From Halomonas sp. (GTDB lineage Bacteria; Pseudomonadota; Gammaproteobacteria; Pseudomonadales; Halomonadaceae), in NCBI RefSeq assembly GCF_017515565.1, contig NZ_JAFWFN010000047.1:38642-102641 (forward strand): a stretch of DNA of 64,000 nucleotides, read 5' to 3'. Positions 1 to 64,000 of this stretch are shown here, piece by piece. Position 1 is the stretch's first letter. Each line of letters opens with the position of its first letter. The notes below the pieces were generated by a model. It ran no database searches and was not told the DNA's origin. It saw only the letters and a list, made by a program, of their open reading frames with translations. Position numbers and translations under genes: made by a program.

Positions 1-1004
1 GCCACCGCATTGCCGCGCGGCTAAAAATCATGTCGCGGCTCGATATTTCTGAACGCCGCCTCCCCCAGGATGGGGCGATAAAACTGCAGCTTTCCCGTAC
101 ACGCTCAATTGATTTTCGAGTTAACTCGCTGCCCACCGTCTACGGCGAAAAAGTGGTGCTGCGTATTCTAGACCCGGCGTCGGCCCAGCTAGGCATTGAT
201 CAGCTCGGCTTTAACCCAGTACAGCAGGCGGCGTATGAAAGCGCGCTTAAAAAGCCCCAAGGGATGATTTTGGTTACCGGCCCCACCGGTAGCGGTAAAA
301 CCGTAACGCTATATACCGGCATTAATATACTCAATCAAATTGAGCGCAATATTTGTACCGCCGAAGACCCTGTGGAAATCAAGGTATCGGGGATTAACCA
401 AGTCAACGTGCTGCCCAAAATTGGCTTAAACTTTGCCAGCGCCTTGCGGGCATTTTTACGCCAGGATCCGGATGTGGTGATGGTAGGGGAAATACGCGAT
501 CTCGAAACTGCTGAAATAGCGGTAAAGGCGGCGCAAACAGGCCACTTGGTGCTCTCAACCGTGCACACTAACTCGGCAGCGGAAACCCTTACCCGCCTGG
601 CTAATATGGGCGTTGCCTCCTACAACATTGCCAGTTCAGTCAGTTTGATTATCGCTCAGCGCTTAGCCCGCAGGCTTTGCAACTTGTGTAAAACCCCAGC
701 AGAAATTCCTGCTGAAGCGCTGCGTAAGGCAGGGTTTAGTCAGCTAGATATTCGCAACGCCACTATTTATCAGGCCAAAGGCTGTAAGCAGTGTACTCAG
801 GGCTATAAAGGACGAATCGGTGTTTATGAGGTACTGCCGGTTTCTGATGACATGCGCCAACTTATTATGCGCGATGGTAATTCCATCGAAATTGACCAAT
901 TAGCCCGCAAAGAGGGCCATACAAGCCTTCACCAAAGCTGCTTAAGCCGTGTTTTGGATGGCAGCACCAGCCTTGAAGAAGTTAACCGAATTAGTAAGGA
1001 GTAA
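1..1004 (+). CDS. pilB: Type IV pilus assembly ATPase PilB, 3' part
   Basis: The reading frame is open from the first bases of the window, so the start lies upstream and about 333 C-terminal residues are present. PilB is the cytoplasmic hexameric ATPase that drives type IV pilus extension. Seen here: a Walker A motif GPTGSGKT at 279-302, an Asp box and Walker B region ([11 protein letters not shown]), a His box around [14 protein letters not shown], and two CxxC pairs (CNLC and CKQC) typical of the zinc-binding C-terminal part of PilB and GspE. It is followed after 8 bases by pilC and then pilD, the standard pilus order, which favours PilB over the general secretion homologue GspE. The first ATG in the frame, at 30, is internal and is not the real start. 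Confidence 0.95.
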
Positions 1005-1012
1005 GCGGCGAC

Positions 1013-2242
1013 ATGGCTAAAGCAAAAGCACGCCAGGCAAAGCGGTCTCCACTCTACCGCTGGAAATGGGCAGGCACAGGCCCACAGGATAGACCGATGC
1101 GCGGGGAGCTCATTGGCCGCACAAAAATTGATATTGTTGAGCAACTGGCGAAACAACGTATTACCGCCACTAAAATCCAAAAACGCAGCAGCTTTAGTGG
1201 GCGCGGCAACGTTACCAATGTCGATATTATGGTCTTTGCCCGACAGATGGCCACTATGGTGCGTGCAGGCATTCCCATTCTACAAGCGCTTCAGGCTGTG
1301 TCTGAAAGCCTTAAAAAGCCTGCTATGGTGGCGCTTACCCAGCAAATTATGGAAGACGTTTCCTCGGGTGATAGCCTTTCAAGCGCCATGGCCAAACACC
1401 CTAAACAGTTTGACCGGTTGTTTGTAAACCTCGTGGATGCAGGCGAACAAGCAGGCGCACTGGACCAAATGCTGGAGCGTATCGCAAGCTATAAAGAGAA
1501 AGTGGAATCGCTTAAAAACCGGGTTAAAAAAGCCCTTTGGTACCCCACCGCCGTCATGGCGATTGGTGTCGCGGTTACCATGCTGCTGCTGATTAAAGTC
1601 GTGCCTGAATTTGAGAGCATGTTCCAGGGGTTTGGCGCCGAGCTACCCGCGCTTACCCAGTTTACGGTGAACTTATCCGAATTAGCTCAGCGGTATTGGC
1701 TCTATGCACTGGGCTTGTTAGTGGGTGGCGTTATGCTTCTTAAAGCCGCAGCAAGGCGCTCATACCGCTTAGCTTACCGGCTAGATGGCCTAATGCTTCG
1801 CCTGCCTGTAATAGGCGATATTATGCACAAGTCTGCTGTTTCCCGGTTCACCCGCACCCTGGCCACGACGTTTGCCTCCGGCGTGCCACTGGTGGAGGGG
1901 CTTGAAACCGCCGCAGGGGCTGCCGACAACCGCGTGTATAGCAAAGCGATTAACGAAGTACGCCAGGATGTTACTACCGGCCAGCAGCTCCATTTTGCCA
2001 TGCGTATGACCAACCGATTCCCTGCCCTAGCGGTTCAGATGGTCAGCATCGGGGAAGAGGCAGGCTCTTTAGATGCCATGCTTAACCGTGTTGCCGACTA
2101 CTACGAAGAAGAAGTCGAAAATAAAGTGGATGCGCTAACCTCGCTCATGGAGCCAGTGATTATTGTTGTGCTGGGTACGTTAGTGGGCGGCGTAGTCGTA
2201 TCAATGTATCTGCCTATTTTTGAGATCGGCACCGCCCTTTAA
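1013..2242 (+). CDS. pilC: Type IV pilus inner-membrane platform protein PilC
   Basis: A 409-residue polytopic inner-membrane protein on which the PilB motor acts during pilus assembly. Two copies of the T2SF domain are visible: the first starts near residue 65 (FARQMATMVRAGIPILQAL) and the second near residue 270 (FTRTLATTFASGVPLVEGL). Hydrophobic helices lie near residues 178-200, 225-245 and 380-402. It ends in the usual PIFEIG-type tail and has normal family length. The ATG at 1013 is preceded by TAAGGAG at 996-1002, inside the end of pilB, so the two genes are probably translated from one message. Confidence 0.95.
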   Translation: MAKAKARQAKRSPLYRWKWAGTGPQDRPMRGELIGRTKIDIVEQLAKQRITATKIQKRSSFSGRGNVTNVDIMVFARQMATMVRAGIPILQALQAVSESLKKPAMVALTQQIMEDVSSGDSLSSAMAKHPKQFDRLFVNLVDAGEQAGALDQMLERIASYKEKVESLKNRVKKALWYPTAVMAIGVAVTMLLLIKVVPEFESMFQGFGAELPALTQFTVNLSELAQRYWLYALGLLVGGVMLLKAAARRSYRLAYRLDGLMLRLPVIGDIMHKSAVSRFTRTLATTFASGVPLVEGLETAAGAADNRVYSKAINEVRQDVTTGQQLHFAMRMTNRFPALAVQMVSIGEEAGSLDAMLNRVADYYEEEVENKVDALTSLMEPVIIVVLGTLVGGVVVSMYLPIFEIGTAL

Positions 2243-2294
2243 GTGCACGTCTCGCTTTTATCAGCTATTTACCGGTTAAATCATTAGGAGCTTT

Positions 2295-3140
2295 ATGGGC
2301 TTTCCGCCAGCACTCTTGTATCTCTTCGCGCTACTTATCGGGCTTTGCTTTGGCAGTTTTTTAAATGTTGTGATCACTCGCCTGCCGGTGATGCTGATGC
2401 GTAGCTGGCGCAATGAAGCCCGGGCCGCGCTTGAGCTTCCCGCAGAAACCTCGCCCCGATTTAATCTCGCAACACCGGGGTCGATGTGCCCACGCTGCGA
2501 GCACCCCATTACATGGCACGACAACCTCCCTTTGCTCGGCTGGTTAAAACGACGCGGCAAGTGCGCCCACTGCCAAACCCCCATTAGTGCGCAGTATCCG
2601 CTGGTAGAACTTATGGGTGGGCTATTAGCAGTGGCCGTCGTAGCGCTTTACGGCGCAACGGCAAGCGCTCTGTTTATCTATGCGGCCTGCTTAACGCTTC
2701 TTGCTCTAGCCGTGATCGATTTTCGCACGTATCTACTGCCGGATATTTTAACCCTGCCACTGCTCTGGGCTGGCTTGCTCTATCAACTGCTCTTCCAGCC
2801 TATTATGTTGCCCAGTGCCGTTATTGGTGCCATGGCAGGCTACCTAATACTGTGGAGCTTTTACTGGCTGTTTAAGCTTATTACCGGCAAAGAGGGCATG
2901 GGATTTGGCGACTTCAAACTGCTAGCGGCGTTAGGTGCCTGGGTCGGCTGGCCCCTGCTGCCGTTACTACTGATATTATCGGCCGGTATTGGCGCTATTG
3001 TTGGCTTAGCGGCACAAGCTCGCTCCCCTCATTTACGCGGCCAGCCACTCCCTTTCGGCCCTTTTTTAGCCCTGGCGGGGTGGGCTTGCCTGCTAGTGGG
3101 CAATGAGCTGATGGCGCTCTACACATCGCTGCTTTATTAG
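2295..3140 (+). CDS. pilD: Prepilin peptidase / N-methyltransferase PilD
   Basis: A bifunctional inner-membrane enzyme that cleaves the leader peptide of type IV prepilins and methylates the new N-terminus; it also serves type II secretion pseudopilins. The 281-residue protein has an N-terminal helix, a cytoplasmic loop with two CxxC pairs (C65/C68 and C90/C93) that bind zinc, and the two aspartate motifs of aspartyl prepilin peptidases: IDFRTYLLPD (D142) and GMGFGDFK (D206). A ribosome site, TAGGAG, lies at 2285-2290. It completes the pilBCD group and is followed by coaE, as in Pseudomonas and relatives. Confidence 0.95.
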   Translation: MGFPPALLYLFALLIGLCFGSFLNVVITRLPVMLMRSWRNEARAALELPAETSPRFNLATPGSMCPRCEHPITWHDNLPLLGWLKRRGKCAHCQTPISAQYPLVELMGGLLAVAVVALYGATASALFIYAACLTLLALAVIDFRTYLLPDILTLPLLWAGLLYQLLFQPIMLPSAVIGAMAGYLILWSFYWLFKLITGKEGMGFGDFKLLAALGAWVGWPLLPLLLILSAGIGAIVGLAAQARSPHLRGQPLPFGPFLALAGWACLLVGNELMALYTSLLY

Positions 3141-3174
3141 CGCTTAAGCCATTAGCGTTTAAGCTATTGGCACA

Positions 3175-3199
3175 GCTACTTGAAAAGCTACTTGAAAAA
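3175..3199. repeat. Short tandem repeat between pilD and coaE
   Basis: The unit GCTACTTGAAAA occurs at 3175-3186 and again, with one extra A, at 3187-3199. It is followed by a decayed copy, CTATTTAAAAAAA. Just upstream, TTAAGC-ATT also occurs twice (near 3144 and 3159). The 162-base gap between pilD and coaE shows no other clear feature; slipped-strand duplication is the simplest reading. Confidence 0.6.
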
Positions 3200-3302
3200 C
3201 TATTTAAAAAAACTAGCTAAACAGCTATCTCGTCACTGTTGCTGTGGCTAGTTTATTATCTATGCTCATTACTATTTGCAGCGCCAATACTAGGGAGCAA
3301 CC

Positions 3303-3854
3303 ATGATCGTTGGATTAACAGGCGGTATCGGCTCGGGTAAGTCTACCGTTGCTCGGGCGTTTGGCGCGCTGGGAATAGGTTGGGTGGATGCCGACGATGT
3401 CGCAAGAGAAGTGGTGATGCCCGGCGAACCGGCACTTGCTGCTATTGCCGAACGTTTCGGCGATAACGTGCTGCAAGCTGACGGCACTCTGAACCGGGCA
3501 GCCCTGCGCAGCATTGTGTTTGAAGCCCCAGCCGAGCGCCAGTGGCTAGAGTCGGTGACCCACCCCCGCGTGCGTGAGCGTATTCTTGTGCACCTTGAGC
3601 GCTTGCAGCGTCACTCGCCCTATGTCTTGCTTGTCTCGCCGCTACTGTTTGAGTCAGGCCAAGACAGGCTAGTAAACCGCACCATCGTGGTGGATGTACC
3701 CGTTGACGTACAGCTTTCTCGAACCCTTGAACGAGATGGCGTGAGTGAGGCTCAGGTGCATGCTATTCTCGCCGCCCAGCTACCCCGTGAAGCGCGCCTC
3801 GCTAAGGCCGATGACATTATTGATAACAGCGGGGATCATGCTTCGATGATGTAA
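3303..3854 (+). CDS. coaE: Dephospho-CoA kinase CoaE, with early stop
   Basis: Last enzyme of coenzyme A synthesis: ATP-dependent phosphorylation of the ribose 3'-OH of dephospho-CoA. The P-loop GGIGSGKST is at residues 7-15, followed by VDADDVAREV and the lid-region Arg residues; the protein reaches the conserved DDIIDNSGD near its end. It then stops at TAA 3852-3854 with 183 residues. Reading on in the same frame gives QVKQLDQHYRNEHQ and a TAG at 3897-3899, which resembles the normal CoaE C-terminal helix and would restore about 198 residues, the usual size. The stop therefore looks recent, or is a sequence error. The catalytic core is intact, so some activity is plausible. A ribosome site, AGGGAG, precedes the ATG. 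Confidence 0.9.
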   Translation: MIVGLTGGIGSGKSTVARAFGALGIGWVDADDVAREVVMPGEPALAAIAERFGDNVLQADGTLNRAALRSIVFEAPAERQWLESVTHPRVRERILVHLERLQRHSPYVLLVSPLLFESGQDRLVNRTIVVDVPVDVQLSRTLERDGVSEAQVHAILAAQLPREARLAKADDIIDNSGDHASMM

Positions 3855-3914
3855 CAGGTAAAACAGCTTGATCAGCATTACCGAAACGAACACCAGTAGT
3901 TCAAGGAGAGCTTT

Positions 3915-4148
3915 ATGCCAACGCCCGCCAACGATGCACCGCTTGAGGTCGCCTGCCCGCAGTGCAACAAACGTGTCACCTGGAGCTCCGAGAGCATCTA
4001 TCGCCCTTTTTGCAGCAAGCGCTGCCAGTTGCTTGACTTAGGCGCCTGGGCTGAGGAGTCCCACCGTATTTCGGGCGAATCCGCCATGGATGAAGCCGAT
4101 CTAGACACACTGCTCGCCCAAGCGGATAAAGACGCCCCGCTCTCCTAG
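3915..4148 (+). CDS. yacG: Zinc-binding DNA gyrase inhibitor YacG
   Basis: A small (77-residue) zinc-finger protein. In E. coli YacG binds the C-terminal region of GyrB and blocks DNA binding by gyrase. Zinc ligands are C14, C17, C33 and C37 in CPQC and PFCSKRC, followed by the family signature [10 protein letters not shown]. The C-terminal third is acidic, as in other members. A ribosome site, AAGGAGAG, lies at 3902-3909. It follows coaE, its common neighbour in the pil region. gyrA lies about 10 kb downstream on the other strand. Confidence 0.93.
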
Positions 4149-4164
4149 CTCAGAGTTTGCTGCC

Positions 4165-5037
4165 ATGACCGATAATGCCCTGCCTGTTTATCACTTACTT
4201 CATGAGCTTGATGCTCGTTTCGATGACTTGATGGACACTATTGATCAGGCAGCAACATATTATGAGCAGCAGCAGGCGGCTACATGGCACTTTCAGCCAT
4301 TCCAGGGGAACACGTCCTGGCTGCGCCAAGCGCTGCTCGATATGTGGCATCAGCAAGGCCAAGATGGGCGCGAGACGCGAAATTACATTGCGCTCATCGC
4401 AGCGGATGACACCTTACTGGCAAAATTTAATGCGGTTAACCGTGCTAAAGCGCAGATCAGCGAACTGCTGCAACGTATTAAACAGGCGCACCCGAACACC
4501 CTTAGCCAAGCAAAACACCGCTTACCCCAGCGCCACCCTGACGTTGACAACGTGCTGCGTCAGGGCGGTTTAGCTCGGCTGCACCTTAAGCAGTGCTGGC
4601 GGCACATTCCCATAGCCCCAGCGCCGGTATCACGGGTGCGCTTTGCTTGGTATAGCAGCGGACGCTCAATAAAAAAATTAACCGTACAAGAAGCTGAGCA
4701 AAAACTCCTACAGTTGGATACCGACGCCGCTCATGTCCGCATTCAGCTGCGCAAGTTGGCTGGTATTCCGAGCGGCGAGCCACTCGCCCAGGTGCAGTCT
4801 CAGGCCCCCTTAATGCGGGCCAACCTATTTTTCACCGAGCCTTTAGAAGATGGCCACACAAGGCGTGCAATGAACGTCGCCCTACCGCTTATTGTGCCTA
4901 GCCATAATCAGCAACTTCCCCACATTAAAATGCCACCGCTTAAGCCACCCACCCAGCGCACCAGGGCTAAGCGACGCGATGAAAAATTAGAGCATGAAGC
5001 CTTTTTACCCAGCTTGCGTATTTACCGCTACCGCTAG
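4165..5037 (+). CDS. Tus-like replication terminus-binding protein
   Basis: A 290-residue basic protein that I match to the Tus (Ter-binding) family by pattern along its whole length. An N-terminal helical part holds an LLHELDARFDDLMD-like start. The middle region, LARLHLKQCWRHI followed by VSRVRFAWYSSGRSIKKLT, parallels the E. coli Tus segment with ARFEW, RTLTVL and RFGWANKHIIKNL. A LFFTEPLEDG strand corresponds to the Tus DNA-contacting sheet, and the protein ends in LPSLRIYRYR like the LIIPRLHLYVAD end of Tus. Tus binds Ter sites and stops replication forks in one direction. It starts 16 bases after yacG, so it is probably cotranscribed with coaE-yacG. Its stop overlaps that of the facing gene in the palindrome CTAG (5034-5037). 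Identity is by remembered similarity only. Confidence 0.65.
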   Translation: MTDNALPVYHLLHELDARFDDLMDTIDQAATYYEQQQAATWHFQPFQGNTSWLRQALLDMWHQQGQDGRETRNYIALIAADDTLLAKFNAVNRAKAQISELLQRIKQAHPNTLSQAKHRLPQRHPDVDNVLRQGGLARLHLKQCWRHIPIAPAPVSRVRFAWYSSGRSIKKLTVQEAEQKLLQLDTDAAHVRIQLRKLAGIPSGEPLAQVQSQAPLMRANLFFTEPLEDGHTRRAMNVALPLIVPSHNQQLPHIKMPPLKPPTQRTRAKRRDEKLEHEAFLPSLRIYRYR

Positions 5038-5369
5038 CCCTTCAGGGCAGGCACTGTTTGCAGCTCCCACCGCTCATAGGTGAGTAGCGTCTGGATCAGT
5101 TCGCTTAGCTCACGCTCCGATAGATCATATTCACTGATCAATGCCTTAAAGCGTTCGTTAAACACCTGATCGCGCTTTTCGGTGAGTGCTGCTTGGTCGT
5201 CAGCCTCAAGATCTGCCAACGACCTCACGGGTGGCCCTGTAGGGATACCCATACTGTTATTAGGGTCATCCAACTGACGCAATGCTTGCGCAAAAGCATC
5301 ATCTAGCTCGCGGAATTTACGTAGCTTTTCACGCTCGTCCAGCTGTTTTTCAACCTTGTGATATTTCAT
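5034..5369 (-). CDS. Hypothetical 111-residue charged cytoplasmic protein
   Basis: Not recognised. The product is highly charged and mostly helical, with a Lys/Glu-rich start (KVEKQLDEREKLRKFRELD), a Pro/Gly-rich break around NNSMGIPTGPPVRS and a second helical half ending in LLTYERWELQ. No signal peptide, membrane helix or Cys is present. It converges on the Tus-like gene, their stops sharing CTAG. Codon use resembles the neighbours, which supports a real gene. A weak AGGTGAAAATGAAATACCA leader precedes the ATG. Confidence 0.6.
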   Translation of the reverse strand: MKYHKVEKQLDEREKLRKFRELDDAFAQALRQLDDPNNSMGIPTGPPVRSLADLEADDQAALTEKRDQVFNERFKALISEYDLSERELSELIQTLLTYERWELQTVPALKG

Positions 5370-5674
5370 TGGTATTTCATTTTCACCTTACATGAAAGGG
5401 TCGATACGTCTATTCAACAGGCTTTTATGACAAAAACTGTGCACAAACGCGTAAACCGATTGAGCAAACTTGCCTTTGCTACTTCTTAGAAGCATAAAGA
5501 GGGTATTGGCGCATTAGCATTAACTTAAGGTCCTTCATAGACTCGCAACGCTAGTACACAGGAAGAGTGCTCTATTGATTGCTTGTCTGCTTATTACGAT
5601 CACTCAGCACCGAGAAGGTGCGTTACAGGCTAACAAACCCCCACCTGTAAATTACACGCAAAGGAGGCCAGATA
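5370..5674. other. Intergenic region between divergent genes
   Basis: This 305-base gap must carry the promoters of the unknown gene on the left and the AraC-type gene on the right. It holds a hairpin, GCACC-gagaa-GGTGC, at 5607-5621 and a short palindrome, CTTCTtAGAAG, near 5484-5494; either could be an operator. No convincing -35/-10 pair or small gene was found. Confidence 0.4.
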
Positions 5675-6508
5675 ATGTTCAACGCAATGACACGAGCTGA
5701 GATCTGGCTGCAGGATACACTCGATAAAACACTGGGAATCGAAGACCTCGCTAACCACCTTGGTTACTCGTCGTCTCAAATACGGCGCCAGTTCCGCCAA
5801 TGCTTTGATGTATCGCCTAGCGCTTACCGGGAAAAAAGACGTCTTGAGCGCGCGGCTGTTTTACTCTCGCTCACTCCACAGAATATAGCGCAAATTGCAT
5901 TACGCTGCGGCTATCTCAACCACTCCTCTTTTTCGCGAGCCTTTCATCGCCGTTACCAGCTCACACCGCGCAATTATCGTCATGCACTCAGCGGTATTCG
6001 TCACTTGTCACTTTCCGAGCGACATTTTAAAACCACTATTGTGAGGAGCCAACCCAGACAAACTGTTCTCATGCGCCTTTACAGTGCGCCAGAGCAAATT
6101 CACGGGTTAGGGGTTACCAAGTACCATGCTAATCAACTGGAGTGCTTCCAGACTCATTTAGAACCCGCCACCCCGGCTATCTCGCTTCCAGACATATTGT
6201 CTGAGAAGGTAGAGGCACTTGAAGATGAACCCAGCGTTCACCAGATACGAACCGATATTGGGCTTTATCTGGAGAGTAGCACCCAAGCTAATCACTTGGC
6301 CTTACCCGTCGCTTATCGTCGAGTCGCTATGCCATCCCACCACTATGCCAAGACATGTTTTGAGGATTTTTCAGAGTTATCGCAAGCAATGACATCAACT
6401 CTGATACAGCTAATGAGGGATCAGAAGCAGTTTCATGTCAGTGGGGAAGCACCTAGGGTACTGTGGCATCCAAATCATTTAGAGCTTCAAACACCGCTAT
6501 TATCCTAG
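5675..6508 (+). CDS. AraC/XylS-family transcription regulator
   Basis: A 277-residue regulator with its DNA-binding domain at the N-terminus, as in Rob and some GyrI-fused members, rather than at the C-terminus. The first helix-turn-helix is around residues 22-45 (IEDLANHLGYSSSQIRRQF) and the second around 70-95 (IAQIALRCGYLNHSSFSRAF), with the signature RRYQLTPRNYR at about 96-106. The remaining 170 residues may be an effector-binding domain of GyrI-like type; I cannot confirm this and no ligand can be named. The start is well set by AAAGGAGG at 5660-5667. It stands alone between two divergent or convergent transcripts. Confidence 0.85.
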   Translation: MFNAMTRAEIWLQDTLDKTLGIEDLANHLGYSSSQIRRQFRQCFDVSPSAYREKRRLERAAVLLSLTPQNIAQIALRCGYLNHSSFSRAFHRRYQLTPRNYRHALSGIRHLSLSERHFKTTIVRSQPRQTVLMRLYSAPEQIHGLGVTKYHANQLECFQTHLEPATPAISLPDILSEKVEALEDEPSVHQIRTDIGLYLESSTQANHLALPVAYRRVAMPSHHYAKTCFEDFSELSQAMTSTLIQLMRDQKQFHVSGEAPRVLWHPNHLELQTPLLS

Positions 6509-6531
6509 CAAGCGCAGCCTATCTATTAAAT

Positions 6532-6553
6532 ACGACGTTAAATTTAACGTCGT
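6532..6553. repeat. Perfect 22-bp palindrome
   Basis: ACGACGTTAAA is followed directly by its reverse complement TTTAACGTCGT, giving an uninterrupted two-fold symmetric site between the end of the AraC-type gene and the mvaT terminator. It has no spacer and no T-tract, so it reads more like a protein-binding site or a cruciform than an ordinary terminator, although it could contribute to 3'-end formation for the AraC-type gene. Confidence 0.75.
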
Positions 6554-6560
6554 TCAAAAC

Positions 6561-6592
6561 AAAACCGGCACTTCTGTTAAGAAATGCCGGCT
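6561..6592 (-). terminator. Rho-independent terminator of mvaT
   Basis: On the minus strand AAGCCGGCA pairs with TGCCGG around an inner TTCT/AGAA stem, and the hairpin is followed by TTTTGTTTTG. It lies about 10 bases after the mvaT stop. Confidence 0.8.
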
Positions 6593-6600
6593 TAAACTGC

Positions 6601-6972
6601 TTAGTCTTCCATGCGTACCAGCCAAGACTCAACGGCTTCATCGCCATGCTCGTCTTTCCAGTTGCGCAGGCCTTTATGGTTACCGCCACGGGTCTCAATC
6701 ACTTCACCGTTATGCGGGTTTTTATAAATCTTCAGACGACGCTTACGACGAGATGACGCGGCAGGCGCTTTAGCACTGCGCTGATCTGATGCTGGATCTA
6801 ACAGAGCAATCACATCGGCAGGACGCTTACCAAACTCATTCATCAATGCCTCAAGCTTAGCTTTAAACTCCAGCTCGCTTTTTAAGCGTTGATCACCTTC
6901 CAGGCGTTGAAGGTCTTCCTGCAGTTGTTTCAGCTGCTGCTCTTTCTGGATATATTCATTTAAAAGTGACAT
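6601..6972 (-). CDS. mvaT: MvaT/MvaU-family H-NS-like nucleoid protein
   Basis: A 123-residue xenogeneic silencer that binds AT-rich DNA and oligomerises, doing in Pseudomonas and relatives the work of H-NS. The N-terminal half is a coiled coil (SLLNEYIQKEQQLKQLQEDL and on), residues 50-62 carry PADVIALLDP, and the C-terminal DNA-binding part contains YKNPHNGEVIETRGGNHKGL, the conserved MvaT AT-minor-groove motif with R-GGN. The ATG is preceded by AGGAACTCCT. A strong own terminator and a nearby candidate promoter make it a single-gene unit. Confidence 0.93.
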   Translation of the reverse strand: MSLLNEYIQKEQQLKQLQEDLQRLEGDQRLKSELEFKAKLEALMNEFGKRPADVIALLDPASDQRSAKAPAASSRRKRRLKIYKNPHNGEVIETRGGNHKGLRNWKDEHGDEAVESWLVRMED

Positions 6973-7071
6973 AGGAGTTCCTTTGTAGCCAGGGTTTAAC
7001 GTAGCGTAAATTTAACCGCATAAGGCATAGAGTGGGCAAGCTCAATACCCGTTAATTCAGGATGCGGACAC

Positions 7072-7100
7072 ATTATTGCCGTAAAAGTGCTAATTGACAA
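7072..7100 (-). promoter_or_regulatory. Candidate sigma-70 promoter of mvaT
   Basis: On the minus strand TTGTCA (7100-7095) and AATAAT (7077-7072) are separated by 17 bases, with the mvaT ATG about 100 bases downstream. The surrounding 6973-7244 stretch is AT-rich and holds no gene, so an AT-binding protein such as MvaT could act on its own promoter here (inference). Confidence 0.5.
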
Positions 7101-7244
7101 CTAGTCTAGATGATTTTGTGATATTTACTAATCAATTTTACGGACTTACGTAAAACTTAAAAGTTCAGCGCTTTAAAATTAACAAGCAACAAACAGTTAC
7201 TACAGGCGCAATGAACTACCGTTACTCAACACTGCATAAGCCAT

Positions 7245-7276
7245 AAAAAAAAGCGCCGCCCTAATGGGCGGCGCTT
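7245..7276 (-). terminator. Rho-independent terminator of rpsA
   Basis: On the minus strand AAGCGCCGCCC, loop ATTA, GGGCGGCGCTT, then TTTTTTAT. An 11-bp perfect stem with a long U-tract ends the rpsA message. No ihfB gene follows rpsA here, although it does in many gammaproteobacteria. Confidence 0.95.
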
Positions 7277-7297
7277 TTATAGGCAAGAACTAATAAA

Positions 7298-8977
7298 TTA
7301 GTCTTGACCCATCTGCTGCTTGATAAGATCACCGATAGTGGTCGGACCGCCTGCTGATTCGGGCTCTTGATCACGCAGTTTCTTCAGGTTCTGACGAGTA
7401 TCGTCTTGCTCTTTCGCCTTAATCGACAGATTGATCTGACGACTCTTACGATCGACGTTAACAATACGCGCTTCAACGCTGTCGCCTTCGTTCAGTACGT
7501 TGCGTGCATCTTCCACGCGGTCTGCACTGATCTCGGACGCTTTCAGAATAGCGATAACATCGGTCGCTAGCTCAACGTGAGCTTCTTTAGCGTCAACTTC
7601 AACGATACGGCCAGTCACAATGCTGCCCTTGTCGTTAACAGACAGGTATTCAGCAACCGGATCAGAATCCATTTGCTTAATACCTAAAGAAATACGCTCG
7701 CGCTCTGGATCGATAGAAAGGATGACGGCTTCAGCTTCGTCGCCTTTCTTGAAGTTGCGTACTGCTTCTTCGCCAGTTTCTGTCCAAGAGATATCGGACA
7801 GGTGAACCAGACCATCGATACCGCCTTCAAGGCCGATAAAGATACCAAAGTCAGTGATTGACTTGATGGTACCCGAAACGCGGTCGCCCTTGTTGTATTC
7901 AGCGTTGAAGGTTTCCCATGGGTTAGCAGTGCACTGCTTAATACCCAGAGAAATACGACGACGCTCTTCATCGATATCCAGAACCATAACGTCGACATCG
8001 TCGCCCACTTGGACAACTTTAGACGGATGGATGTTCTTGTTAGTCCAGTCCATTTCAGAAACGTGAACCAGACCTTCAACGCCTTCTTCCAGCTCAGCAA
8101 AGCAGCCGTAATCGGTCAGATTAGTGACCACGGCTTGAACTTTGGTGTTCTCCGGATAGCGCTGTTTGATGTTGACCCACGGATCTTCGCCAAGCTGCTT
8201 CAGACCTAGTGAAACGCGGTTACGCTCACGATCAAATTTCAGCACTTTAACGTTGATCTCGTCGCCAACAGCAACGATTTCAGACGGATGCTTGATGCGC
8301 TTCCACGCCATATCGGTGATGTGCAACAGGCCATCAACACCGCCTAGGTCAACGAAGGCACCGTAGTCAGTCAGGTTCTTAACGATACCTTTAATCTGCT
8401 GACCTTCCTGCAGAGTTGCCAGCAGCGCTTCGCGCTCGGCACTGTTCTCTGCTTCAAGCACGGCACGACGCGATACAACTACGTTGTTGCGCTTCGGATC
8501 AAGCTTGATGACTTTAAAGTCCAGCTCTTTGTTTTCCAGGTGCGCAGTGTCGCGAACCGGGCGAACGTCAACCAGAGAACCCGGCAAGAAGGCACGAATA
8601 GAATCAACTTCGACGGTGAAGCCGCCTTTGACTTTACCGTTGATCACGCCTTTGATGACTTCGTCTTTCTCGAAGGCTGCTTCCAGAACCTTCCAAGCTT
8701 CTGCGCGCTTGGCTTTCTCACGGGACAGACGCGTTTCACCGAAGCCATCTTCAACGGCTTCCAATGCAACGTGAACGTCGTCACCGATAGCGATGTTTAG
8801 CTCACCGTTTTCATCGCGGAATTGTGACGCTGGAATCTGACCTTCAGATTTTAGACCAGCGTTGACGGTAACCCAGTCACCATCGATGTCGACAACCTGA
8901 GCCGCGACAATAGCGCCTGGCTCCATATTGATGTCGTTAAGGGACTGTTCAAACAGTTCAGCAAAGCTTTCGCTCAT
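7298..8977 (-). CDS. rpsA: 30S ribosomal protein S1
   Basis: The largest 30S protein; it binds and unfolds mRNA leaders to promote initiation. The 559-residue product (E. coli 557) carries six S1/OB repeats. The first two contact the ribosome and the last four bind RNA, marked by the repeated pattern [45 protein letters not shown]. The start is ATG at 8977 with AGGAAA six bases upstream. It follows cmk on the same strand, the usual cmk-rpsA order, and ends at a strong terminator. S1 represses its own translation in E. coli; a structured leader is present here too. Confidence 0.98.
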
Positions 8978-9160
8978 GGTTTTCCTACGTGATCAACGTT
9001 GTTGAGGCATAAATGCCTTCTCCGCACCACCAGCGAGTACGGGCCTAATGTCATTCTGCTTTTGGAGGTGTTAGCGCTGGTTAGACCTGACCGGGCTCAC
9101 TGATATGTAATATCGCCCTGCCACGTCGTGACACCTTTCCAAAAACGCCGCAAGGGAGAA
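8978..9160 (-). promoter_or_regulatory. rpsA leader region
   Basis: 183 bases between the cmk stop and the rpsA start. Reading the minus strand, a small hairpin, AGGCA-ttta-TGCCT, lies at 9018-9005, about 30 bases before the start codon. In E. coli the rpsA leader folds into hairpins that replace a strong ribosome site and mediate S1 autocontrol; a similar role is inferred only from position. No clear promoter was identified. Confidence 0.35.
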
Positions 9161-9850
9161 TCAAATGCCGTTTGCCATGCCACGCTGGGCAAGCAAAACG
9201 GTCAACCGTTCAACCACTTCCGGTATGCTCAGGCGTGTGGTATCAAGCGTAATGGCATCATCTGCCGGCTTGAGAGGGGCCACACTGCGCTGCGTGTCGC
9301 GTGCATCGCGTGCCTGAATCTCCTTTAAAAGACTCGAAAGACTAGCATCCACCCCGGCTTCCTGCAACTGTTGATACCGCCGATGGGCTCGTTCTTCCGC
9401 GCTTGCCGTTAGAAAAATCTTTAGCGGCGCCTCGGGAAACACCACGGTTCCCATGTCCCGACCGTCTGCCACTAACCCTGGCGACTGACAGAAGTCGCGC
9501 TGGCGCTGGAAGAGCGCCTCACGCACAAAGGGCAACACCGCCACTTGAGAAGCCCGCTCACCCGCCTGCTCAGTGCGAATAGCACGGGTAACGTCTTCTC
9601 CTTCCAGCAGCGTGCGGGGTTGGCCCTCTTCTACAGGAAAAGCAACGTCTAACTGCACCGCAAGCTTGGCAAGCGCTGCCTCATCATCCAGGGCAACGCC
9701 GTGCTTCACTGCCGCCTGGGCAGTAAGCCGGTAGAGCGCACCGCTGTCGAGCAAGTGCCACCCCAAGCGCTCGGCCATGAGGCTACTAATAGTACCCTTG
9801 CCCGCCCCACCGGGGCCATCAATGGTCAGCACGGGCACATTAAGCGTCAT
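9161..9850 (-). CDS. cmk: Cytidylate kinase
   Basis: Transfers phosphate from ATP to CMP and dCMP in pyrimidine nucleotide recycling. The P-loop is [12 protein letters not shown] at residues 9-20. The CMP-binding segment [20 protein letters not shown] and the lid residues [11 protein letters not shown] are all present; length is about 229. I use the ATG at 9850 ([13 protein letters not shown]) and not one 18 bases upstream, because GGAGGG sits five bases before it and the protein then begins as in the family. This start lies inside the end of aroA, whose TAA is at 9842-9840, so translation is coupled. Confidence 0.95.
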
Positions 9851-12131
9851 TACTGCCCTCCACACCAATATTCACACCAATGCGCTGCGCTAATGCGACA
9901 AAATCAGGGAACGAGGTCGCCACGTTGGCGCAATCATCAATAATGATCTCATCGCTAGCCCGTAGCGATGCGATGGCAAACGACATGGCGATACGGTGAT
10001 CACCCAAACTGTCGATCCGTCCGCCGCCGTAGCTGGGCACTTGGTCATTACCGTTGCCTACGATGTCGACCCCATCCTCTACAACGTGGTGCTCGACACC
10101 CAATACTGCTAAACCATCGGCCATCGCCTGAATGCGATCCGACTCTTTGACACGTAGCTCTTCAGCGCCCCGCAGGCGCGTAGTGCCCTGGGCGTTAGCA
10201 GCAGCGATAAACAGCGCCGGAAACTCATCAATGGCTAACGGTACTTGCTCGACCGGTATGTCGATACCTTTTAAAGGCGCATAGCGAATGCGAATATCCG
10301 CAACGGGTTCCCCACCCACTTCGCGCTCATTTTCAAGCGACAGATTGGCGCCCATCAGCGTAAGAATATTAATCACGCCAATACGCGTTGGGTTTATCCC
10401 TACGTGCTCAAGGGTAATATCGGCTCCTGGCGTAATTGCGGCCGCTACCAAAAAGAACGTTGCTGACGAAATGTCCGACGGCACATCAATGGGGCTGGCA
10501 GTAAGCTTGCCACCGCCCTGCAACCAGCAGGTATCACCTTCACGGGAAACCGCGTAGCCAAAGCCATTAAGCATGCGCTCGGTATGGTCGCGGGTGGGTG
10601 CTGGCTCACGCACCTTGGTTTCACCCTCAGCGTATACACCCGCCAACAGCAGGCAGGACTTCACCTGGGCACTGGCCATTGGCATGTCGTAGAAAATACC
10701 TTTAAGCGGCGCACCGCCTTTGATATTAAGCGGCGGGCGCCCACCCTCTGCCGTATCAATAGTGGTGCCCATTAAGCGCAACGGGTCTGCCACACGCCCC
10801 ATCGGACGCTTGGTTAGAGATTCATCGCCTGTCAGTTCGCTATCAAATGCCTGACCTGCCAGCAAGCCTGCGAACAAGCGCATAGCCGTACCGGAGTTAC
10901 CCACATAAATCGGGCCTGAAGGGGCTTTAAGTCCATGCATGCCAACCCCATGAATGGTGACCCGCCCTTGGTGCGGCCCTTCGATCGCCACGCCCATCTC
11001 ACGAAACGCTTGAAGGGTCGCCAAGCTGTCTTCACCTTCTAAAAAGCCCTTAACCTCGGTCACACCTTCGGCTAATGCACCAAGCATAATAGAGCGGTGA
11101 GACATGGATTTATCGCCCGGCACGCGCAAGCGGCCTTGCGCTTGGCCACCGGGACTCACCCGATAGGTAACCTTACCCTGTGGTTGCATGTGATATTCCG
11201 CCTGATAACTAGTTTTATTAAGTAAGGTGTCAAAGTAGTGTCGCGCATGGCTAGCGCGATCAAAAGTGGCAATCAGCGCATCGCTGTCGCCACGTTCAAC
11301 GGCCTGCCTTAGTCGCGCTAAGCCCGCTTCAAAATCATCTAACGAGGACAACACCGCGTCACGGTTAGCAATAAATATGTCCCGCCACATGACCGGGTCG
11401 CTGCCAGCAATGCGGGTAAAGTCGCGAAAACCACCCGCTGCATAGCGAAAAATATCTAGCCGCTCATCTTGGCGGGCCAAAGTGTCTACCAAGGAAAAGG
11501 CCAGCAAATGCGGCAAATGGCTGGTGCGCGCCAGCACCTGATCGTGTCGCTCAACGCTCATCTGCAGAACTTGTGCGCCACAGGCTTGCCATAAAGCCTC
11601 TACCCGCGCTAATGCGTCGGCATTAACATCAGGCTCAGGGGTAAGAATCACTTTATGGTTGACGTAAAGCGATGAGTTAGCCGCCGCGACGCCGCTTTTT
11701 TCAGAGCCTGCTATAGGGTGCCCTAGCACCATATTGCTCGGCACACAGCCAAATACCCGCTCAGCACATTCACGGATGGTTGCTTTAGTGCTGCCAACAT
11801 CGGTGATCGTCACGTTATTCGCCGCCGCAGAGAGCCCTTCTGACAGCGTCTGCATAACGCTCTCCATGGCAAGCACCGGTACGGCCAACACCACCATGGA
11901 AACGCCATCAAGGAGCTTGGCAAGCTGCGTGCCTCCAGCGTCAATCAGCCCCATCTCCACCCCGAGAGCGACTTCGCTTGCGTTAGGGTCACAGGCAACA
12001 ATCTGGCCGTTAAATCCTGAGGAACGAAGCGCCGCCGCCAAAGAGCCACCGATTAGGCCAAGCCCGACGATCAGTAGCCGAGGTTCATGACATATCACCT
12101 GATGGTTACTATTTGGTACCCGCTTTGTCAC
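9840..12131 (-). CDS. tyrA-aroA: Fused prephenate dehydrogenase / EPSP synthase (TyrA-AroA)
   Basis: A 763-residue bifunctional protein. Residues 1-300 form an NAD(P)-binding prephenate (or arogenate) dehydrogenase with [14 protein letters not shown] near residue 22 and [12 protein letters not shown] near 138, used for tyrosine. Residues from about 320 form 5-enolpyruvylshikimate-3-phosphate synthase with [22 protein letters not shown] and [11 protein letters not shown], the sixth step of the shikimate pathway. The same fusion is known in pseudomonads. The start is GTG at 12131, sharing GTGA with the pheA stop, so translation is coupled. The [18 protein letters not shown] region suggests ordinary AroA architecture; glyphosate class was not assessed. 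Confidence 0.95.
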
Positions 12132-13219
12132 AGCACGCCCTGGGGGTAAGAGCCCAGCACCCGTAGCTCAGAGGCGCGCAGCTTAACTTCATCCAGCACG
12201 GCAGCCACTTGAGGTTCGTCACGATGGCCCTTGAAATCGATGAAGAACACGTAGTTCCAGGCACCTGTACGTGAAGGCCGCGTTTCAATACGCGTTAAAT
12301 CAATTTTGTGGCGGTGGAAGGGCTCTAGTAAATCGTGCAAGGCCCCCGGCTGGTTGCGCATGGCAACGACAATCGACGTTTTGTCCTCACCGGACATCGG
12401 CACATCTTGATTGCCAATGATCAAGAAACGCGTCGAGTTATCAGGACGGTCTTCAATCTTGTCGGCAATACGCTCAAGCCCGTAGAGCTTAGCGGCCATG
12501 TCACCGGCAATCGCGGCGCTATGCCATTCGGTTTTCACCAGCTTGGCGGCTTCTGCATTTGACGACACCGGCACCCGTTCAGCGTGGGGATAATGGGCAT
12601 CCAGCCACTTACGGCATTGGCCAAATGACTGCGGGTGAGAATAAATTCTGGAGACTTTATCCTTGCGGGTCGTCTCGCTGATCAATAGGTGGTGGTGAAT
12701 ACGCAGCACCACTTCACCGCAAATCTTGATCGAGGAATCCATAAACGTATCGAGGGTATGGTTAACAACACCCTCGGTTGAATTTTCAACCGGCACCACG
12801 CCGTAGTTAACAGCGCCCGCTTCTACTTCACGGAAGACTTCGTCAATAGCCGCCATTGGAAGGCTAACCGCACTTTCGCCAAAGTGCTTTAACGCTGCTT
12901 GCTGCGTAAAGGTGCCCTCAGGGCCGAGGTAGGCAACTTTGACAGGCTGCTCAAGGGCAAGACACGCCGACATGATTTCACGAAATAGCCGCGCCATTTC
13001 CTCAGCATCAAGCGGGCCTGAATTAAGCGCCATAATACGGCGTAATACCTGCGCTTCTCGCTCAGGGCGATAAAACACGGCATCTTTATCTTCGGCTAGC
13101 TTAACGTGGGCTACTTGCTGAGCACAGCTCGCCCGCTCGCTAATCAAGCGCAATATATCGCCATCTAACTGGTCGATACGTTGACGTAATTCGTCCAAAA
13201 CAATCGGCGTATCGGACAT
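12128..13219 (-). CDS. pheA: Chorismate mutase / prephenate dehydratase (P-protein)
   Basis: Makes phenylpyruvate from chorismate in two steps. Residues 1-90 are the AroQ-type mutase (LRQRIDQLDGDILRLISER; YRPEREAQVLRRI). Residues about 93-275 are the dehydratase, with YLGPEGTFTQQAA, the NSTEGVVNHTLD loop and DDST-like SNTRFLII near 265. Residues about 280-363 are an ACT domain with the Phe-sensing signature GALHDLL and ETRPSRTGAW, so feedback inhibition by phenylalanine is expected. The 363-residue length is normal. It is five bases downstream of serC and overlaps tyrA-aroA. Confidence 0.97.
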   Translation of the reverse strand: MSDTPIVLDELRQRIDQLDGDILRLISERASCAQQVAHVKLAEDKDAVFYRPEREAQVLRRIMALNSGPLDAEEMARLFREIMSACLALEQPVKVAYLGPEGTFTQQAALKHFGESAVSLPMAAIDEVFREVEAGAVNYGVVPVENSTEGVVNHTLDTFMDSSIKICGEVVLRIHHHLLISETTRKDKVSRIYSHPQSFGQCRKWLDAHYPHAERVPVSSNAEAAKLVKTEWHSAAIAGDMAAKLYGLERIADKIEDRPDNSTRFLIIGNQDVPMSGEDKTSIVVAMRNQPGALHDLLEPFHRHKIDLTRIETRPSRTGAWNYVFFIDFKGHRDEPQVAAVLDEVKLRASELRVLGSYPQGVL

Positions 13220-13224
13220 GATGG

Positions 13225-14328
13225 TTAGCCCCTTCGTTGTTCAAAATCCGCCATAAAGGCGATTAACGCATCAACTGCTTCTTCAGGCACGGCGTTGTAT
13301 AAACTGGCACGCATGCCGCCTACGCTACGGTGGCCTTTCAGATTAAGCAGTCCCGCCTCGTCCGCTTCTTGTAAAAACGCTTTATCTAGCGCGGCATCTG
13401 CCAACACAAAGGGCACGTTCATGCGAGAGCGATTAGGACGAGCAATGGGGTTGCTATAAAACGCGCTGGCATCAATCGCTGCGTAAAGCTTGTCCGCTTT
13501 GCGCTGATTAAGGGCATCCATTGCGTTAAGGCCACCCATATCATCTTTAAGCCACTGGAATACTAGCCCCGACAAGTACCAAGCATAGGTTGGCGGCGTA
13601 TTGACCATAGAGCCCGCTTCTGCAAGCAACTGATAATCAAATAGCGAAGGCGCGCCGGGCACCGCTTTACCTAATAAATCATCGCGCACGATGACCAGCG
13701 TCAACCCCGCAGGGCCAATATTCTTTTGGGCACCCGCATAGATAACGCCGAAATCAGCCACGTTAATCGGGCCAGAAAGAATGTTCGACGACATATCGCA
13801 CACAAGCGGTAGCACCGAACCATCGGCACGATGGGCAACAGGCGTATAATCGAACTCTAACCCGCCGATTGTTTCGTTCGACGTATAGTGCAGATAGGCC
13901 GCGTCACTGCTTAAGGCTAGCGTATCTAGAGCAGGCACTGCTGTATTGCCATTCGCTTCGCTGCTACCCGCTAAATGGCAGCGGTAGCCTAAATGCTTTG
14001 CTTCGCTAAGTGCTTTTTTACCCCAAATACCGGTCTGGATAAAATTGGCACTGCCACCCGCGCTTAACAAGTTCATGGGTAGCATGGCGAACTGCATACT
14101 GGCGCCGCCTTGCAGAAACAGCACTTTGTAGTTACTGGGAATATTCAGTAACGCTCGCAGGTCGGCTTCTGCGCGCTCGGCAATGGCCACGAATTCATCG
14201 CTACGATGACTCATTTCCATTACCGACAGGCCGCGCCCGTGATAATCCAGCAGTTCGTTGCGTGCGCGCTCAAGTACGGCAGCAGGCAGGGCCGCAGGCC
14301 CTGCACAAAAGTTATAATGACGTGTCAT
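13225..14328 (-). CDS. serC: Phosphoserine aminotransferase
   Basis: PLP enzyme that converts 3-phosphohydroxypyruvate to phosphoserine, and also acts in pyridoxal phosphate synthesis. Seen: [10 protein letters not shown] at the N-terminus, [14 protein letters not shown], and the lysine that binds PLP in [14 protein letters not shown] place the start at ATG 14328 ([11 protein letters not shown]), which matches the family; a start eight codons upstream (14352) is also open. Either way the gene begins inside the 3' end of gyrA. The gyrA-serC-pheA-tyrA/aroA-cmk-rpsA order is the same as in pseudomonads. Confidence 0.95.
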
Positions 14329-17017
14329 CGGTTCCCGGTTCCTGTGCGCCATCTTCAGCTATGTTTGACTCACCCTCTTCAAGCGCTTCAAAGTCGCTTT
14401 CCGCGGGTTCATCAACACGAACGGTTTTCACCAGCTTCTCTTCTTTGCCTAAACGAATCAGCATCACACCCTGCGTGTTACGCGAAGTCGTGGAGACTTC
14501 TTCGACGCGGGTACGCACCAACGTGCCACGGTCGGTAATCAGCATCATTTCATCGCTGTCGTACACCTGCATAGCAGCCACTAACGAACCATTACGTTCG
14601 CTGGTTTGCATTGCGATAACGCCTTGCCCCCCACGGCCACGCAGCGGGAACTCTTCTAAGCGTGTGCGCTTGCCGTAGCCATTCTCACTGGCGGTCATAA
14701 TGTAAATCTGACCTTCCGACTGGATCTGCTCCTGCGGCTCTACCTGCTGCTCCACATCGGCCTCTGCATCCGCTTCAGCGTCAATCTGCTGACTCTTGGG
14801 AATAATCAAGCCGATCACTTCGGCATTCTTCGCTAAGCGCATGCCACGCACGCCGCGCGCGGTGCGGCCCATAGCCCGCACGTTGCCTTCCTCAAAGCGG
14901 ATTGCCTTACCGTTTGAGGAGAGCAGCATGGCGTGGTCGGCGCCGGAAGTAATGGCGGCCCCCACCAAGCGATCACTCTCTTCCAGGTCAATGGCAATCA
15001 AACCGACGCTACGCGGACGGGAGAACTGCTCAAGACTGGTACGTTTAACGGTACCGTTTGCCGTGGCAAAGAAAATGTAGTGCTCTGGGTCGTAATCGCG
15101 CACCGGCAGAATCGCGTTAACCGCCTCGCCCTCTTCCAAGGGCAGCATATTAACCAGCGGTTTACCCCGTGAACCTCGGCTAGCGTTGGGCATTTCATAG
15201 ACTTTCAGCCAGTACACTTTGCCACGATTTGAGAACAGCAACACGGTATCGTGAGTAGACGCCACCAGCAGGTGCTCGATGACATCCTCATCTTTCATGG
15301 CAGTGGCTGACTTGCCACGGCCACCCCGGCGCTGAGCTTGGTAGTCTGACAACGGCTGGGTCTTGGCGTAGCCAGAGCGGGAGACGGTTACCACCATATC
15401 CTCTTCGGCGATCAGATCTTCAATAGAAAGATCCAAGTGGCTAGCCTGAATTTCTGTACGGCGGTCATCACCAAACTGGTCACGCACCGCGTGCAGCTCT
15501 TCACGGATAACTTCCATTAGCCGCTCTGGCGAGGCCAAAATTGCCGTGAATTCAGCAATTTTCTCCAGAATCGTCAGGTACTCACTCAGCAGCTTTTCAG
15601 TTTCAAGGCCGGTTAAGCGGTGCAGGCGAAGCTCAAGGATCGCCTGCGCCTGAGCAGGCGACAAGCGGTACTCGGTAGCTGACGGGTTAAGGCCAAAGCC
15701 TTCATCGAGATCTTCGGGCTTACAAGAGGTAGCACCAGCGCGTTCCAACATGGCGGTAACCTGACCCGGGGGCCAAATTTTAGCCAGCAGCTTTTCGCGG
15801 GCTTCTGCCGCGTTGGGCGACGCCTTAATCAGCTCAATAACTTCATCAATGTTAGAGATGGCAACGGCCAAGCCTTCTAACAAATGGCCACGCTCACGGG
15901 CTTTCTTCAGCTCATACAGCGTGCGGCGGGTAACCACTTCACGGCGATGACGAATAAACGCTTCGAGCATCTCTTTAAGATTGAGCGTGCGCGGCTGGCC
16001 GTTTTCCAGCGCCACCATATTGATACCAAACACGTTTTGCAGCTGTGTTTGAGCAAACAGGTTATTAACCACGACCTCGCCAGACTCGCCGCGCTTAACT
16101 TCAATCACCACACGCAGGCCATCTTTATCCGACTCATCGCGCAGCTCGGCAATGCCCTCAATCTTTTTCTCTTTCACCAGCTCGGCGATTTTTTCAATCA
16201 ACCGCGCTTTGTTCACCTGATACGGCAGCTCAGAGATAATGATGTGGTCACGACCACTCTTATCATGATGCTCAATGGTATGACAGGCACGCACGTAAAT
16301 GCGCCCTCGCCCTGTGCGGTAAGCATCTAAAATGCCCGCACGGCCATTAATAATGCCGCCGGTGGGGAAATCCGGCCCAGGAATGTACTGCATTAAGTCA
16401 TCAACGGTGAGCGTATAATCGTCGATTAACGCCAGGCACCCATCGATCACCTCCCGCATGTTATGCGGCGGGATATTGGTGGCCATGCCCACCGCGATGC
16501 CCGATGACCCATTAATCAGCAGATTGGGCACTTTCGTCGGCATGACGGCGGGAATACGTTCGGTGCCGTCGTAGTTGTCTACCCAATCGACCGTATCTTT
16601 TTCCAGATCGGCCAGAAGCTCGTGGGCGAGGCGCGCCATGCGCACCTCGGTGTAACGCATAGCGGCGGCGCTGTCCCCATCGATGGAACCAAAGTTACCT
16701 TGGCCATCGACCAGCACGTGGCGCATGGAGAAGTGCTGGGCCATACGTACGATGGTGTCATAAACCGCACTGTCACCGTGCGGGTGGTATTTACCGATGA
16801 CATCGCCGACGACACGCGCCGACTTCTTGTACGGTTTATTCCAGTCATTGCCCAGTTCATGCATGGCAAAAAGCACACGCCGGTGAACAGGCTTGAGGCC
16901 GTCGCGCACGTCGGGGAGCGCACGACCGATAATGACACTCATCGCATAGTCGAGGTACGACTGTTTGAGCTCGTCTTCAATATTGACGGGCAAGATTTCT
17001 CTGGCGATGTCACCCAT
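14312..17017 (-). CDS. gyrA: DNA gyrase subunit A
   Basis: Breakage-reunion subunit of gyrase, 901 residues. The active-site tyrosine is Y122 in AMRYTEVRM. The quinolone-determining region reads [12 protein letters not shown] with S83 and D87, the drug-sensitive residues in E. coli numbering. The GyrA box in the C-terminal wheel is QRRGGRGKS, and the protein ends in an acidic tail with an extra Asp/Glu-rich insert ([13 protein letters not shown]) near residue 750. A ribosome site, AAAGGA, precedes the ATG. serC starts inside its last codons. Confidence 0.98.
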
Positions 17018-17067
17018 GAAAGTCAGATCCTTTGCACTGCATTGGCACTGCGAGAGTTGAAAGCGCT

Positions 17068-17102
17068 TAAAAATGCCGCCCCCGATAAAACCACAGGGCG
17101 GC
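17068..17102 (-). terminator. Rho-independent terminator after the fadM-like gene
   Basis: On the minus strand GCCGCCC (17102-17096), a 14-base loop, GGGCGGC (17081-17075), then ATTTTTAAG. It lies about 65 bases after the stop of the thioesterase gene and 50 before gyrA, so it separates the two transcripts. Confidence 0.75.
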
Positions 17103-17167
17103 GCGCAGATACTCTGCCATCATACCACTGCATAAGCACCAAGGGCAGTCAGGGGCATCGCCTTCGA

Positions 17168-17605
17168 TTATTGCGCTGTAAACGCTTCTTTTGTAACCAC
17201 GACACTTTCAAGCACGTCACGCACGTCGCCTTCAATGGCCGCGGCTTTATTGGCTTTCATATCAAGTAGCACAAAGGTGAGATCCGCCTGGGCGACCAGC
17301 GCGCCATCTTTACGCAGGATGCGGTGGTGGCAAAGCGCACTGCGCTCACCTACTTCGACAATACCCGTCAAAACATGAAGATCATCGTTCTGCACCGCCG
17401 CCGCGCGGTAATCAATATTCAAATTAACGACCACAAACGCATACCCTGATTGGTGAAGTTGCTTGATCAATCGGGGATGCTCATCAAAAAAGGCCCAGCG
17501 CCCCTCCTCCATGAACTCAAGGTAGCGCGCGTTATTTACGTGGCCATAGCCATCCAAGTGATAGCCGCGGACCCGCATACCTACCTGTGTAATTGACCCT
17601 GACAT
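17168..17605 (-). CDS. fadM: FadM-like acyl-CoA thioesterase (hotdog fold)
   Basis: A 145-residue single-domain hotdog thioesterase. The segment VRGYHLDGYGHVNNARYLEF holds the catalytic Asp-rich start and the HVNNARY helix; it is closer to E. coli FadM (long-chain acyl-CoA thioesterase) than to YbgC, and AFVVVNLNIDYRAAA and TFVLLDMK also follow FadM. It would hydrolyse acyl-CoA in the cytoplasm, for example products that stall beta-oxidation. The start follows AAAGGAGAC. Its leader carries three tandem 13-bp repeats. It is divergent from rdgC. Confidence 0.8.
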   Translation of the reverse strand: MSGSITQVGMRVRGYHLDGYGHVNNARYLEFMEEGRWAFFDEHPRLIKQLHQSGYAFVVVNLNIDYRAAAVQNDDLHVLTGIVEVGERSALCHHRILRKDGALVAQADLTFVLLDMKANKAAAIEGDVRDVLESVVVTKEAFTAQ

Positions 17606-17623
17606 AGTGTCTCCTTTTCGATG

Positions 17624-17663
17624 ACTGTTTTTAATAACTGCTTTTAATAACCGTTTTTCAATA
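17624..17663. repeat. Three tandem 13-bp repeats upstream of the fadM-like gene
   Basis: Copies: ACTGTTTTTAATA (17624-17636), ACTGCTTTTAATA (17637-17649) and the degenerate ACCGTTTTTCAATA (17650-17663). They start 19 bases upstream of the thioesterase ATG, within its leader or promoter. A similar CAGCTTTTAATAACC occurs before nth near 29488. They could be a repeated operator or a slippage product. Confidence 0.75.
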
Positions 17664-17808
17664 TCTGTGTGTGGTTGAGCGAGTTGGCAAAACAGCCCTA
17701 ATCAAACACAAGTTTAAAACGTACGCAACAACACGACATTCCCCGAGGTGCTAGCAGGAAAGGTCTGCTTTCGACATAATGTGCCACCTTTTAAATAGGA
17801 TTGGTGAC

Positions 17809-18747
17809 ATGTGGTTTAAGCACCTGCATTTATATCGCCTTCACGGCGCCCCTGAGCTAGACAGTTCAGCATTAGCAAGCGCACTCGATATCCATGCAGC
17901 CAAGCCTCTTGGAAATGCCGATGCACGGCGCCTTGGTTGGACAGCGCCCGCAGGCCGCTTAAGCGGCGGACAATTGCTGCATGAAATCCAGGGGCACCGG
18001 CTAATTTCAGCGCTGCGCCAGGAGCGATTACTGCCTGCTTCAGTGGTTAAAGAAGAAGTTGACGAAAAAGTCGCGGATATTGAGGCCAGCGAAGGCCGTA
18101 AAGTTACGCGCAAAGAAAAAACCGCATTAAAAGAGCAAGTTACGGAAGCGCTGCTGCCGCGTGCCTTTGTACGCAGCCAGAAAGTCGACGTGTGGTGGGA
18201 TACCCGCCGCCACCTGATCGGCATTAATGCCAGCTCACGTACCCGCGCAGAAGATATCCTAGACTTACTCCGAGAAACCCTTGGCAGTTTAAAAGCTACG
18301 CCGATCTCATCGCAAACGCTGCCCATTCGTGCCATGACCACATGGCTTGGCGATCCTGCCAGCCGCCCATCGGATCTTCAACTGGGCGATCAGGTGGAGC
18401 TTAAAGCCAAAGGCGACGACGGCGTTTTACGGGCGCGCCAGGTAGACTTAGACAGCGACGAGATTCAACAGCTACTCGAAAGTGGCCGCCAAGCAAGTAA
18501 ACTCGCTATTAGCCTAGAGGGTCGCTTAAGCTTTGTACTCCACGACGATTTAGCACTTAAATCGCTGCGTTTTGGCGACACGCTAATCGAAGAGGCTGAC
18601 CACGCCGATGATGGCGACGACGCCCTGGCACGCCTGGAAACCGACTTTATTTTAATGGCACAGGCGCTATCCGACGACGTCACCCGCTTATTGGAGTGGC
18701 TCGGAGGTGAAACACAGCGGGAACCTGCCGCGCAGCAAGAAGCCTAA
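17809..18747 (+). CDS. rdgC: Recombination-associated protein RdgC
   Basis: A ring-shaped DNA-binding protein that limits RecA function and is needed in recombination-deficient E. coli. The 312-residue product starts MWFKHLHLYRL, has LPRAFVRSQ near 120, a long basic helix EASEGRKVTRKEKTALKEQV, and ends with FILMAQALSDDV followed by LLEWLGGE, all matching RdgC. I use ATG 17809 with AGGATTGGTGAC ahead of it, rather than an in-frame ATG ten codons upstream that gives a non-family extension. The upstream gap from 17606 is shared with the divergent fadM-like gene. Confidence 0.95.
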   Translation: MWFKHLHLYRLHGAPELDSSALASALDIHAAKPLGNADARRLGWTAPAGRLSGGQLLHEIQGHRLISALRQERLLPASVVKEEVDEKVADIEASEGRKVTRKEKTALKEQVTEALLPRAFVRSQKVDVWWDTRRHLIGINASSRTRAEDILDLLRETLGSLKATPISSQTLPIRAMTTWLGDPASRPSDLQLGDQVELKAKGDDGVLRARQVDLDSDEIQQLLESGRQASKLAISLEGRLSFVLHDDLALKSLRFGDTLIEEADHADDGDDALARLETDFILMAQALSDDVTRLLEWLGGETQREPAAQQEA

Positions 18748-18806
18748 TGGCTACTTTTGCTGGCGCTGAACATCGACTTACTTCTACTTAACGCCCAACG
18801 GATCGC

Positions 18807-19988
18807 ATGACTCAACACAATAACGCACCCAATGCTGACCCCGCCAATGACCCTTGGGCCGACATTCGGCCCTACATGGATCATGAGGTGAAAGACGTTC
18901 TTGCGCGCCTCTCCCACGACAGCGAGCTACTCGATGCGCTAACGCAATTCCGGTTACCGCGCCTAGCCAAATGGGCACCTCCTCTCGCACGCGGCCTGGC
19001 AAGCTATGCCGTGCGCCGCGAGGTGAAAGGCGTTACCACCGTGCGTGGCTTCCAAATGCGTATTGCCCATTATATGGAGCGCATGATTCGCACCACCACG
19101 GATGCGTTTGACGTCGCAGGTCTTGATAAACTCGACAATCACAGCGCCTATTTATTTATCGGCAACCACCGTGACATTTCGCTGGATCCTGCGTTTGTCA
19201 ATTACGCGCTCTATCAAGCCAATCGCGATACCGTGCGTATCGCGATTGGTGACAACCTGCTGAAAAAGCCTTATGTCACAGACCTTATGCGTCTAAACAA
19301 GAGCTTTATTGTGCCGCGCAGCGCCCGTGGCAAGCGCGCCATGCTGGCGGCCTATCAGCAGCTTTCCGCCTACATACGCCACTCCATCACGGTCGACCAG
19401 CACTCCATCTGGATGGCTCAGCGTGAAGGGCGTGCCAAAAACGGCATAGATCATACCGACTCCGCTATTATCAAAATGCTCATCATGGCCAGACGCCACG
19501 CAGAGCGTGACATGGAATTTGGCGAAGCCATTGCCGAATTGAAGCTGGTGCCGGTCTCCATAAGCTATGAGTACGATCCCTGCGATCTGCAAAAAGCCCA
19601 GGAGCTGCATGATGTGGCCACTCAGGGCAGCTACGCTAAAGGCGAATTTGAAGATATTCGCTCGATTGTGGCGGGAATTACCGGCTCCAAGGGGCGTGTC
19701 CAACTCAAATTTGGCAGTCCGGTCAGCGCCGATATGGCCACACCTGGGGAAGTTGCGGCAGAAATCGACCGACAGGTTATTGGCGGCTACCGCTTGTTCC
19801 CGAGCCACTATCTTGCCTTGGAAGCACTGGGTGAGGCGCCAGAACTGGTCGCCCGTAAAGCCATTACACGGCAAGACAGAGAGCGTTTTAAGGAGCGTTT
19901 AGCCAGCGTTCCTGAAGCGCTACGCCCCTACTGGCTCGAACAGTACGCCAACCCGGTAAAACATAAAGCGGGCCGTTTAACCCTTTAA
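18807..19988 (+). CDS. PlsC-like glycerolipid acyltransferase family protein
   Basis: A 393-residue protein with an acyltransferase core of the 1-acylglycerol-3-phosphate type. IGNHRDISLDPAFVN near residues 120-133 corresponds to the NHxxxxD active site, but the spacing here is HX5D instead of HX4D. SFIVPRSARGKRAML and SIWMAQREGRAKNG provide the phosphate-binding Arg and the EG-R motif. There is no clear membrane helix, and the 115-residue N-terminal extension is uncharacterised. It is a longer, divergent branch than PlsC, and its acyl acceptor is unknown. It lies 59 bases after rdgC on the same strand. Confidence 0.75.
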   Translation: MTQHNNAPNADPANDPWADIRPYMDHEVKDVLARLSHDSELLDALTQFRLPRLAKWAPPLARGLASYAVRREVKGVTTVRGFQMRIAHYMERMIRTTTDAFDVAGLDKLDNHSAYLFIGNHRDISLDPAFVNYALYQANRDTVRIAIGDNLLKKPYVTDLMRLNKSFIVPRSARGKRAMLAAYQQLSAYIRHSITVDQHSIWMAQREGRAKNGIDHTDSAIIKMLIMARRHAERDMEFGEAIAELKLVPVSISYEYDPCDLQKAQELHDVATQGSYAKGEFEDIRSIVAGITGSKGRVQLKFGSPVSADMATPGEVAAEIDRQVIGGYRLFPSHYLALEALGEAPELVARKAITRQDRERFKERLASVPEALRPYWLEQYANPVKHKAGRLTL

Positions 19989-20013
19989 ACGCTATTGAAT
20001 ATTTCCAACGCTA

Positions 20014-20040
20014 GCGGCCGAGCAGAACATGCTCGGCCGC
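20014..20040 (+). terminator. Strong hairpin after the acyltransferase gene
   Basis: GCGGCCGAGCA, loop gaaca, TGCTCGGCCGC: an 11-bp perfect stem, but followed by CGAAAAAG rather than a T-tract on the plus strand. It may be a 3'-end stabilising hairpin or a weak terminator. Confidence 0.5.
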
Positions 20041-20116
20041 CGAAAAAGTGCTATGGTCAAGGCAATAATTGTTCCGCTTGGCAGTTTCACCAAGCGCGGT
20101 CTTAAGGAGAGTCCTA

Positions 20117-20398
20117 ATGTCCGCCTCAGAAATTCAAAAAACACGCATCATCAACGAGCTGCATGGCTTTATACGCAAACTGCTCCAAGACCCAAAAATT
20201 CTTGAACAGGCGCTGGCCATTGCTCGCCAGCAGCTGGCCGAAGGCAATAGCGCTTCGGCGATGGCACGTATCGCTAACGAGATATCCGACACCACCAGCG
20301 TGCACATTCCTGAAGACCCCGCAGAGCACTCCGACGCCGACAAGCTGTTTTTGAACGTGCTGCGCGAAGTGGTGCAAGAAGAGCAAGCGCTGTATTAG
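20117..20398 (+). CDS. Hypothetical 93-residue helical protein
   Basis: Not recognised. AAGGAGAGTCCTA precedes the ATG at 20117, so I reject an in-frame start 48 bases upstream. The product is predicted to be largely alpha-helical and soluble: IINELHGFIRKLLQDPKILEQALAIARQQL, then an Ala-rich stretch and an acidic HIPEDPAEHSDADKL segment. It has no Cys, signal peptide or membrane helix. It lies between the acyltransferase gene and metG on the same strand. Confidence 0.7.
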   Translation: MSASEIQKTRIINELHGFIRKLLQDPKILEQALAIARQQLAEGNSASAMARIANEISDTTSVHIPEDPAEHSDADKLFLNVLREVVQEEQALY

Positions 20399-20536
20399 CG
20401 TTAAGAATTCTTGTTAGTTTTTAGCAACCGCTATTGACGACAAACAGTTCTAGCGCACGATTTTACGTTACCGGCGAAGTGCATTTATCCTTCGCCGTCT
20501 TTATTTGTTATGGCCTAACCGGAAGCATCATTCACC

Positions 20537-22573
20537 ATGTCCAACACTGCCCCGCGCAACATTTTGGTGACCAGCGCGCTCCCCTATGCGAATGGAGCGA
20601 TTCACCTCGGTCACCTGCTTGAGTACATCCAAACGGATATCTGGGTGCGTTTTCAAAAAAGTCGTGGCCAGCAGTGCTACTACGTTTGCGCCGATGATGC
20701 CCATGGCACCGCCATTATGCTGCGCGCTGAGCAGGAAGGCATCACCCCAGAGGCATTGATCGCCCGCGTCTCCCAAGACCACCAAGAAGACTTTGCCCGC
20801 TTTGGCGTTGGGTTTGATAACTACCACTCCACCCATTCCGACGAAAACCGTTATTTTAGTGAACTGATCTACACAAGCCTGCGCGATAAAGGCCATATTG
20901 CCACTCGCGATATTGAGCAGATGTTTGACCCTCAAAAAGGCCTGTTCCTGGCGGATCGCTTTATTAAAGGCACCTGCCCCAAGTGCGGTGCAGATGATCA
21001 GTACGGCGATAACTGTGAAAAGTGTGGTGCGACCTACACCCCTGCAGATTTGATTAACCCAGTTTCAGCTATCTCAGGCGCAACCCCCGAGGTACGCAGC
21101 TCTACCCACTACTTCTTCAAGTTGCCTGATTTCGCCGAATTTCTTCAGCAGTGGATTAACGACGGTCACGTTCAGCCACAAATTCGCAATAAGCTTATGG
21201 AGTGGTTCGAATCCGGGTTTAACGAGTGGGACATCTCCCGAGACGCGCCTTACTTTGGCTTTGAAATCCCCGACGCTCCAGGCAAATACTTCTATGTGTG
21301 GCTTGATGCCCCCATTGGTTACTTGGCTAGCTTTAAAAACCTTTGCGACCGCGAAGGAATTGATTTCGATAGTTTCTGGCACAAAGACTCAAGCGCCGAG
21401 GTTTACCACTTCATTGGTAAAGACATTGTCTACTTCCACGCGCTGTTTTGGCCCGCCATGCTCCATGGCGCCGACCTACGCACCCCTACGGCGGTTAATT
21501 GCCACGGCTTTTTAACCGTCGATGGTGCCAAGATGTCCAAGTCACGCGGCACTTTTATTAAAGCCGCTACTTATGCCGAGCACCTCAACCCAGAATACTT
21601 GCGCTACTACTTTGCAGCGAAGCTAACCTCGAAGGTCGACGATTTAGACCTCAATTTGGAAGATTTCGCCGCACGGGTTAACTCTGATCTGGTCGGCAAA
21701 GTGGTTAACATCGCCAGCCGCTGCGCAGGCTTTGTGAAAAAAATCGGTAACGGCACCTTGGCAGAACACTGTGCCGAGCCCCAGATGGTGGCGCGCTTTA
21801 TTGCTGCCGGCGAAGATATTGCGGGCGATTTCGAAGCGCGGGAGTTTAGCCGAGCCATGCGCAAAATCATGGAATTGGCAGATGAGGCCAATACCTATAT
21901 TGCTGAAAAAGAACCCTGGGCACTGGCAAAACAGGATGGCCGCGATAGCGAGGTGCTAGAGATCTGCTCCGTAGGCATCAACCTGTTCCGTCAGTTAATG
22001 GTCTACCTCGCTCCGGTAGTGCCTGTAATGGCTGAACAAGCCCGAGAGTTCCTCAAGCTTGACTCCCTGGACTGGGAAAGCCGTGGTGATGTGTTGATCA
22101 ATCATCCGATCAATAAGTTTAAACCCCTAATGACGCGGGTTGAGCGTGACAAAATCGACGCCATGATTGAGGGCTCCAAGGAGGATTTAGTGGAAGAACA
22201 GAAGCTGAAGAACACCCCCAAAGGCCCCTTGGCAGACGACCCTATTGCTGCAGAAATCAGCTTTGACGACTTTGCTAAAGTAGACCTGCGCATTGCTCGC
22301 ATCGCGAAAGCGCAATACGTTGAAGGTGCGGATAAACTCCTGCAGCTAACCCTGGATTTGGGCGGCGAAACCCGCAATGTCTTTTCAGGCATTCGGTCAG
22401 CCTACTCGCCAGAAGCGCTTGAAGGCCGCTTAACCGTCATGGTCGCTAACTTAGCGCCACGCAAGATGCGCTTTGGTGTGTCGGAAGGCATGGTACTGGC
22501 TTCTGCTAACAACGAGGGTATTTACCTGCTCTCCCCCGACTCTGGCGCAGAGCCAGGTCAGCGTGTAACGTAA
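20537..22573 (+). CDS. metG: Methionyl-tRNA synthetase
   Basis: Charges tRNA-Met. A class I synthetase of 678 residues with the HIGH-type motif HLGH near residue 25, a zinc knuckle with [17 protein letters not shown] near residues 145-162, and KMSKS near 332-336. A C-terminal EMAP-type tRNA-binding domain (about residues 575-678: [30 protein letters not shown]) dimerises the enzyme. The 138-base gap upstream contains no clear promoter. It ends at a strong terminator. Confidence 0.98.
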
Positions 22574-22594
22574 TTTAGCTAAGGTATCCGCTAA

Positions 22595-22626
22595 GGGCAG
22601 AGGCTGTACGCCTCTGCCCTTTTATT
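22595..22626 (+). terminator. Rho-independent terminator of metG
   Basis: GGGCAGAGGC, loop tgtac, GCCTCTGCCC followed by TTTTATTATTT; it starts 22 bases after the metG stop. Confidence 0.92.
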
Positions 22627-22675
22627 ATTTAAGATAACAATAATAGTTTAACCTGACTTTCATCTGAGATGCTCC

Positions 22676-24277
22676 ATGGCTAATCGCTGTACCACTTCTC
22701 TACGCTTTCGCTTTTTGATTGCCCTTACCAGCGTTTTTCTACTGGCAGTAATAGTGCTTGGCCTGCTAACTCGGTTTGTATTTTTTCCAGCCCTCTATAA
22801 AGAAGAGCAGTCCATTATTATTAATGAAATGGACCGCCTTGAACGCAGCGTCACGGTTAATCAACAGCAACTTCAAGCCCAGGCACGCGACTGGGCAACC
22901 TGGGACGACACCTACGAATTTGTCCAAGGCAACTACCCGCGCTACGCCGAGGTAAACTTCAGCCAGAGCATGTTTGAAGAGATGCGTTATAAGCTGATGG
23001 CCTTTTTTAACGCCGATGGCGAGGTTCACTTTCTTGGCGGCTTGAACCCTACTACAGGGCAGTATCAAACCTGTGAAACGGCTACCCAAACATGCAGCTG
23101 GATGATGCCTTATGTGGTCTCAATGCAGCGCTCCATTCAAGAAGGTAGCGACCAAAAGCACAACGTACTTTATACCCACCCCGCGCCAACCATGGTGGCG
23201 TCCAGCCCAATTCTGCGCACTGACTCCAGCGGCCCGCCCACCGGCTGGCTGTTTAAAGTACGCGCCATGAACAGTGACTGGCTGGGCGTACTAAGCGAGC
23301 TCACTGGTATGCCGCTCTCGCTTACTGTGCGCCCAATCGCATCGATACCCGCATCTCGCACCACCTCTACTATTATGGGGAACACGGTGCTTGCCGAACG
23401 CTTTCTTACCACCTATCAGCCCGGTGCCATAATTGCGATCAGTAGCCGCCTAGAGCGCGACCGTTACTTAGCGGGCTTACGCTCATTACGCTATGTGCTG
23501 TTATGGACGGGTGTAATGATGCTGTTGGTGATTGTCGCCGTTCTGGTGCTGTTGCAAAAAATGATATTAGCCCCGCTGCGCGCACTCACTCTTTTTACCG
23601 AACAACTTAGTCAGGAATCGTTACCTCAACACGGATTGACCCACCGCAGTGACGAAATAGGCCTCTTGGCGAGAGCCTTTGAGCGCCAATTTACCCGCCA
23701 GCGTCAGCTCAATGAAAAATTAAGTATTCTCTCCACCCACGACACTTTAACGGGATTGCCTAACCGTCGCCTTTTTGATCACGAGTTACAGCGCGCTGTA
23801 GAGCAAGCGATAGCCCATCACACCCCTGTTGCGGTGATGATGCTCGACATCGATCATTTTAAATTATTTAACGACCACTACGGCCATCCCAAGGGCGACC
23901 ACTGCCTCGCTACCGTGAGCGCAAAACTTCAAGCGTTTGCCGAGAATAATGACGTTTTGATTGCCCGAACCGGCGGCGAAGAGTTCTCTGTACTCGCAGA
24001 GATGCCCGCCGACCAGGCGCACCGGTTAGCCAACGCCATTAATGCGGAAATTGATGCGCTTAACTACCCCCACGCTTTTTCACCGGTTGCCCCCCACCTT
24101 ACCTTTAGTATTGGTATAAGTACCTTGGAGATAGATGAGCACTTTACACCTTCGGCACTCATGAGCACCGCCGACCAAGCACTCTACCAAGCTAAAAAAG
24201 CCGGGCGGCATCAGGTGCGTCTTTATGCACCACCGCTAGCCAATGAAACAGTTTCTGCGCACAATACGCCGCCATGA
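22676..24277 (+). CDS. Membrane CHASE4-HAMP-GGDEF diguanylate cyclase
   Basis: A 533-residue sensor predicted to make cyclic di-GMP. Helix 1 spans about residues 12-35. The periplasmic domain carries the CHASE4 hallmark [12 protein letters not shown] near 80-91. Helix 2 is about 272-296, followed by a HAMP-like segment and a GGDEF domain from about 355 ([14 protein letters not shown]). The active site reads GGEEF near residue 432, an active variant in known cyclases. The RxxD inhibitory site normally five residues upstream is absent (AENNDVLIA), so product inhibition is probably lost. Its TGA overlaps the rsxA ATG as ATGA (24274-24277), linking translation of the two. The ligand of the sensor domain is unknown. 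Confidence 0.88.
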
Positions 24278-24855
24278 GCGAACTCTTTATCATTTTGATT
24301 AGCACCGCGCTGGTCAACAATTTTGTACTGGTACAGTTTTTAGGGCTTTGCCCTTTCATGGGCGTTTCCAATAAGCTGGAATCGGCCATGGGTATGTCGC
24401 TGGCCACCACCTTTGTACTTACGCTTGCCTCCGCTGCCAGCTACGTGGTGTATCACGGTTTACTGGTGCCTTTTGATATTACCTATCTGCGTACCATTAG
24501 CTTTATTGTAGTGATCGCTGCCGTCGTACAGTTCACCGAAATAATGGTGCGCCAGCTCAGCCCCCTGTTGCATCAGGTGTTGGGTATTTTTTTGCCGTTG
24601 ATTACCACCAACTGTGCCGTACTCGGGGTAGCTCTACTGTCACTTAACCGCGAGCTAAGTTTTTTCCACACGACGCTCTATGGCCTAGGCGCAGCGCTGG
24701 GGTTCTCGCTGATCCTGGTACTGTTTGCCGCGATGCGCGAGCGCTTGGCCAGCGCAGATGTACCCATGCCTTTTAAGGGGGCAGCCATCGCAATGATTAC
24801 CGCGAGCCTTATGTCGCTAGCATTTCTTGGTTTTTCTGGCTTGGTGCAGGGGTAG
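24274..24855 (+). CDS. rsxA: Rnf/Rsx complex subunit A
   Basis: Six-helix inner-membrane subunit of the Rnf-type electron transport complex, 193 residues. [20 protein letters not shown] and [14 protein letters not shown] are the family signatures. The two conserved Cys (in LGLCPF and TTNCAV) bind the intramembrane iron-sulfur cluster shared with subunit E. It begins the rsxABCDGE operon but starts within the stop of the preceding GGDEF gene. Confidence 0.97.
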
Positions 24856-24858
24856 CCC

Positions 24859-25461
24859 ATGGGCGATACATTTTCATGGTGGGGCATTGTCAGCGCAATC
24901 GGCGTGCTTACGGGGCTAGGTATTATCTTTGGAGCACTGCTGGGCATGGCCAGCGAACGCTTTAAAAGCGAAGAGAACCCGCTGGTTGAACAAATTAATG
25001 CGCTGCTGCCGCAAACCCAGTGCGGCCAGTGCGGCTACCCTGGCTGCCGCCCCTACGCCGAAGCCATCAACCAAGGCGATGCCCTCAACAAGTGCCCGCC
25101 CGGCGGCGACGCCACTATTCACGCATTGGCCGACCTATTAGGCCGAGAACCAGCGCCTTTAGATGGTGAAGCGGCCATCGACGATACCGTGGCGTTTATC
25201 CGCGAGGCGGAATGCATTGGCTGCACTAAGTGCATTCAGGCGTGCCCGGTTGATGCCATTATTGGGGCCGCCAAACAGATGCATACCGTGATCGAGGATG
25301 AGTGCACCGGCTGTGACTTATGTGTAGCCCCCTGCCCCGTGGATTGCATTGATATGCTACCCAGAAGTAAGCCGCTCACCCAGTGGCAGCCGTTAGTTAG
25401 CGCTTCTGGAATCATTGCCAGTGACCGCCCCCACGCCAGGAGTGCGCATGCCCGCCTTTGA
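24859..25461 (+). CDS. rsxB: Rnf/Rsx complex ferredoxin subunit B
   Basis: A 200-residue peripheral electron carrier with an N-terminal membrane helix (residues 9-30). It has a four-Cys cluster domain, C55, C58, C63 and C79 ([11 protein letters not shown]...KCPPGG), and two bacterial ferredoxin motifs, [12 protein letters not shown] and [12 protein letters not shown]. It passes electrons between RsxC and the membrane subunits. It is three bases after rsxA, and rsxC starts within its last codons. Confidence 0.97.
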
Positions 25462-27109
25462 GTTTCCGGGCGGCATTTACCCGCCCGAGCGTAAAGCCCG
25501 CTCGAATCAATCTCAGTTGCAGGTTGCACCGCTGCCCGCCCTGGTAACACTGCCTTTAAAGCAGCATGCTGGGAACGCTGCGACGCCCTGCGTTGCGGTG
25601 GGAGACAGCGTGAAAGTGGGCAGCTTGATCGCCCAGCGCGATGGCATGATTTCCGCCTCTCTTCACGCCAGCGTAAGTGGCACCGTCACCCAGATTAGCA
25701 ACACCGCGATTACTATTGAGGCGGACGGGCTGGACAGTTGGCACACCATGCCCTCCCTGGACTGGCGAATCGCAGCTCCTGCCACACTGCTCGAAAGACT
25801 AGATAGCAGCGGGCTAACCGGCCTAGGGGGGGCGGGCTTTCCCACTTACATTAAAGCTCAGGTCGCAGAGCATCACGCCATAGACACTTTGGTGGTTAAC
25901 GCCGCCGAGTGCGAGCCCTATATCACCGCCGACGACCTTACCCTGCGCAGCTACCCAGCTGATGTGCTGGAGGGTGCCCAGCTAATTGCCAGGCTCTGCG
26001 GGGCGCAAACCATCATTATCGGGATTGAAGATAACAAACCCGAGGCCATTAGTGCCTTAGAGCACGCGCTCCCCCAGGCACAGCATCCGGCAGCCATCGT
26101 GCTGAAGGTCATCGAGACCCGCTATCCCAGCGGGAGTGAGCGCCAGCTAATCAAAAAAGTGCTTAATCGTGACGTGCCCAGCGGCGGTTTGCCTGCCGAT
26201 GTGGGCACGCTGTGCCATAACCCAGGCACCCTGCTGGCAGCACTTCATGCCGTGCGCGACGGCGAACCGTTGGTTGAGCGTATTGTTACCCTAACCGGCG
26301 AAGCGGTTAGCACCCCTGGGAATTACTGGATACGGTTAGGCACATCGGTAGCCAGCTTGCTCAACGGCGTTGGTTTAATGTCCGGGCAACTCCATCAGGT
26401 CATTGTTGGCGGCCCCATGATGGGTAACCCCCTTGCCACGTTAGACACACCGGTGACGAAAACCACCAACTGCCTGATTGCCGCTACCCTGGCAGAGCTA
26501 CCGCCAGCGCCTGTTGAGTCGCCCTGCATTCGCTGCGGCGCCTGCGAAAGCGTGTGCCCCGCCCAGCTACTCCCCCAACAGCTGCACTGGTATGCCCGGG
26601 CAGAAAACGATAGCACACTGGAAACACTTAACCTGTTTGACTGTATTGAGTGCGGTGCCTGCAGCTTTGTATGCCCCAGCTTTATTCCGCTGGTTGAGGA
26701 TTATCGCTTAGCAAAGCAGCGCATCCGTATGAAACAGATAGAAACAGCCAAATCCGATCACGCTAAGCATCGCTTTGAATTCCGTCAGGCACGTTTAGCG
26801 CGGGAAGATGCGGAAAAACAGGCCCGCCGACAGGCAAGGCTGGCTCAAACGCAAAAGCCTTCGACGAGCACGGCAGATGATCACTCCACGCCAGAGGTAG
26901 ATCTGCGTAGCCTGCGCATTGCCCAAGCCGCCGCCAAAGCTGCGGTTAAAAAAGCTGAAAAAGTGCTAGCCAGGGCCGCCGAAAAAGATCCTAAGCAGCG
27001 CTTTGATGATTTAGAAACCCAGCTTGCAACCGCCCAGGAAAATCTCAAGGCGGCGGAGGCGCGCCTTGCCAACGCGCGCGATAACGCCATCCATAAGGAC
27101 ACCCCATGA
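25448..27109 (+). CDS. rsxC: Rnf/Rsx complex NADH-oxidising subunit C
   Basis: The cytoplasmic subunit that takes electrons from NADH. It is 553 residues from ATG 25448, which follows CCAGGAG and begins [16 protein letters not shown] as in the family; an in-frame ATG eleven codons upstream is less likely. Seen: the FMN/NADH fold with [12 protein letters not shown] and [12 protein letters not shown], and two 4Fe-4S motifs, [12 protein letters not shown] and [12 protein letters not shown]. The C-terminal Ala/Lys/Glu-rich tail (about residue 435 on) is helical and shorter than in E. coli RsxC, which has about 740 residues. Its stop overlaps rsxD. Confidence 0.96.
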
Positions 27110-28155
27110 GCATGATGCACGCCGCCCAGGTAGGCGCTGCCCCATCAACCGCCCACCTTATGCGGTGGGTCATAGTGGCAACCCTGCCAGGCATAGCGGC
27201 CATGACGTTCTATTTCGGGCTGGGTGTGATCAGTAACGTGCTGCTAGCCGGGTTATTTGCCCTTGGTGCTGAAGCGCTGATAGTAACCCTACGCCAGCGA
27301 CCAGTAAGGCCAGCGCTGTGGGATTCCAGCGCGCTGCTTACCGGCGTATTGTTAGGCGCCTCTCTGCCGCCCGCTAGCCCCTGGTGGCTCATCGCGGTAG
27401 GCGTGTTAGCCGCAGTTGTAGTTGCTAAGCAGCTGTATGGCGGCTTGGGCCACAACCCATTTAATCCGGCCATGGTGGGCTACGCCTTACTACTGGTGTC
27501 GTTTCCTACTTACATGACGCTGTGGTCGCCGCCCCAACCACTTACGGCCGATACGCTATTCAACCAAACGCTATGGGCGAAAATTATTGGCTCCCTGCCC
27601 CCAGCAACGCTTGATGCGTTGAGCGGTGCCACGCCGCTTGACGCCTTCAAGCACAAAGGTGAGGCGGTGCTTGCCAGCGAGTTCTGGGCTAGCCAGCCGC
27701 TTCCCGAAGGCACGCTTAGCGCTTGGCGCAACGTGGCGCTTGCTTGGTTAATCGGCGGGTTAGTGCTAATCGCCAAGCGTATTATCAGCTGGCATATCCC
27801 CGTCGCCATGCTGGGCAGCATGATGCTGTTAGCGGCGCTATTTTATGCCAGCGATCCAAGCCACTTTGCCTCGCCGCTGTTTCACCTACTAACAGGCGCC
27901 ACGCTGTTTGGAGCGTTTTTTATCGCCACCGACCCGGTCTCAGCGGCCACCAGCCAACGTGGCAAGCTGATTTATGGAGCGGGCATCGGCGCCCTAGTGA
28001 TGATTATTCGCACCTTCGGCGGCTACCCCGATGCGGTGGCGTTTGCGGTACTGCTAATGAATCTCTGTGTACCGCTATTAGATATTTATACGGTGCCGCG
28101 CCCGAGCGGTCATGCCAACACAGCAACTCACCCAGCGCCCAAGGAGCCACTATGA
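27106..28155 (+). CDS. rsxD: Rnf/Rsx complex subunit D
   Basis: A membrane subunit of 349 residues, homologous to NqrB, with about ten hydrophobic helices. GGLGHNPFNPAMVGYA and the covalent FMN site LSGATPLDAF (Thr in SGAT, near residue 175) are present, together with FFIATDPVSAATSQRGKL. ATGA (27106-27109) overlaps the rsxC stop and another ATGA (28152-28155) overlaps rsxG. Confidence 0.97.
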   Translation: MSMMHAAQVGAAPSTAHLMRWVIVATLPGIAAMTFYFGLGVISNVLLAGLFALGAEALIVTLRQRPVRPALWDSSALLTGVLLGASLPPASPWWLIAVGVLAAVVVAKQLYGGLGHNPFNPAMVGYALLLVSFPTYMTLWSPPQPLTADTLFNQTLWAKIIGSLPPATLDALSGATPLDAFKHKGEAVLASEFWASQPLPEGTLSAWRNVALAWLIGGLVLIAKRIISWHIPVAMLGSMMLLAALFYASDPSHFASPLFHLLTGATLFGAFFIATDPVSAATSQRGKLIYGAGIGALVMIIRTFGGYPDAVAFAVLLMNLCVPLLDIYTVPRPSGHANTATHPAPKEPL

Positions 28156-28787
28156 CGCCTCGCCAAGCGATGCTTCGCGGCGCCTTTGCCTTAGGGGCCT
28201 TTGCACTGGTCACCGCGGGCAGCGTCGCACTTACCCGCGCGCTAACCGCCGAGCGAATTGCCACCCACCAGCTCGCCTATCAACACCGCCAGCTACAGGA
28301 AGTGCTGCCCTCTGCGCTGGCTGACACGCCTGTGCAAGATGTTTTAAATGGCGTCTTTGAGCTACCCAATCCTTTGCAGCTTGGGCATCACAGCGATACA
28401 CAAGGCTGGCAAATTCTTAGCGGTGACGAAAGCGCGCTTATCCTGCCGGTGGTTACGCGCCAAGGCTATAACGGTGAAATCAGGCTGCTAGTCGGCATTG
28501 ACCAACAGCGCAAAATAACCGGTGTACGGGTTACCCAGCACCAAGAGACGCCAGGGCTCGGCGATGATATCGAGCGCCAGCGTAGCGACTGGATAACTCA
28601 CTTTAACGGGCTGAGCTTAACCAGCCTGCCGCCGGAAAGCTGGGCGGTACACAAAGATGGCGGCCAGTTCGATGCTTTTACCGGTGCAACCATTACCCCC
28701 CGCGCCGTGATTAATGCGGTACATCAGGCGCTTTTATACACGACAGAGACCGACCTCCCCATCACCTTTGAGGAGCCCACTCTATGA
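28152..28787 (+). CDS. rsxG: Rnf/Rsx complex FMN-binding subunit G
   Basis: A 211-residue protein anchored by one N-terminal helix (residues 8-29), with a periplasmic FMN domain. The flavin attachment motif is [13 protein letters not shown] near residues 175-187 (Thr in TGAT). [15 protein letters not shown] is the usual RsxG/NqrC segment. The start is ATG 28152, overlapping the rsxD stop; a longer open frame continues upstream inside rsxD but is not coding. Its stop overlaps the rsxE ATG. Confidence 0.97.
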
Positions 28788-29485
28788 GCCAATGGCGCCA
28801 ACTCACCCGTGAGGGGCTATGGTCCAATAACCCTGCGCTGGTTCAACTGCTTGGGCTTTGCCCGTTGCTGGCCGTTAGCGGCAGCGTGGTTAATGCACTC
28901 GGGTTAGCCATTGCGACGCTGCTGGTGATGGTCGGCGCCAGCACGACGATTTCACTCCTGCGCCATCAGGTACCCAGTGCGGTGCGGCTACCGGCGTTTG
29001 TCATGATTATTGCCGCCTTTGTTACCTGTGCCGAGCTATTGATGGCTGCCTATGCGTACCCGCTTTACCAAGTGCTGGGGATTTTTATTCCGCTGATTGT
29101 GACCAACTGCGCCATTTTAGGCCGTGCAGACGCCTTCGCCTCGCGCCAGTCGGTGCTGCCTGCCGCTATCGATGGCTTTATGATGGGGGTAGGCTTTGGC
29201 GCGGTACTGATCGTGCTGGGCGCGATACGTGAACTGCTTGGCCAAGGGACGCTGTTTAGCGGCATGGCGCTGCTCTTTGGCCCTGCGGCCGCTAACTGGC
29301 AGCTAACCTTGGTCGATAATTATCAGTTTTTGTTTTTCATCCTGCCGCCAGGTGCTTTTTTTGTTGCGGGGCTGTTGATCGCACTAAAAAATGCGTTCGA
29401 TCAACGTAGCGCAACTCGGGCACGCCCAGCCACCGTTACGCCACGTAGTGATCGTCGGGTAAGGGTTACCGGCACGATCAAATAA
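28784..29485 (+). CDS. rsxE: Rnf/Rsx complex subunit E
   Basis: A 233-residue membrane subunit, paralogous to RsxA in inverted topology. [20 protein letters not shown] and [17 protein letters not shown] carry the conserved Cys residues. The C-terminus is basic ([20 protein letters not shown]). Rnf couples ferredoxin-NAD oxidoreduction to sodium or proton transport; in E. coli the homologue Rsx reduces SoxR. No soxR is in this window, so the choice is open. It is followed 30 bases later by nth, the usual Rsx neighbour. Confidence 0.96.
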
Positions 29486-29515
29486 AGCAGCTTTTAATAA
29501 CCAAGAGAAGACTCC

Positions 29516-30154
29516 ATGAATGCCCAAAAGCGTCATGACATTTTTGCACGCCTACAGGCGGAAAACCCTCACCCCACGACCGAGCTAAACTGGAGCACGC
29601 CCTTTGAACTGCTGGCCGCCGTGCTGCTCTCAGCACAGGCCACGGACGTTGGGGTTAACAAAGCTACCGCTAAACTTTACCCTGTGGCCAACACCCCGCA
29701 AGCCATCATTGACCTTGGCATCGATGAGCTAAAGCGCCACATTCAAACCATTGGGCTGTTTAACACCAAAGCCGAAAACCTGATGAAAACCTGCCACCTG
29801 CTGGTTAATCAGCACGGTAGCGAGGTACCGCAAACCCGCAAAGAACTGGAAGCCTTGCCCGGCGTTGGGCGAAAAACAGCTAACGTGATTCTCAATACAG
29901 CCTTTGGCCAGCCCACCATTGCCGTGGATACGCATATTTTTCGAGTATCCAACCGTACGGGCATTGCCAAGGGTAAAGATGTCGTAGAGGTTGAGCAGAA
30001 GCTGCTAAGGCACATACCCAAGGCATTTAAACAAGATGCCCATCACTGGCTGATTCTCCACGGCCGCTATACCTGCATTGCACGTAAGCCGCGCTGCGGT
30101 AGCTGCATTATCGAAGATCTGTGCGACTATAAAGAAAAAACCGAGCTTGGTTAA
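29516..30154 (+). CDS. nth: Endonuclease III
   Basis: Bifunctional DNA glycosylase and AP lyase for oxidised pyrimidines. It has 212 residues with the helix-hairpin-helix LPGVGRKTANVIL (catalytic Lys), the catalytic Asp in AVDTHIFRVSNR, and the 4Fe-4S cluster Cys set CxxxxxxCxxCxxxxC at CIARKPRCGSCIIEDLC. A ribosome site, AAGAGAAG, precedes it. It belongs to the rsx operon by position. Confidence 0.97.
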   Translation: MNAQKRHDIFARLQAENPHPTTELNWSTPFELLAAVLLSAQATDVGVNKATAKLYPVANTPQAIIDLGIDELKRHIQTIGLFNTKAENLMKTCHLLVNQHGSEVPQTRKELEALPGVGRKTANVILNTAFGQPTIAVDTHIFRVSNRTGIAKGKDVVEVEQKLLRHIPKAFKQDAHHWLILHGRYTCIARKPRCGSCIIEDLCDYKEKTELG

Positions 30155-30183
30155 ACGCCCAGGCTAACAACATGAGGATGCTG

Positions 30184-31254
30184 ATGCCCACGCCTGCCAC
30201 ACTGCTGCATGACCAGCCTATCGCTCAGCGTATTGATGCGCTGTTAGACCTTTCCAAACAGCATGCCGAGCACTACTGCAGCCCTGGCGCCTGGCTGGCG
30301 CGGCAGCGCTATATGGCACAGCACCCTACGTCTATTGTGGTTATGAAGTGTATGGATGGTCGTATTCATATTCCCCACGCAACCCGCACACCGCTGGGCA
30401 TTATCACCCCGTTCAGAAACTTAGGCGGTATTTTTGATTTAGGCTGGCCGTATTTAGGGGAGCTATTAACCGACTCAGTACTCGATGCTGCTAAAGCCGG
30501 GCACGCCACCTTGATGTTGATTACCTACCACTTTTCCAGCGGGCATCAAGAGCGTGGCTGCGCCGGATTTGACTGTGATACTGAAGCAGCCAAAGCACAT
30601 GCCTACGCCATAGCCAAGCAGGCCGGGCAGTTGTTTGGTGATGATCACCAGCAGGTTTACCCGCTGGTATGCGGGTTTGAAACCGATAGCGACGCCCTGC
30701 TCCTCCACGGCCAGCAAGGCGAGGTATTGGATAGTCGTGACGTGATCGGCCTGGCGCCAGAGGCCTTAAGTACCCAACTTGCCAGTCTCTGTCCCGATAT
30801 GCCCAGGGAGATACAGCGAGACTTACTGCCCCTACTTGAAGGCAACGTGGCCCACGTTAGCGAGCTACAGGGCGTAGAGCGAGATTTAGATATTGAGCAC
30901 CGCGAATGGGTGATTTGTGTAGGCCGCGGCTTTGACTTTCTTCACCTGCCGAACACTGCGCTGATTATAGGCCCTTATGGGCCTGATCTAGCCGAACCGA
31001 TAGGCATCGCCGCCGCGATCATTGAGGCTAACATGCGCGCCGGACGAATTCCCGACGACGGTTTCATGCTGCTCGCCTCAACCCCTTACCAGCACAGCGG
31101 TGTAGATCGCGCACGGGCAGAAATGAAGTCCCGCTTTCTCTCAGACTTCGCCGAACGTGTGATACAGCGGGAACATCCTAAACTTGCCCAAAAAATGCGC
31201 CGCCATACGGCGGTGGTGCACTGGCCAACCCGCCGACTAGAATCTCTTGATTAA
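30184..31254 (+). CDS. CsoSCA-like beta-class carbonic anhydrase domain protein
   Basis: A 356-residue protein. The sequence VVMKCMDGRIHIP contains the beta carbonic anhydrase motif CxDxR (C56, D58, R60), and ITYHFSSGHQERGC supplies candidate zinc ligands H116 or H121 and C126. A Cys then a widely spaced His-Cys fits the carboxysomal shell enzyme CsoSCA better than the ordinary HxxC spacing. The expected reaction is CO2 hydration. No carboxysome or RuBisCO gene is near, so a role in a shell is unlikely; a stand-alone or altered function is inferred. I use ATG 30184, with GAGG six bases upstream; ATGs at 30172 and 30178 are alternatives. It is 29 bases after nth. Confidence 0.55.
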   Translation: MPTPATLLHDQPIAQRIDALLDLSKQHAEHYCSPGAWLARQRYMAQHPTSIVVMKCMDGRIHIPHATRTPLGIITPFRNLGGIFDLGWPYLGELLTDSVLDAAKAGHATLMLITYHFSSGHQERGCAGFDCDTEAAKAHAYAIAKQAGQLFGDDHQQVYPLVCGFETDSDALLLHGQQGEVLDSRDVIGLAPEALSTQLASLCPDMPREIQRDLLPLLEGNVAHVSELQGVERDLDIEHREWVICVGRGFDFLHLPNTALIIGPYGPDLAEPIGIAAAIIEANMRAGRIPDDGFMLLASTPYQHSGVDRARAEMKSRFLSDFAERVIQREHPKLAQKMRRHTAVVHWPTRRLESLD

Positions 31255-31272
31255 TCGGCTAAGCGCTTTTGG

Positions 31273-32337
31273 CTATTCACTTTCGCCTATGAGGAGTTTG
31301 CGATAGGCGCCCCGCCACTGCGGCCATTGCCACGGATAAGTATCCAGCAGCGGCGGCTGGCTATCGGGCTCCATTAACCAAGCGTATAGCCGTTGATAGA
31401 GCCCTTCGATCGTTCCGTCATAGCGATACTTTTCGGGGTAAAGCGCAGGAAAGCAGAGCCTATCTGGCACCAGGGGCAGCGCACCCCGCTGGGCAGCTTC
31501 CATAATCGCCAACCCTTGGAACTCATGCCACGTGGTTGAGACCACGATGCCGCCGCCGTTAAGGAGTGCGCGATACTCTGGCTCTGGCTGCGGCCCCCAA
31601 CAAATTGTTTGTTTGGCAAGGCGCTGCTCAGCCTCTGCAAAAATTGGCGGCACATCACGAAAGCGTTGACCAAGCACCGCTAGCTCAAACGGCACCTGCT
31701 GCTCGCTTAGCTTGAACAGAACCGCAAAAAAATCCTCAGGGTTTTTATCGTACTCCCAGCGATGATTCCAAATGATACGCCGCGGGTTCGCATTTGCTTG
31801 GGGGGCATTATCTACCGAGGCTATGGGTACCGGCAGCACTTTTGAACGCTGACGCAACTGCTCTAAGGGCTTGGCAGCAGGCAGATTCTCCGGCATCTTT
31901 TTTAAAAACTGACGCGCACCGTCAAAAAATGAGTCCCGATTATAGGCGGTGTTAAAGACTATCGTATCCGCAGCAAGCGCCGCATAGAGGTTGACCATCT
32001 TGGCCTCTACCTGGGGCATCTGCTCGCTAGATTCAGGGTAGGCAAATTGATTCTCGTGAAAGTAAATAATTTTTCTAGCCCGCCCTAGCTGGGGAAACAA
32101 CCCTACGAGCGTAGCAATGTCCACCATCGAGGTTGCCAGCACGACATCATAGGACTGGCTTATGGTTTCATGCTCCTTCAGCCACCAGCTCAGCGGATTA
32201 CCGCGAATCCGCCACGAAAAGTGACGGGGCGGAAGGGTTAGTAACGTCCAAGAAAACTCATCAAGCGCTGTCATTAAGCTTTGTGACCAATAGCGGTGAC
32301 TCACCGCCTCGTAGGCCGATAATAAAAGTACCCGCAT
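31273..32337 (-). CDS. QTMAN-like glycosyltransferase (DUF3524), putative tRNA-queuosine mannosyltransferase
   Basis: A 354-residue GT-B enzyme. The N-terminal domain has the family mark YFHENQFAYP (residues 92-101), after LLLSAYEAVSHRYWSQ, as in vertebrate GTDC1/QTMAN, which transfers mannose to queuosine in tRNA-Asp. The C-terminal half has IIWNHRWEYDKNPEDFF and VVSTTWHEFQGLAIMEAAQ, a nucleotide-sugar-binding Rossmann region with the E-x7-E-like tail. The product in bacteria is inferred from family only. Its ATG shares one base with the ArsA-like gene's stop (TAATG), so the two are translationally coupled. It converges with the carbonic anhydrase-like gene 18 bases away. Confidence 0.72.
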   Translation of the reverse strand: MRVLLLSAYEAVSHRYWSQSLMTALDEFSWTLLTLPPRHFSWRIRGNPLSWWLKEHETISQSYDVVLATSMVDIATLVGLFPQLGRARKIIYFHENQFAYPESSEQMPQVEAKMVNLYAALAADTIVFNTAYNRDSFFDGARQFLKKMPENLPAAKPLEQLRQRSKVLPVPIASVDNAPQANANPRRIIWNHRWEYDKNPEDFFAVLFKLSEQQVPFELAVLGQRFRDVPPIFAEAEQRLAKQTICWGPQPEPEYRALLNGGGIVVSTTWHEFQGLAIMEAAQRGALPLVPDRLCFPALYPEKYRYDGTIEGLYQRLYAWLMEPDSQPPLLDTYPWQWPQWRGAYRKLLIGESE

Positions 32338-33344
32338 TAAAATCCCTGTTGCTCAAGCTTTTCCGCCAACATCTCTAACACTTCAATTCCTTGCACATCG
32401 GTAGGCAACCAAGGCAGCGTCGGGCGTGGCAAACGCTCAAATAGTTCATCAATACGCGTAAGGTAGGTTGCCTCCTGCTCTCGGCGCGCCTGAAGGAAGT
32501 CACCGTCTGCTTCTACAGGTATGAGGCGATTGATCAGCACGCCAGCAACCGGTATGTGCACATCTTCAAGGGCTTTCACGGCACGATCAGTTTCTAAAAT
32601 CGGCAGCCGCTCAGGTGTCATCACAAATAAAAAGCTGCACGCCTTGGTGTCTTCAATACGCCTTCTGGCTTGATGGAATAGGCGCCGCCGATCAATTAGC
32701 GTTTTGGCGACATCCCGGGTGCGTTCGTCCAGTTCGTCTAACGGGTCTACCGTTGGGTCGTCAAAGGGTGTTGCAACATCTCGGCCCCGCTTGGGGGTTA
32801 AATGCTCAAGCACCTTACCCAGCTCTGCCGACTTGCGGTTATGCGCCAACAGCCCATCTGTCCAGGCTGCCATCGCCTCCGGCAGTGTTAACAGACGAAG
32901 GGTATGCCCAGTTGGGGCGGTATCGAAAATAATCAGGTCATAGGGCGCGCTGTCATCCACCATCAGCCGCGCTAACCGCTCAAGCAAAGCGGCCTCCTGG
33001 GTACCCGGCGACTGTCGGGTAAGGCGCATTTGGCGCTCTAGCTCCTGCATCATTTCGGGCGCAGCATAACGGCGCATTTGTTTAACCACACGGGCCAGAT
33101 GCGCCTCTACTTCGATGTCAGGATCGATCTCCATGGCATCCAAATTGGGCAATAAACGGCGCGGTATATCCGACAGTGCGCGATCAAACACATCGCCCAG
33201 GCTATGCGCTGGATCGGTGGATACCACCAGTACCCGTTTTCCACGGCTAGCGGCAAGCACTGCTAATGAGGCGGCAACAGTGGTTTCACCCACGCCACCT
33301 TTGCCACCTACCCAGAGCAGGCGACGGTTCAGTACTGCTTGCAT
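32337..33344 (-). CDS. ArsA-like ATPase with altered P-loop
   Basis: A 335-residue member of the ArsA/GET3 family of dimeric ATPases. Start at ATG 33344 (MQAVLNRRLLWVGGKGG). Seen: DPAHSLGDVF (switch I-like), DTAPTGHTLRLLTLPE (switch II), and an alpha-helical lid. The signature P-loop reads GGKGGVGETT where the family has GGKGGVGKTT. The first (deviant-Walker) lysine K15 remains, but the catalytic Walker lysine is E20 (GAA at the expected AAA). This should abolish or strongly reduce ATP hydrolysis. It lacks the second half of tandem ArsA. It lies between a Cys-Cys-tailed small protein and the QTMAN-like gene, so a tail-anchored protein, metal or cofactor role cannot be chosen. Confidence 0.85.
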   Translation of the reverse strand: MQAVLNRRLLWVGGKGGVGETTVAASLAVLAASRGKRVLVVSTDPAHSLGDVFDRALSDIPRRLLPNLDAMEIDPDIEVEAHLARVVKQMRRYAAPEMMQELERQMRLTRQSPGTQEAALLERLARLMVDDSAPYDLIIFDTAPTGHTLRLLTLPEAMAAWTDGLLAHNRKSAELGKVLEHLTPKRGRDVATPFDDPTVDPLDELDERTRDVAKTLIDRRRLFHQARRRIEDTKACSFLFVMTPERLPILETDRAVKALEDVHIPVAGVLINRLIPVEADGDFLQARREQEATYLTRIDELFERLPRPTLPWLPTDVQGIEVLEMLAEKLEQQGF

Positions 33345-33396
33345 AGTAATCCCCAAAATAGGTGGCTCAGCATGTTTGTTGTCTGACTGGCCGCTA

Positions 33397-33699
33397 TCAA
33401 CAACAGCGGAAATGATCCAAGGGCGAGTGCTCCATCCCCATCCGTTTGTGCCAGTCATGGAAGCGTTCCAGCAGCAGCGGCTGTAGTTCAAGGGTGTAGT
33501 AGCCAGCGGGGTTTTCAAGCCCCATCATTTCAGAGAACACCAGCAGCATGAATAGGTCATCTTCGTCACGCCGTGCCCGAGCAATAGCACCCCGATAGCG
33601 AGCGCTATAAACCTCTTCGGTAAAAAAACGGGCTTGGTCTAACCAAGCCCGTAATTTATCGCGACGCGACGATGACCCAGGTGATGGGTCATCGTGCAT
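33397..33699 (-). CDS. Small protein with C-terminal Cys-Cys (cory-CC-star type)
   Basis: A 100-residue protein whose last residues are FRCC followed directly by the stop. The body is helical and basic (RRDKLRAWLDQARFFTEEVYSARYRGAIARARRDEDD), then FMLLVFSEMMGLENPAGYYTLEL. It appears to belong to the family called cory-CC-star in public annotation; I recall the name, not a function. The start is ATG 33699, after AGGTAACGTT. It sits 44 bases downstream of cstA and 52 upstream of the ArsA-like gene, in one direction, suggesting a functional link with either. Confidence 0.65.
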   Translation of the reverse strand: MHDDPSPGSSSRRDKLRAWLDQARFFTEEVYSARYRGAIARARRDEDDLFMLLVFSEMMGLENPAGYYTLELQPLLLERFHDWHKRMGMEHSPLDHFRCC

Positions 33700-33743
33700 A
33701 ACGTTACCTCTCTATTAACTGATTAGCGTAGTTTACGACGCGG

Positions 33744-35420
33744 TTAATCACTCTGCGCTGCCATTTCCGCACGCGAGCGTTTCAGTGCAGACGCACACTC
33801 CATTGCCACCATAATGGCTGCAATCAACACCACAACATCCAGCACCAGTAGGAACATATTGCCCTGATTCCAGAAGGTACGTAGCTGGATAAGCAGCGCC
33901 AGGATGGTCATTACCAACAGGAAGCAGAGCGGCGCCAAGGTGTACCACATTGGGCGCTTCATACGCACCAGCATTACAGTGATAACCAACAGCGTTAATC
34001 CTGCTAATAGCTGGTTAGTGGTACCAAACAGAGGCCAAATAATCAGGCCGCCAGAGCCGTCGGCGCCACCAGCACCAAACGCTAGCAGTAAACAGCTACC
34101 CACTGCTAAACCGGTGGCGATGGCAGGTTTTTTCATCCACTGCTGATTATAAATATCGCCCCACTCTTGGAAAATATAGCGCTGCAGGCGCAAGCCTGTA
34201 TCCATGGTGGTGCCCGCAAACAAAGCGGCCATTACAGTTAGCAGTGTAGCAGCCGTGACTTCAGGCAGACCCAGGCCGTTATGAATAATAAAGGCGCCAC
34301 CCTCAACGAAGGCATTCACCCCGCCCTGACCAAAGGCGCTGTACATCGCCTGCCAATCACCTAATGTGGCGAAGCCTGCCGTGGCTGCAAGAATAGCCGC
34401 TAGCGCTAGCATGCCTTCACCTACCGCGCCAAAGTAGCCTACAAAGCGAGCATCGGTCTCTCTATTAAGCTGTTTAGACGTTGTACCCGAGGAGACCAAT
34501 CCATGGAACCCAGAAATAGCGCCGCAGGCAATGGTCACGAACAGCAAGGGAATTAACGATGGCGTACCTGCCGGAACATCACTGTTAAAGGCGGGAGCTA
34601 CCAGCGTCGGGTTCAACAGCACCAACGCACCGTAAAGGATAATCAAGCCAATAAACAGCTGCAGGCCATTGATGTAATCTCGCGGCTGAAGAAGCATCCA
34701 CACGGGCAACAGCGACGCAATGGCCGCGTAGCCAAAGAGAATCAGAATCCACACCGCATTACCTGACATGCCGGCAACTTCTGCAGGCATTTGAATCGGA
34801 ACCGAGGGCCCAATGCCGATTAATAGATAAAGCGCCGCCACACCAATAATGGAAACCACCGGTAGGCTAAGAATACGGCGATAAATCAATTGGCCAATAA
34901 TCAAGGCAACAATGATGGCGCCCCACACCGGTACCACGGCGCTAGAGAAGTTCATCATTAGCCCAGCGATGACCACGGCAAACACAGCGTTAACCATCAG
35001 CAGCACTAGGAAAATCACGATCATAAAGATGCTTCGCGCCCGCTTACCCACAACGTCGCCGGTTAGTGCACCCACCGACTTGGCTTTATTGCGAACACTG
35101 GCCCAAATGGCACCAAAATCATGTATCCCAGCAAAGAAAATGGTACCCAATACCACCCATAAAAAAGCGGGTGCCCAGCCCCAGATAACCGCAATAGCAG
35201 GCCCAACAATAGGCGCCGCACCGGCTACCGACGTAAAGTGGTGGCCCCACAGCACAAAACGATTGGTGGGTACGTAATCAACGCCATCTTCAAACTCATG
35301 GGCAGGTGTTTTAAAGTCAGGATCTAGCTGGTAGATCTTTTCTGCAATGAACTTAGAGTATACAAAATACCCTAAGGCCATTGCCGCAAGGCCTACCACC
35401 AGCAGGACAATAGCACTCAT
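33744..35420 (-). CDS. cstA: CstA-family carbon starvation transporter
   Basis: A 558-residue polytopic membrane protein. Family marks: NRFVLWGHHFTSVAGAAPIVGPAIA near residues 52-75, FHGLVSSGTTSKQL (near 305) and FAGTTMDTGLRLQRY (near 405). CstA proteins import peptides or pyruvate under starvation. This is the shorter class, about 560 rather than 700 residues as in E. coli CstA/BtsT. The start at ATG 35420 follows AAAGGAGCTGCGCCC. The YbdD-like small partner usually found with cstA is absent; the Cys-Cys-tailed protein takes that place. Confidence 0.9.
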   Translation of the reverse strand: MSAIVLLVVGLAAMALGYFVYSKFIAEKIYQLDPDFKTPAHEFEDGVDYVPTNRFVLWGHHFTSVAGAAPIVGPAIAVIWGWAPAFLWVVLGTIFFAGIHDFGAIWASVRNKAKSVGALTGDVVGKRARSIFMIVIFLVLLMVNAVFAVVIAGLMMNFSSAVVPVWGAIIVALIIGQLIYRRILSLPVVSIIGVAALYLLIGIGPSVPIQMPAEVAGMSGNAVWILILFGYAAIASLLPVWMLLQPRDYINGLQLFIGLIILYGALVLLNPTLVAPAFNSDVPAGTPSLIPLLFVTIACGAISGFHGLVSSGTTSKQLNRETDARFVGYFGAVGEGMLALAAILAATAGFATLGDWQAMYSAFGQGGVNAFVEGGAFIIHNGLGLPEVTAATLLTVMAALFAGTTMDTGLRLQRYIFQEWGDIYNQQWMKKPAIATGLAVGSCLLLAFGAGGADGSGGLIIWPLFGTTNQLLAGLTLLVITVMLVRMKRPMWYTLAPLCFLLVMTILALLIQLRTFWNQGNMFLLVLDVVVLIAAIMVAMECASALKRSRAEMAAQSD

Positions 35421-35550
35421 GGGCGCAGCTCCTTTGGTAGTTTCTCGTTATTGTTGACAATATTCATTAGCTTATTGCCACTTAACTATAGTGGTGCCAT
35501 CAAACGTTTAAGTCTATGAAGAAGCCCACCTCTTCTTTTGAATTAATCCC

Positions 35551-35598
35551 AAAGTTGTATAAATACAAAGGTGTGTAAATACAAAGTTGTAGAGCCGC
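35551..35598. repeat. 16-bp tandem repeat upstream of small membrane gene
   Basis: Units AAAGTTGTATAAATAC (35551-35566) and AAAGGTGTGTAAATAC (35567-35582), then the partial AAAGTTGTAG (35583-35592). Period 16, 2.6 copies, in the 233-base gap between cstA and the divergent small membrane gene. A TATAAA-like element recurs in the first unit. It could be a repeated operator, since cstA is divergent. Confidence 0.7.
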
Positions 35599-35653
35599 CA
35601 GCAGCTCATAGAGGCTAATCTGAAGGATAAAACACTTAGCCCATGAGAATCAC

Positions 35654-35917
35654 ATGCCTACCCTACTTCTGTTGTTATTGTGCGCATTGCTCCTTGGGGC
35701 GGCTACAGGCTACCTGTTTCGCTTTACTCAACGCGGCACCACTTCGCGCCCGTCAGGGCTTGCTTATATCGGTATGATAGGGGGTATTGCTGGTTTTATT
35801 ATCTTCCAGCTACTCGTTAAAACAACAGGAGCACCGCTATGGCTTCTACCGTTGCTGGTTGTTTCTCAAGTATGGCTATGGCTTGGGCCATTCGGCCCTA
35901 AGCGTCGAGCTAAGTAA
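35654..35917 (+). CDS. Small hypothetical membrane protein (87 aa)
   Basis: Not recognised. Predicted helices at about residues 4-22, 37-55 and 60-78, with a basic loop (RFTQRGTTSRP) and a basic tail (GPKRRAK), giving a positive-inside orientation. Weak ribosome site, no signal cleavage. It lies alone between divergent cstA and the response-regulator operon, with 112 bases before the next gene. It could be part of either; nothing in it names a function. Confidence 0.6.
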   Translation: MPTLLLLLLCALLLGAATGYLFRFTQRGTTSRPSGLAYIGMIGGIAGFIIFQLLVKTTGAPLWLLPLLVVSQVWLWLGPFGPKRRAK

Positions 35918-36029
35918 TGCATGATTAGCCCCATTTTGAGGCGCACACGTCGAAGGTCGTCTTGGCCCAGCCGCTGAGCCTACCTAAACTCCTTGGATAA
36001 CCCACTACAATATGATCAGGGAGAGATAC

Positions 36030-36404
36030 ATGGCCAAAGTGCTTGTGGTCGATGACGAACCCAACATTGTGCTGTCGTTAGAGTTTCTAATGGAGCAAGC
36101 AGGCTTTGAAGTCGTCACCGCCGAAGATGGTGAACAGGCGTTGGAGCAGGTACATAACTCCTCACCTGATCTCTTGCTGCTGGACATTAGCCTGCCGGGC
36201 ATGAGCGGCTTTGATGTACTGGAGCGCCTGCGTGGTCAAGAAGCCACTGCCCAGCTGCCAATTATTATGCTTACTGCCCACGGGCGAGATGTCGAGCGCG
36301 AAAAAGGCATGGCCCTGGGCGCCGACGACTACATTACCAAACCCTTCTCAACCCAATCTTTAGTTGAAAAAGTTAAAGCACTATTAACTGAGGAGCAGCC
36401 ATGA
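36030..36404 (+). CDS. Single-domain (CheY-like) response regulator
   Basis: A 124-residue receiver domain with no output domain. The acidic pair is D8/D9, phosphoacceptor D52 ([13 protein letters not shown]), T82 (MLTAHG) and K104 (YITKPF), all intact. I place the start at ATG 36030 after CAGGGAGAG; an in-frame ATG six codons upstream gives a non-family extension. The gene shares ATGA (36401-36404) with the exonuclease fusion and is in one operon with the SLC5-type histidine kinase, its likely phosphodonor (inferred). Confidence 0.93.
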
Positions 36405-38464
36405 CAAAAGGCGGGCTGCCTAAACGCCAACGCCTGATTGGCTTATGGCTTATTCTCAGCGGCATTAGCCTGCTAGGCGGCGCTATTTTTGCCGCTTGGC
36501 TGGATGCTCAACTGGCACCGACTGGCTTAACACGGCTAGCTTTGTGGCTGGGCAGCTTTTCCGGCGGCGCCACGATTTTTTTGGTGGGTTTACTCCTGGA
36601 ACGCATGCTATTTACCCCGCTTCGCCACCTTCAAGTGCAGCTGGCCCGCTTAGTCGCCAATCCCGACGCTCGGGATGAGCACCCGCCAGAAGGCTGGCTC
36701 AAAGCGCTTGCCCCCGACCTGCGCCGCGTGCGCGAAAGTTGGCGTGTTGACCGCAGCCGCCTTGCGACTGCCCATGCTGAAGGTGCAAGAAGCGCGGCAC
36801 GCATTCGCCAGGAGCTTGAAACTCTTCTACAGGTTCTTGAAACGCCGCTGTTGTTGTGTGACCACCATCGCCGACTGATGCTCTTTAACCAAGCGGCCGA
36901 AGACTTTTTTGTCGGTAACACCGGACTAGGTTTAGGCAAACGGCTGGAAGCCCTGTTGCCCGTGGGCAGCCTACAGAACGCCCTTAGCCAGTTGCCCAGC
37001 GATGGCTCGCCTAGAGAATTGCTCACCCCCTGTGATAATCGCTGGCTAAAAGTGATTCTGCGACGCGTACCCGGTAGCGACGGTGAAACCCTACTGACCT
37101 TTAGCGATGCCACGGCGTCGTGGTCTAGCGAAATGGGCGTACGCGCGGAGCTCGCCAGCATGCTAACGCCGCTACGCCAGCACACCGCTAGTCTCACCAG
37201 TGCCGCTGATGCTCTGACTCAACTACGCCATCAAAACGATGCGGATACGTCACTGCTGCGCCAACGCTTCGAGAGGGTTATTCACGAAGAGGGCACTACG
37301 CTAGGTGACAACGTGGCCAAAATTGGCCAACTGCTGGACGATTTACAGCATCAGGGCGAGCGATTAACCCCGATGTGGTCGAACGACTTCTGGCAAGCCT
37401 TGGATGAACGCTTAGACCCAGAGCATCGACTAATCACGCCAGTAGGCATGCCCGCCTGGTTTAAAGGGGATGCGCCGGCACTCATCGCCCTTTTTGATTC
37501 ATTGGTAAAACAGCTAAGCGCTCACCTCCCCGACAGCGGTTTTGAGGGTGAAATATGCTTGGGTAATAAGCGGGTCTATCTAGACCTTATTTGGCAAGGC
37601 AAAGCGTTACCCGAGCATGAGCTCGCCGCATGGCAGCACCAACCTATCGCCATCCTACCGCTAACACCCAAAGTGGCCGATGTACTGCGCCAACACGCTA
37701 GCGATATCTGGAGCCTAGCAGATGATGATGGCCTGCATGCACGGCTGCGGATGCCTCTCCCCGCCATAGAGCGAGTCGGTGCCCCACGAGAGCCTGCACC
37801 ACCGCGACCTGAGTTTCACGACTTTGGTATCGCTGATCTGCCACCGCCCGATGAAGCATTGGCCAACCGCTCGCTTCGCAGCTTGGATGTGGTTGCCTTT
37901 GATACCGAAACCACCGGGCTTGAACTACGCCGTGGCGATACAGTAATCAGCCTTGGGGCCTGCCGAGTGGTCAACGCACGGCTGCTAGCCAGCGATGTGT
38001 TTGATCAAAAGGTTGATCCCAAACGGCCTATTCCCCCAGCGAGTACCGCTATTCACGGCCTCACAGATGCCGATGTCGCCGGCGCGCCGCCGCTGGATAT
38101 TGTACTTACCCATTTTCGCGACTACATCGGGGAGGCTGTGCTGCTGGCCCATAATGCTGCCTTTGACCTCTTAGCCATTAGCCATAAAGGGGTCGCGTTT
38201 GATAACCCGGTGATCGACACCTTACTTATCTCGCGGGCGCTAGACGAAGCGCTAGACGGGCACGACCTGGATAGCCTTGCTAAGCGCTACGACCTGGCAT
38301 TCCCGCCCGGCACCCGCCACACTGCATTAGGTGATGCCAGGGTCACCGCCGAGCTATGGCTAGCGCTGCTACCGCGCTTGGAAGCCCGCGGCATTGATAC
38401 GCTGGAGCAGCTGCTGACGCTGCAAGCCAATGCGTTTGACCGACAGGATGCCAGTGCCTCATGA
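36401..38464 (+). CDS. Membrane PAS/degenerate kinase - DEDDh exonuclease fusion
   Basis: A 687-residue protein. Helices at about 11-34 and 46-68; a helical linker; a PAS-like domain at about 135-235 ([29 protein letters not shown]). A region at about 240-450 matches the position of HisKA/ATPase domains but lacks a His box and ATP-lid motifs. A DnaQ-like 3'-5' exonuclease domain at about 488-665 has motifs DTETTG (Exo I, near 500), HNAAFDL (Exo II) and [13 protein letters not shown] (Exo III, DEDDh type). This suggests a sensor whose output is nuclease activity near the membrane. It shares ATGA with the regulator upstream and with the small gene downstream. The substrate is unknown. Confidence 0.82.
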
Positions 38465-38670
38465 AACCTACCGGTGCCCACTCGCGTAAAGTAGAGCGCT
38501 TAATCGCTTTAGTCGCCGTTACTTTGCTGCTGTTCTGCCCACCACTCATTATCGTAGTGGACCGTTTGCCCTCATTTAACGTGGGTTGGCTACCGCTTTA
38601 TCTGTTTATTGCCTGGGCGGTGGTTATCGGGTTAACCGCTTGGCTAATGGAACATCGCGCGGGACGCTAA
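38461..38670 (+). CDS. Small two-helix membrane protein (69 aa)
   Basis: Starts with ATGA overlapping the exonuclease stop and ends two bases before the transporter-kinase gene. Two hydrophobic helices, about 15-33 (LIALVAVTLLLFCPPLIIVV) and 42-60. Its position next to an SLC5-type protein resembles the DUF4212/YjcH-type small partners of acetate-type symporters, so an accessory role for the kinase's transporter part is suggested. No motif proves it. Confidence 0.75.
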   Translation: MKPTGAHSRKVERLIALVAVTLLLFCPPLIIVVDRLPSFNVGWLPLYLFIAWAVVIGLTAWLMEHRAGR

Positions 38671-38672
38671 CC

Positions 38673-41408
38673 ATGCGTACAGACCTCATTATTGTCGGCA
38701 CCGCGTTTGGCTATTTGGCGCTACTGTTTGTGGTTGCCGCCTGGGGCGATCGGCGCGCCGAACAAGGCCGCTCTCTGATTGGCTCTCCAACGGTTTATGC
38801 GCTCTCTATCGCGGTTTACTGCACGGCCTGGACTTTCTACGGCAGCGTAGGCCGAGCGGCAGAGCATGGCCCCAGCTTTTTGCTGATCTACCTTGGCCCT
38901 ACCCTGGCAATGCTGTTGGCCCCTTCCGTTATTCGCAAAATGGTACGCATTGCGGCACGGCAGCGAATCACCTCCATTGCCGACTTTATTAGCGCCCGCT
39001 ACGGCAAAAACACCACGCTCGGCGCACTGGTGGCGCTCATGGCGCTGATTAGTATTACGCCTTACATTGCCTTGCAGTTAAAAGCCATCACCGTCAGCCA
39101 TGCGGTATTGATCAACTATCCTCACACCGCCGATACCACCCTGGTCGATGAACGGTTTTGGATGGATAAATCCCTCTGGGTCGCGTTGGTATTGGCCGTC
39201 TTTATTATTTTATTCGGCACCCGCCACTTGGATGCCAGCGAGCGCCATGAAGGCATGGTGGCGGCTATCGCTTTAGAGTCACTGGTGAAGCTAGTGGCTT
39301 TTATGGCCGTTGGGATATTTGTAGTTTTCGTCATGTTTGAAGGACCGGCGGCGCTATTTGCTGAAGTGGCCGCCACCCCCGCCCTGGTTAACAGCATGAG
39401 TTTAGATAGCGTGCCGGGGGGAGCAACCGGCTGGGTCGGCATGCTAGCCCTCGCCTTCCTAGCTTTCTTAACACTGCCGCGCCAGTTCCAGGTATTGGTT
39501 GTAGAGAATGTGGATGAGCAGCACTTAACCCGAGCAAGCTGGCTATTCCCACTTTATATGCTACTGATTAATCTATTCGTCATTCCCATTGCGCTGGCAG
39601 GCTTATTGCTGGGCGTAAGCGCAGGCGACCCTGATAGTTTCGTACTGACGCTTCCGCTATCGGCCGGTTTAGAAGGCTTGCCGCTGTTGGTGTTTATTGG
39701 CGGGCTTTCCGCCGCCACGGGCATGGTGATTGTTGAAACCATTGCGCTCTCCACCATGGTTAGCAACCAGTTGGTTATGCCGCTGCTACTCCGCTCTAAG
39801 CGGCTACACCTAAGCACGAAAGGTGAGCTTGCGGGCTGGCTCTTAGGCATTCGGCGCATCGCCATTGTGCTCATCCTGCTGCTTGGCTACCTCTACCATG
39901 CACTGATTGGCGACTCCTACAGCCTCGTAACCATTGGCCTTGTCTCTTTTGCGGGCGCCGCGCAGTTTGCCCCTGCGTTACTGATAGGCCTTTACTGGCG
40001 TGGCGCCACACGCCAAGGGGCTACCCTTGGTTTAATCGCCGGCTTTCTAGTGTGGTGTTACACCCTCTTGCTGCCGGGCTTTGCTCAGTCAGGCTGGCTA
40101 AGCGCGACGCTATTAACCGAAGGGCCATGGGGCATCGCCTGGCTTATACCCTACAGCCTGTTTGGACTCGAAAACTGGGACATTTACAGCCACTCGTTGC
40201 TGTGGAGCATGCTCGCCAACGTGGGGCTTCTGGTGGGTGTTTCTCTATTTACCCGCCCCTCCCCCTTAGAACAGACCCAAGCAGCGCTATTCACTGAGGC
40301 GATGCACCCCAATTTACAAACCACCTCGCTGTGGCGTGGCCAAACCACCCAGGGGGCGTTAAAAGAGTTACTGGTTCGCTATTTAGGCGAGCAAACTACC
40401 CAGCGAGTCTTCCGCCACAGCGGCAATAAACTCCTCTTTGCGCCTGATGACACAGCCCCGCCCGAGTTAATTACCCGCGCAGAGCAGGCGCTTGCAGGGG
40501 CTCTTGGCAGTGCATCAGCACGGGTTTTGATTAACTCGGTGGTACGCGGTGAAGCGTTGGATATCGAATCCGTTCTGAGCATTCTCGACACTACCTCGCA
40601 AACCATTGAGTACAACCGTCGGCTGGAACAGAAATCTCAAGAGTTAGCGCAAATTGGCGAAGAGCTGCGCAGCGCTAACGAGCGGCTGCGCGAACTGGAT
40701 CGGTTAAAAGATGAGTTTGTAGCCATGGTCAGCCACGAGCTACGAACACCGTTAACGTCTATCCGCGCTTTTGCTGAAATCTTACGCGATAGCGACCAAC
40801 TGCCCGACGAGAAGCGCAAGCACTTTCTTGGTGTTATCGTTCACGAGAGCCAGCGGTTATCCCGCTTAATTGAAGAGATATTAGACTTGGCTCGCCTTGA
40901 GAGCGGCCGTTTAACGCTGAACCCAGAGCCTCTCGATCTGGCAGCGCTGGCTCGCCACAGCATTAATGCCATTGCCCATCTGCATGAAGAGCACGGCATC
41001 GCTTTAGACGTTGCGATTGAGGCTGACCCCGCAATGGTGATTGGCGACCACGACCGGTTAGAGCAGGTGATTATTAACCTGTTAGATAATGCGGGTAAAT
41101 TCGCCGATCGCCAGCAGCCCAAAGTACGCTTGGCACTCTACCACCACCGCCGACATTTCCGCTTAAGCGTGGAGGATAACGGCCCAGGTATTGGTATCGA
41201 GGAGCGAGAACGAGTATTTGAGAAATTCCACCAAATACAACAAGATGGCGAACTTCCTAAAGGTAGGCCTAAAGGTAGTGGCTTAGGCTTACCCATTAGC
41301 CGAGGTATCATCGCTCACCTTGGCGGGCGGCTCTGGGTTGAAGACGCTAAACAGCTAGGCGGTGCGTGTTTAACACTGGAATTACCTACTGCACCAGTTA
41401 ATGACTAA
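38673..41408 (+). CDS. SLC5-type transporter - histidine kinase (CbrA/CrbS-like)
   Basis: A 911-residue protein. Residues 1-500 form about 13 helices of a sodium:solute symporter fold (SLTVYALSIAVYCTAWTFYGSVG; FISARYGKNTTL). A linker at about 560-650 resembles the STAC region of CbrA and CrbS (LKELLVRYLGEQTTQRVF), then a coiled coil and a HisKA domain with H688 in MVSHELRTPLTS. The ATPase has N box LEQVIINLLDNAGKFA, G1 VEDNGPGI and GSGLGLPISRG. The start is ATG 38673. CbrA and CrbS control carbon and acetate use with CbrB or CrbR; no such DNA-binding regulator is in the window, only the receiver at 36030. No C-terminal REC domain is present. Confidence 0.88.
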   Translation: MRTDLIIVGTAFGYLALLFVVAAWGDRRAEQGRSLIGSPTVYALSIAVYCTAWTFYGSVGRAAEHGPSFLLIYLGPTLAMLLAPSVIRKMVRIAARQRITSIADFISARYGKNTTLGALVALMALISITPYIALQLKAITVSHAVLINYPHTADTTLVDERFWMDKSLWVALVLAVFIILFGTRHLDASERHEGMVAAIALESLVKLVAFMAVGIFVVFVMFEGPAALFAEVAATPALVNSMSLDSVPGGATGWVGMLALAFLAFLTLPRQFQVLVVENVDEQHLTRASWLFPLYMLLINLFVIPIALAGLLLGVSAGDPDSFVLTLPLSAGLEGLPLLVFIGGLSAATGMVIVETIALSTMVSNQLVMPLLLRSKRLHLSTKGELAGWLLGIRRIAIVLILLLGYLYHALIGDSYSLVTIGLVSFAGAAQFAPALLIGLYWRGATRQGATLGLIAGFLVWCYTLLLPGFAQSGWLSATLLTEGPWGIAWLIPYSLFGLENWDIYSHSLLWSMLANVGLLVGVSLFTRPSPLEQTQAALFTEAMHPNLQTTSLWRGQTTQGALKELLVRYLGEQTTQRVFRHSGNKLLFAPDDTAPPELITRAEQALAGALGSASARVLINSVVRGEALDIESVLSILDTTSQTIEYNRRLEQKSQELAQIGEELRSANERLRELDRLKDEFVAMVSHELRTPLTSIRAFAEILRDSDQLPDEKRKHFLGVIVHESQRLSRLIEEILDLARLESGRLTLNPEPLDLAALARHSINAIAHLHEEHGIALDVAIEADPAMVIGDHDRLEQVIINLLDNAGKFADRQQPKVRLALYHHRRHFRLSVEDNGPGIGIEERERVFEKFHQIQQDGELPKGRPKGSGLGLPISRGIIAHLGGRLWVEDAKQLGGACLTLELPTAPVND

Positions 41409-41517
41409 TTATAGCCTAGTAAATTACTAAACACTGCTGGCTTTACTTACTTGAATTAAGTTATTCTTTGCTCTGGACTTACGTATTAGCCTAAAGACGC
41501 ATTCCATGGATCCGTGA

Positions 41518-42732
41518 ATGAGCAAAACTTTTACCCCTAACGATTCAGACTCACTATCAAAATACACGATCGCCATTCAGCCTATCGTGGATGTAAAGCT
41601 CCATCACATAGCCGATGAGCTGCTTTACCGTGCTAATCATTCCATTGAGTCTGCCACCGTCATTGACGATGTACAAGCTACCGCTCGAGCCTGCGCTGTA
41701 GCCGTTTACGAAATTGGACTAGATGATTTATGCGGCCCAAAAAGCTTATTTATCAACGCTTCGGAAGGCTGGTTAATAAATCCAGACCTTACAGGCCTAC
41801 CTAGCCAACGTATAGTAATTGAAATTTTGGAAAATACCCCGGCCACTAAAGAAGTACTCCATGCTTTAAAAAATTTTAAACAGCTGGGCTACACGCTTGC
41901 ATTAGATGACTTTGTCCTTGATAGCCAGAATCAGGCCTTTTTGCCCTTTTGCGATATTATCAAATTCGACATTTCCAACAAAATTCCTGAAAAATTGGTT
42001 AAAAAGCTAATTGAGGGTGGGTTTACACTGCTGGCAGAGCGGGTAGAAACACGGGAAGATTTTGAGTATTGCAAGCTGTTAGGCTTTTCTCTCTTCCAAG
42101 GCTATTTTTATGAACGACCAAAGAGTCAAGCCTCTAGTTCAACGCGACGTTCAGCTTCTCACGCAAATCAGCTGCAACTTCTGGCTATTTTGTATCGTGA
42201 CAATGTAAAACTTTCCGATATTAGCTCTTTAATAGCGAGAGACCCTTATCTTCTACACGCAATTTTCAAGCGCGCTAACTCAGCAGCAAAAGGTACGCGC
42301 CAGATTCAAACAAAACTAATTGACTGTCTACAAATTATTGGGCTTCGAGAATTACGCACTCTCGTTGCCATCGTTATGCTTGCTGCCAACAGCCCTGCTA
42401 GTAAGTTAAATCTTGTTAAAGGGCTAACGCGTGCTTTTGCTTGTGAAATGATGGCCGACCACCGAAACATTGATGATCAAGAAGGCTTTATCACTGGGTT
42501 GTTTTCGCTGATGCCTGCCATCCTAGATGTTAGCGAAGAAGTGGTTTCAAGAGAAATAAAACTAGGTAAGACTATAGAAGAAGCGATAAATAACCGCTCT
42601 GGATCATTAGGTCAGTTACTTAATGATGTAGAGTCAGCGGAAAAACAATTCTCACCGCTAGATTTTCCAGACAACATAATGATTCAGGCAGCAGCAAAAG
42701 CACGCACCTTAGTAGATTGCCATGCTGGCTAG
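41518..42732 (+). CDS. EAL-like (degenerate) plus HDOD domain protein
   Basis: A 404-residue signalling protein. Residues 15-205 are an EAL-like fold with DELL in place of EAL, DDFVLDSQN where active enzymes have the DFGTGYSS loop, and AERVETREDFEY; this YuxH-type pattern suggests no phosphodiesterase activity. Residues 215-400 are an HDOD domain (LARDPYLLHAIFKRANSAA). By sampling a few lines it has about 40% GC and AT-ending codons, clearly unlike its neighbours, so it may be acquired or under relaxed codon pressure. It follows the transporter-kinase gene by 109 bases and faces the DUF294 gene. Confidence 0.85.
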   Translation: MSKTFTPNDSDSLSKYTIAIQPIVDVKLHHIADELLYRANHSIESATVIDDVQATARACAVAVYEIGLDDLCGPKSLFINASEGWLINPDLTGLPSQRIVIEILENTPATKEVLHALKNFKQLGYTLALDDFVLDSQNQAFLPFCDIIKFDISNKIPEKLVKKLIEGGFTLLAERVETREDFEYCKLLGFSLFQGYFYERPKSQASSSTRRSASHANQLQLLAILYRDNVKLSDISSLIARDPYLLHAIFKRANSAAKGTRQIQTKLIDCLQIIGLRELRTLVAIVMLAANSPASKLNLVKGLTRAFACEMMADHRNIDDQEGFITGLFSLMPAILDVSEEVVSREIKLGKTIEEAINNRSGSLGQLLNDVESAEKQFSPLDFPDNIMIQAAAKARTLVDCHAG

Positions 42733-42753
42733 GCTAGATAAAGAAACCCACCA

Positions 42754-43890
42754 TCAGCTAATAGAAGTATTTTTTGCTAAGACAACAAATCGTTTAATCT
42801 GCTGAAGATCAAACTTCAACAGCAATTTCTCATCTTCACGCAGGCGGCGAAGATCAATCCAGCCATCTGCGGCCTGGCCGCGTGATATGTTGTAACGCTG
42901 CTGATCCAGCAGGCACTGCTGAAAACGCTCAAACGCTGCTATCAGCAAGTCCGATTGCTCTAAACTCAACGTGTCAGTCGCATGGCTAAGCGCAATCAAG
43001 CGCTCCCGGGTGCCTATTTCTTGCCGCCGATGCCTTACGCTGAGTAAGCGCGCAGCGCTAATCAATGGTAGTAATCCCTGCCGTTTAAGATTAACAGCAT
43101 GACGGTGGGGTGCCTCCGAACTTGGGCTAGCCGCAACGCGTCCGAAGCGGTCTAAAGCAACCGGCAACTCATCAAGCAATACCGACATTTCATCCATAAA
43201 CAGAGACGCTTGGGGAAGCGTTGTAGAAACACTCTCCGCCAACTGCTCAGCAAGGGCTGAGTTGCCTGCCACTGGCGTAAAATCAAGCAAAATATTGGTT
43301 TGCTGAACGCGTTTAACACGCCGATCAGCGCTCCATATTTCCAGTTGCAAGCGCCACTCGCTGATCCGTTTTCGCCACATCGGCCAGCGGGCCATTATAT
43401 GCCCTCGACACAGCGGTATACCCGCATCATCAAGGCGCTGGGTAAAGCGCTCACCCAGGGCTTGAAAGTAGCCATCGATTTCCACATGACGGGCATCTGG
43501 ATAGTCATCAATTATTAACGCATTATCCTGGTCCGGGCTGAGGAGACTTTCATACCGGGCAGCCGACCCTAACATTACCACGCAGTAATCAACGGGGGGC
43601 TCCCCCCACCCCTGAGCATGCATTTCATTGAGCGAGAGCGCTATTGCCTGACGGTAAAGCCACGCATTATGGTCGCCAATAATCTGGCTAATACGCCATG
43701 CGGGAATGTCATAGCGCACCAACGCCTCAACGAGCGGCAGTTGACAGGCATGGGAATCCGCCAACGTGAGGTGTGGCGCAAAGAGTCTGGAGAAAATGTC
43801 GTCTAGCGGCGCCGTAAGAGCCGACCTGTTCAGCTGGCCATCTTTATCTATTAAGGAGCGCCATGGCGAGGCTTGATATACGACACGCAT
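42754..43890 (-). CDS. DUF294-type putative nucleotidyltransferase
   Basis: A 378-residue protein. The nucleotidyltransferase signature VVMLGSAARYESLLSPDQDNALII, at about residues 105-128, carries GS and the metal-binding D-x-D (DQD), as in GlnD-like uridylyltransferases. The C-terminal half is the helical DUF294_C region (HAVNLKRQGLLPLISAARLL). The CBS domains often present in this family are missing. In other bacteria such proteins are linked with an exonuclease and an acetate-type symporter, matching this neighbourhood; the target protein is unknown. The start is ATG 43890. Confidence 0.85.
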   Translation of the reverse strand: MRVVYQASPWRSLIDKDGQLNRSALTAPLDDIFSRLFAPHLTLADSHACQLPLVEALVRYDIPAWRISQIIGDHNAWLYRQAIALSLNEMHAQGWGEPPVDYCVVMLGSAARYESLLSPDQDNALIIDDYPDARHVEIDGYFQALGERFTQRLDDAGIPLCRGHIMARWPMWRKRISEWRLQLEIWSADRRVKRVQQTNILLDFTPVAGNSALAEQLAESVSTTLPQASLFMDEMSVLLDELPVALDRFGRVAASPSSEAPHRHAVNLKRQGLLPLISAARLLSVRHRRQEIGTRERLIALSHATDTLSLEQSDLLIAAFERFQQCLLDQQRYNISRGQAADGWIDLRRLREDEKLLLKFDLQQIKRFVVLAKNTSIS

Positions 43891-43955
43891 TCACCGCTCC
43901 TTGGTTTAACGAGTGGCTCTGTGGGTTATTTAAGCGAGGGGATGCACTTGGCTAA

Positions 43956-44282
43956 TCAGTTTTGCTCTTTTTGCCGAGGGTCATGTGCAAACATTGCCTC
44001 GCCTACTTCATCAATATAGCGCTGCGCTTTAGTGATCATCATCGCATCGCAGGCTTCACGGCCGGGAAGCATATCTGAACGCTCAAATCGATGCTCTTGG
44101 GTAACGCCCTCGCTATCTAGCCGGCGAATCCAGCCGCTAACTCGGTATTGCCCGCTTTGGTTATCAGGCTGGGAGACAATTAAATACTCTTTGTACTCTA
44201 CTGGCTCGGCAGCGTTTGCGCTGCTCTCTGCAGCGCCTTGGCCACCGCCCCCAAAAAGACCTGAAAGTAGTTTTTTTAGCAT
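43956..44282 (-). CDS. hlyU: HlyU-family protein
   Basis: A 108-residue protein of the small HlyU family (not the ArsR-type Vibrio HlyU). It starts MLKKLLSGLFGGGG, then has EYKEYLIVSQPD, YRVSGWIRRL, EHRFERSDMLPGREAC and MMITKAQRYIDEVGEAMF. The family is annotated as a transcriptional activator, but there is no clear helix-turn-helix here, so the role is uncertain. It lies between argG and the DUF294 gene, 65 bases before the latter. The argG terminator ends just upstream. Confidence 0.75.
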   Translation of the reverse strand: MLKKLLSGLFGGGGQGAAESSANAAEPVEYKEYLIVSQPDNQSGQYRVSGWIRRLDSEGVTQEHRFERSDMLPGREACDAMMITKAQRYIDEVGEAMFAHDPRQKEQN

Positions 44283-44300
44283 AGGTAGTTCCCCTGCAAT

Positions 44301-44328
44301 AAAAACGGCCAGCTTAGCGCTGGCCGCT
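44301..44328 (-). terminator. Rho-independent terminator of argG
   Basis: On the minus strand CGGCCAGC, loop gctaa, GCTGGCCG, followed by TTTTTATTG; it starts 13 bases after the argG stop. Confidence 0.9.
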
Positions 44329-44338
44329 TAACGCATTG

Positions 44339-45559
44339 TTAGCTCTGCTGACGGCCTTTACCAGCGGCAATACGTAAACGCAGTGCATTCAACTTGATAA
44401 AGCCTTCGGCGTCTTTTTGGTTGTATGCACCCGCATCATCTTCAAACGTGGCGATAGACTCATCAAACAGCGACTGCTCGGACTTACGGCCCACCACAAT
44501 GGCGTTGCCTTTGTAGAGCTTCATACGCACAACGCCACAAACGTTCTTCTGAGTCTCGTCGATGGCCGCTTGCAGCATTCGACGCTCTGGACTCCACCAG
44601 TAACCGTTGTAGATGACTTCTGCGTATTTAGGCATCAGTTGATCTTTCAGATGCGCTTCTTCGCGATCAAGGGTCAGCGACTCAATCGCACGGTGGGCAC
44701 GCAGCATAATAGTGCCCCCTGGCGTTTCGTAGCAGCCGCGGGACTTCATGCCCACATAGCGGTTTTCAACAATGTCTAAACGGCCAATACCGTTGTCACC
44801 GCCAAGCTTGTTAAGTTTTTCCAGCACTTCGTGGGGCTTATGCGCTTCACCATCGATGGCAACGATGTCACCTTTTTCAAAGGTAAGCTCCACGTAGGTG
44901 GGCTGCTCCGGCGCGGCTTCGGGGGAAACGCTCCAGCGCCACATATCTTCTTCTGCTTCGGCCCAGGGGTCTTCCAAAATGCCGCCCTCGTAAGAGATAT
45001 GCAGCAGGTTGGCGTCCATGGAGTATGGCGATTTTTTCTTCTTATTAGAAAAATCGACCGGAATGTTGCGCTCTTCGCAGTAGGCCATCAGCTTCTCGCG
45101 AGAAGTGAGATCCCACTCGCGCCAAGGCGCAATGACTTTAACCCCCGGTTTCAGCGCGTAACCGCCCAGCTCAAAACGCACTTGGTCGTTGCCTTTGCCC
45201 GTCGCGCCATGGGAAATAGCATCGGCACCGGTTTCATTGGCAATTTCGATTAAGCGCTTGGCAATCAGTGGGCGAGCGATGGAGGTACCCAGCAGGTACT
45301 CACCTTCATAAATAGTATTGGCGCGGAACATAGGGAAAACATAGTCCCGCACGAACTCTTCACGGAGATCTTCTATGTAGATCTCTTTAACGCCCAGCGC
45401 TTGCGCTTTTGCACGGGCGGGTTCGACTTCTTCACCCTGACCGATGTCGGCTGTAAAGGTCACTACCTCGCAGTTGTAGGTCTCTTGCAACCACTTAACG
45501 ATTACGGATGTGTCCAGGCCGCCTGAATACGCCAGCACAACCTTTTTGACATCGGACAT
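44339..45559 (-). CDS. argG: Argininosuccinate synthase
   Basis: ATP-dependent joining of citrulline and aspartate in arginine biosynthesis. 406 residues, with the PP-loop [10 protein letters not shown] at 10-19, [15 protein letters not shown] at about 116-130, and the C-terminal ESLTLDREE. The start is ATG 45559, after AAGGAGTAAAGA. It is transcribed divergently from rnt across about 220 bases; a possible -10 (TATATT) lies near 45600 on the minus strand, without a good -35. Confidence 0.98.
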
Positions 45560-45780
45560 TCTTTACTCCTTGTGTAGGGAAAGCAGTTCACCAAAATATA
45601 TAGCGCGGCACGCCATGTGCTAACACAAACCAGTTATCACAATCTATTAGTATAGCGCTCTCGATGCTCAGCGAATACCGTCAACGACGCCTTGGGGGTA
45701 AAGCTGCTAGAATCACACCATTCATTGCGGTGGCTTGCTGCACACCCTGTCCGATTACTCGCTTTACTAAGGAGAGCTGC

Positions 45781-46449
45781 ATGAGCGAGGCAATTGCCCG
45801 CGAATTAATGGCCCAACGTTTTCGCAGTTACCTGCCGGTTGTCATTGATTTAGAAACGGGTGGGTTTAATGCCCAAAACGACGCCGTACTTGAGATTGCA
45901 GCCGTTACGCTCACCATGGATCCAGAGGGTAATTTATTACCCGATGCCACTTACGCTTATCATATTCACCCTTTTGAAGGGGCGAACGTTGAACAGTCAG
46001 CGTTAGATTTTACCGGTATTAACCTGGACGACCCGCTGCGCCGCCAAGTGGCGCTCACGGAGTCAGAGGCGCTGGGGGAGCTTTTTCGCCCTATTCGCAA
46101 AGCCATTAAAGCCCACGGCTGTTCACGTGCCATCTTGGTGGGGCATAACGCGGCATTTGATCACAGCTTTTTAAATGCGGCGGCTAATCGTTGTGATGTC
46201 AAGCGAAACCCGTTTCATCCGTTCTCAAGCTTTGATACGGCAACGCTCGCTGGCTTCGTGTACGGCCAAACCGTGCTTGCCCGGGCGTGTCGCGCAGCGG
46301 GTATCGATTTCGATAATAAAGCGGCTCACTCTGCCCGTTACGATACAGAACGCACCGCGGAGCTGTTTTGCGCGATGGTTAACCGCTATAAAGATTTAGG
46401 CGGTTGGCGGCTAGCCCAACAGGAGCAAGAGCTGGACATCGGCGAGTAG
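45781..46449 (+). CDS. rnt: Ribonuclease T
   Basis: A 3'-5' exoribonuclease that trims tRNA and 5S/23S rRNA ends. 222 residues; DEDDh motifs: DLETGGFN near residue 23, [13 protein letters not shown] near 122 and [15 protein letters not shown] near 182. The start is ATG 45781 after AAGGAGAGCTGC; an open extension of 39 codons upstream is not family-like. It is a distant relative of the exonuclease domain at 37.9-38.4 kb. Confidence 0.97.
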
Positions 46450-46562
46450 ACAGCCTAATGCAGCCCCTGCCGCTTTACGCTAAACTTTCGTCGTTTGTTA
46501 TAAATTTTCCAGGGAAAGCCCCAGTGCTTTTCCTGGGCATATCTTATCTATTTTAGTCATCA

Positions 46563-46582
46563 AGCACGCTTTAGAGCGTGCT
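46563..46582 (+). promoter_or_regulatory. Hairpin in the pfp leader
   Basis: AGCACGCT, loop TTAG, AGCGTGCT: an 8-bp perfect stem 35 bases before the pfp start codon, followed by CCAACTTTCC. A second hairpin, CCAGGgAAAGC/GCTTTtCCTGG, lies at 46510-46537. With only a weak T-tract these may be a leader structure or the rnt terminator. Confidence 0.45.
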
Positions 46583-46616
46583 CCAACTTTCCGCTTTTAG
46601 GAGATGAGACGTTTCC

Positions 46617-47876
46617 ATGGCTCAGCATAATGCCTTTTACGCCCAATCCGGTGGCGTTACCGCCGTCATCAATGCCAGCGCCTGCGGCGTTATCCAAGCA
46701 TGTCGGCAAGCCCCCGAGCAGATTGGTAAGGTGTACGCCGGACATAACGGCATTATCGGTGCCTTGACGGAAGATCTCATCGACGTGTCCCAGGAGAGCG
46801 ATGAAGCCATTGCTGCTCTACGCCACACGCCGGGTGGTGCCTTTGGTTCATGCCGCTACAAACTCAAAGACATTGATACACACCGCGCCCAGTACGAACG
46901 CTTAATTGAAGTCTTTAAAGCCCACGATATTCGTTACTTTTTCTATAATGGCGGTGGCGATAGCGCTGATACGTGCTTAAAAGTTTCGCAGCTGTCTGAA
47001 AAGCTGGGTTACCCCCTCACCGCTATTCACGTCCCCAAAACAGTGGATAACGACCTGCCCATTACTGATAACAGCCCGGGTTTTGGTAGCGTTGCTAAGT
47101 ACATCGCCACCTCTACTCAGGAAGCGTCTCTGGATGTCGCCTCTATGTGTGCGACGTCCACCAAAGTTTTTGTACTGGAAGTAATGGGACGCCACGCGGG
47201 CTGGATTGCTGCCGCAGGCGGCTTGGCGGGAGAAGGTGAAGGCGAGCCACCCCACCTGATTATTTTCCCGGAGATTGCTTTCAACCGTAGTGCCGTCATG
47301 GCGCGGGTAGAAGAGAGTGTCACCAAGTATGGTTACTGCGTGATTGTGGTATCGGAAGGCGCTCGGTACGAAGACGGCACTTTCCTTGCCGATGCCGGTA
47401 ATACCGATGCCTTTGGCCACCGTCAACTTGGCGGTGTTGCACCCACTTTAGCCGGCATGATCAAGCAAGACTTGGGCTATAAATACCACTGGGCTGTTGC
47501 CGACTACCTGCAGCGTGCGGCGCGCCACCTAGCCTCTAAGACTGATGTTGAGCAGGCGTATGCGGTGGGTCGCGAAGCCGTTACCTTGGCGCTGGCAGGT
47601 AAAAACTCTATGATGCCGGCCATTCGCCGCATCTCCCAAGAGCCTTACCAGTGGGATGTGATCTCTGCCCCCTTGGCGCAAATAGCCAATCAGGAAAAAT
47701 TCATGCCACGGGACTACATCAGCGAAAATGGATTTGAGATCACCAAAGCATGCCGCGACTATCTATCGCCACTAATTCAAGGGGAAGACTTCCCACCCTT
47801 TGAAAATGGCCTACCTAAAGTCGCTAAGTTAAAGCTTGCGAAGGTCGAGCAAAAGCTGCCACCTTTCACGCTCTAA
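46617..47876 (+). CDS. pfp: PPi-type 6-phosphofructokinase
   Basis: A 419-residue phosphofructokinase-family protein. FYAQSGGVTAVINAS starts the fold; YNGGGDSADT near 106-115 is the ATP/PPi site and PKTVDNDLPITD near 140-151 the catalytic loop. The Gly-Gly-Gly-Asp-Ser sequence, in place of GGDGS, and the overall length indicate the pyrophosphate-dependent group, reversible between fructose-6-phosphate and fructose-1,6-bisphosphate. Use of PPi is inferred, not proven. A ribosome site, AGGAG, lies at 46600-46604. ppa, which also consumes PPi, is 2 kb downstream. Confidence 0.88.
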   Translation: MAQHNAFYAQSGGVTAVINASACGVIQACRQAPEQIGKVYAGHNGIIGALTEDLIDVSQESDEAIAALRHTPGGAFGSCRYKLKDIDTHRAQYERLIEVFKAHDIRYFFYNGGGDSADTCLKVSQLSEKLGYPLTAIHVPKTVDNDLPITDNSPGFGSVAKYIATSTQEASLDVASMCATSTKVFVLEVMGRHAGWIAAAGGLAGEGEGEPPHLIIFPEIAFNRSAVMARVEESVTKYGYCVIVVSEGARYEDGTFLADAGNTDAFGHRQLGGVAPTLAGMIKQDLGYKYHWAVADYLQRAARHLASKTDVEQAYAVGREAVTLALAGKNSMMPAIRRISQEPYQWDVISAPLAQIANQEKFMPRDYISENGFEITKACRDYLSPLIQGEDFPPFENGLPKVAKLKLAKVEQKLPPFTL

Positions 47877-47903
47877 GCGCTTTTGGTTTGTGAGGAGTAA
47901 TAT

Positions 47904-47943
47904 AAAAAGGGGGGATGCCGTAAAAGCATCGCCCCTTTTTTCG
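47904..47943 (+). terminator. Rho-independent terminator between pfp and the kinase-like gene
   Basis: AAAAGGGG and an inner GATGC, loop cgtaaaa, GCATC and CCCCTTTT, with a run of T after it and A before it. It can work in both directions and sits between convergent pfp and the phosphatase/kinase-like gene. Confidence 0.9.
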
Positions 47944-47982
47944 CTCAGCACTTTATTATGCTTAGCGCTTTTTTAAAACAAC

Positions 47983-49698
47983 CTACCTTAGCAACCAAGA
48001 CAGTACGAGCAGTAGCAGCAGAATACCCGCCACGCCTTGCCAAAAACGCCGCGGCTCTTGGCGCGCTTCCTCTTTCGCTGGTTGTCGCCCTAACGGCACG
48101 CGTAACGCATGAAGAAACTCTGACATCCGCCTAAACCGCAGTGATCGCTGTGGGTCCAATGCCCTGCGCAGGGCTTCGTCAAGGTCGTGGGTTATCTCAG
48201 GATTTGTCGTGCGCGCACTACGGTAGCTCAATTCTTCAAGATCCGTATGGCTGCGCAGACGGTTAGGTGTCAGAACATAAGGCAAGGCGCCGGTTAACAA
48301 CCAGTAAACGGTGGAGGCCAGCGAATATTGGTCGCTGCGCCGTCCTACGCTATCACCCAGAGCATACTCGGGGGCCGTGTGCTCATTAAAGCCAATTTGA
48401 CGCAACAGCTCACCTGAATTGCGATGCCCATCAACTTCGCGCATATGGCAAGCACTAAAATCAGCTAAAACCAGTTTGCCATGGGTGTCGATCAAAATAT
48501 TATCAGGGGTGATTTGCTGATGAATAATGTCCCGATGGTGCAGCGCCTGCACCGCTTTTCCCAGCTGATTGGCGATATCTAACCGTTGTATTAAGCTCGC
48601 CTGAGGGTGACGCTCAGACCACTGGCGCAGCGTTTCGCTTTCAATGTACTGCATCAGATAGTAGAGATAGCGGCGCGGGCGAGAGGGTTCAACCACCTTC
48701 ACCACGAAGGGCGACTTGACCCGCTCAACCACCCATTGTTGGAGTAAAAAATGCTCCAGATAGGCATTGCGTAAGGAAAGCTCTGGACTTGGCGCTTTCA
48801 TCACCATGTCGCGCTCTGAGTGAATATCACGCACGCGATAAACCCTAGATTGGGCATTACGTGAAAGCACGGCTTGCACTTCAAAACCATCAAGCCGCTC
48901 ACCTACTGATAACTCCGGCGGTATGGGTAGATCACCGTAAATTAAGCCAGGATGATCGTCAGCTTCCTCTGGCAACTCATCAATCCGTAGCAGCTGAAAG
49001 CAGAATTGATCACCGCCATACCCTCGCTCCTGAGCACGCTGTTTAGCTTCGCTGGCAAGACGTTCACAGGCAGCATCTAAATCACTCGCATCCTGGCGGA
49101 TTAGGCGGACATAGTCAGAAGGAAGCAGCGTTCCCCTAACGCCTTGGGTGGTAAATACAAACAGATCCCCCTGCTTCAGTGCTAGCTGGGTGTAATCAAT
49201 ATCCACACTGCCATCCATCCCGAGCGCCCGGGAAGGGTAGCGATAACCGCCTATATCAGTTACGTGGTCACGGGTCAGTTGCTCAAACTCAGCGCCACGC
49301 AGCCGGAACACCAGCGTATCGCCCATGTGGAACAGCTCCGCTTCCCGCCCTCGAAACACGATGGCAGATAGCGAAGAGACAAAGCTGCCCTCTTTTACAT
49401 GCTGGCTTTGGCTGTAGCACCAGCCATTTAACGCCCGTAGCACACGCGTTGCAGAGGTTTTGGTATCCCAATGGTCAGGGGTGGAGTAATAGTCGGCTAG
49501 AAAGCCACGTACGCTTAGATCCCCGGCTTGCTTTGCCATGGTGTTACGCGAGATTGAGTCACTAATCACCGCGCAGCCGCCTTTAACGTTCAGGAGGGGT
49601 TTTTCAGGCAAACGCACCGACATAGAGCTGCGGTGCTGTCGCCTATCCGGAGCGACAAAGGCTTGTCCGTAACTGATTAGCAACTGGGCGTGCGCCAA
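47983..49698 (-). CDS. PP2C-like/Ser-Thr kinase-like protein with lost catalytic residues
   Basis: A 571-residue protein. N-terminal PP2C-like domain, about 1-245; Ser/Thr kinase-like domain, about 265-535; one C-terminal membrane helix, about 553-570. In the kinase domain the ATP Lys is kept (VMK) but the catalytic HRDxK reads HQQIT (H393, Q395 for Asp, T397 for Lys), and DFG is DFS. In the phosphatase domain the metal-binding Asp of the TDG-type motif is Q185 (FTTQGV), and the first motif is DSIS for DG. Both activities are probably lost. Start: TTG 49698, with AGGAGG five bases upstream; the ATG between them is out of frame. Such fused proteins are often linked to nitrate genes; none are here. 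Confidence 0.8.
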   Translation of the reverse strand: MAHAQLLISYGQAFVAPDRRQHRSSMSVRLPEKPLLNVKGGCAVISDSISRNTMAKQAGDLSVRGFLADYYSTPDHWDTKTSATRVLRALNGWCYSQSQHVKEGSFVSSLSAIVFRGREAELFHMGDTLVFRLRGAEFEQLTRDHVTDIGGYRYPSRALGMDGSVDIDYTQLALKQGDLFVFTTQGVRGTLLPSDYVRLIRQDASDLDAACERLASEAKQRAQERGYGGDQFCFQLLRIDELPEEADDHPGLIYGDLPIPPELSVGERLDGFEVQAVLSRNAQSRVYRVRDIHSERDMVMKAPSPELSLRNAYLEHFLLQQWVVERVKSPFVVKVVEPSRPRRYLYYLMQYIESETLRQWSERHPQASLIQRLDIANQLGKAVQALHHRDIIHQQITPDNILIDTHGKLVLADFSACHMREVDGHRNSGELLRQIGFNEHTAPEYALGDSVGRRSDQYSLASTVYWLLTGALPYVLTPNRLRSHTDLEELSYRSARTTNPEITHDLDEALRRALDPQRSLRFRRMSEFLHALRVPLGRQPAKEEARQEPRRFWQGVAGILLLLLVLSWLLR

Positions 49699-49855
49699 CT
49701 CATCCTCCTAGGCTTACCTCTTGATGGGAAACACCCAAGTCCTATGATACACGCTGGCGGCGCGAAACGATGCCCACCAAACGTCGCTACCCCTATAAAA
49801 ACAGGCACGTTTAGGGTGCTTATAAAATTAGTCGATTGCACACACCTATGTCGCA

Positions 49856-49885
49856 TTGGTAATCCAGTAGCCATCTTCGTATAAT
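49856..49885 (+). promoter_or_regulatory. Candidate sigma-70 promoter of ppa
   Basis: TTGGTA (49856-49861), an 18-base spacer and a perfect TATAAT (49880-49885), 73 bases before the ppa ATG. It lies in the divergent gap with the kinase-like gene. Confidence 0.55.
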
Positions 49886-49958
49886 TCTTCACAATTAATG
49901 CGATGCACCAATGCACCTACTGATTAGTCACTGCTCTACATAAGCCAAGGAACCAACG

Positions 49959-50489
49959 ATGAACTTCGATAATATCCCCGCCGGAAAAGATCTGCCCAAC
50001 GACATTTACGTGGCAATTGAAATTCCTGCCAACCATGCGCCGATTAAATATGAAATTGATAAAGACATGGGCGCCCTCCTCGTTGACCGTTTCATGGCCA
50101 CCCCCATGTTCTACCCGGCCAACTACGGCTTTATCCCTCATACATTAGCTGACGATGGCGACGCCCTGGATGCACTGGTCGTCACTCCTCACCCAGTTGC
50201 GCCTGGCAGCATTATTCGTGCGCGCCCCATCGGCATCTTGAACATGACCGATGAAGCGGGTGAAGACGCAAAGCTCGTCTGTGTACCGCACCCGAAACTC
50301 AGCACGCTGTACGATGACGTTCAAGAAGTCACAGACCTTCCTGAGCTGCTGCGCCAGCAGATCGCACACTTCTTCGAGAACTACAAAGACCTCGAAAAAG
50401 GCAAATGGGTCAAAGTTGAGTCTTGGGAAGGCGTTGAAGCTGCTCGTAAAGCGATTGAAAAATCCGCAGCGGCCTACCATAAAGCCTAA
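49959..50489 (+). CDS. ppa: Inorganic pyrophosphatase (family I)
   Basis: Hydrolyses PPi and so pulls biosynthetic reactions forward. A 176-residue soluble enzyme with [18 protein letters not shown], the metal-binding [11 protein letters not shown] (Asp cluster near residues 66-71) and KWVKVESW near the end. The start is set by AAGGAACC. It ends at a hairpin terminator. With pfp upstream it competes for the same PPi pool. Confidence 0.98.
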
Positions 50490-50510
50490 AGGCTAGGTAA
50501 GTTATTCAAA

Positions 50511-50535
50511 AAGGCTGCCCCCGGGGCAGCCTTTT
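50511..50535 (+). terminator. Rho-independent terminator of ppa
   Basis: AAGGCTGCCCC pairs with GGGGCAGCCTT around a two-base turn, then TTTGCG; it lies 22 bases after the stop. Confidence 0.92.
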
Positions 50536-50645
50536 TGCGTCTAGGTCCTTTTTATATTGAAAAAACAATGCATTTGCTGATTAACTCAGTGTGAAGTACC
50601 GCGTCACGACACCGCAGCCGCTACGCTGGCGTTGAGAGGTGCGAT

Positions 50646-52544
50646 ATGCTGCTTCTCAGACACCCCGTTAAGACTGCGCAAGGATACCTCGTGTTACTCA
50701 TTAAACGTTTTAGCCTGTTTTTTTTACTCTGCTGGCTCCCTGTGCTGGCTCAGGCTCAGTGGTTTTCCTCTTCGAACAATCAGAGCGACTTTTTACCTGT
50801 CTTAGAGGCATTTCAACCCACTGCCTGGCATGACGGTGAGTCGCTTTTCATTGGCGTGGACATTGCTGATGAGTATTACCTCTATCGACACCAATTGGCA
50901 GTTACCAGCCTAAATAGTAGCGTTACCCTAGAGGAGCCCCTGATACCCGACGGCACCTTTACCAATGATGAGTTTATGGGTGATGTTTACATTTTTCGCG
51001 ACAACTTGGTATTTGAGACACCTTTTTCAGCACCCTATAGCGGCCCCATCGATATTGAGCTTACCTTTCAAGGCTGTGCAGACGCAGGCCTGTGCTACCC
51101 GCCTGAACGCATAACCCTTGAAGCAAATGAAACGTCGCCACCTGCTGGGTTTGCTGACTGGGAGGCGGAGCCCACGTCCCAGGCGAGCCCCTCCGGGGAG
51201 CAACGCACTGCTAACGACAACACCAGCTTTAGCGCTCCACAGAGCCAGGACAGCCGTTTTAGCGCCCTGATTAGCGAGGCTAGCCTACCACTTGCGCTTG
51301 GCCTCTTTTTCCTCGCCGGCATTGGGCTTACCTTTACTCCCTGCGTCCTGCCAATGATCCCTATCTTGTCATCCATTGTGGTGGGCCAAAACCCCACTAA
51401 ACCCCGTGCCTTCGCTCTATCTGCCAGCTATGTGTTGGGCATGGCGTCTACCTATGCCGTGGTAGGCATCTTAATGGGGTTATTTGGCGCGGGGCTTAAT
51501 CTTCAAGCCCATTTGCAGTCCGCGCCGGTACTGGTCACGTTCGCACTGCTGTTTACGCTATTTGCACTCGCTATGTTTGGTGCCTTTAATTTGCGCGTCT
51601 CCCCCCGTTTAGCCAGCCGGGTAGACGCTTGGCAAGCCCGCGCACAACAGAGTGGGCCGGCGGGATTAGCGCTGGCAGGCGCGCTATCGGTGTTGGTGGT
51701 TTCTCCCTGTGTGACTGCACCTTTAGCGGGCGCGCTGGTGTTTATTTCAACCACCGGCGATGCGCTGATGGGGGGCGCCGTTTTGTTCGCGCTTGGTATG
51801 GGCATGGGGGTTCCGCTCCTGCTGGTAGGCACCTTTGGCACTACCTTACTGCCCCGCACCGGCGCCTGGATGAACGGCGTAAAAGTCGCCTTTGGGTTGT
51901 TGATGCTGGGTGTCGCCATCTGGATGATTGAGCGGTTAGTGGCGCCGTCTGTCGCACTACTACTCTGGGCAGCGCTGGCCATTGGCAGCGCACTAGCGCT
52001 GGGCGCACTAAACATTAACCAACCTCTTGGCTGGTCTCGGGCGCGTCAAACATTAGGCCTTATGCTGCTTGCCTGGGGCGTTGCGCTGGTGTTTGGCGCG
52101 GCCCAAGGTGGCAGCAACCCGCTTCGCCCACTGACGGTTTCAGGCGGACAATCCGAGGCCATATCTCAGGCACTCTCATTTCAAACAGTCGACTCCCTTA
52201 GCGACCTGGAGATGGCCGTTGCCCAAGCAGAGCGTAACCAGCGCCCTGCCTTTGTCCACTTCACTGCAGACTGGTGTATATCCTGCAAACTGATGGAGCG
52301 AGAGGTTTACCCCCACCCAGACGTAAGCGCTGCATTGAACGATTTTCAGCTTGTAGCGGTCGATGTGACCAACACGGATGCTCAAAGCCGAGAGTTGCTT
52401 AACAGCTTCAATCTTTTTGGCCCTCCTAGCCTGCTGTTTTTTGCTGAGGGAGAGGAAATTCGCGATGCGCGAATTCAAGGTGAGGTCAATGCTGAACAAC
52501 TTGCACAACACTTAGAGTCGTTTAGGCGTTGGCAGCAAGGCTGA
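50646..52544 (+). CDS. dsbD: Thiol:disulfide interchange protein DsbD
   Basis: Transfers electrons from cytoplasmic thioredoxin across the inner membrane to periplasmic DsbC and CcmG. 632 residues: a signal helix near 18-38, an N-terminal immunoglobulin-like domain with the Cys pair CADAGLC (near 145-152), an eight-helix core with TFTPCVLP and VSPCVTAPL, and a C-terminal thioredoxin domain with WCISC near residue 544. The N-terminus is about 20 residues longer than usual; a GTG in the same frame near 50691 is an alternative start. GAGGTG precedes the ATG. Confidence 0.95.
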   Translation: MLLLRHPVKTAQGYLVLLIKRFSLFFLLCWLPVLAQAQWFSSSNNQSDFLPVLEAFQPTAWHDGESLFIGVDIADEYYLYRHQLAVTSLNSSVTLEEPLIPDGTFTNDEFMGDVYIFRDNLVFETPFSAPYSGPIDIELTFQGCADAGLCYPPERITLEANETSPPAGFADWEAEPTSQASPSGEQRTANDNTSFSAPQSQDSRFSALISEASLPLALGLFFLAGIGLTFTPCVLPMIPILSSIVVGQNPTKPRAFALSASYVLGMASTYAVVGILMGLFGAGLNLQAHLQSAPVLVTFALLFTLFALAMFGAFNLRVSPRLASRVDAWQARAQQSGPAGLALAGALSVLVVSPCVTAPLAGALVFISTTGDALMGGAVLFALGMGMGVPLLLVGTFGTTLLPRTGAWMNGVKVAFGLLMLGVAIWMIERLVAPSVALLLWAALAIGSALALGALNINQPLGWSRARQTLGLMLLAWGVALVFGAAQGGSNPLRPLTVSGGQSEAISQALSFQTVDSLSDLEMAVAQAERNQRPAFVHFTADWCISCKLMEREVYPHPDVSAALNDFQLVAVDVTNTDAQSRELLNSFNLFGPPSLLFFAEGEEIRDARIQGEVNAEQLAQHLESFRRWQQG

Positions 52545-52860
52545 GTACAAAAACCGGCCCCTTAACAGCCCCTTTTATGCAGTTGTGTCGCGATCGTCGT
52601 CAAACAGTTGTTTAATTTCCTAAGAACGAGCATATCTTGACCACCACTGGACATGCTCACACTTTTTCGGCACACTCCGCACCCATATTAGCTAAAAAAC
52701 GCATCTTTTGCGGCTGAGCCAAGGGTAACGTTCACCATCGTGCAGCGTTCTCTTCATTTTTAACTCTGGTTTACTGCGCTCTTTCTAGCGCCACAGGATG
52801 GGCAGGTCTTTTTTGCTTGCCTATCCTGTAGAAACCATTAACACCGATTGGGGCTACTAT
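52545..52860. other. Intergenic region before accB
   Basis: 316 bases. In many gammaproteobacteria aroQ (type II dehydroquinase) sits here, directly before accB; it is absent. An open frame extends 21 codons upstream of the chosen accB start, but its product does not match the family. No convincing terminator for dsbD or promoter for accB was found, although accB is expected to have a long regulated leader. Confidence 0.4.
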
Positions 52861-53322
52861 ATGGATATTCGTAAAGTTAAGAAATTGATTGAGTTACTCG
52901 AAGAGTCCAACATCAGCGAGATTGAAATTCAGGAAGGCGAAGAGTCCGTTCGTATCAGCCGCCACCCGAACGGGGCAACCTGGCAGCCCCAGCCAATGCC
53001 CCAATACGCCCAGCAATCCCCCTACCAGCAGGCACCAGCCACTAGCGCTGCGCCAGTAGCGGCTGAGCCCCAGGAATCCAGCTATCGCGGTGAAGCCGTT
53101 CATTCACCCATGGTGGGCACCTTCTACCGTAGCCCGGCACCGGGTGCAAAAGCCTTTGTAGAAGTGGGTGACACCGTGAAGCAAGGTGATACGGTATGCA
53201 TCATTGAAGCGATGAAAATGATGAACCAGATCGAAGCTGACCGCGATGGTGTGATTGAGGCCATCCTAGTGGAAGACGGCGAGCCGGTGGAATTCGATCA
53301 ACCTATGATCGTCATCGCTTAA
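52861..53322 (+). CDS. accB: Biotin carboxyl carrier protein of acetyl-CoA carboxylase
   Basis: The biotinylated carrier of the first step in fatty acid synthesis, 153 residues. N-terminal [18 protein letters not shown], a Pro/Ala/Gln-rich linker (residues 45-75) and a biotinyl domain with [10 protein letters not shown] (biotin on the Lys). I use ATG 52861, since the protein then begins as in the family. accC follows after 30 bases. Confidence 0.97.
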
Positions 53323-53352
53323 TCTTTCATATCAACACGGGTGGATTCTCCC

Positions 53353-54693
53353 ATGCTGGACAAGGTACTTATCGCGAACCGCGGCGAGATTGCCCTACGT
53401 ATTCTTCGGGCCTGTAAAGAGCTAGGGATTAAAACCGTTGCGGTACACTCCAAGGCAGACCGTGAATTAATGCACGTTCGGCTGGCTGATGAAGCGGTGT
53501 GCATTGGCCCCGCTCCCTCAGCGCAATCTTATTTGAATATTCCGGCGTTGATCAGTGCTGCAGAAGTCACCGACTCAACCGCCATTCACCCTGGCTATGG
53601 CTTTCTCTCGGAAAATGCCAACTTTGCCGAGCAGGTAGAACGCTCAGGCTTTACCTTTATTGGCCCGCGCGCTGAAACGATCCGACTAATGGGTGACAAG
53701 GTCAGCGCCATTCAGTCGATGAAGGAAGCTGGCGTTCCCACGGTGCCCGGCTCAGACGGCCCTTTAGGTGACGATGACGCCACCAATTTAGCCACGGCAC
53801 GCCGAATTGGCTATCCGGTAATCATCAAAGCGGCTTCGGGTGGTGGCGGTCGCGGCATGCGCGTGGTGCATACCGAAGGCCACTTGCTATCAGCCATTAC
53901 GGTAACTCGCACAGAAGCGCACGCCGCCTTTGGTGATGGCACGGTTTACATGGAAAAATTCCTTGAGAAGCCGCGCCACGTCGAAGTCCAGGTGCTTGCT
54001 GACGGCCAGGGCAATGCGATTCATTTGTATGACCGAGACTGCTCGCTGCAGCGCCGTCACCAAAAAGTGCTGGAAGAAGCCCCAGCGCCAGGGCTTGATC
54101 CTGAAGCCCGTGCCCAGGTGCTTGAAGCGTGCCGCCAAGCGTGTATCAAGATTAATTACCGCGGCGCAGGCACCTTCGAATTCTTGTACGAAGATGGCGA
54201 GTATTTCTTCATTGAAATGAACACCCGGGTTCAGGTAGAGCACCCGGTGACCGAAATGGTGACCGGTATTGATATCGTCAAAGAGCAGTTGCGGATTGCC
54301 TCCGGCCTGCCACTTTCGATTCGCCAAGAAGATGTAAAGCTCAATGGTCATTCCTTTGAGTGTCGGATTAATGCTGAAGACTCGCGCACCTTTATGCCTT
54401 CACCGGGTAAGGTAACGCTGTATCACTCACCCGGCGGTCTCGGCGTTCGAATGGACTCGCACCTCTACACAGGCTATACCGTTCCCCCTCACTATGACTC
54501 ACTGATCGGCAAGCTGATCACTTGGGGGGAAGACCGTGAAATAGCCTTAACGCGGATGCGTAATGCACTCGATGAGCTATTGGTCGAAGGTATTAAAACC
54601 AATATTGATCTGCAAAAAGATCTCGTACGTGACAGCTACTTCCGCCAAGGCGGTGTCAATATCCACTACCTTGAGAAGAAGCTCAGCAGCTAA
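53353..54693 (+). CDS. accC: Biotin carboxylase
   Basis: ATP-grasp enzyme that carboxylates biotin on AccB. 446 residues with [32 protein letters not shown] (glycine loop), [11 protein letters not shown] and [16 protein letters not shown] use ATG 53353, in line with the E. coli protein; an in-frame GTG at 53341 is possible. AccB and AccC together form the operon known from most bacteria. It ends at a hairpin at 54751. Confidence 0.98.
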
Positions 54694-54750
54694 CATAACC
54701 AAGACACTGGCAACATCTAAGCCGGTAGCACTAGGTACGTACTGCTAAGC

Positions 54751-54783
54751 GGGGTGGCTAAAGCCACCCCGTTGCTGTTTTTA
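54751..54783 (+). terminator. Terminator of accBC
   Basis: GGGGTGGC, loop TAAA, GCCACCCC, then GTTGCTGTTTTTA. The T-run is offset by several bases, but the position after accC and the 8-bp GC-rich stem fit a terminator. Confidence 0.75.
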
Positions 54784-54833
54784 ACGTTCTAACCTTTCTC
54801 AACGAATTGCTATCCCATGCAGCGGAGATCCCC

Positions 54834-55745
54834 ATGCCCTGGCTTCAACTCAAAGCTCACGTCGCCCCCGAGCAAGCGGACCTGCTTGAAGAGCTACTGC
54901 TAGCAGAAGGCGCCACCGCCATCGGCCTACAAGATGCCCATGACGACCCTGTTTTCGAGCCAGAAAGAGGCACAACACCGCTGTGGCAGGACACGATACT
55001 AACCGGCCTATACGACGACCTTGAAGGCATTCAAGAAATGTTAGGGCGAATTGAGGCAGCATGGGCACAGCAATTGCCCAGCGACCCCTGCCCCATGATT
55101 GAATATGAGCTACTTGCTGACCGGGACTGGGAAAGAGAGTGGATGGACGATTTCACTCCATTGAGAATGGGCGAGCGACTCTGGATTGTGCCTAGTTGGC
55201 ATGAGCCGCCAGAAGCCGACGCCGTCAACCTGATTCTAGATCCCGGGCTCGCCTTCGGCACCGGCACTCACCCCACCACCGCACTCTGCCTGGAGTGGCT
55301 GGACAGCCTAGCCGTTGCCGGAAAGCTACACGATAAAAGGGTACTGGATGTGGGCTGCGGCTCAGGAATACTTGCGATCGCAGCGCTAAAATTAGGCGCC
55401 GTCCATGCAGATGCCACTGACATCGACCCCCAGGCACTTCAAGCGAGCCGAGATAACGCCGAACGCAACCATATCAATGACGAGCAGCTGGCGCTTTACT
55501 ACCCCGAGCAGTTAACGGGCGGCCCCTACCCCATTGTTACTGCTAACATACTGGCAGGCCCACTGGTTGAGCTATCTCCAATGATTGCTGGCCACGTTGC
55601 CCCAGGCGGGCAACTTGCCCTATCCGGCATTTTAGCTAATCAAGCCAACGACGTGCTAGAAGCCTACCAATCTCAAGGCCTCATCATGGAAGAGCCGATT
55701 ATTCGTGAAGGCTGGGTACGCTTATCTGGTATGCGACCAGCTTAA
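54834..55745 (+). CDS. prmA: Ribosomal protein L11 methyltransferase
   Basis: SAM-dependent trimethylation of L11. 303 residues: an N-terminal substrate-recognition domain (PWLQLKAHVAPEQADLLEELL), a linker with EREWMDDFTPLRMGERLWI, then GTGTHPTTALCLEWL and the SAM site VLDVGCGSGILAIAALKLGA. NILAGPLVEL is the catalytic-domain motif. I use ATG 54834 (MPWLQ), with GGAG nine bases upstream, in preference to one nine codons earlier. It commonly neighbours accC, dusB and fis. Confidence 0.96.
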   Translation: MPWLQLKAHVAPEQADLLEELLLAEGATAIGLQDAHDDPVFEPERGTTPLWQDTILTGLYDDLEGIQEMLGRIEAAWAQQLPSDPCPMIEYELLADRDWEREWMDDFTPLRMGERLWIVPSWHEPPEADAVNLILDPGLAFGTGTHPTTALCLEWLDSLAVAGKLHDKRVLDVGCGSGILAIAALKLGAVHADATDIDPQALQASRDNAERNHINDEQLALYYPEQLTGGPYPIVTANILAGPLVELSPMIAGHVAPGGQLALSGILANQANDVLEAYQSQGLIMEEPIIREGWVRLSGMRPA

Positions 55746-55843
55746 TCGCGCTTACGGCCTTCACCCAACCGCCGAGTAGGCGTATCATACGCCCCCTTGA
55801 AACGCCTACCCGTCGATTTCATGCAGGCCCACAGCGCAGCACT

Positions 55844-56884
55844 ATGACTCTATTAACGACTCACCCCCCTAAGATTGGGCCTTATCAGATGCCTAATCAG
55901 GTAATACTGGCGCCCATGGCAGGCGTTACCGACCGCCCCTTTCGTCAGCTTTGCCGACAACTTGGTGCTGGCTGGGTAGTGGGCGAGATGGTCACCGCTG
56001 ACCCATCGCTGTGGCATACCCGTAAGTCTCAGCTGCGTATGGATCACCAGGGCGAACCCGCTCCGCGTGTGGTGCAGATTGCCGGCGGCGATGCCGACAT
56101 GCTTGCCAATGCGGCGCGACTCAACGCTGAACTAGGCGCGCAGGTAATTGATATCAACATGGGCTGCCCAGCAAAAAAGGTCTGCAACAAAGCAGCGGGC
56201 TCGGCCCTGATGCGTGATGAAGGGTTGGTGGCAGAAATACTAGAAGCCGTGGTGGCTGCGGTAGATATTCCAGTGACGCTTAAAATCCGCACGGGCTGGT
56301 GCGCTGAATCAAATAATGGCCTGCGCATCGCTCAACTGGCAGAGTCAGCAGGCATCCAAGCGTTAGCGGTACATGGACGCCACCGGGAGCAGCGCTATAC
56401 TGGTTGGGCAGAGTACGACACGATAGCGGACATTAAGTCGCGCCTTTCGATACCCGTATTCGCCAATGGCGACATTACCAGCCCAGAAAAAGCCCATGAC
56501 GTACTTTGCTATACCGGAGCCGATGCGGTCATGATAGGTCGCGGCGCCCAGGGCAATCCGTGGATATTTCAAGAAATTAATCACTATTTGACCCACGGCG
56601 AGCGGCTCGCCTCTCCTAGCTTGACCGAGCGCTGCCAAGTGCTTGCCGAGCACGTGGGCGCACTGCACACATTTTACGGCGAGACCATGGGTGTTCGCAT
56701 CGCACGTAAGCATGTTGGCTGGTACGTCAATGATGATCAGCGTTTTTCTGACCATCAACGCCGCATGCTAAAACAACAATTTAATGCGCTTAGCTCGCCT
56801 GATTCGCAGTTTGAGTGGATTAACAATGCCATGACGCATGACGCTGCAGAGCGTCTGCTAGCCAAAGGAAGCCATGCTGCATGA
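55844..56884 (+). CDS. dusB: tRNA-dihydrouridine synthase B
   Basis: FMN enzyme that reduces uridine (position 17 in E. coli) in tRNA. 346 residues with the TIM-barrel start [36 protein letters not shown] (active-site Cys in VCNK), [15 protein letters not shown] and [16 protein letters not shown]. The stop shares ATGA (56881-56884) with fis, the conserved dusB-fis operon. Confidence 0.96.
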
Positions 56885-57204
56885 CCGAACGCGACCTGCT
56901 TTCCAGCGAATTTTCTCCACACCTCTCCGGCACGCTGGCGGACCCCGCTACTACAACGCCGCCTCAACCGTTAAGAGAGGCGGTTGAAACCGCTATGCGT
57001 CGTTACTTCGAGCATCTCGATGGCAGTCAGGCAACTGACCTGTATGCCATGGTGATGGCCGAAGTAGAGGCGCCACTTCTTGCCTGTGTTATGGAGCATA
57101 CCGATGGCAACCAGACCCGCGCCGCCGATGTACTGGGCTTAAATCGCGGCACGCTGCGCAAGAAGCTGAAACAGTACGGACTCATTGAAGGTGACGCCCC
57201 CTAA
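56881..57204 (+). CDS. fis: DNA-bending protein Fis
   Basis: Small nucleoid protein that bends DNA and tunes rRNA and tRNA promoters, 107 residues (E. coli 98; the N-terminus is longer). The C-terminal helix-turn-helix is [20 protein letters not shown]. It starts within the dusB stop. The mvaT product at 6.6 kb is the other nucleoid protein in the window. Confidence 0.97.
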
Positions 57205-57225
57205 TACGGGGCGTTATTAGTTTTT
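57194..57225 (+). terminator. Terminator hairpin at the end of fis
   Basis: ACGCCCC (57194-57200), loop CTAATAC, GGGGCGT (57208-57214), then TATTAGTTTTTAA. The fis stop codon lies inside the hairpin, so the terminator overlaps the coding end. It may reduce read-through from dusB-fis into purH. Confidence 0.65.
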
Positions 57226-57254
57226 AACTCTCGACCCTGCACACGAGCACTCTC

Positions 57255-58757
57255 ATGGCTGATAGCACTCTTAAAGCTGGTAACAACGTAACTCCCGTTC
57301 GCCGCGCACTCCTGAGCGTATCTGACAAAACCGGCATTGTTGAATTTGCCCGTGGCTTGAGCCAAAACGGCGTGGAGCTGCTTTCTACGGGGGGCACGTT
57401 TCGCCTACTGCAAGAAAACAGCATCCCGGTAAAAGAAGTTTCTGAGCACACCGGCTTTCCCGAAATTATGGATGGCCGGGTTAAGACGCTACACCCGAAG
57501 ATTCACGGCGGCATTCTTGCCCGCCGGGGCCAAGACGACGCGGTGATGGCAGAGAACGATATTACGCCAATCGATATGGTCGTGGTTAACCTATACCCTT
57601 TTGCCGCCACCGTCGCCAAGCCTGACTGCACCTTAGAAGACGCTATCGAAAACATCGATATTGGCGGACCCACAATGGTGCGCGCCTGCGCAAAGAACCA
57701 TGCCTTCACAACGATTGTGGTGAACGCAGATGACTATGTACGCGTTCTAGGTGAACTCTCGCACCACAATGGCCAGGTAAGCGCTGAAACCCGCTTTGAT
57801 CTCGCCGTTAAGGCGTTTGAACATACGGCAGGTTATGACGGTGCCATCGCCGACTATCTAGGCCGCAAAGTACACAGCGAAGACGCTTCCTTCGCTCGCA
57901 CTTTCAACCTGCAATTACATAAAAAGCAGGATATGCGCTACGGGGAAAACCCCCACCAGCAAGCGGCATTTTACGTTGACCCTACCGCAAGCGAACCTAG
58001 CGTTGCCACTGCAAAAACACTGCAAGGCAAGCCGCTCTCTTTTAATAATGTGGCCGATACCGATGCCGCCTTTGAGTGCGTAAAAGCCTTTGATGACACG
58101 GCCTGCGTTATCGTCAAGCATGCCAACCCCTGTGGCGTAGCCATTGGTGCAAGCGCCTTGGAAGCCTACGACAAGGCGTTTGCTACCGACCCCACCAGCG
58201 CGTTTGGTGGCATTATCGCCTTCAATGTGGCGCTGGACGCCGAGACCGCACGCGCTATTATCGACCGTCAGTTTGTAGAAGTAATTATTGCACCCGGCGT
58301 TAGCGATGAAGCAGCTGCGATTGTGGCGGAAAAACAGAACGTGCGTCTTTTGGATGTCAGCGCTCACTGGCCCGGTGAACAGCAGCCAGCATTTGATTTC
58401 AAACGTGTTAATGGCGGCCTACTGGTGCAGGAACGCGATCAGGGCATGGTGACCCGTGAAGAGTTAACCGTCGTCAGCGAGCGTGCGCCCTCAGAACAGG
58501 AGCTACGTGATCTCGCGTTTGCTTGGCGAGTGGCTAAATTCGTTAAATCCAACGCCATTGTGTACGCTAAAGCAGGGCAAACTGTTGGCGTTGGCGCTGG
58601 CCAAATGAGCCGAGTTTACTCAGCTAAAATTGCCGGTATTAAAGCAGCCGATGAAGGGCTTTCGGTTCCTGGCTCGGTCATGGCGTCAGACGCATTCTTT
58701 CCCTTCCGCGACGGTATCGACGCCGCCGCTAACGCAGGCATTACCGCCGTTATTTAG
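57255..58757 (+). CDS. purH: AICAR formyltransferase/IMP cyclohydrolase PurH, interrupted by amber stop
   Basis: The last two steps of IMP synthesis. The N-terminal cyclohydrolase domain ([25 protein letters not shown]) and the formyltransferase domain ([46 protein letters not shown]) are intact for 500 residues. TAG at 58755-58757 then follows TAVI. The frame continues after it as [20 protein letters not shown] and ends MRHFRH with TAA at 58851-58853, exactly the normal C-terminus; the family has Gln at the stop (VIQPGGS). A full gene would be 57255-58853, 532 residues. CAG to TAG is a one-base change. As read, the product lacks 31 residues including the conserved PGGS loop. Confidence 0.93.
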
Positions 58758-58881
58758 CCCGGTGGCTCAATGCGTGACCAGGAAGTGATCGATGCCGCCA
58801 ATGAGGCGGGTATTGCGATGGTATTCACCGGCATGCGCCACTTCCGCCACTAAGTAAGCACTTATCGTTTTTTAAACGACT

Positions 58882-58916
58882 AGCCCCCATTGGCACGGCG
58901 CCAATGGGGGCTTTCT
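58882..58916 (+). terminator. Rho-independent terminator after purH
   Basis: AGCCCCCATTGGC (58882-58894), loop acggc, GCCAATGGGGGCT (58900-58912), then TTCTATT. A 13-bp perfect stem between convergent purH and gabD, about 28 bases after the normal purH end, usable in both directions. Confidence 0.88.
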
Positions 58917-58952
58917 ATTAGCATATTTCTTGACGTAATAACGCCCGCTCAA

Positions 58953-60410
58953 TTAACCCAGATCAATACAGAGGTATTTGGTTTCTAAATACTCTTCTAA
59001 CCCCTGGTGCCCGCCTTCGCGGCCAAGGCCAGAGGCTTTCACCCCACCAAAAGGCGCGGCTGCATTGGAAATAAGCCCGGTGTTGATGCCTACCATTCCA
59101 TACTCAAGTGCTTCAGCAACACGCCATACACGCGCTAGATCGCGAGAGTAGAAGTAGGACGCCAAGCCATACTCAGTATCATTAGCCATTTCGATGGCGG
59201 TCTCTTCGTCATCAAAAGGAAATACTGCCGCTAGCGGCCCGAAGGTTTCTTCATGAGCTACTTTCATTTTATCGGTCGCAAAGCTTATCAGGGTGGGGGT
59301 GAAAAAGTTGCCGCCTAACGGGTGTGGATGACCGCCCAGCAACAGCTCAGCGCCATTATCAACCGCATCATGTACGTGCTCACTGACTTTTTTTACGGCA
59401 TTTTCGTCAATCAGCGGACCGATATTAACACCGGATTTAGTGCCATCACCTACTCGAAGCTCACTGTTCATCGCCACTGCAAGCTTTTCGCAGAAAGCGT
59501 TAATCACGCTGGACTGAACCAGAAAACGGTTGGTACACACACAGGTTTGACCAGCATTGCGAAACTTAGCGGCCATCGCACCTTCAACCGCAGCGTCAAG
59601 ATCAGCATCTTCAAAAACAATAAACGGTGCGTTACCGCCAAGCTCTAGCGAGATTTTTTGAACATGCTCAGCTGCCTGGGCCATTAGCTTACGCCCGACC
59701 TCAGTAGAGCCCGTAAAGGTGATTTTGCGAACTTTTGGCGACTGCGTCAGTGCTTTGGCTATTTCAGACGCATTACCCGGCACAACGTTGAAAACACCAC
59801 GTGGTATACCTGCTCGCTCGGCAAGCAGCGCCAGCGCGGTAGCCGAAAACGGTGTTTGACTAGCAGGCTTGACCACGATAGTACAACCTGCGGCCAGAGC
59901 AGCACCTGCCTTGCGCGTAATCATCGCCGCAGGGAAGTTCCAAGGTGTAATAGCACCCACTACGCCTACCGGCTGCTTAGTGACCACGATCCGCTGATTA
60001 GCTTTGGCTGCAGGGATGGTTTCGCCATAAACCCGCCTAGCCTCTTCGGCAAACCAACGCAGAAAACTCGCGGCGTATGCAATCTCGCCTTCTGATTCCT
60101 TTACAGGTTTGCCCTGCTCATAGGTCATTAACAGTGCCAGATCATGCTGATGCTCAAGCATTAAGTCATGCCACTTGAGTAATAAGTCAGCACGCTCCTG
60201 AGCGGTTAATGCTCGCCAAGCGGGCAATGCGGCATCTGCCGCATCAATGGCGCGTTCTGTTTCAGCTTTGCCTAAACGCGGGATATCGCCAACCGGTTCG
60301 CCGGTTGCCGGATTAATAACGTTGATCTGCTCACCGCTGTCTGCGGCCACCCAGCTGCCGTCGATATAGGCAAAAGGGCAATACAGCTGTGTCTCTTTCA
60401 GCGCTTCCAT
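58953..60410 (-). CDS. gabD: Succinate-semialdehyde dehydrogenase (NADP+)
   Basis: Aldehyde dehydrogenase superfamily, 485 residues: TPWNFPAAMITRK (cofactor region), FTGSTEVGRKL, catalytic Glu in LELGGNAP and catalytic Cys in NAGQTCVCTNR. The sequence closely follows the GabD subgroup (AKANQRIVVTKQPVGVVGAITPWN), so it should act in 4-aminobutyrate or semialdehyde oxidation. The close relative glutarate-semialdehyde dehydrogenase (DavD) cannot be excluded. No gabT aminotransferase is adjacent. The ATG at 60410 follows CAGGAGTCTGTC. Confidence 0.88.
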   Translation of the reverse strand: MEALKETQLYCPFAYIDGSWVAADSGEQINVINPATGEPVGDIPRLGKAETERAIDAADAALPAWRALTAQERADLLLKWHDLMLEHQHDLALLMTYEQGKPVKESEGEIAYAASFLRWFAEEARRVYGETIPAAKANQRIVVTKQPVGVVGAITPWNFPAAMITRKAGAALAAGCTIVVKPASQTPFSATALALLAERAGIPRGVFNVVPGNASEIAKALTQSPKVRKITFTGSTEVGRKLMAQAAEHVQKISLELGGNAPFIVFEDADLDAAVEGAMAAKFRNAGQTCVCTNRFLVQSSVINAFCEKLAVAMNSELRVGDGTKSGVNIGPLIDENAVKKVSEHVHDAVDNGAELLLGGHPHPLGGNFFTPTLISFATDKMKVAHEETFGPLAAVFPFDDEETAIEMANDTEYGLASYFYSRDLARVWRVAEALEYGMVGINTGLISNAAAPFGGVKASGLGREGGHQGLEEYLETKYLCIDLG

Positions 60411-60565
60411 GACAGACTCCTGACCAAATGATGGCCTCGCAGGCTCATAAACCCCTTCATGCTAAGACGAAAAAGTACATTTGACCAAGTGTTTGGCAAC
60501 AACGCGGACGCTAGTTACAAAAAAAATGCCCAGACGCCTGCGTTGAGCGCTGTATAACAGCACAC

Positions 60566-61117
60566 TTAATTAATCAGTGTTAAAAACTCTTGCCGGGTAG
60601 CCGGATTAGCACGGAAGCCGCCAAGCATTACCGACGATGTCATGCTTGAATTTTGCTTCTCAACGCCTCGCATCATCATGCATAAGTGGCGCGCCTCGAT
60701 AACTACGGCAACCCCTCTCGCCTGAGTGACTTGCTGCACGGTTTCTGCAATTTCACGGGTAAGGTTTTCCTGAATTTGCATACGCCTTGCAAACATATCA
60801 ACAATCCGAGCAAATTTAGAAAGCCCAAGCACTTTGCCGTTGGGTAAATAAGCAATATGACATTTACCAATAAATGGCAGCAGGTGATGCTCACACATCG
60901 AGTAGAGTTCGATATCTTTCACCAGTACCATTTCATCGGTCTGAGATTCAAACACTGCGCCATTAACTATTTCTTCGAGCGACTGCCGGTACCCTGCTGT
61001 TAAAAACTGCATGGCTTTTGCCGCCCGCTTGGGCGTATCACGCAGCCCTTCACGCTCTGGATTCTCCCCCAGAGCAGTAATAATCTGGCGGTAGTTCTGG
61101 GCGATGTCGTCAGTCAT
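60566..61117 (-). CDS. folE: GTP cyclohydrolase I (type IA)
   Basis: Forms dihydroneopterin triphosphate from GTP, the entry to folate synthesis. 183 residues from ATG 61117 ([13 protein letters not shown]), with GAGG six bases upstream; an in-frame ATG four codons earlier is less likely. Zinc and active-site residues are present: [16 protein letters not shown] and [13 protein letters not shown], then [12 protein letters not shown]. It is alone, with 155 bases between its end and the gabD start. Confidence 0.96.
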
Positions 61118-61457
61118 GTTAAGCCTCATACAAACTGTGCGTACTCTCTTTTAAGCGCTGTTATCGCGCTTGTGAGTAAGGATGCGCACAAACTATTAAT
61201 TGCAACCTAATGCTCGTAAACAAATATTGTTAAACAAATACTTACAAGCCGCGTAATACGTTTTCACGCCACTCATATACAAAAAATATACCTTAAACAA
61301 CTTTTGTACAACTAAAAGCCGCGTCTTTGCTTATTTTAACGCACCTAGCACCACTGTGGCAGAGTGCCGCGCTCCCCCGTTCGTGTCTATTTGAGCTGTG
61401 CTATGATAAATCACTATTTTTGCTTTAACCGCAGCGTCAAATCTGAGAGCACTCTAC
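61118..61457. other. AT-rich divergent intergenic region
   Basis: 340 bases between folE (-) and the secreted-protein gene (+). Repeats of AACAAATA are visible near 61218 and 61233, and AGCGCGATAACAGCGCT forms a short inverted repeat near 61155-61171. TATGAT at 61402-61407 is a possible -10 for the plus-strand gene without a good -35. No gene or RNA was found. Confidence 0.4.
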
Positions 61458-62045
61458 ATGTCATTTAAATCAACGTCTTTTTGGTTAACTACCCTAATTG
61501 GTTCAGCTTTAGCTGCACCTCTTCAAGCGGCTGACGCCTCCTTGACTCTGCCGAGTGGCGCTAGTATTGGTGTCGAAGTCATTGAAAACCTCCGCCTGAG
61601 CGAAGACCAAGCTCGTAAAGCAGATATTTTATTACACCCCGCGTCCGCAAATAGCGCTACTCATGAGCTACCCGAGTACTGCATTCTTGTAGCGAATGCG
61701 CAGTTAAGCGGTAACCGCATCCGAATTACTACCCAAGATGCCACCTGTATTGAAACCGATGATGCCGAGAGCGCTATTTACTCGGGCACCTTCAAAGCCA
61801 GCGCCTATTCTGAAGACGGCCAGTATGGTTTAGCGTGCGACGACGCAGCATGCACCCTCAACCCAGGTGATGCGTTTATTTTAACGCTTGATGAAAGCGT
61901 CAGCCTTTTTGCGCAAGACAATCCATCAGCAGATATTAACGCTGCCCGCCGACAAGCTAATGGCGAAGGCGTCGCCAACCCTATACCTGCCGACCGCCCA
62001 GCACCCAGTGAAGGCAGCAACAACCCTTCCACAGCGGCGGAATAA
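61458..62045 (+). CDS. Secreted hypothetical protein (195 aa)
   Basis: Not recognised. A typical signal peptide: hydrophobic SFWLTTLIGSALAAPLQA with probable cleavage after residue 24 (AAPLQA-AD). The mature part has four Cys (near residues 74, 95, 134 and 139), enough for two disulfide bonds, and a repeated beta-type pattern ending in FILTLDESVSLF. The tail is low-complexity, rich in Asn, Ala and Pro. It is probably periplasmic. It faces srkA at its 3' end. Confidence 0.7.
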   Translation: MSFKSTSFWLTTLIGSALAAPLQAADASLTLPSGASIGVEVIENLRLSEDQARKADILLHPASANSATHELPEYCILVANAQLSGNRIRITTQDATCIETDDAESAIYSGTFKASAYSEDGQYGLACDDAACTLNPGDAFILTLDESVSLFAQDNPSADINAARRQANGEGVANPIPADRPAPSEGSNNPSTAAE

Positions 62046-62083
62046 ACCTAGCAACTGGCCTAGCGCACCTATAAACGACGTGT

Positions 62084-63058
62084 CTAGGCCAGCCAAATAG
62101 GCTTTTCTAGCTGCAAGCACTGCTGCTCAAGCTGTCGAATGTGTTGATCCCAATAACCGCTTTCTGCCAACCAGGGAAATGCGCGGGGAAAAGCGGGGTC
62201 GTCCCAACGGGAGACCAACCAAGCGGTATGGCGAATCAAACGATAAGCTCTTAACGGTTCAATCAACGACATCTGTTTATGCGGAAACGGCAGCGTCTCT
62301 TCGTACCCCTCAACAAGTTCGCTTAACTGCGCGCGCCAGCTATTGGGGTCACTCACCGGTAGCAACATCCAAATATCTTGGATTGCTGGCGCCATGATGC
62401 AGTCGTCAAAATCGACAAACTTAAACACCTCGTCCCTACCCAGCACATTCCCTAAATGACAATCGCCATGAGTGCGTATCATCGGCGTGGCATCAACAGC
62501 CTCCCCACCTGGCTGACGAAGAATTTTTTGGATTACCTGCTGGTAGGCGCGCCGCTGGTGCTTATTAAGCCACTCGCTCGCTAATACGTGCGCTTCCGCT
62601 TCAACAATATCGCGCTCAAACTGCAACTCACGACGGTATTGAAACACTTTTTTACCCGCTACGTTATGAAGGTTACCCAGCGCTTCACCCAGAGCAAAAA
62701 GATGCGAGGGATTATCTAATTCCGGCGCCTGACCTGCGCATTGTGGGAACAAGGTAAAACGAAACTGTTGAAACTCATGTAGTGAGTGGCCATGGCTGTC
62801 TCTCCAAGGAGCAACAACCGGCACACCAGCCTGGTGTAGCTCCTGCAAGTAATCGTGCTCTTCTTGAATCGCTTCGTTACTCCAACGACCAGGACGATAG
62901 AACTTAACTATCCAGCGGCCACCCTCATCATCACGAAACATCAACACCCGATTCTCGTAGCTATTAAGCGCAAACGGCTCGCCAGCGGGCCAAATTCCTA
63001 TGGACTCGGCGGCAGACATCACGAGGCCTGGTGATAGTGCGTTAAATGGATGCGACAT
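62084..63058 (-). CDS. srkA: Stress response kinase A (SrkA/YihE)
   Basis: A Ser/Thr kinase of aminoglycoside phosphotransferase-like fold that protects E. coli from death after envelope stress. 324 residues with YENRVLMFRDDEGGRWIVKFYRP (ATP Lys), THGDCHLGNVL (catalytic Asp) and FVDFDDCIMAPAIQDIWM (metal Asp). The start is ATG 63058, preceded by AAGGAGCGGTCT. comF lies upstream in the same direction, with a 32-base gap. A link to DsbA, as in E. coli, cannot be seen here. Confidence 0.93.
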   Translation of the reverse strand: MSHPFNALSPGLVMSAAESIGIWPAGEPFALNSYENRVLMFRDDEGGRWIVKFYRPGRWSNEAIQEEHDYLQELHQAGVPVVAPWRDSHGHSLHEFQQFRFTLFPQCAGQAPELDNPSHLFALGEALGNLHNVAGKKVFQYRRELQFERDIVEAEAHVLASEWLNKHQRRAYQQVIQKILRQPGGEAVDATPMIRTHGDCHLGNVLGRDEVFKFVDFDDCIMAPAIQDIWMLLPVSDPNSWRAQLSELVEGYEETLPFPHKQMSLIEPLRAYRLIRHTAWLVSRWDDPAFPRAFPWLAESGYWDQHIRQLEQQCLQLEKPIWLA

Positions 63059-63090
63059 AGACCGCTCCTTGGCAAGAAAGCCTTATTCTA

Positions 63091-63834
63091 TCAACTCTTA
63101 TCCAATGGCGTACGGGCAGCGGCCCATATATCCACTCGCTCAGCACCAGTCTTCAGCGCAGCAAGTGCCAACGCGTGCCCCGTGGCTCCCGTCGTTACCA
63201 CATCATCAATAATCGTCACATGAGATGGAAGTGATGTTGCTACGCTAAAGGCGCCCAACATATTTGCCATTCGCTGGCGGCGATTCAATGAGCGCTGTGA
63301 AGGCAAATGTTTAGCACTCAAAGCGCTAGCAACGGGCAGCTCCAACCGACGCCCAAGTTGGCTGGCTAGCCAATACGCTTGGTTGAAGCCTCGCTCCCGG
63401 GCACGAGCAGAAAACATAGGTACTGGCAGCAGTACACTACCTAACGAAGTTGGCGTGTTCGCTAGCATCAGCTCCACTATTAGATTTCCTGCACGGGGAG
63501 AGGCATTAAATTTAAAATCGTGGAGTAGCTCTATGACAGGCCCCTGATAAAGCAACTCGGCTGTTGTGGTCTTAAAAGCAGGCGGATTCGTTAAACAGTG
63601 ACCGCATAGGGTCTGAGGCTTGTGTAACGGTGTGCTGCTCAGTGGTTCTTTACATTGCACGCACCCAGCATTGTTCCACGGAAGATCGTTAAAGCACTCG
63701 CAGCACCAATCTCTGCCAACAGCTGCGGGGGCTAGACAAAAAGCACAATAGCCTGGCAGCCCAACGCGAAGCCATTGGCTTGATTTAACCGCTGTTCTAT
63801 TAAGCCTGTTATGTACCCAACGCGTCAGATGCAT
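63091..63834 (-). CDS. comF: ComF-family phosphoribosyltransferase-like protein
   Basis: A 247-residue protein. The N-terminal zinc-ribbon Cys pairs are CAFC, CCEC, CVQC and CGHC (near residues 31-80), followed by a phosphoribosyltransferase domain with the PRPP loop VTIIDDVVTTGATGHALA near 212-229 and RGFNQAYWLA. The family is linked to DNA uptake (competence) in other bacteria. It may fit the type IV pilus genes at the left edge (inference). Its start faces the tRNA-Leu gene. Confidence 0.88.
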   Translation of the reverse strand: MHLTRWVHNRLNRTAVKSSQWLRVGLPGYCAFCLAPAAVGRDWCCECFNDLPWNNAGCVQCKEPLSSTPLHKPQTLCGHCLTNPPAFKTTTAELLYQGPVIELLHDFKFNASPRAGNLIVELMLANTPTSLGSVLLPVPMFSARARERGFNQAYWLASQLGRRLELPVASALSAKHLPSQRSLNRRQRMANMLGAFSVATSLPSHVTIIDDVVTTGATGHALALAALKTGAERVDIWAAARTPLDKS

Positions 63835-63877
63835 ACCCCACCCATGCCACTAGTGAGTGACTACAATACTCAAAGTA

Positions 63878-63905
63878 TTGACATTAACAAAGAAGCTGTT
63901 AATAT
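63878..63905 (+). promoter_or_regulatory. Sigma-70 promoter of tRNA-Leu
   Basis: A perfect TTGACA (63878-63883), a 16-base spacer and TAATAT (63900-63905), 14 bases before the tRNA start. Strong match and correct distance for a stable RNA. Confidence 0.8.
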
Positions 63906-63919
63906 ACGTCTCGTCTTCA

Positions 63920-64000
63920 GCGGATGTGGTGGAATTGGTAGACACGCTAGATTTAGGTTCTAGTGCCGTAAGGTGTGGGAGTTCGAGTCTCCCCATCCGC
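63920..64000 (+). tRNA. tRNA-Leu(UAG), 3' end at window edge
   Basis: The acceptor stem GCGGATG pairs with CATCCGC at the window end. Anticodon loop TTTAGGT between stems CTAGA and TCTAG gives anticodon UAG (reads CUA and other CUN codons). The long variable arm (GTGCCGTAAGGTGTG) marks a class II tRNA, and the T-arm GGGAGTTCGAGTCTCCC is complete. The discriminator base and CCA lie beyond the window. Confidence 0.95.

Follow-up and report, generated by a model that had tools for sequence, protein, structure and literature searches.

A TAG codon near the end of purH in a Halomonas draft genome, a candidate recent nonsense allele

The purH locus and its in-frame stop

The window, a stretch of 64,000 nucleotides, lies within one contig (C59) of a Halomonas draft genome of 86 contigs and 3.76 Mb that is 97.6% complete. 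A purH frame (57255 to 58853) runs on the plus strand from an ATG at 57255 to a TAA at 58851 to 58853, and the open reading frame list and translation place a TAG at codon 501 of its 533 codons. No stop interrupts the 500 codons 5' of the TAG or the 31 sense codons 3' of it. The first-pass annotation had described a TAG at 58755 to 58757 that splits purH and leaves the downstream part intact, and the frame and its translation bore this out. The features are as follows:

57255..58757, plus strand: purH, standard-code product of 500 amino acids (open reading frame list, translation, Pfam, TIGR00355)
58755..58757, plus strand: in-frame amber codon at position 501 (sequence and codon comparison with 109 other loci)
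58758..58853, plus strand: rest of the purH frame, uninterrupted, with 31 sense codons before the TAA (translation, homologue alignment)

The 500-amino-acid product contains the IMP cyclohydrolase (MGS-like) domain and most of the AICAR formyltransferase domain, with Pfam matches to MGS at residues 27 to 140 and to AICARFT_IMPCHas at residues 146 to 462. It matched the NCBIfam purH profile TIGR00355 with 747.6 bits, above the curated cutoff of 528, over profile positions 1 to 479 of 511, which leaves the C terminus incomplete. A Fis regulator gene lies upstream, and a gene for an aldehyde dehydrogenase of the succinate-semialdehyde dehydrogenase type lies downstream on the opposite strand. This local gene order is common to the two nearest relatives by purH, G050 (98% amino acid identity) and G062 (96%).

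The assembly contains a single PurH-type gene. Searches of the assembly for another PurH-type gene and for a PurP-type formyltransferase found neither. Three further purine genes were examined, purL, purD, and purF, and all were uninterrupted, which fits a recent loss rather than an old decay of the pathway. A literature search found no report of purine auxotrophy in Halomonas and, as judged by titles and the beginnings of abstracts, nothing relevant on Halomonas purH.

Conservation of the tail and age of the stop

Codon 501 was compared across 110 best-matching loci, namely, the best 30 of 80 genus genomes (the genome under study included) and the best 80 of 576 relatives. The second set came from a named genome collection; the collections searched hold one genome per species, and some species are present in both sets. 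A strand-aware count found CAG in 82 of these loci, CAA in 26, GAA in 1, and TAG in 1, the sole bearer of TAG among the 110 being the genome under study. The first-pass annotation had taken Gln to be the residue of the family at this position. This was true of 108 of the 109 other best-matching loci (the exception has Glu) but not of distant solved homologues, as the five for which alignments were listed have Glu, His, Ser, Ala, and Ala. By these alignments Gln501 is not a family-wide residue, although the tail that follows is a family-wide feature. Both G050 and G062 have CAG at codon 501, and thus a single C-to-T transition suffices to produce the TAG, in support of the single-step CAG-to-TAG change proposed initially.

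The genus search covered 82 genomes, including the one under study, and yielded a purH match in 80; the two that yielded none have a completeness of 66% and 71%. An uninterrupted purH frame of at least 531 codons was present in 75 of the 80. The remaining five are the genome under study, with 509 codons from stop to stop, and four genomes in which purH is fragmented or interrupted (G008, G021, G031, and G074; completeness of 74 to 89%, contamination of 2 to 6%). In a separate observation, the match of the purH tail to the published genome of Halomonas sulfidaeris ATCC BAA-803 (AP019514.1) was broken near residue 484 into two pieces that lie in different frames, which suggests a frameshift in that genome.

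If read through, the tail can be aligned with the nine solved PurH/ATIC sequences matched, in every case as far as their last residue. Seventeen sequences from the compared purH loci were aligned, and 20 of the 32 tail positions (501 to 532) were invariant among them. The tail also holds the conserved R-x-F-x-H end, the Arg of which presumably binds the phosphate group of AICAR in the human enzyme, ATIC. The read-through protein was modeled with AlphaFold from 17 sequences; the model was of modest confidence (mean pLDDT, 73.4; pTM, 0.54) and gave a weak hint that the stop falls in a strand at residues 498 to 501, before a helix at 509 to 518 and a strand at 521 to 524.

Compared with G050, the tail has 7 synonymous differences and, over 72.3 sites, 0 nonsynonymous ones, and on this evidence it is genuine coding sequence rather than a chance open frame. 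At five of the seven differences the genome under study agrees with G062, and those five changes probably arose on the G050 side. Had the tail been free of selection since the split from G050, approximately 6.7 nonsynonymous changes would be expected (half of 0.186 × 72.3 sites), and none was observed. The stop, if real, therefore probably dates from roughly the second half of the branch that began with that split; the suggestion that it is very recent is supported by a tail unchanged at the protein level. The body of the gene has 59 synonymous and 9 nonsynonymous differences from G050, with a dS of 0.186 and a dN/dS of 0.043, close to the value of 0.036 between G050 and G062. There is no sign of relaxed selection in purH, and its dN/dS indicates strong purifying selection.

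Real base, consensus error, or read-through

We slightly favor, at a probability of about 0.52, the explanation that a recent C-to-T change replaced Gln501 of purH by an amber codon, and we place it ahead of a consensus error. The strong purifying selection on purH counts against it, as it makes a fixed nonsense allele uncommon, and so does the fact that a single-base consensus error predicts an identical sequence.

The main alternative, to which we give less than even odds, takes the T at 58755 for a mistake in the consensus, or for a minority allele that the assembler fixed, in an organism whose usual purH is intact; sequencing error was among the options offered by the first-pass annotation. 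Several characteristics of the assembly are consistent with this possibility. Among 40 contig termini examined (from 20 of the 86 contigs), an overlap of exactly 141 bases was found in two pairs, and overlaps of 104, 63, and 32 bases were found in three others. One of the 141-base pairs consists of the end of C59 (63860 to 64000 in the window), which carries tRNA-Leu(TAG), and the identical start of contig C32; the ends of C17 and C63 form the other. These 141-base overlaps resemble the k-mer overlaps in the graph of a short-read assembler, and 141 is the largest default k of the assembler MEGAHIT. Because the bases shared by C59 and C32 hold nearly all of the tRNA-Leu(TAG) gene, it was probably counted twice among the 54 tRNA matches (RF00005) in the assembly, compared with 68 in G050 and 60 in G062, each a single contig. 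A tRNA-Phe anticodon pattern present in G050 was absent. A 16S rRNA gene was not found in the assembly with a search that also failed in 5 of 14 control genomes. The 141-base overlaps, the missing tRNAs, and the failure to find 16S suggest that the assembly is a short-read metagenome bin, and therefore the single base at 58755 would be the consensus of a population. The fragmentation of the draft into 86 contigs and the lack of relaxed selection on purH also favor a consensus error, and the broken purH genes of G008, G021, G031, and G074 suggest that assembly faults do create such genes.

The remainder of the contig argues in the other direction. C59 was compared with the two relatives on the basis of nonoverlapping frames, of which 62 could be matched in G050 and 61 in G062, and neither comparison revealed a convincing frameshift in an established gene. 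A lone substitution error would be unusual in such a contig. The only plausible C59 genes found interrupted relative to these genomes were purH and coaE (dephospho-CoA kinase; window positions 3303 to 3854), in which a TAA at 3852 to 3854 falls 15 codons short of the end of the G050 and G062 frames. The coaE stop is probably harmless, as judged from a Pfam domain match that is nearly complete (1 to 177 of 180) without the last 15 residues. In another contig (C25), a GGDEF/EAL gene (L186:9567-10385) contains an in-frame TAA with pieces on both sides that match the EAL domain. With coaE and the GGDEF/EAL gene interrupted as well, real nonsense changes may occur in this genome, even though these interruptions could themselves be errors. 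The frameshift result makes the consensus look good, and nonsense changes seem to occur.

Other candidate interruptions were set aside. The G050 frame at g50 17576-18139 is also broken in G062 and is antisense to a predicted gene of the genome under study, and the gene status of g50 73392-73676 (94 amino acids, split in the genome under study) is uncertain. Frames at 9007-9282, 66364-67428, and 84305-85090 of the genome under study and at g50 50363-50872 were regarded as shadow frames or start site differences, and g50 21296-21658 and g62 50419-51102, both split in the genome under study, dropped out when nonoverlapping frames were taken. Outside the window, approximately 26 kb of the same contig (C59:9253-35066; L167 and L168) had no listed match in the corresponding G050 region. 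This stretch ends beside a tRNA-Pro gene and looks like a genomic island.

We consider it unlikely that the TAG is real and is read through, by a suppressor tRNA or by near-cognate decoding, often enough to yield useful full-length PurH. A tail unchanged at the protein level would be consistent with read-through, but a young mutation would be expected to leave the tail just as intact. Position 501 might accept many different residues, because Glu, His, Ser, Ala, and Ala are found there in the five distant solved homologues listed. The base after the purH TAG is C, and TAG followed by C is a leaky stop context. The first-pass annotation had also raised amber read-through and a search for an amber-suppressing tRNA. 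No CUA anticodon was found among the 54 tRNA matches, all of which were run through ARAGORN, in a tRNA set that is incomplete, such that a suppressor tRNA could sit in an unassembled repeat. Release factor 1 is present, with a prfA match of 556.2 bits that is above the cutoff and has no internal stop.

Coding continuation beyond stop codons was surveyed in 502,641 bases (13% of the genome) with 438 predicted genes, which end in TAA (226), TGA (110), or TAG (102). The survey was loose, judging only the 157 of 438 genes that could be extended in frame by 20 codons or more. Such extensions follow 31 of the 102 TAG-ended genes, and 15 of the 31 are mostly outside another gene. Fourteen rows passed the loose filters (4 TAG, 9 TAA, and 1 TGA); purH and the TAA-interrupted GGDEF/EAL gene of L186 are among them, and in another row (L178) the extension resembles the start of a separate gene. 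The coding score per codon past the TAG was by far the highest for purH (0.31), with scores of 0.07, 0.09, and 0.17 for the other three TAG rows, and purH was the sole strongly coding frame beyond a TAG in the bases surveyed. Neither the tRNA search, the release factor 1 search, nor the survey supported genome-wide amber decoding, and read-through at purH itself drew no support from them.

A variant in which the TAG is a real, tolerated codon, with partial read-through that lowers PurH output and acts as a brake on purine synthesis without loss of function, appears improbable. Least credible is the idea that PurH of this lineage naturally ends at codon 501 and still works: the truncated protein does score above the TIGR00355 cutoff, but no homologue ending naturally at this codon was found elsewhere in the genus, where the matched genomes other than the one under study have either the full frame (75 of 80) or one of the four fragmented genes, and the invariant tail positions and the reach of all nine solved sequences to the last tail residue also argue against it.

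Predicted consequences and comparison with known systems

If the favored explanation, a recent nonsense allele, is correct, a very recent single C-to-T transition in the sequenced lineage would have converted Gln501 of purH to an amber codon, and translation would end after 500 residues. The truncated protein would keep the N-terminal IMP cyclohydrolase domain and lose 32 residues from the end of the formyltransferase domain. Because the tail aligns to the end of every solved PurH/ATIC sequence matched, the formyltransferase activity of the 500-residue protein should be lost. Reinitiation could not restore the formyltransferase domain. In-frame ATG or GTG codons follow the TAG at 58770, 58785, 58818, and 58833, and even the first of these yields just 28 residues. 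The cyclohydrolase activity may remain, by analogy with PurH domains that were functional when made separately, according to the retrieved portion of one study (PMC6797443). The conversion of AICAR to FAICAR would fail, leaving the cell dependent on purines from outside. We infer that, with a real base at 58755, the truncated PurH has no formyltransferase activity and the strain is auxotrophic for purines, the latter being one of the options raised in the first-pass annotation.

A real base would make this genome a clean, single-step candidate for purine auxotrophy within the Halomonas/Vreelandella group, of relevance to the exchange of nutrients, and views of the genetic code would stay as they are. 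An erroneous base would instead show how a single position in a draft genome can make a core metabolic gene look like a pseudogene.

In domain order, gene order, and sequence (98% amino acid identity to G050), the gene is an ordinary member of the PurH/ATIC family (TIGR00355), from which it differs in that its standard-code product lacks the final 32 residues. The stop is one instance of an already described class. In-frame stops in conserved bacterial genes are widespread and mostly short-lived, in genes under purifying selection, according to the retrieved part of Belinky et al. (2021, PMC7918605), in which the example in Figure 1 is a TAG/CAG site. Like the cases described there, purH has a single-step CAG/TAG change, is otherwise intact, and has a low dN/dS. 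The same part of that paper expects a substantial share of raw cases to be artifacts and focuses on stops common to at least two species; unlike that filtered set, the purH stop is found in one genome, with no shared orthologous stop.

The predicted phenotype can be compared with that of a purH deletion in Salmonella enterica, which, in the retrieved portion of the report (PMC5798407), removed both activities and resulted in a requirement for purine and thiamine and the accumulation of AICAR. The two cases are alike in the loss of AICAR transformylase and in the purine requirement, both predicted here. They differ in that the IMP cyclohydrolase may remain in the Halomonas strain.
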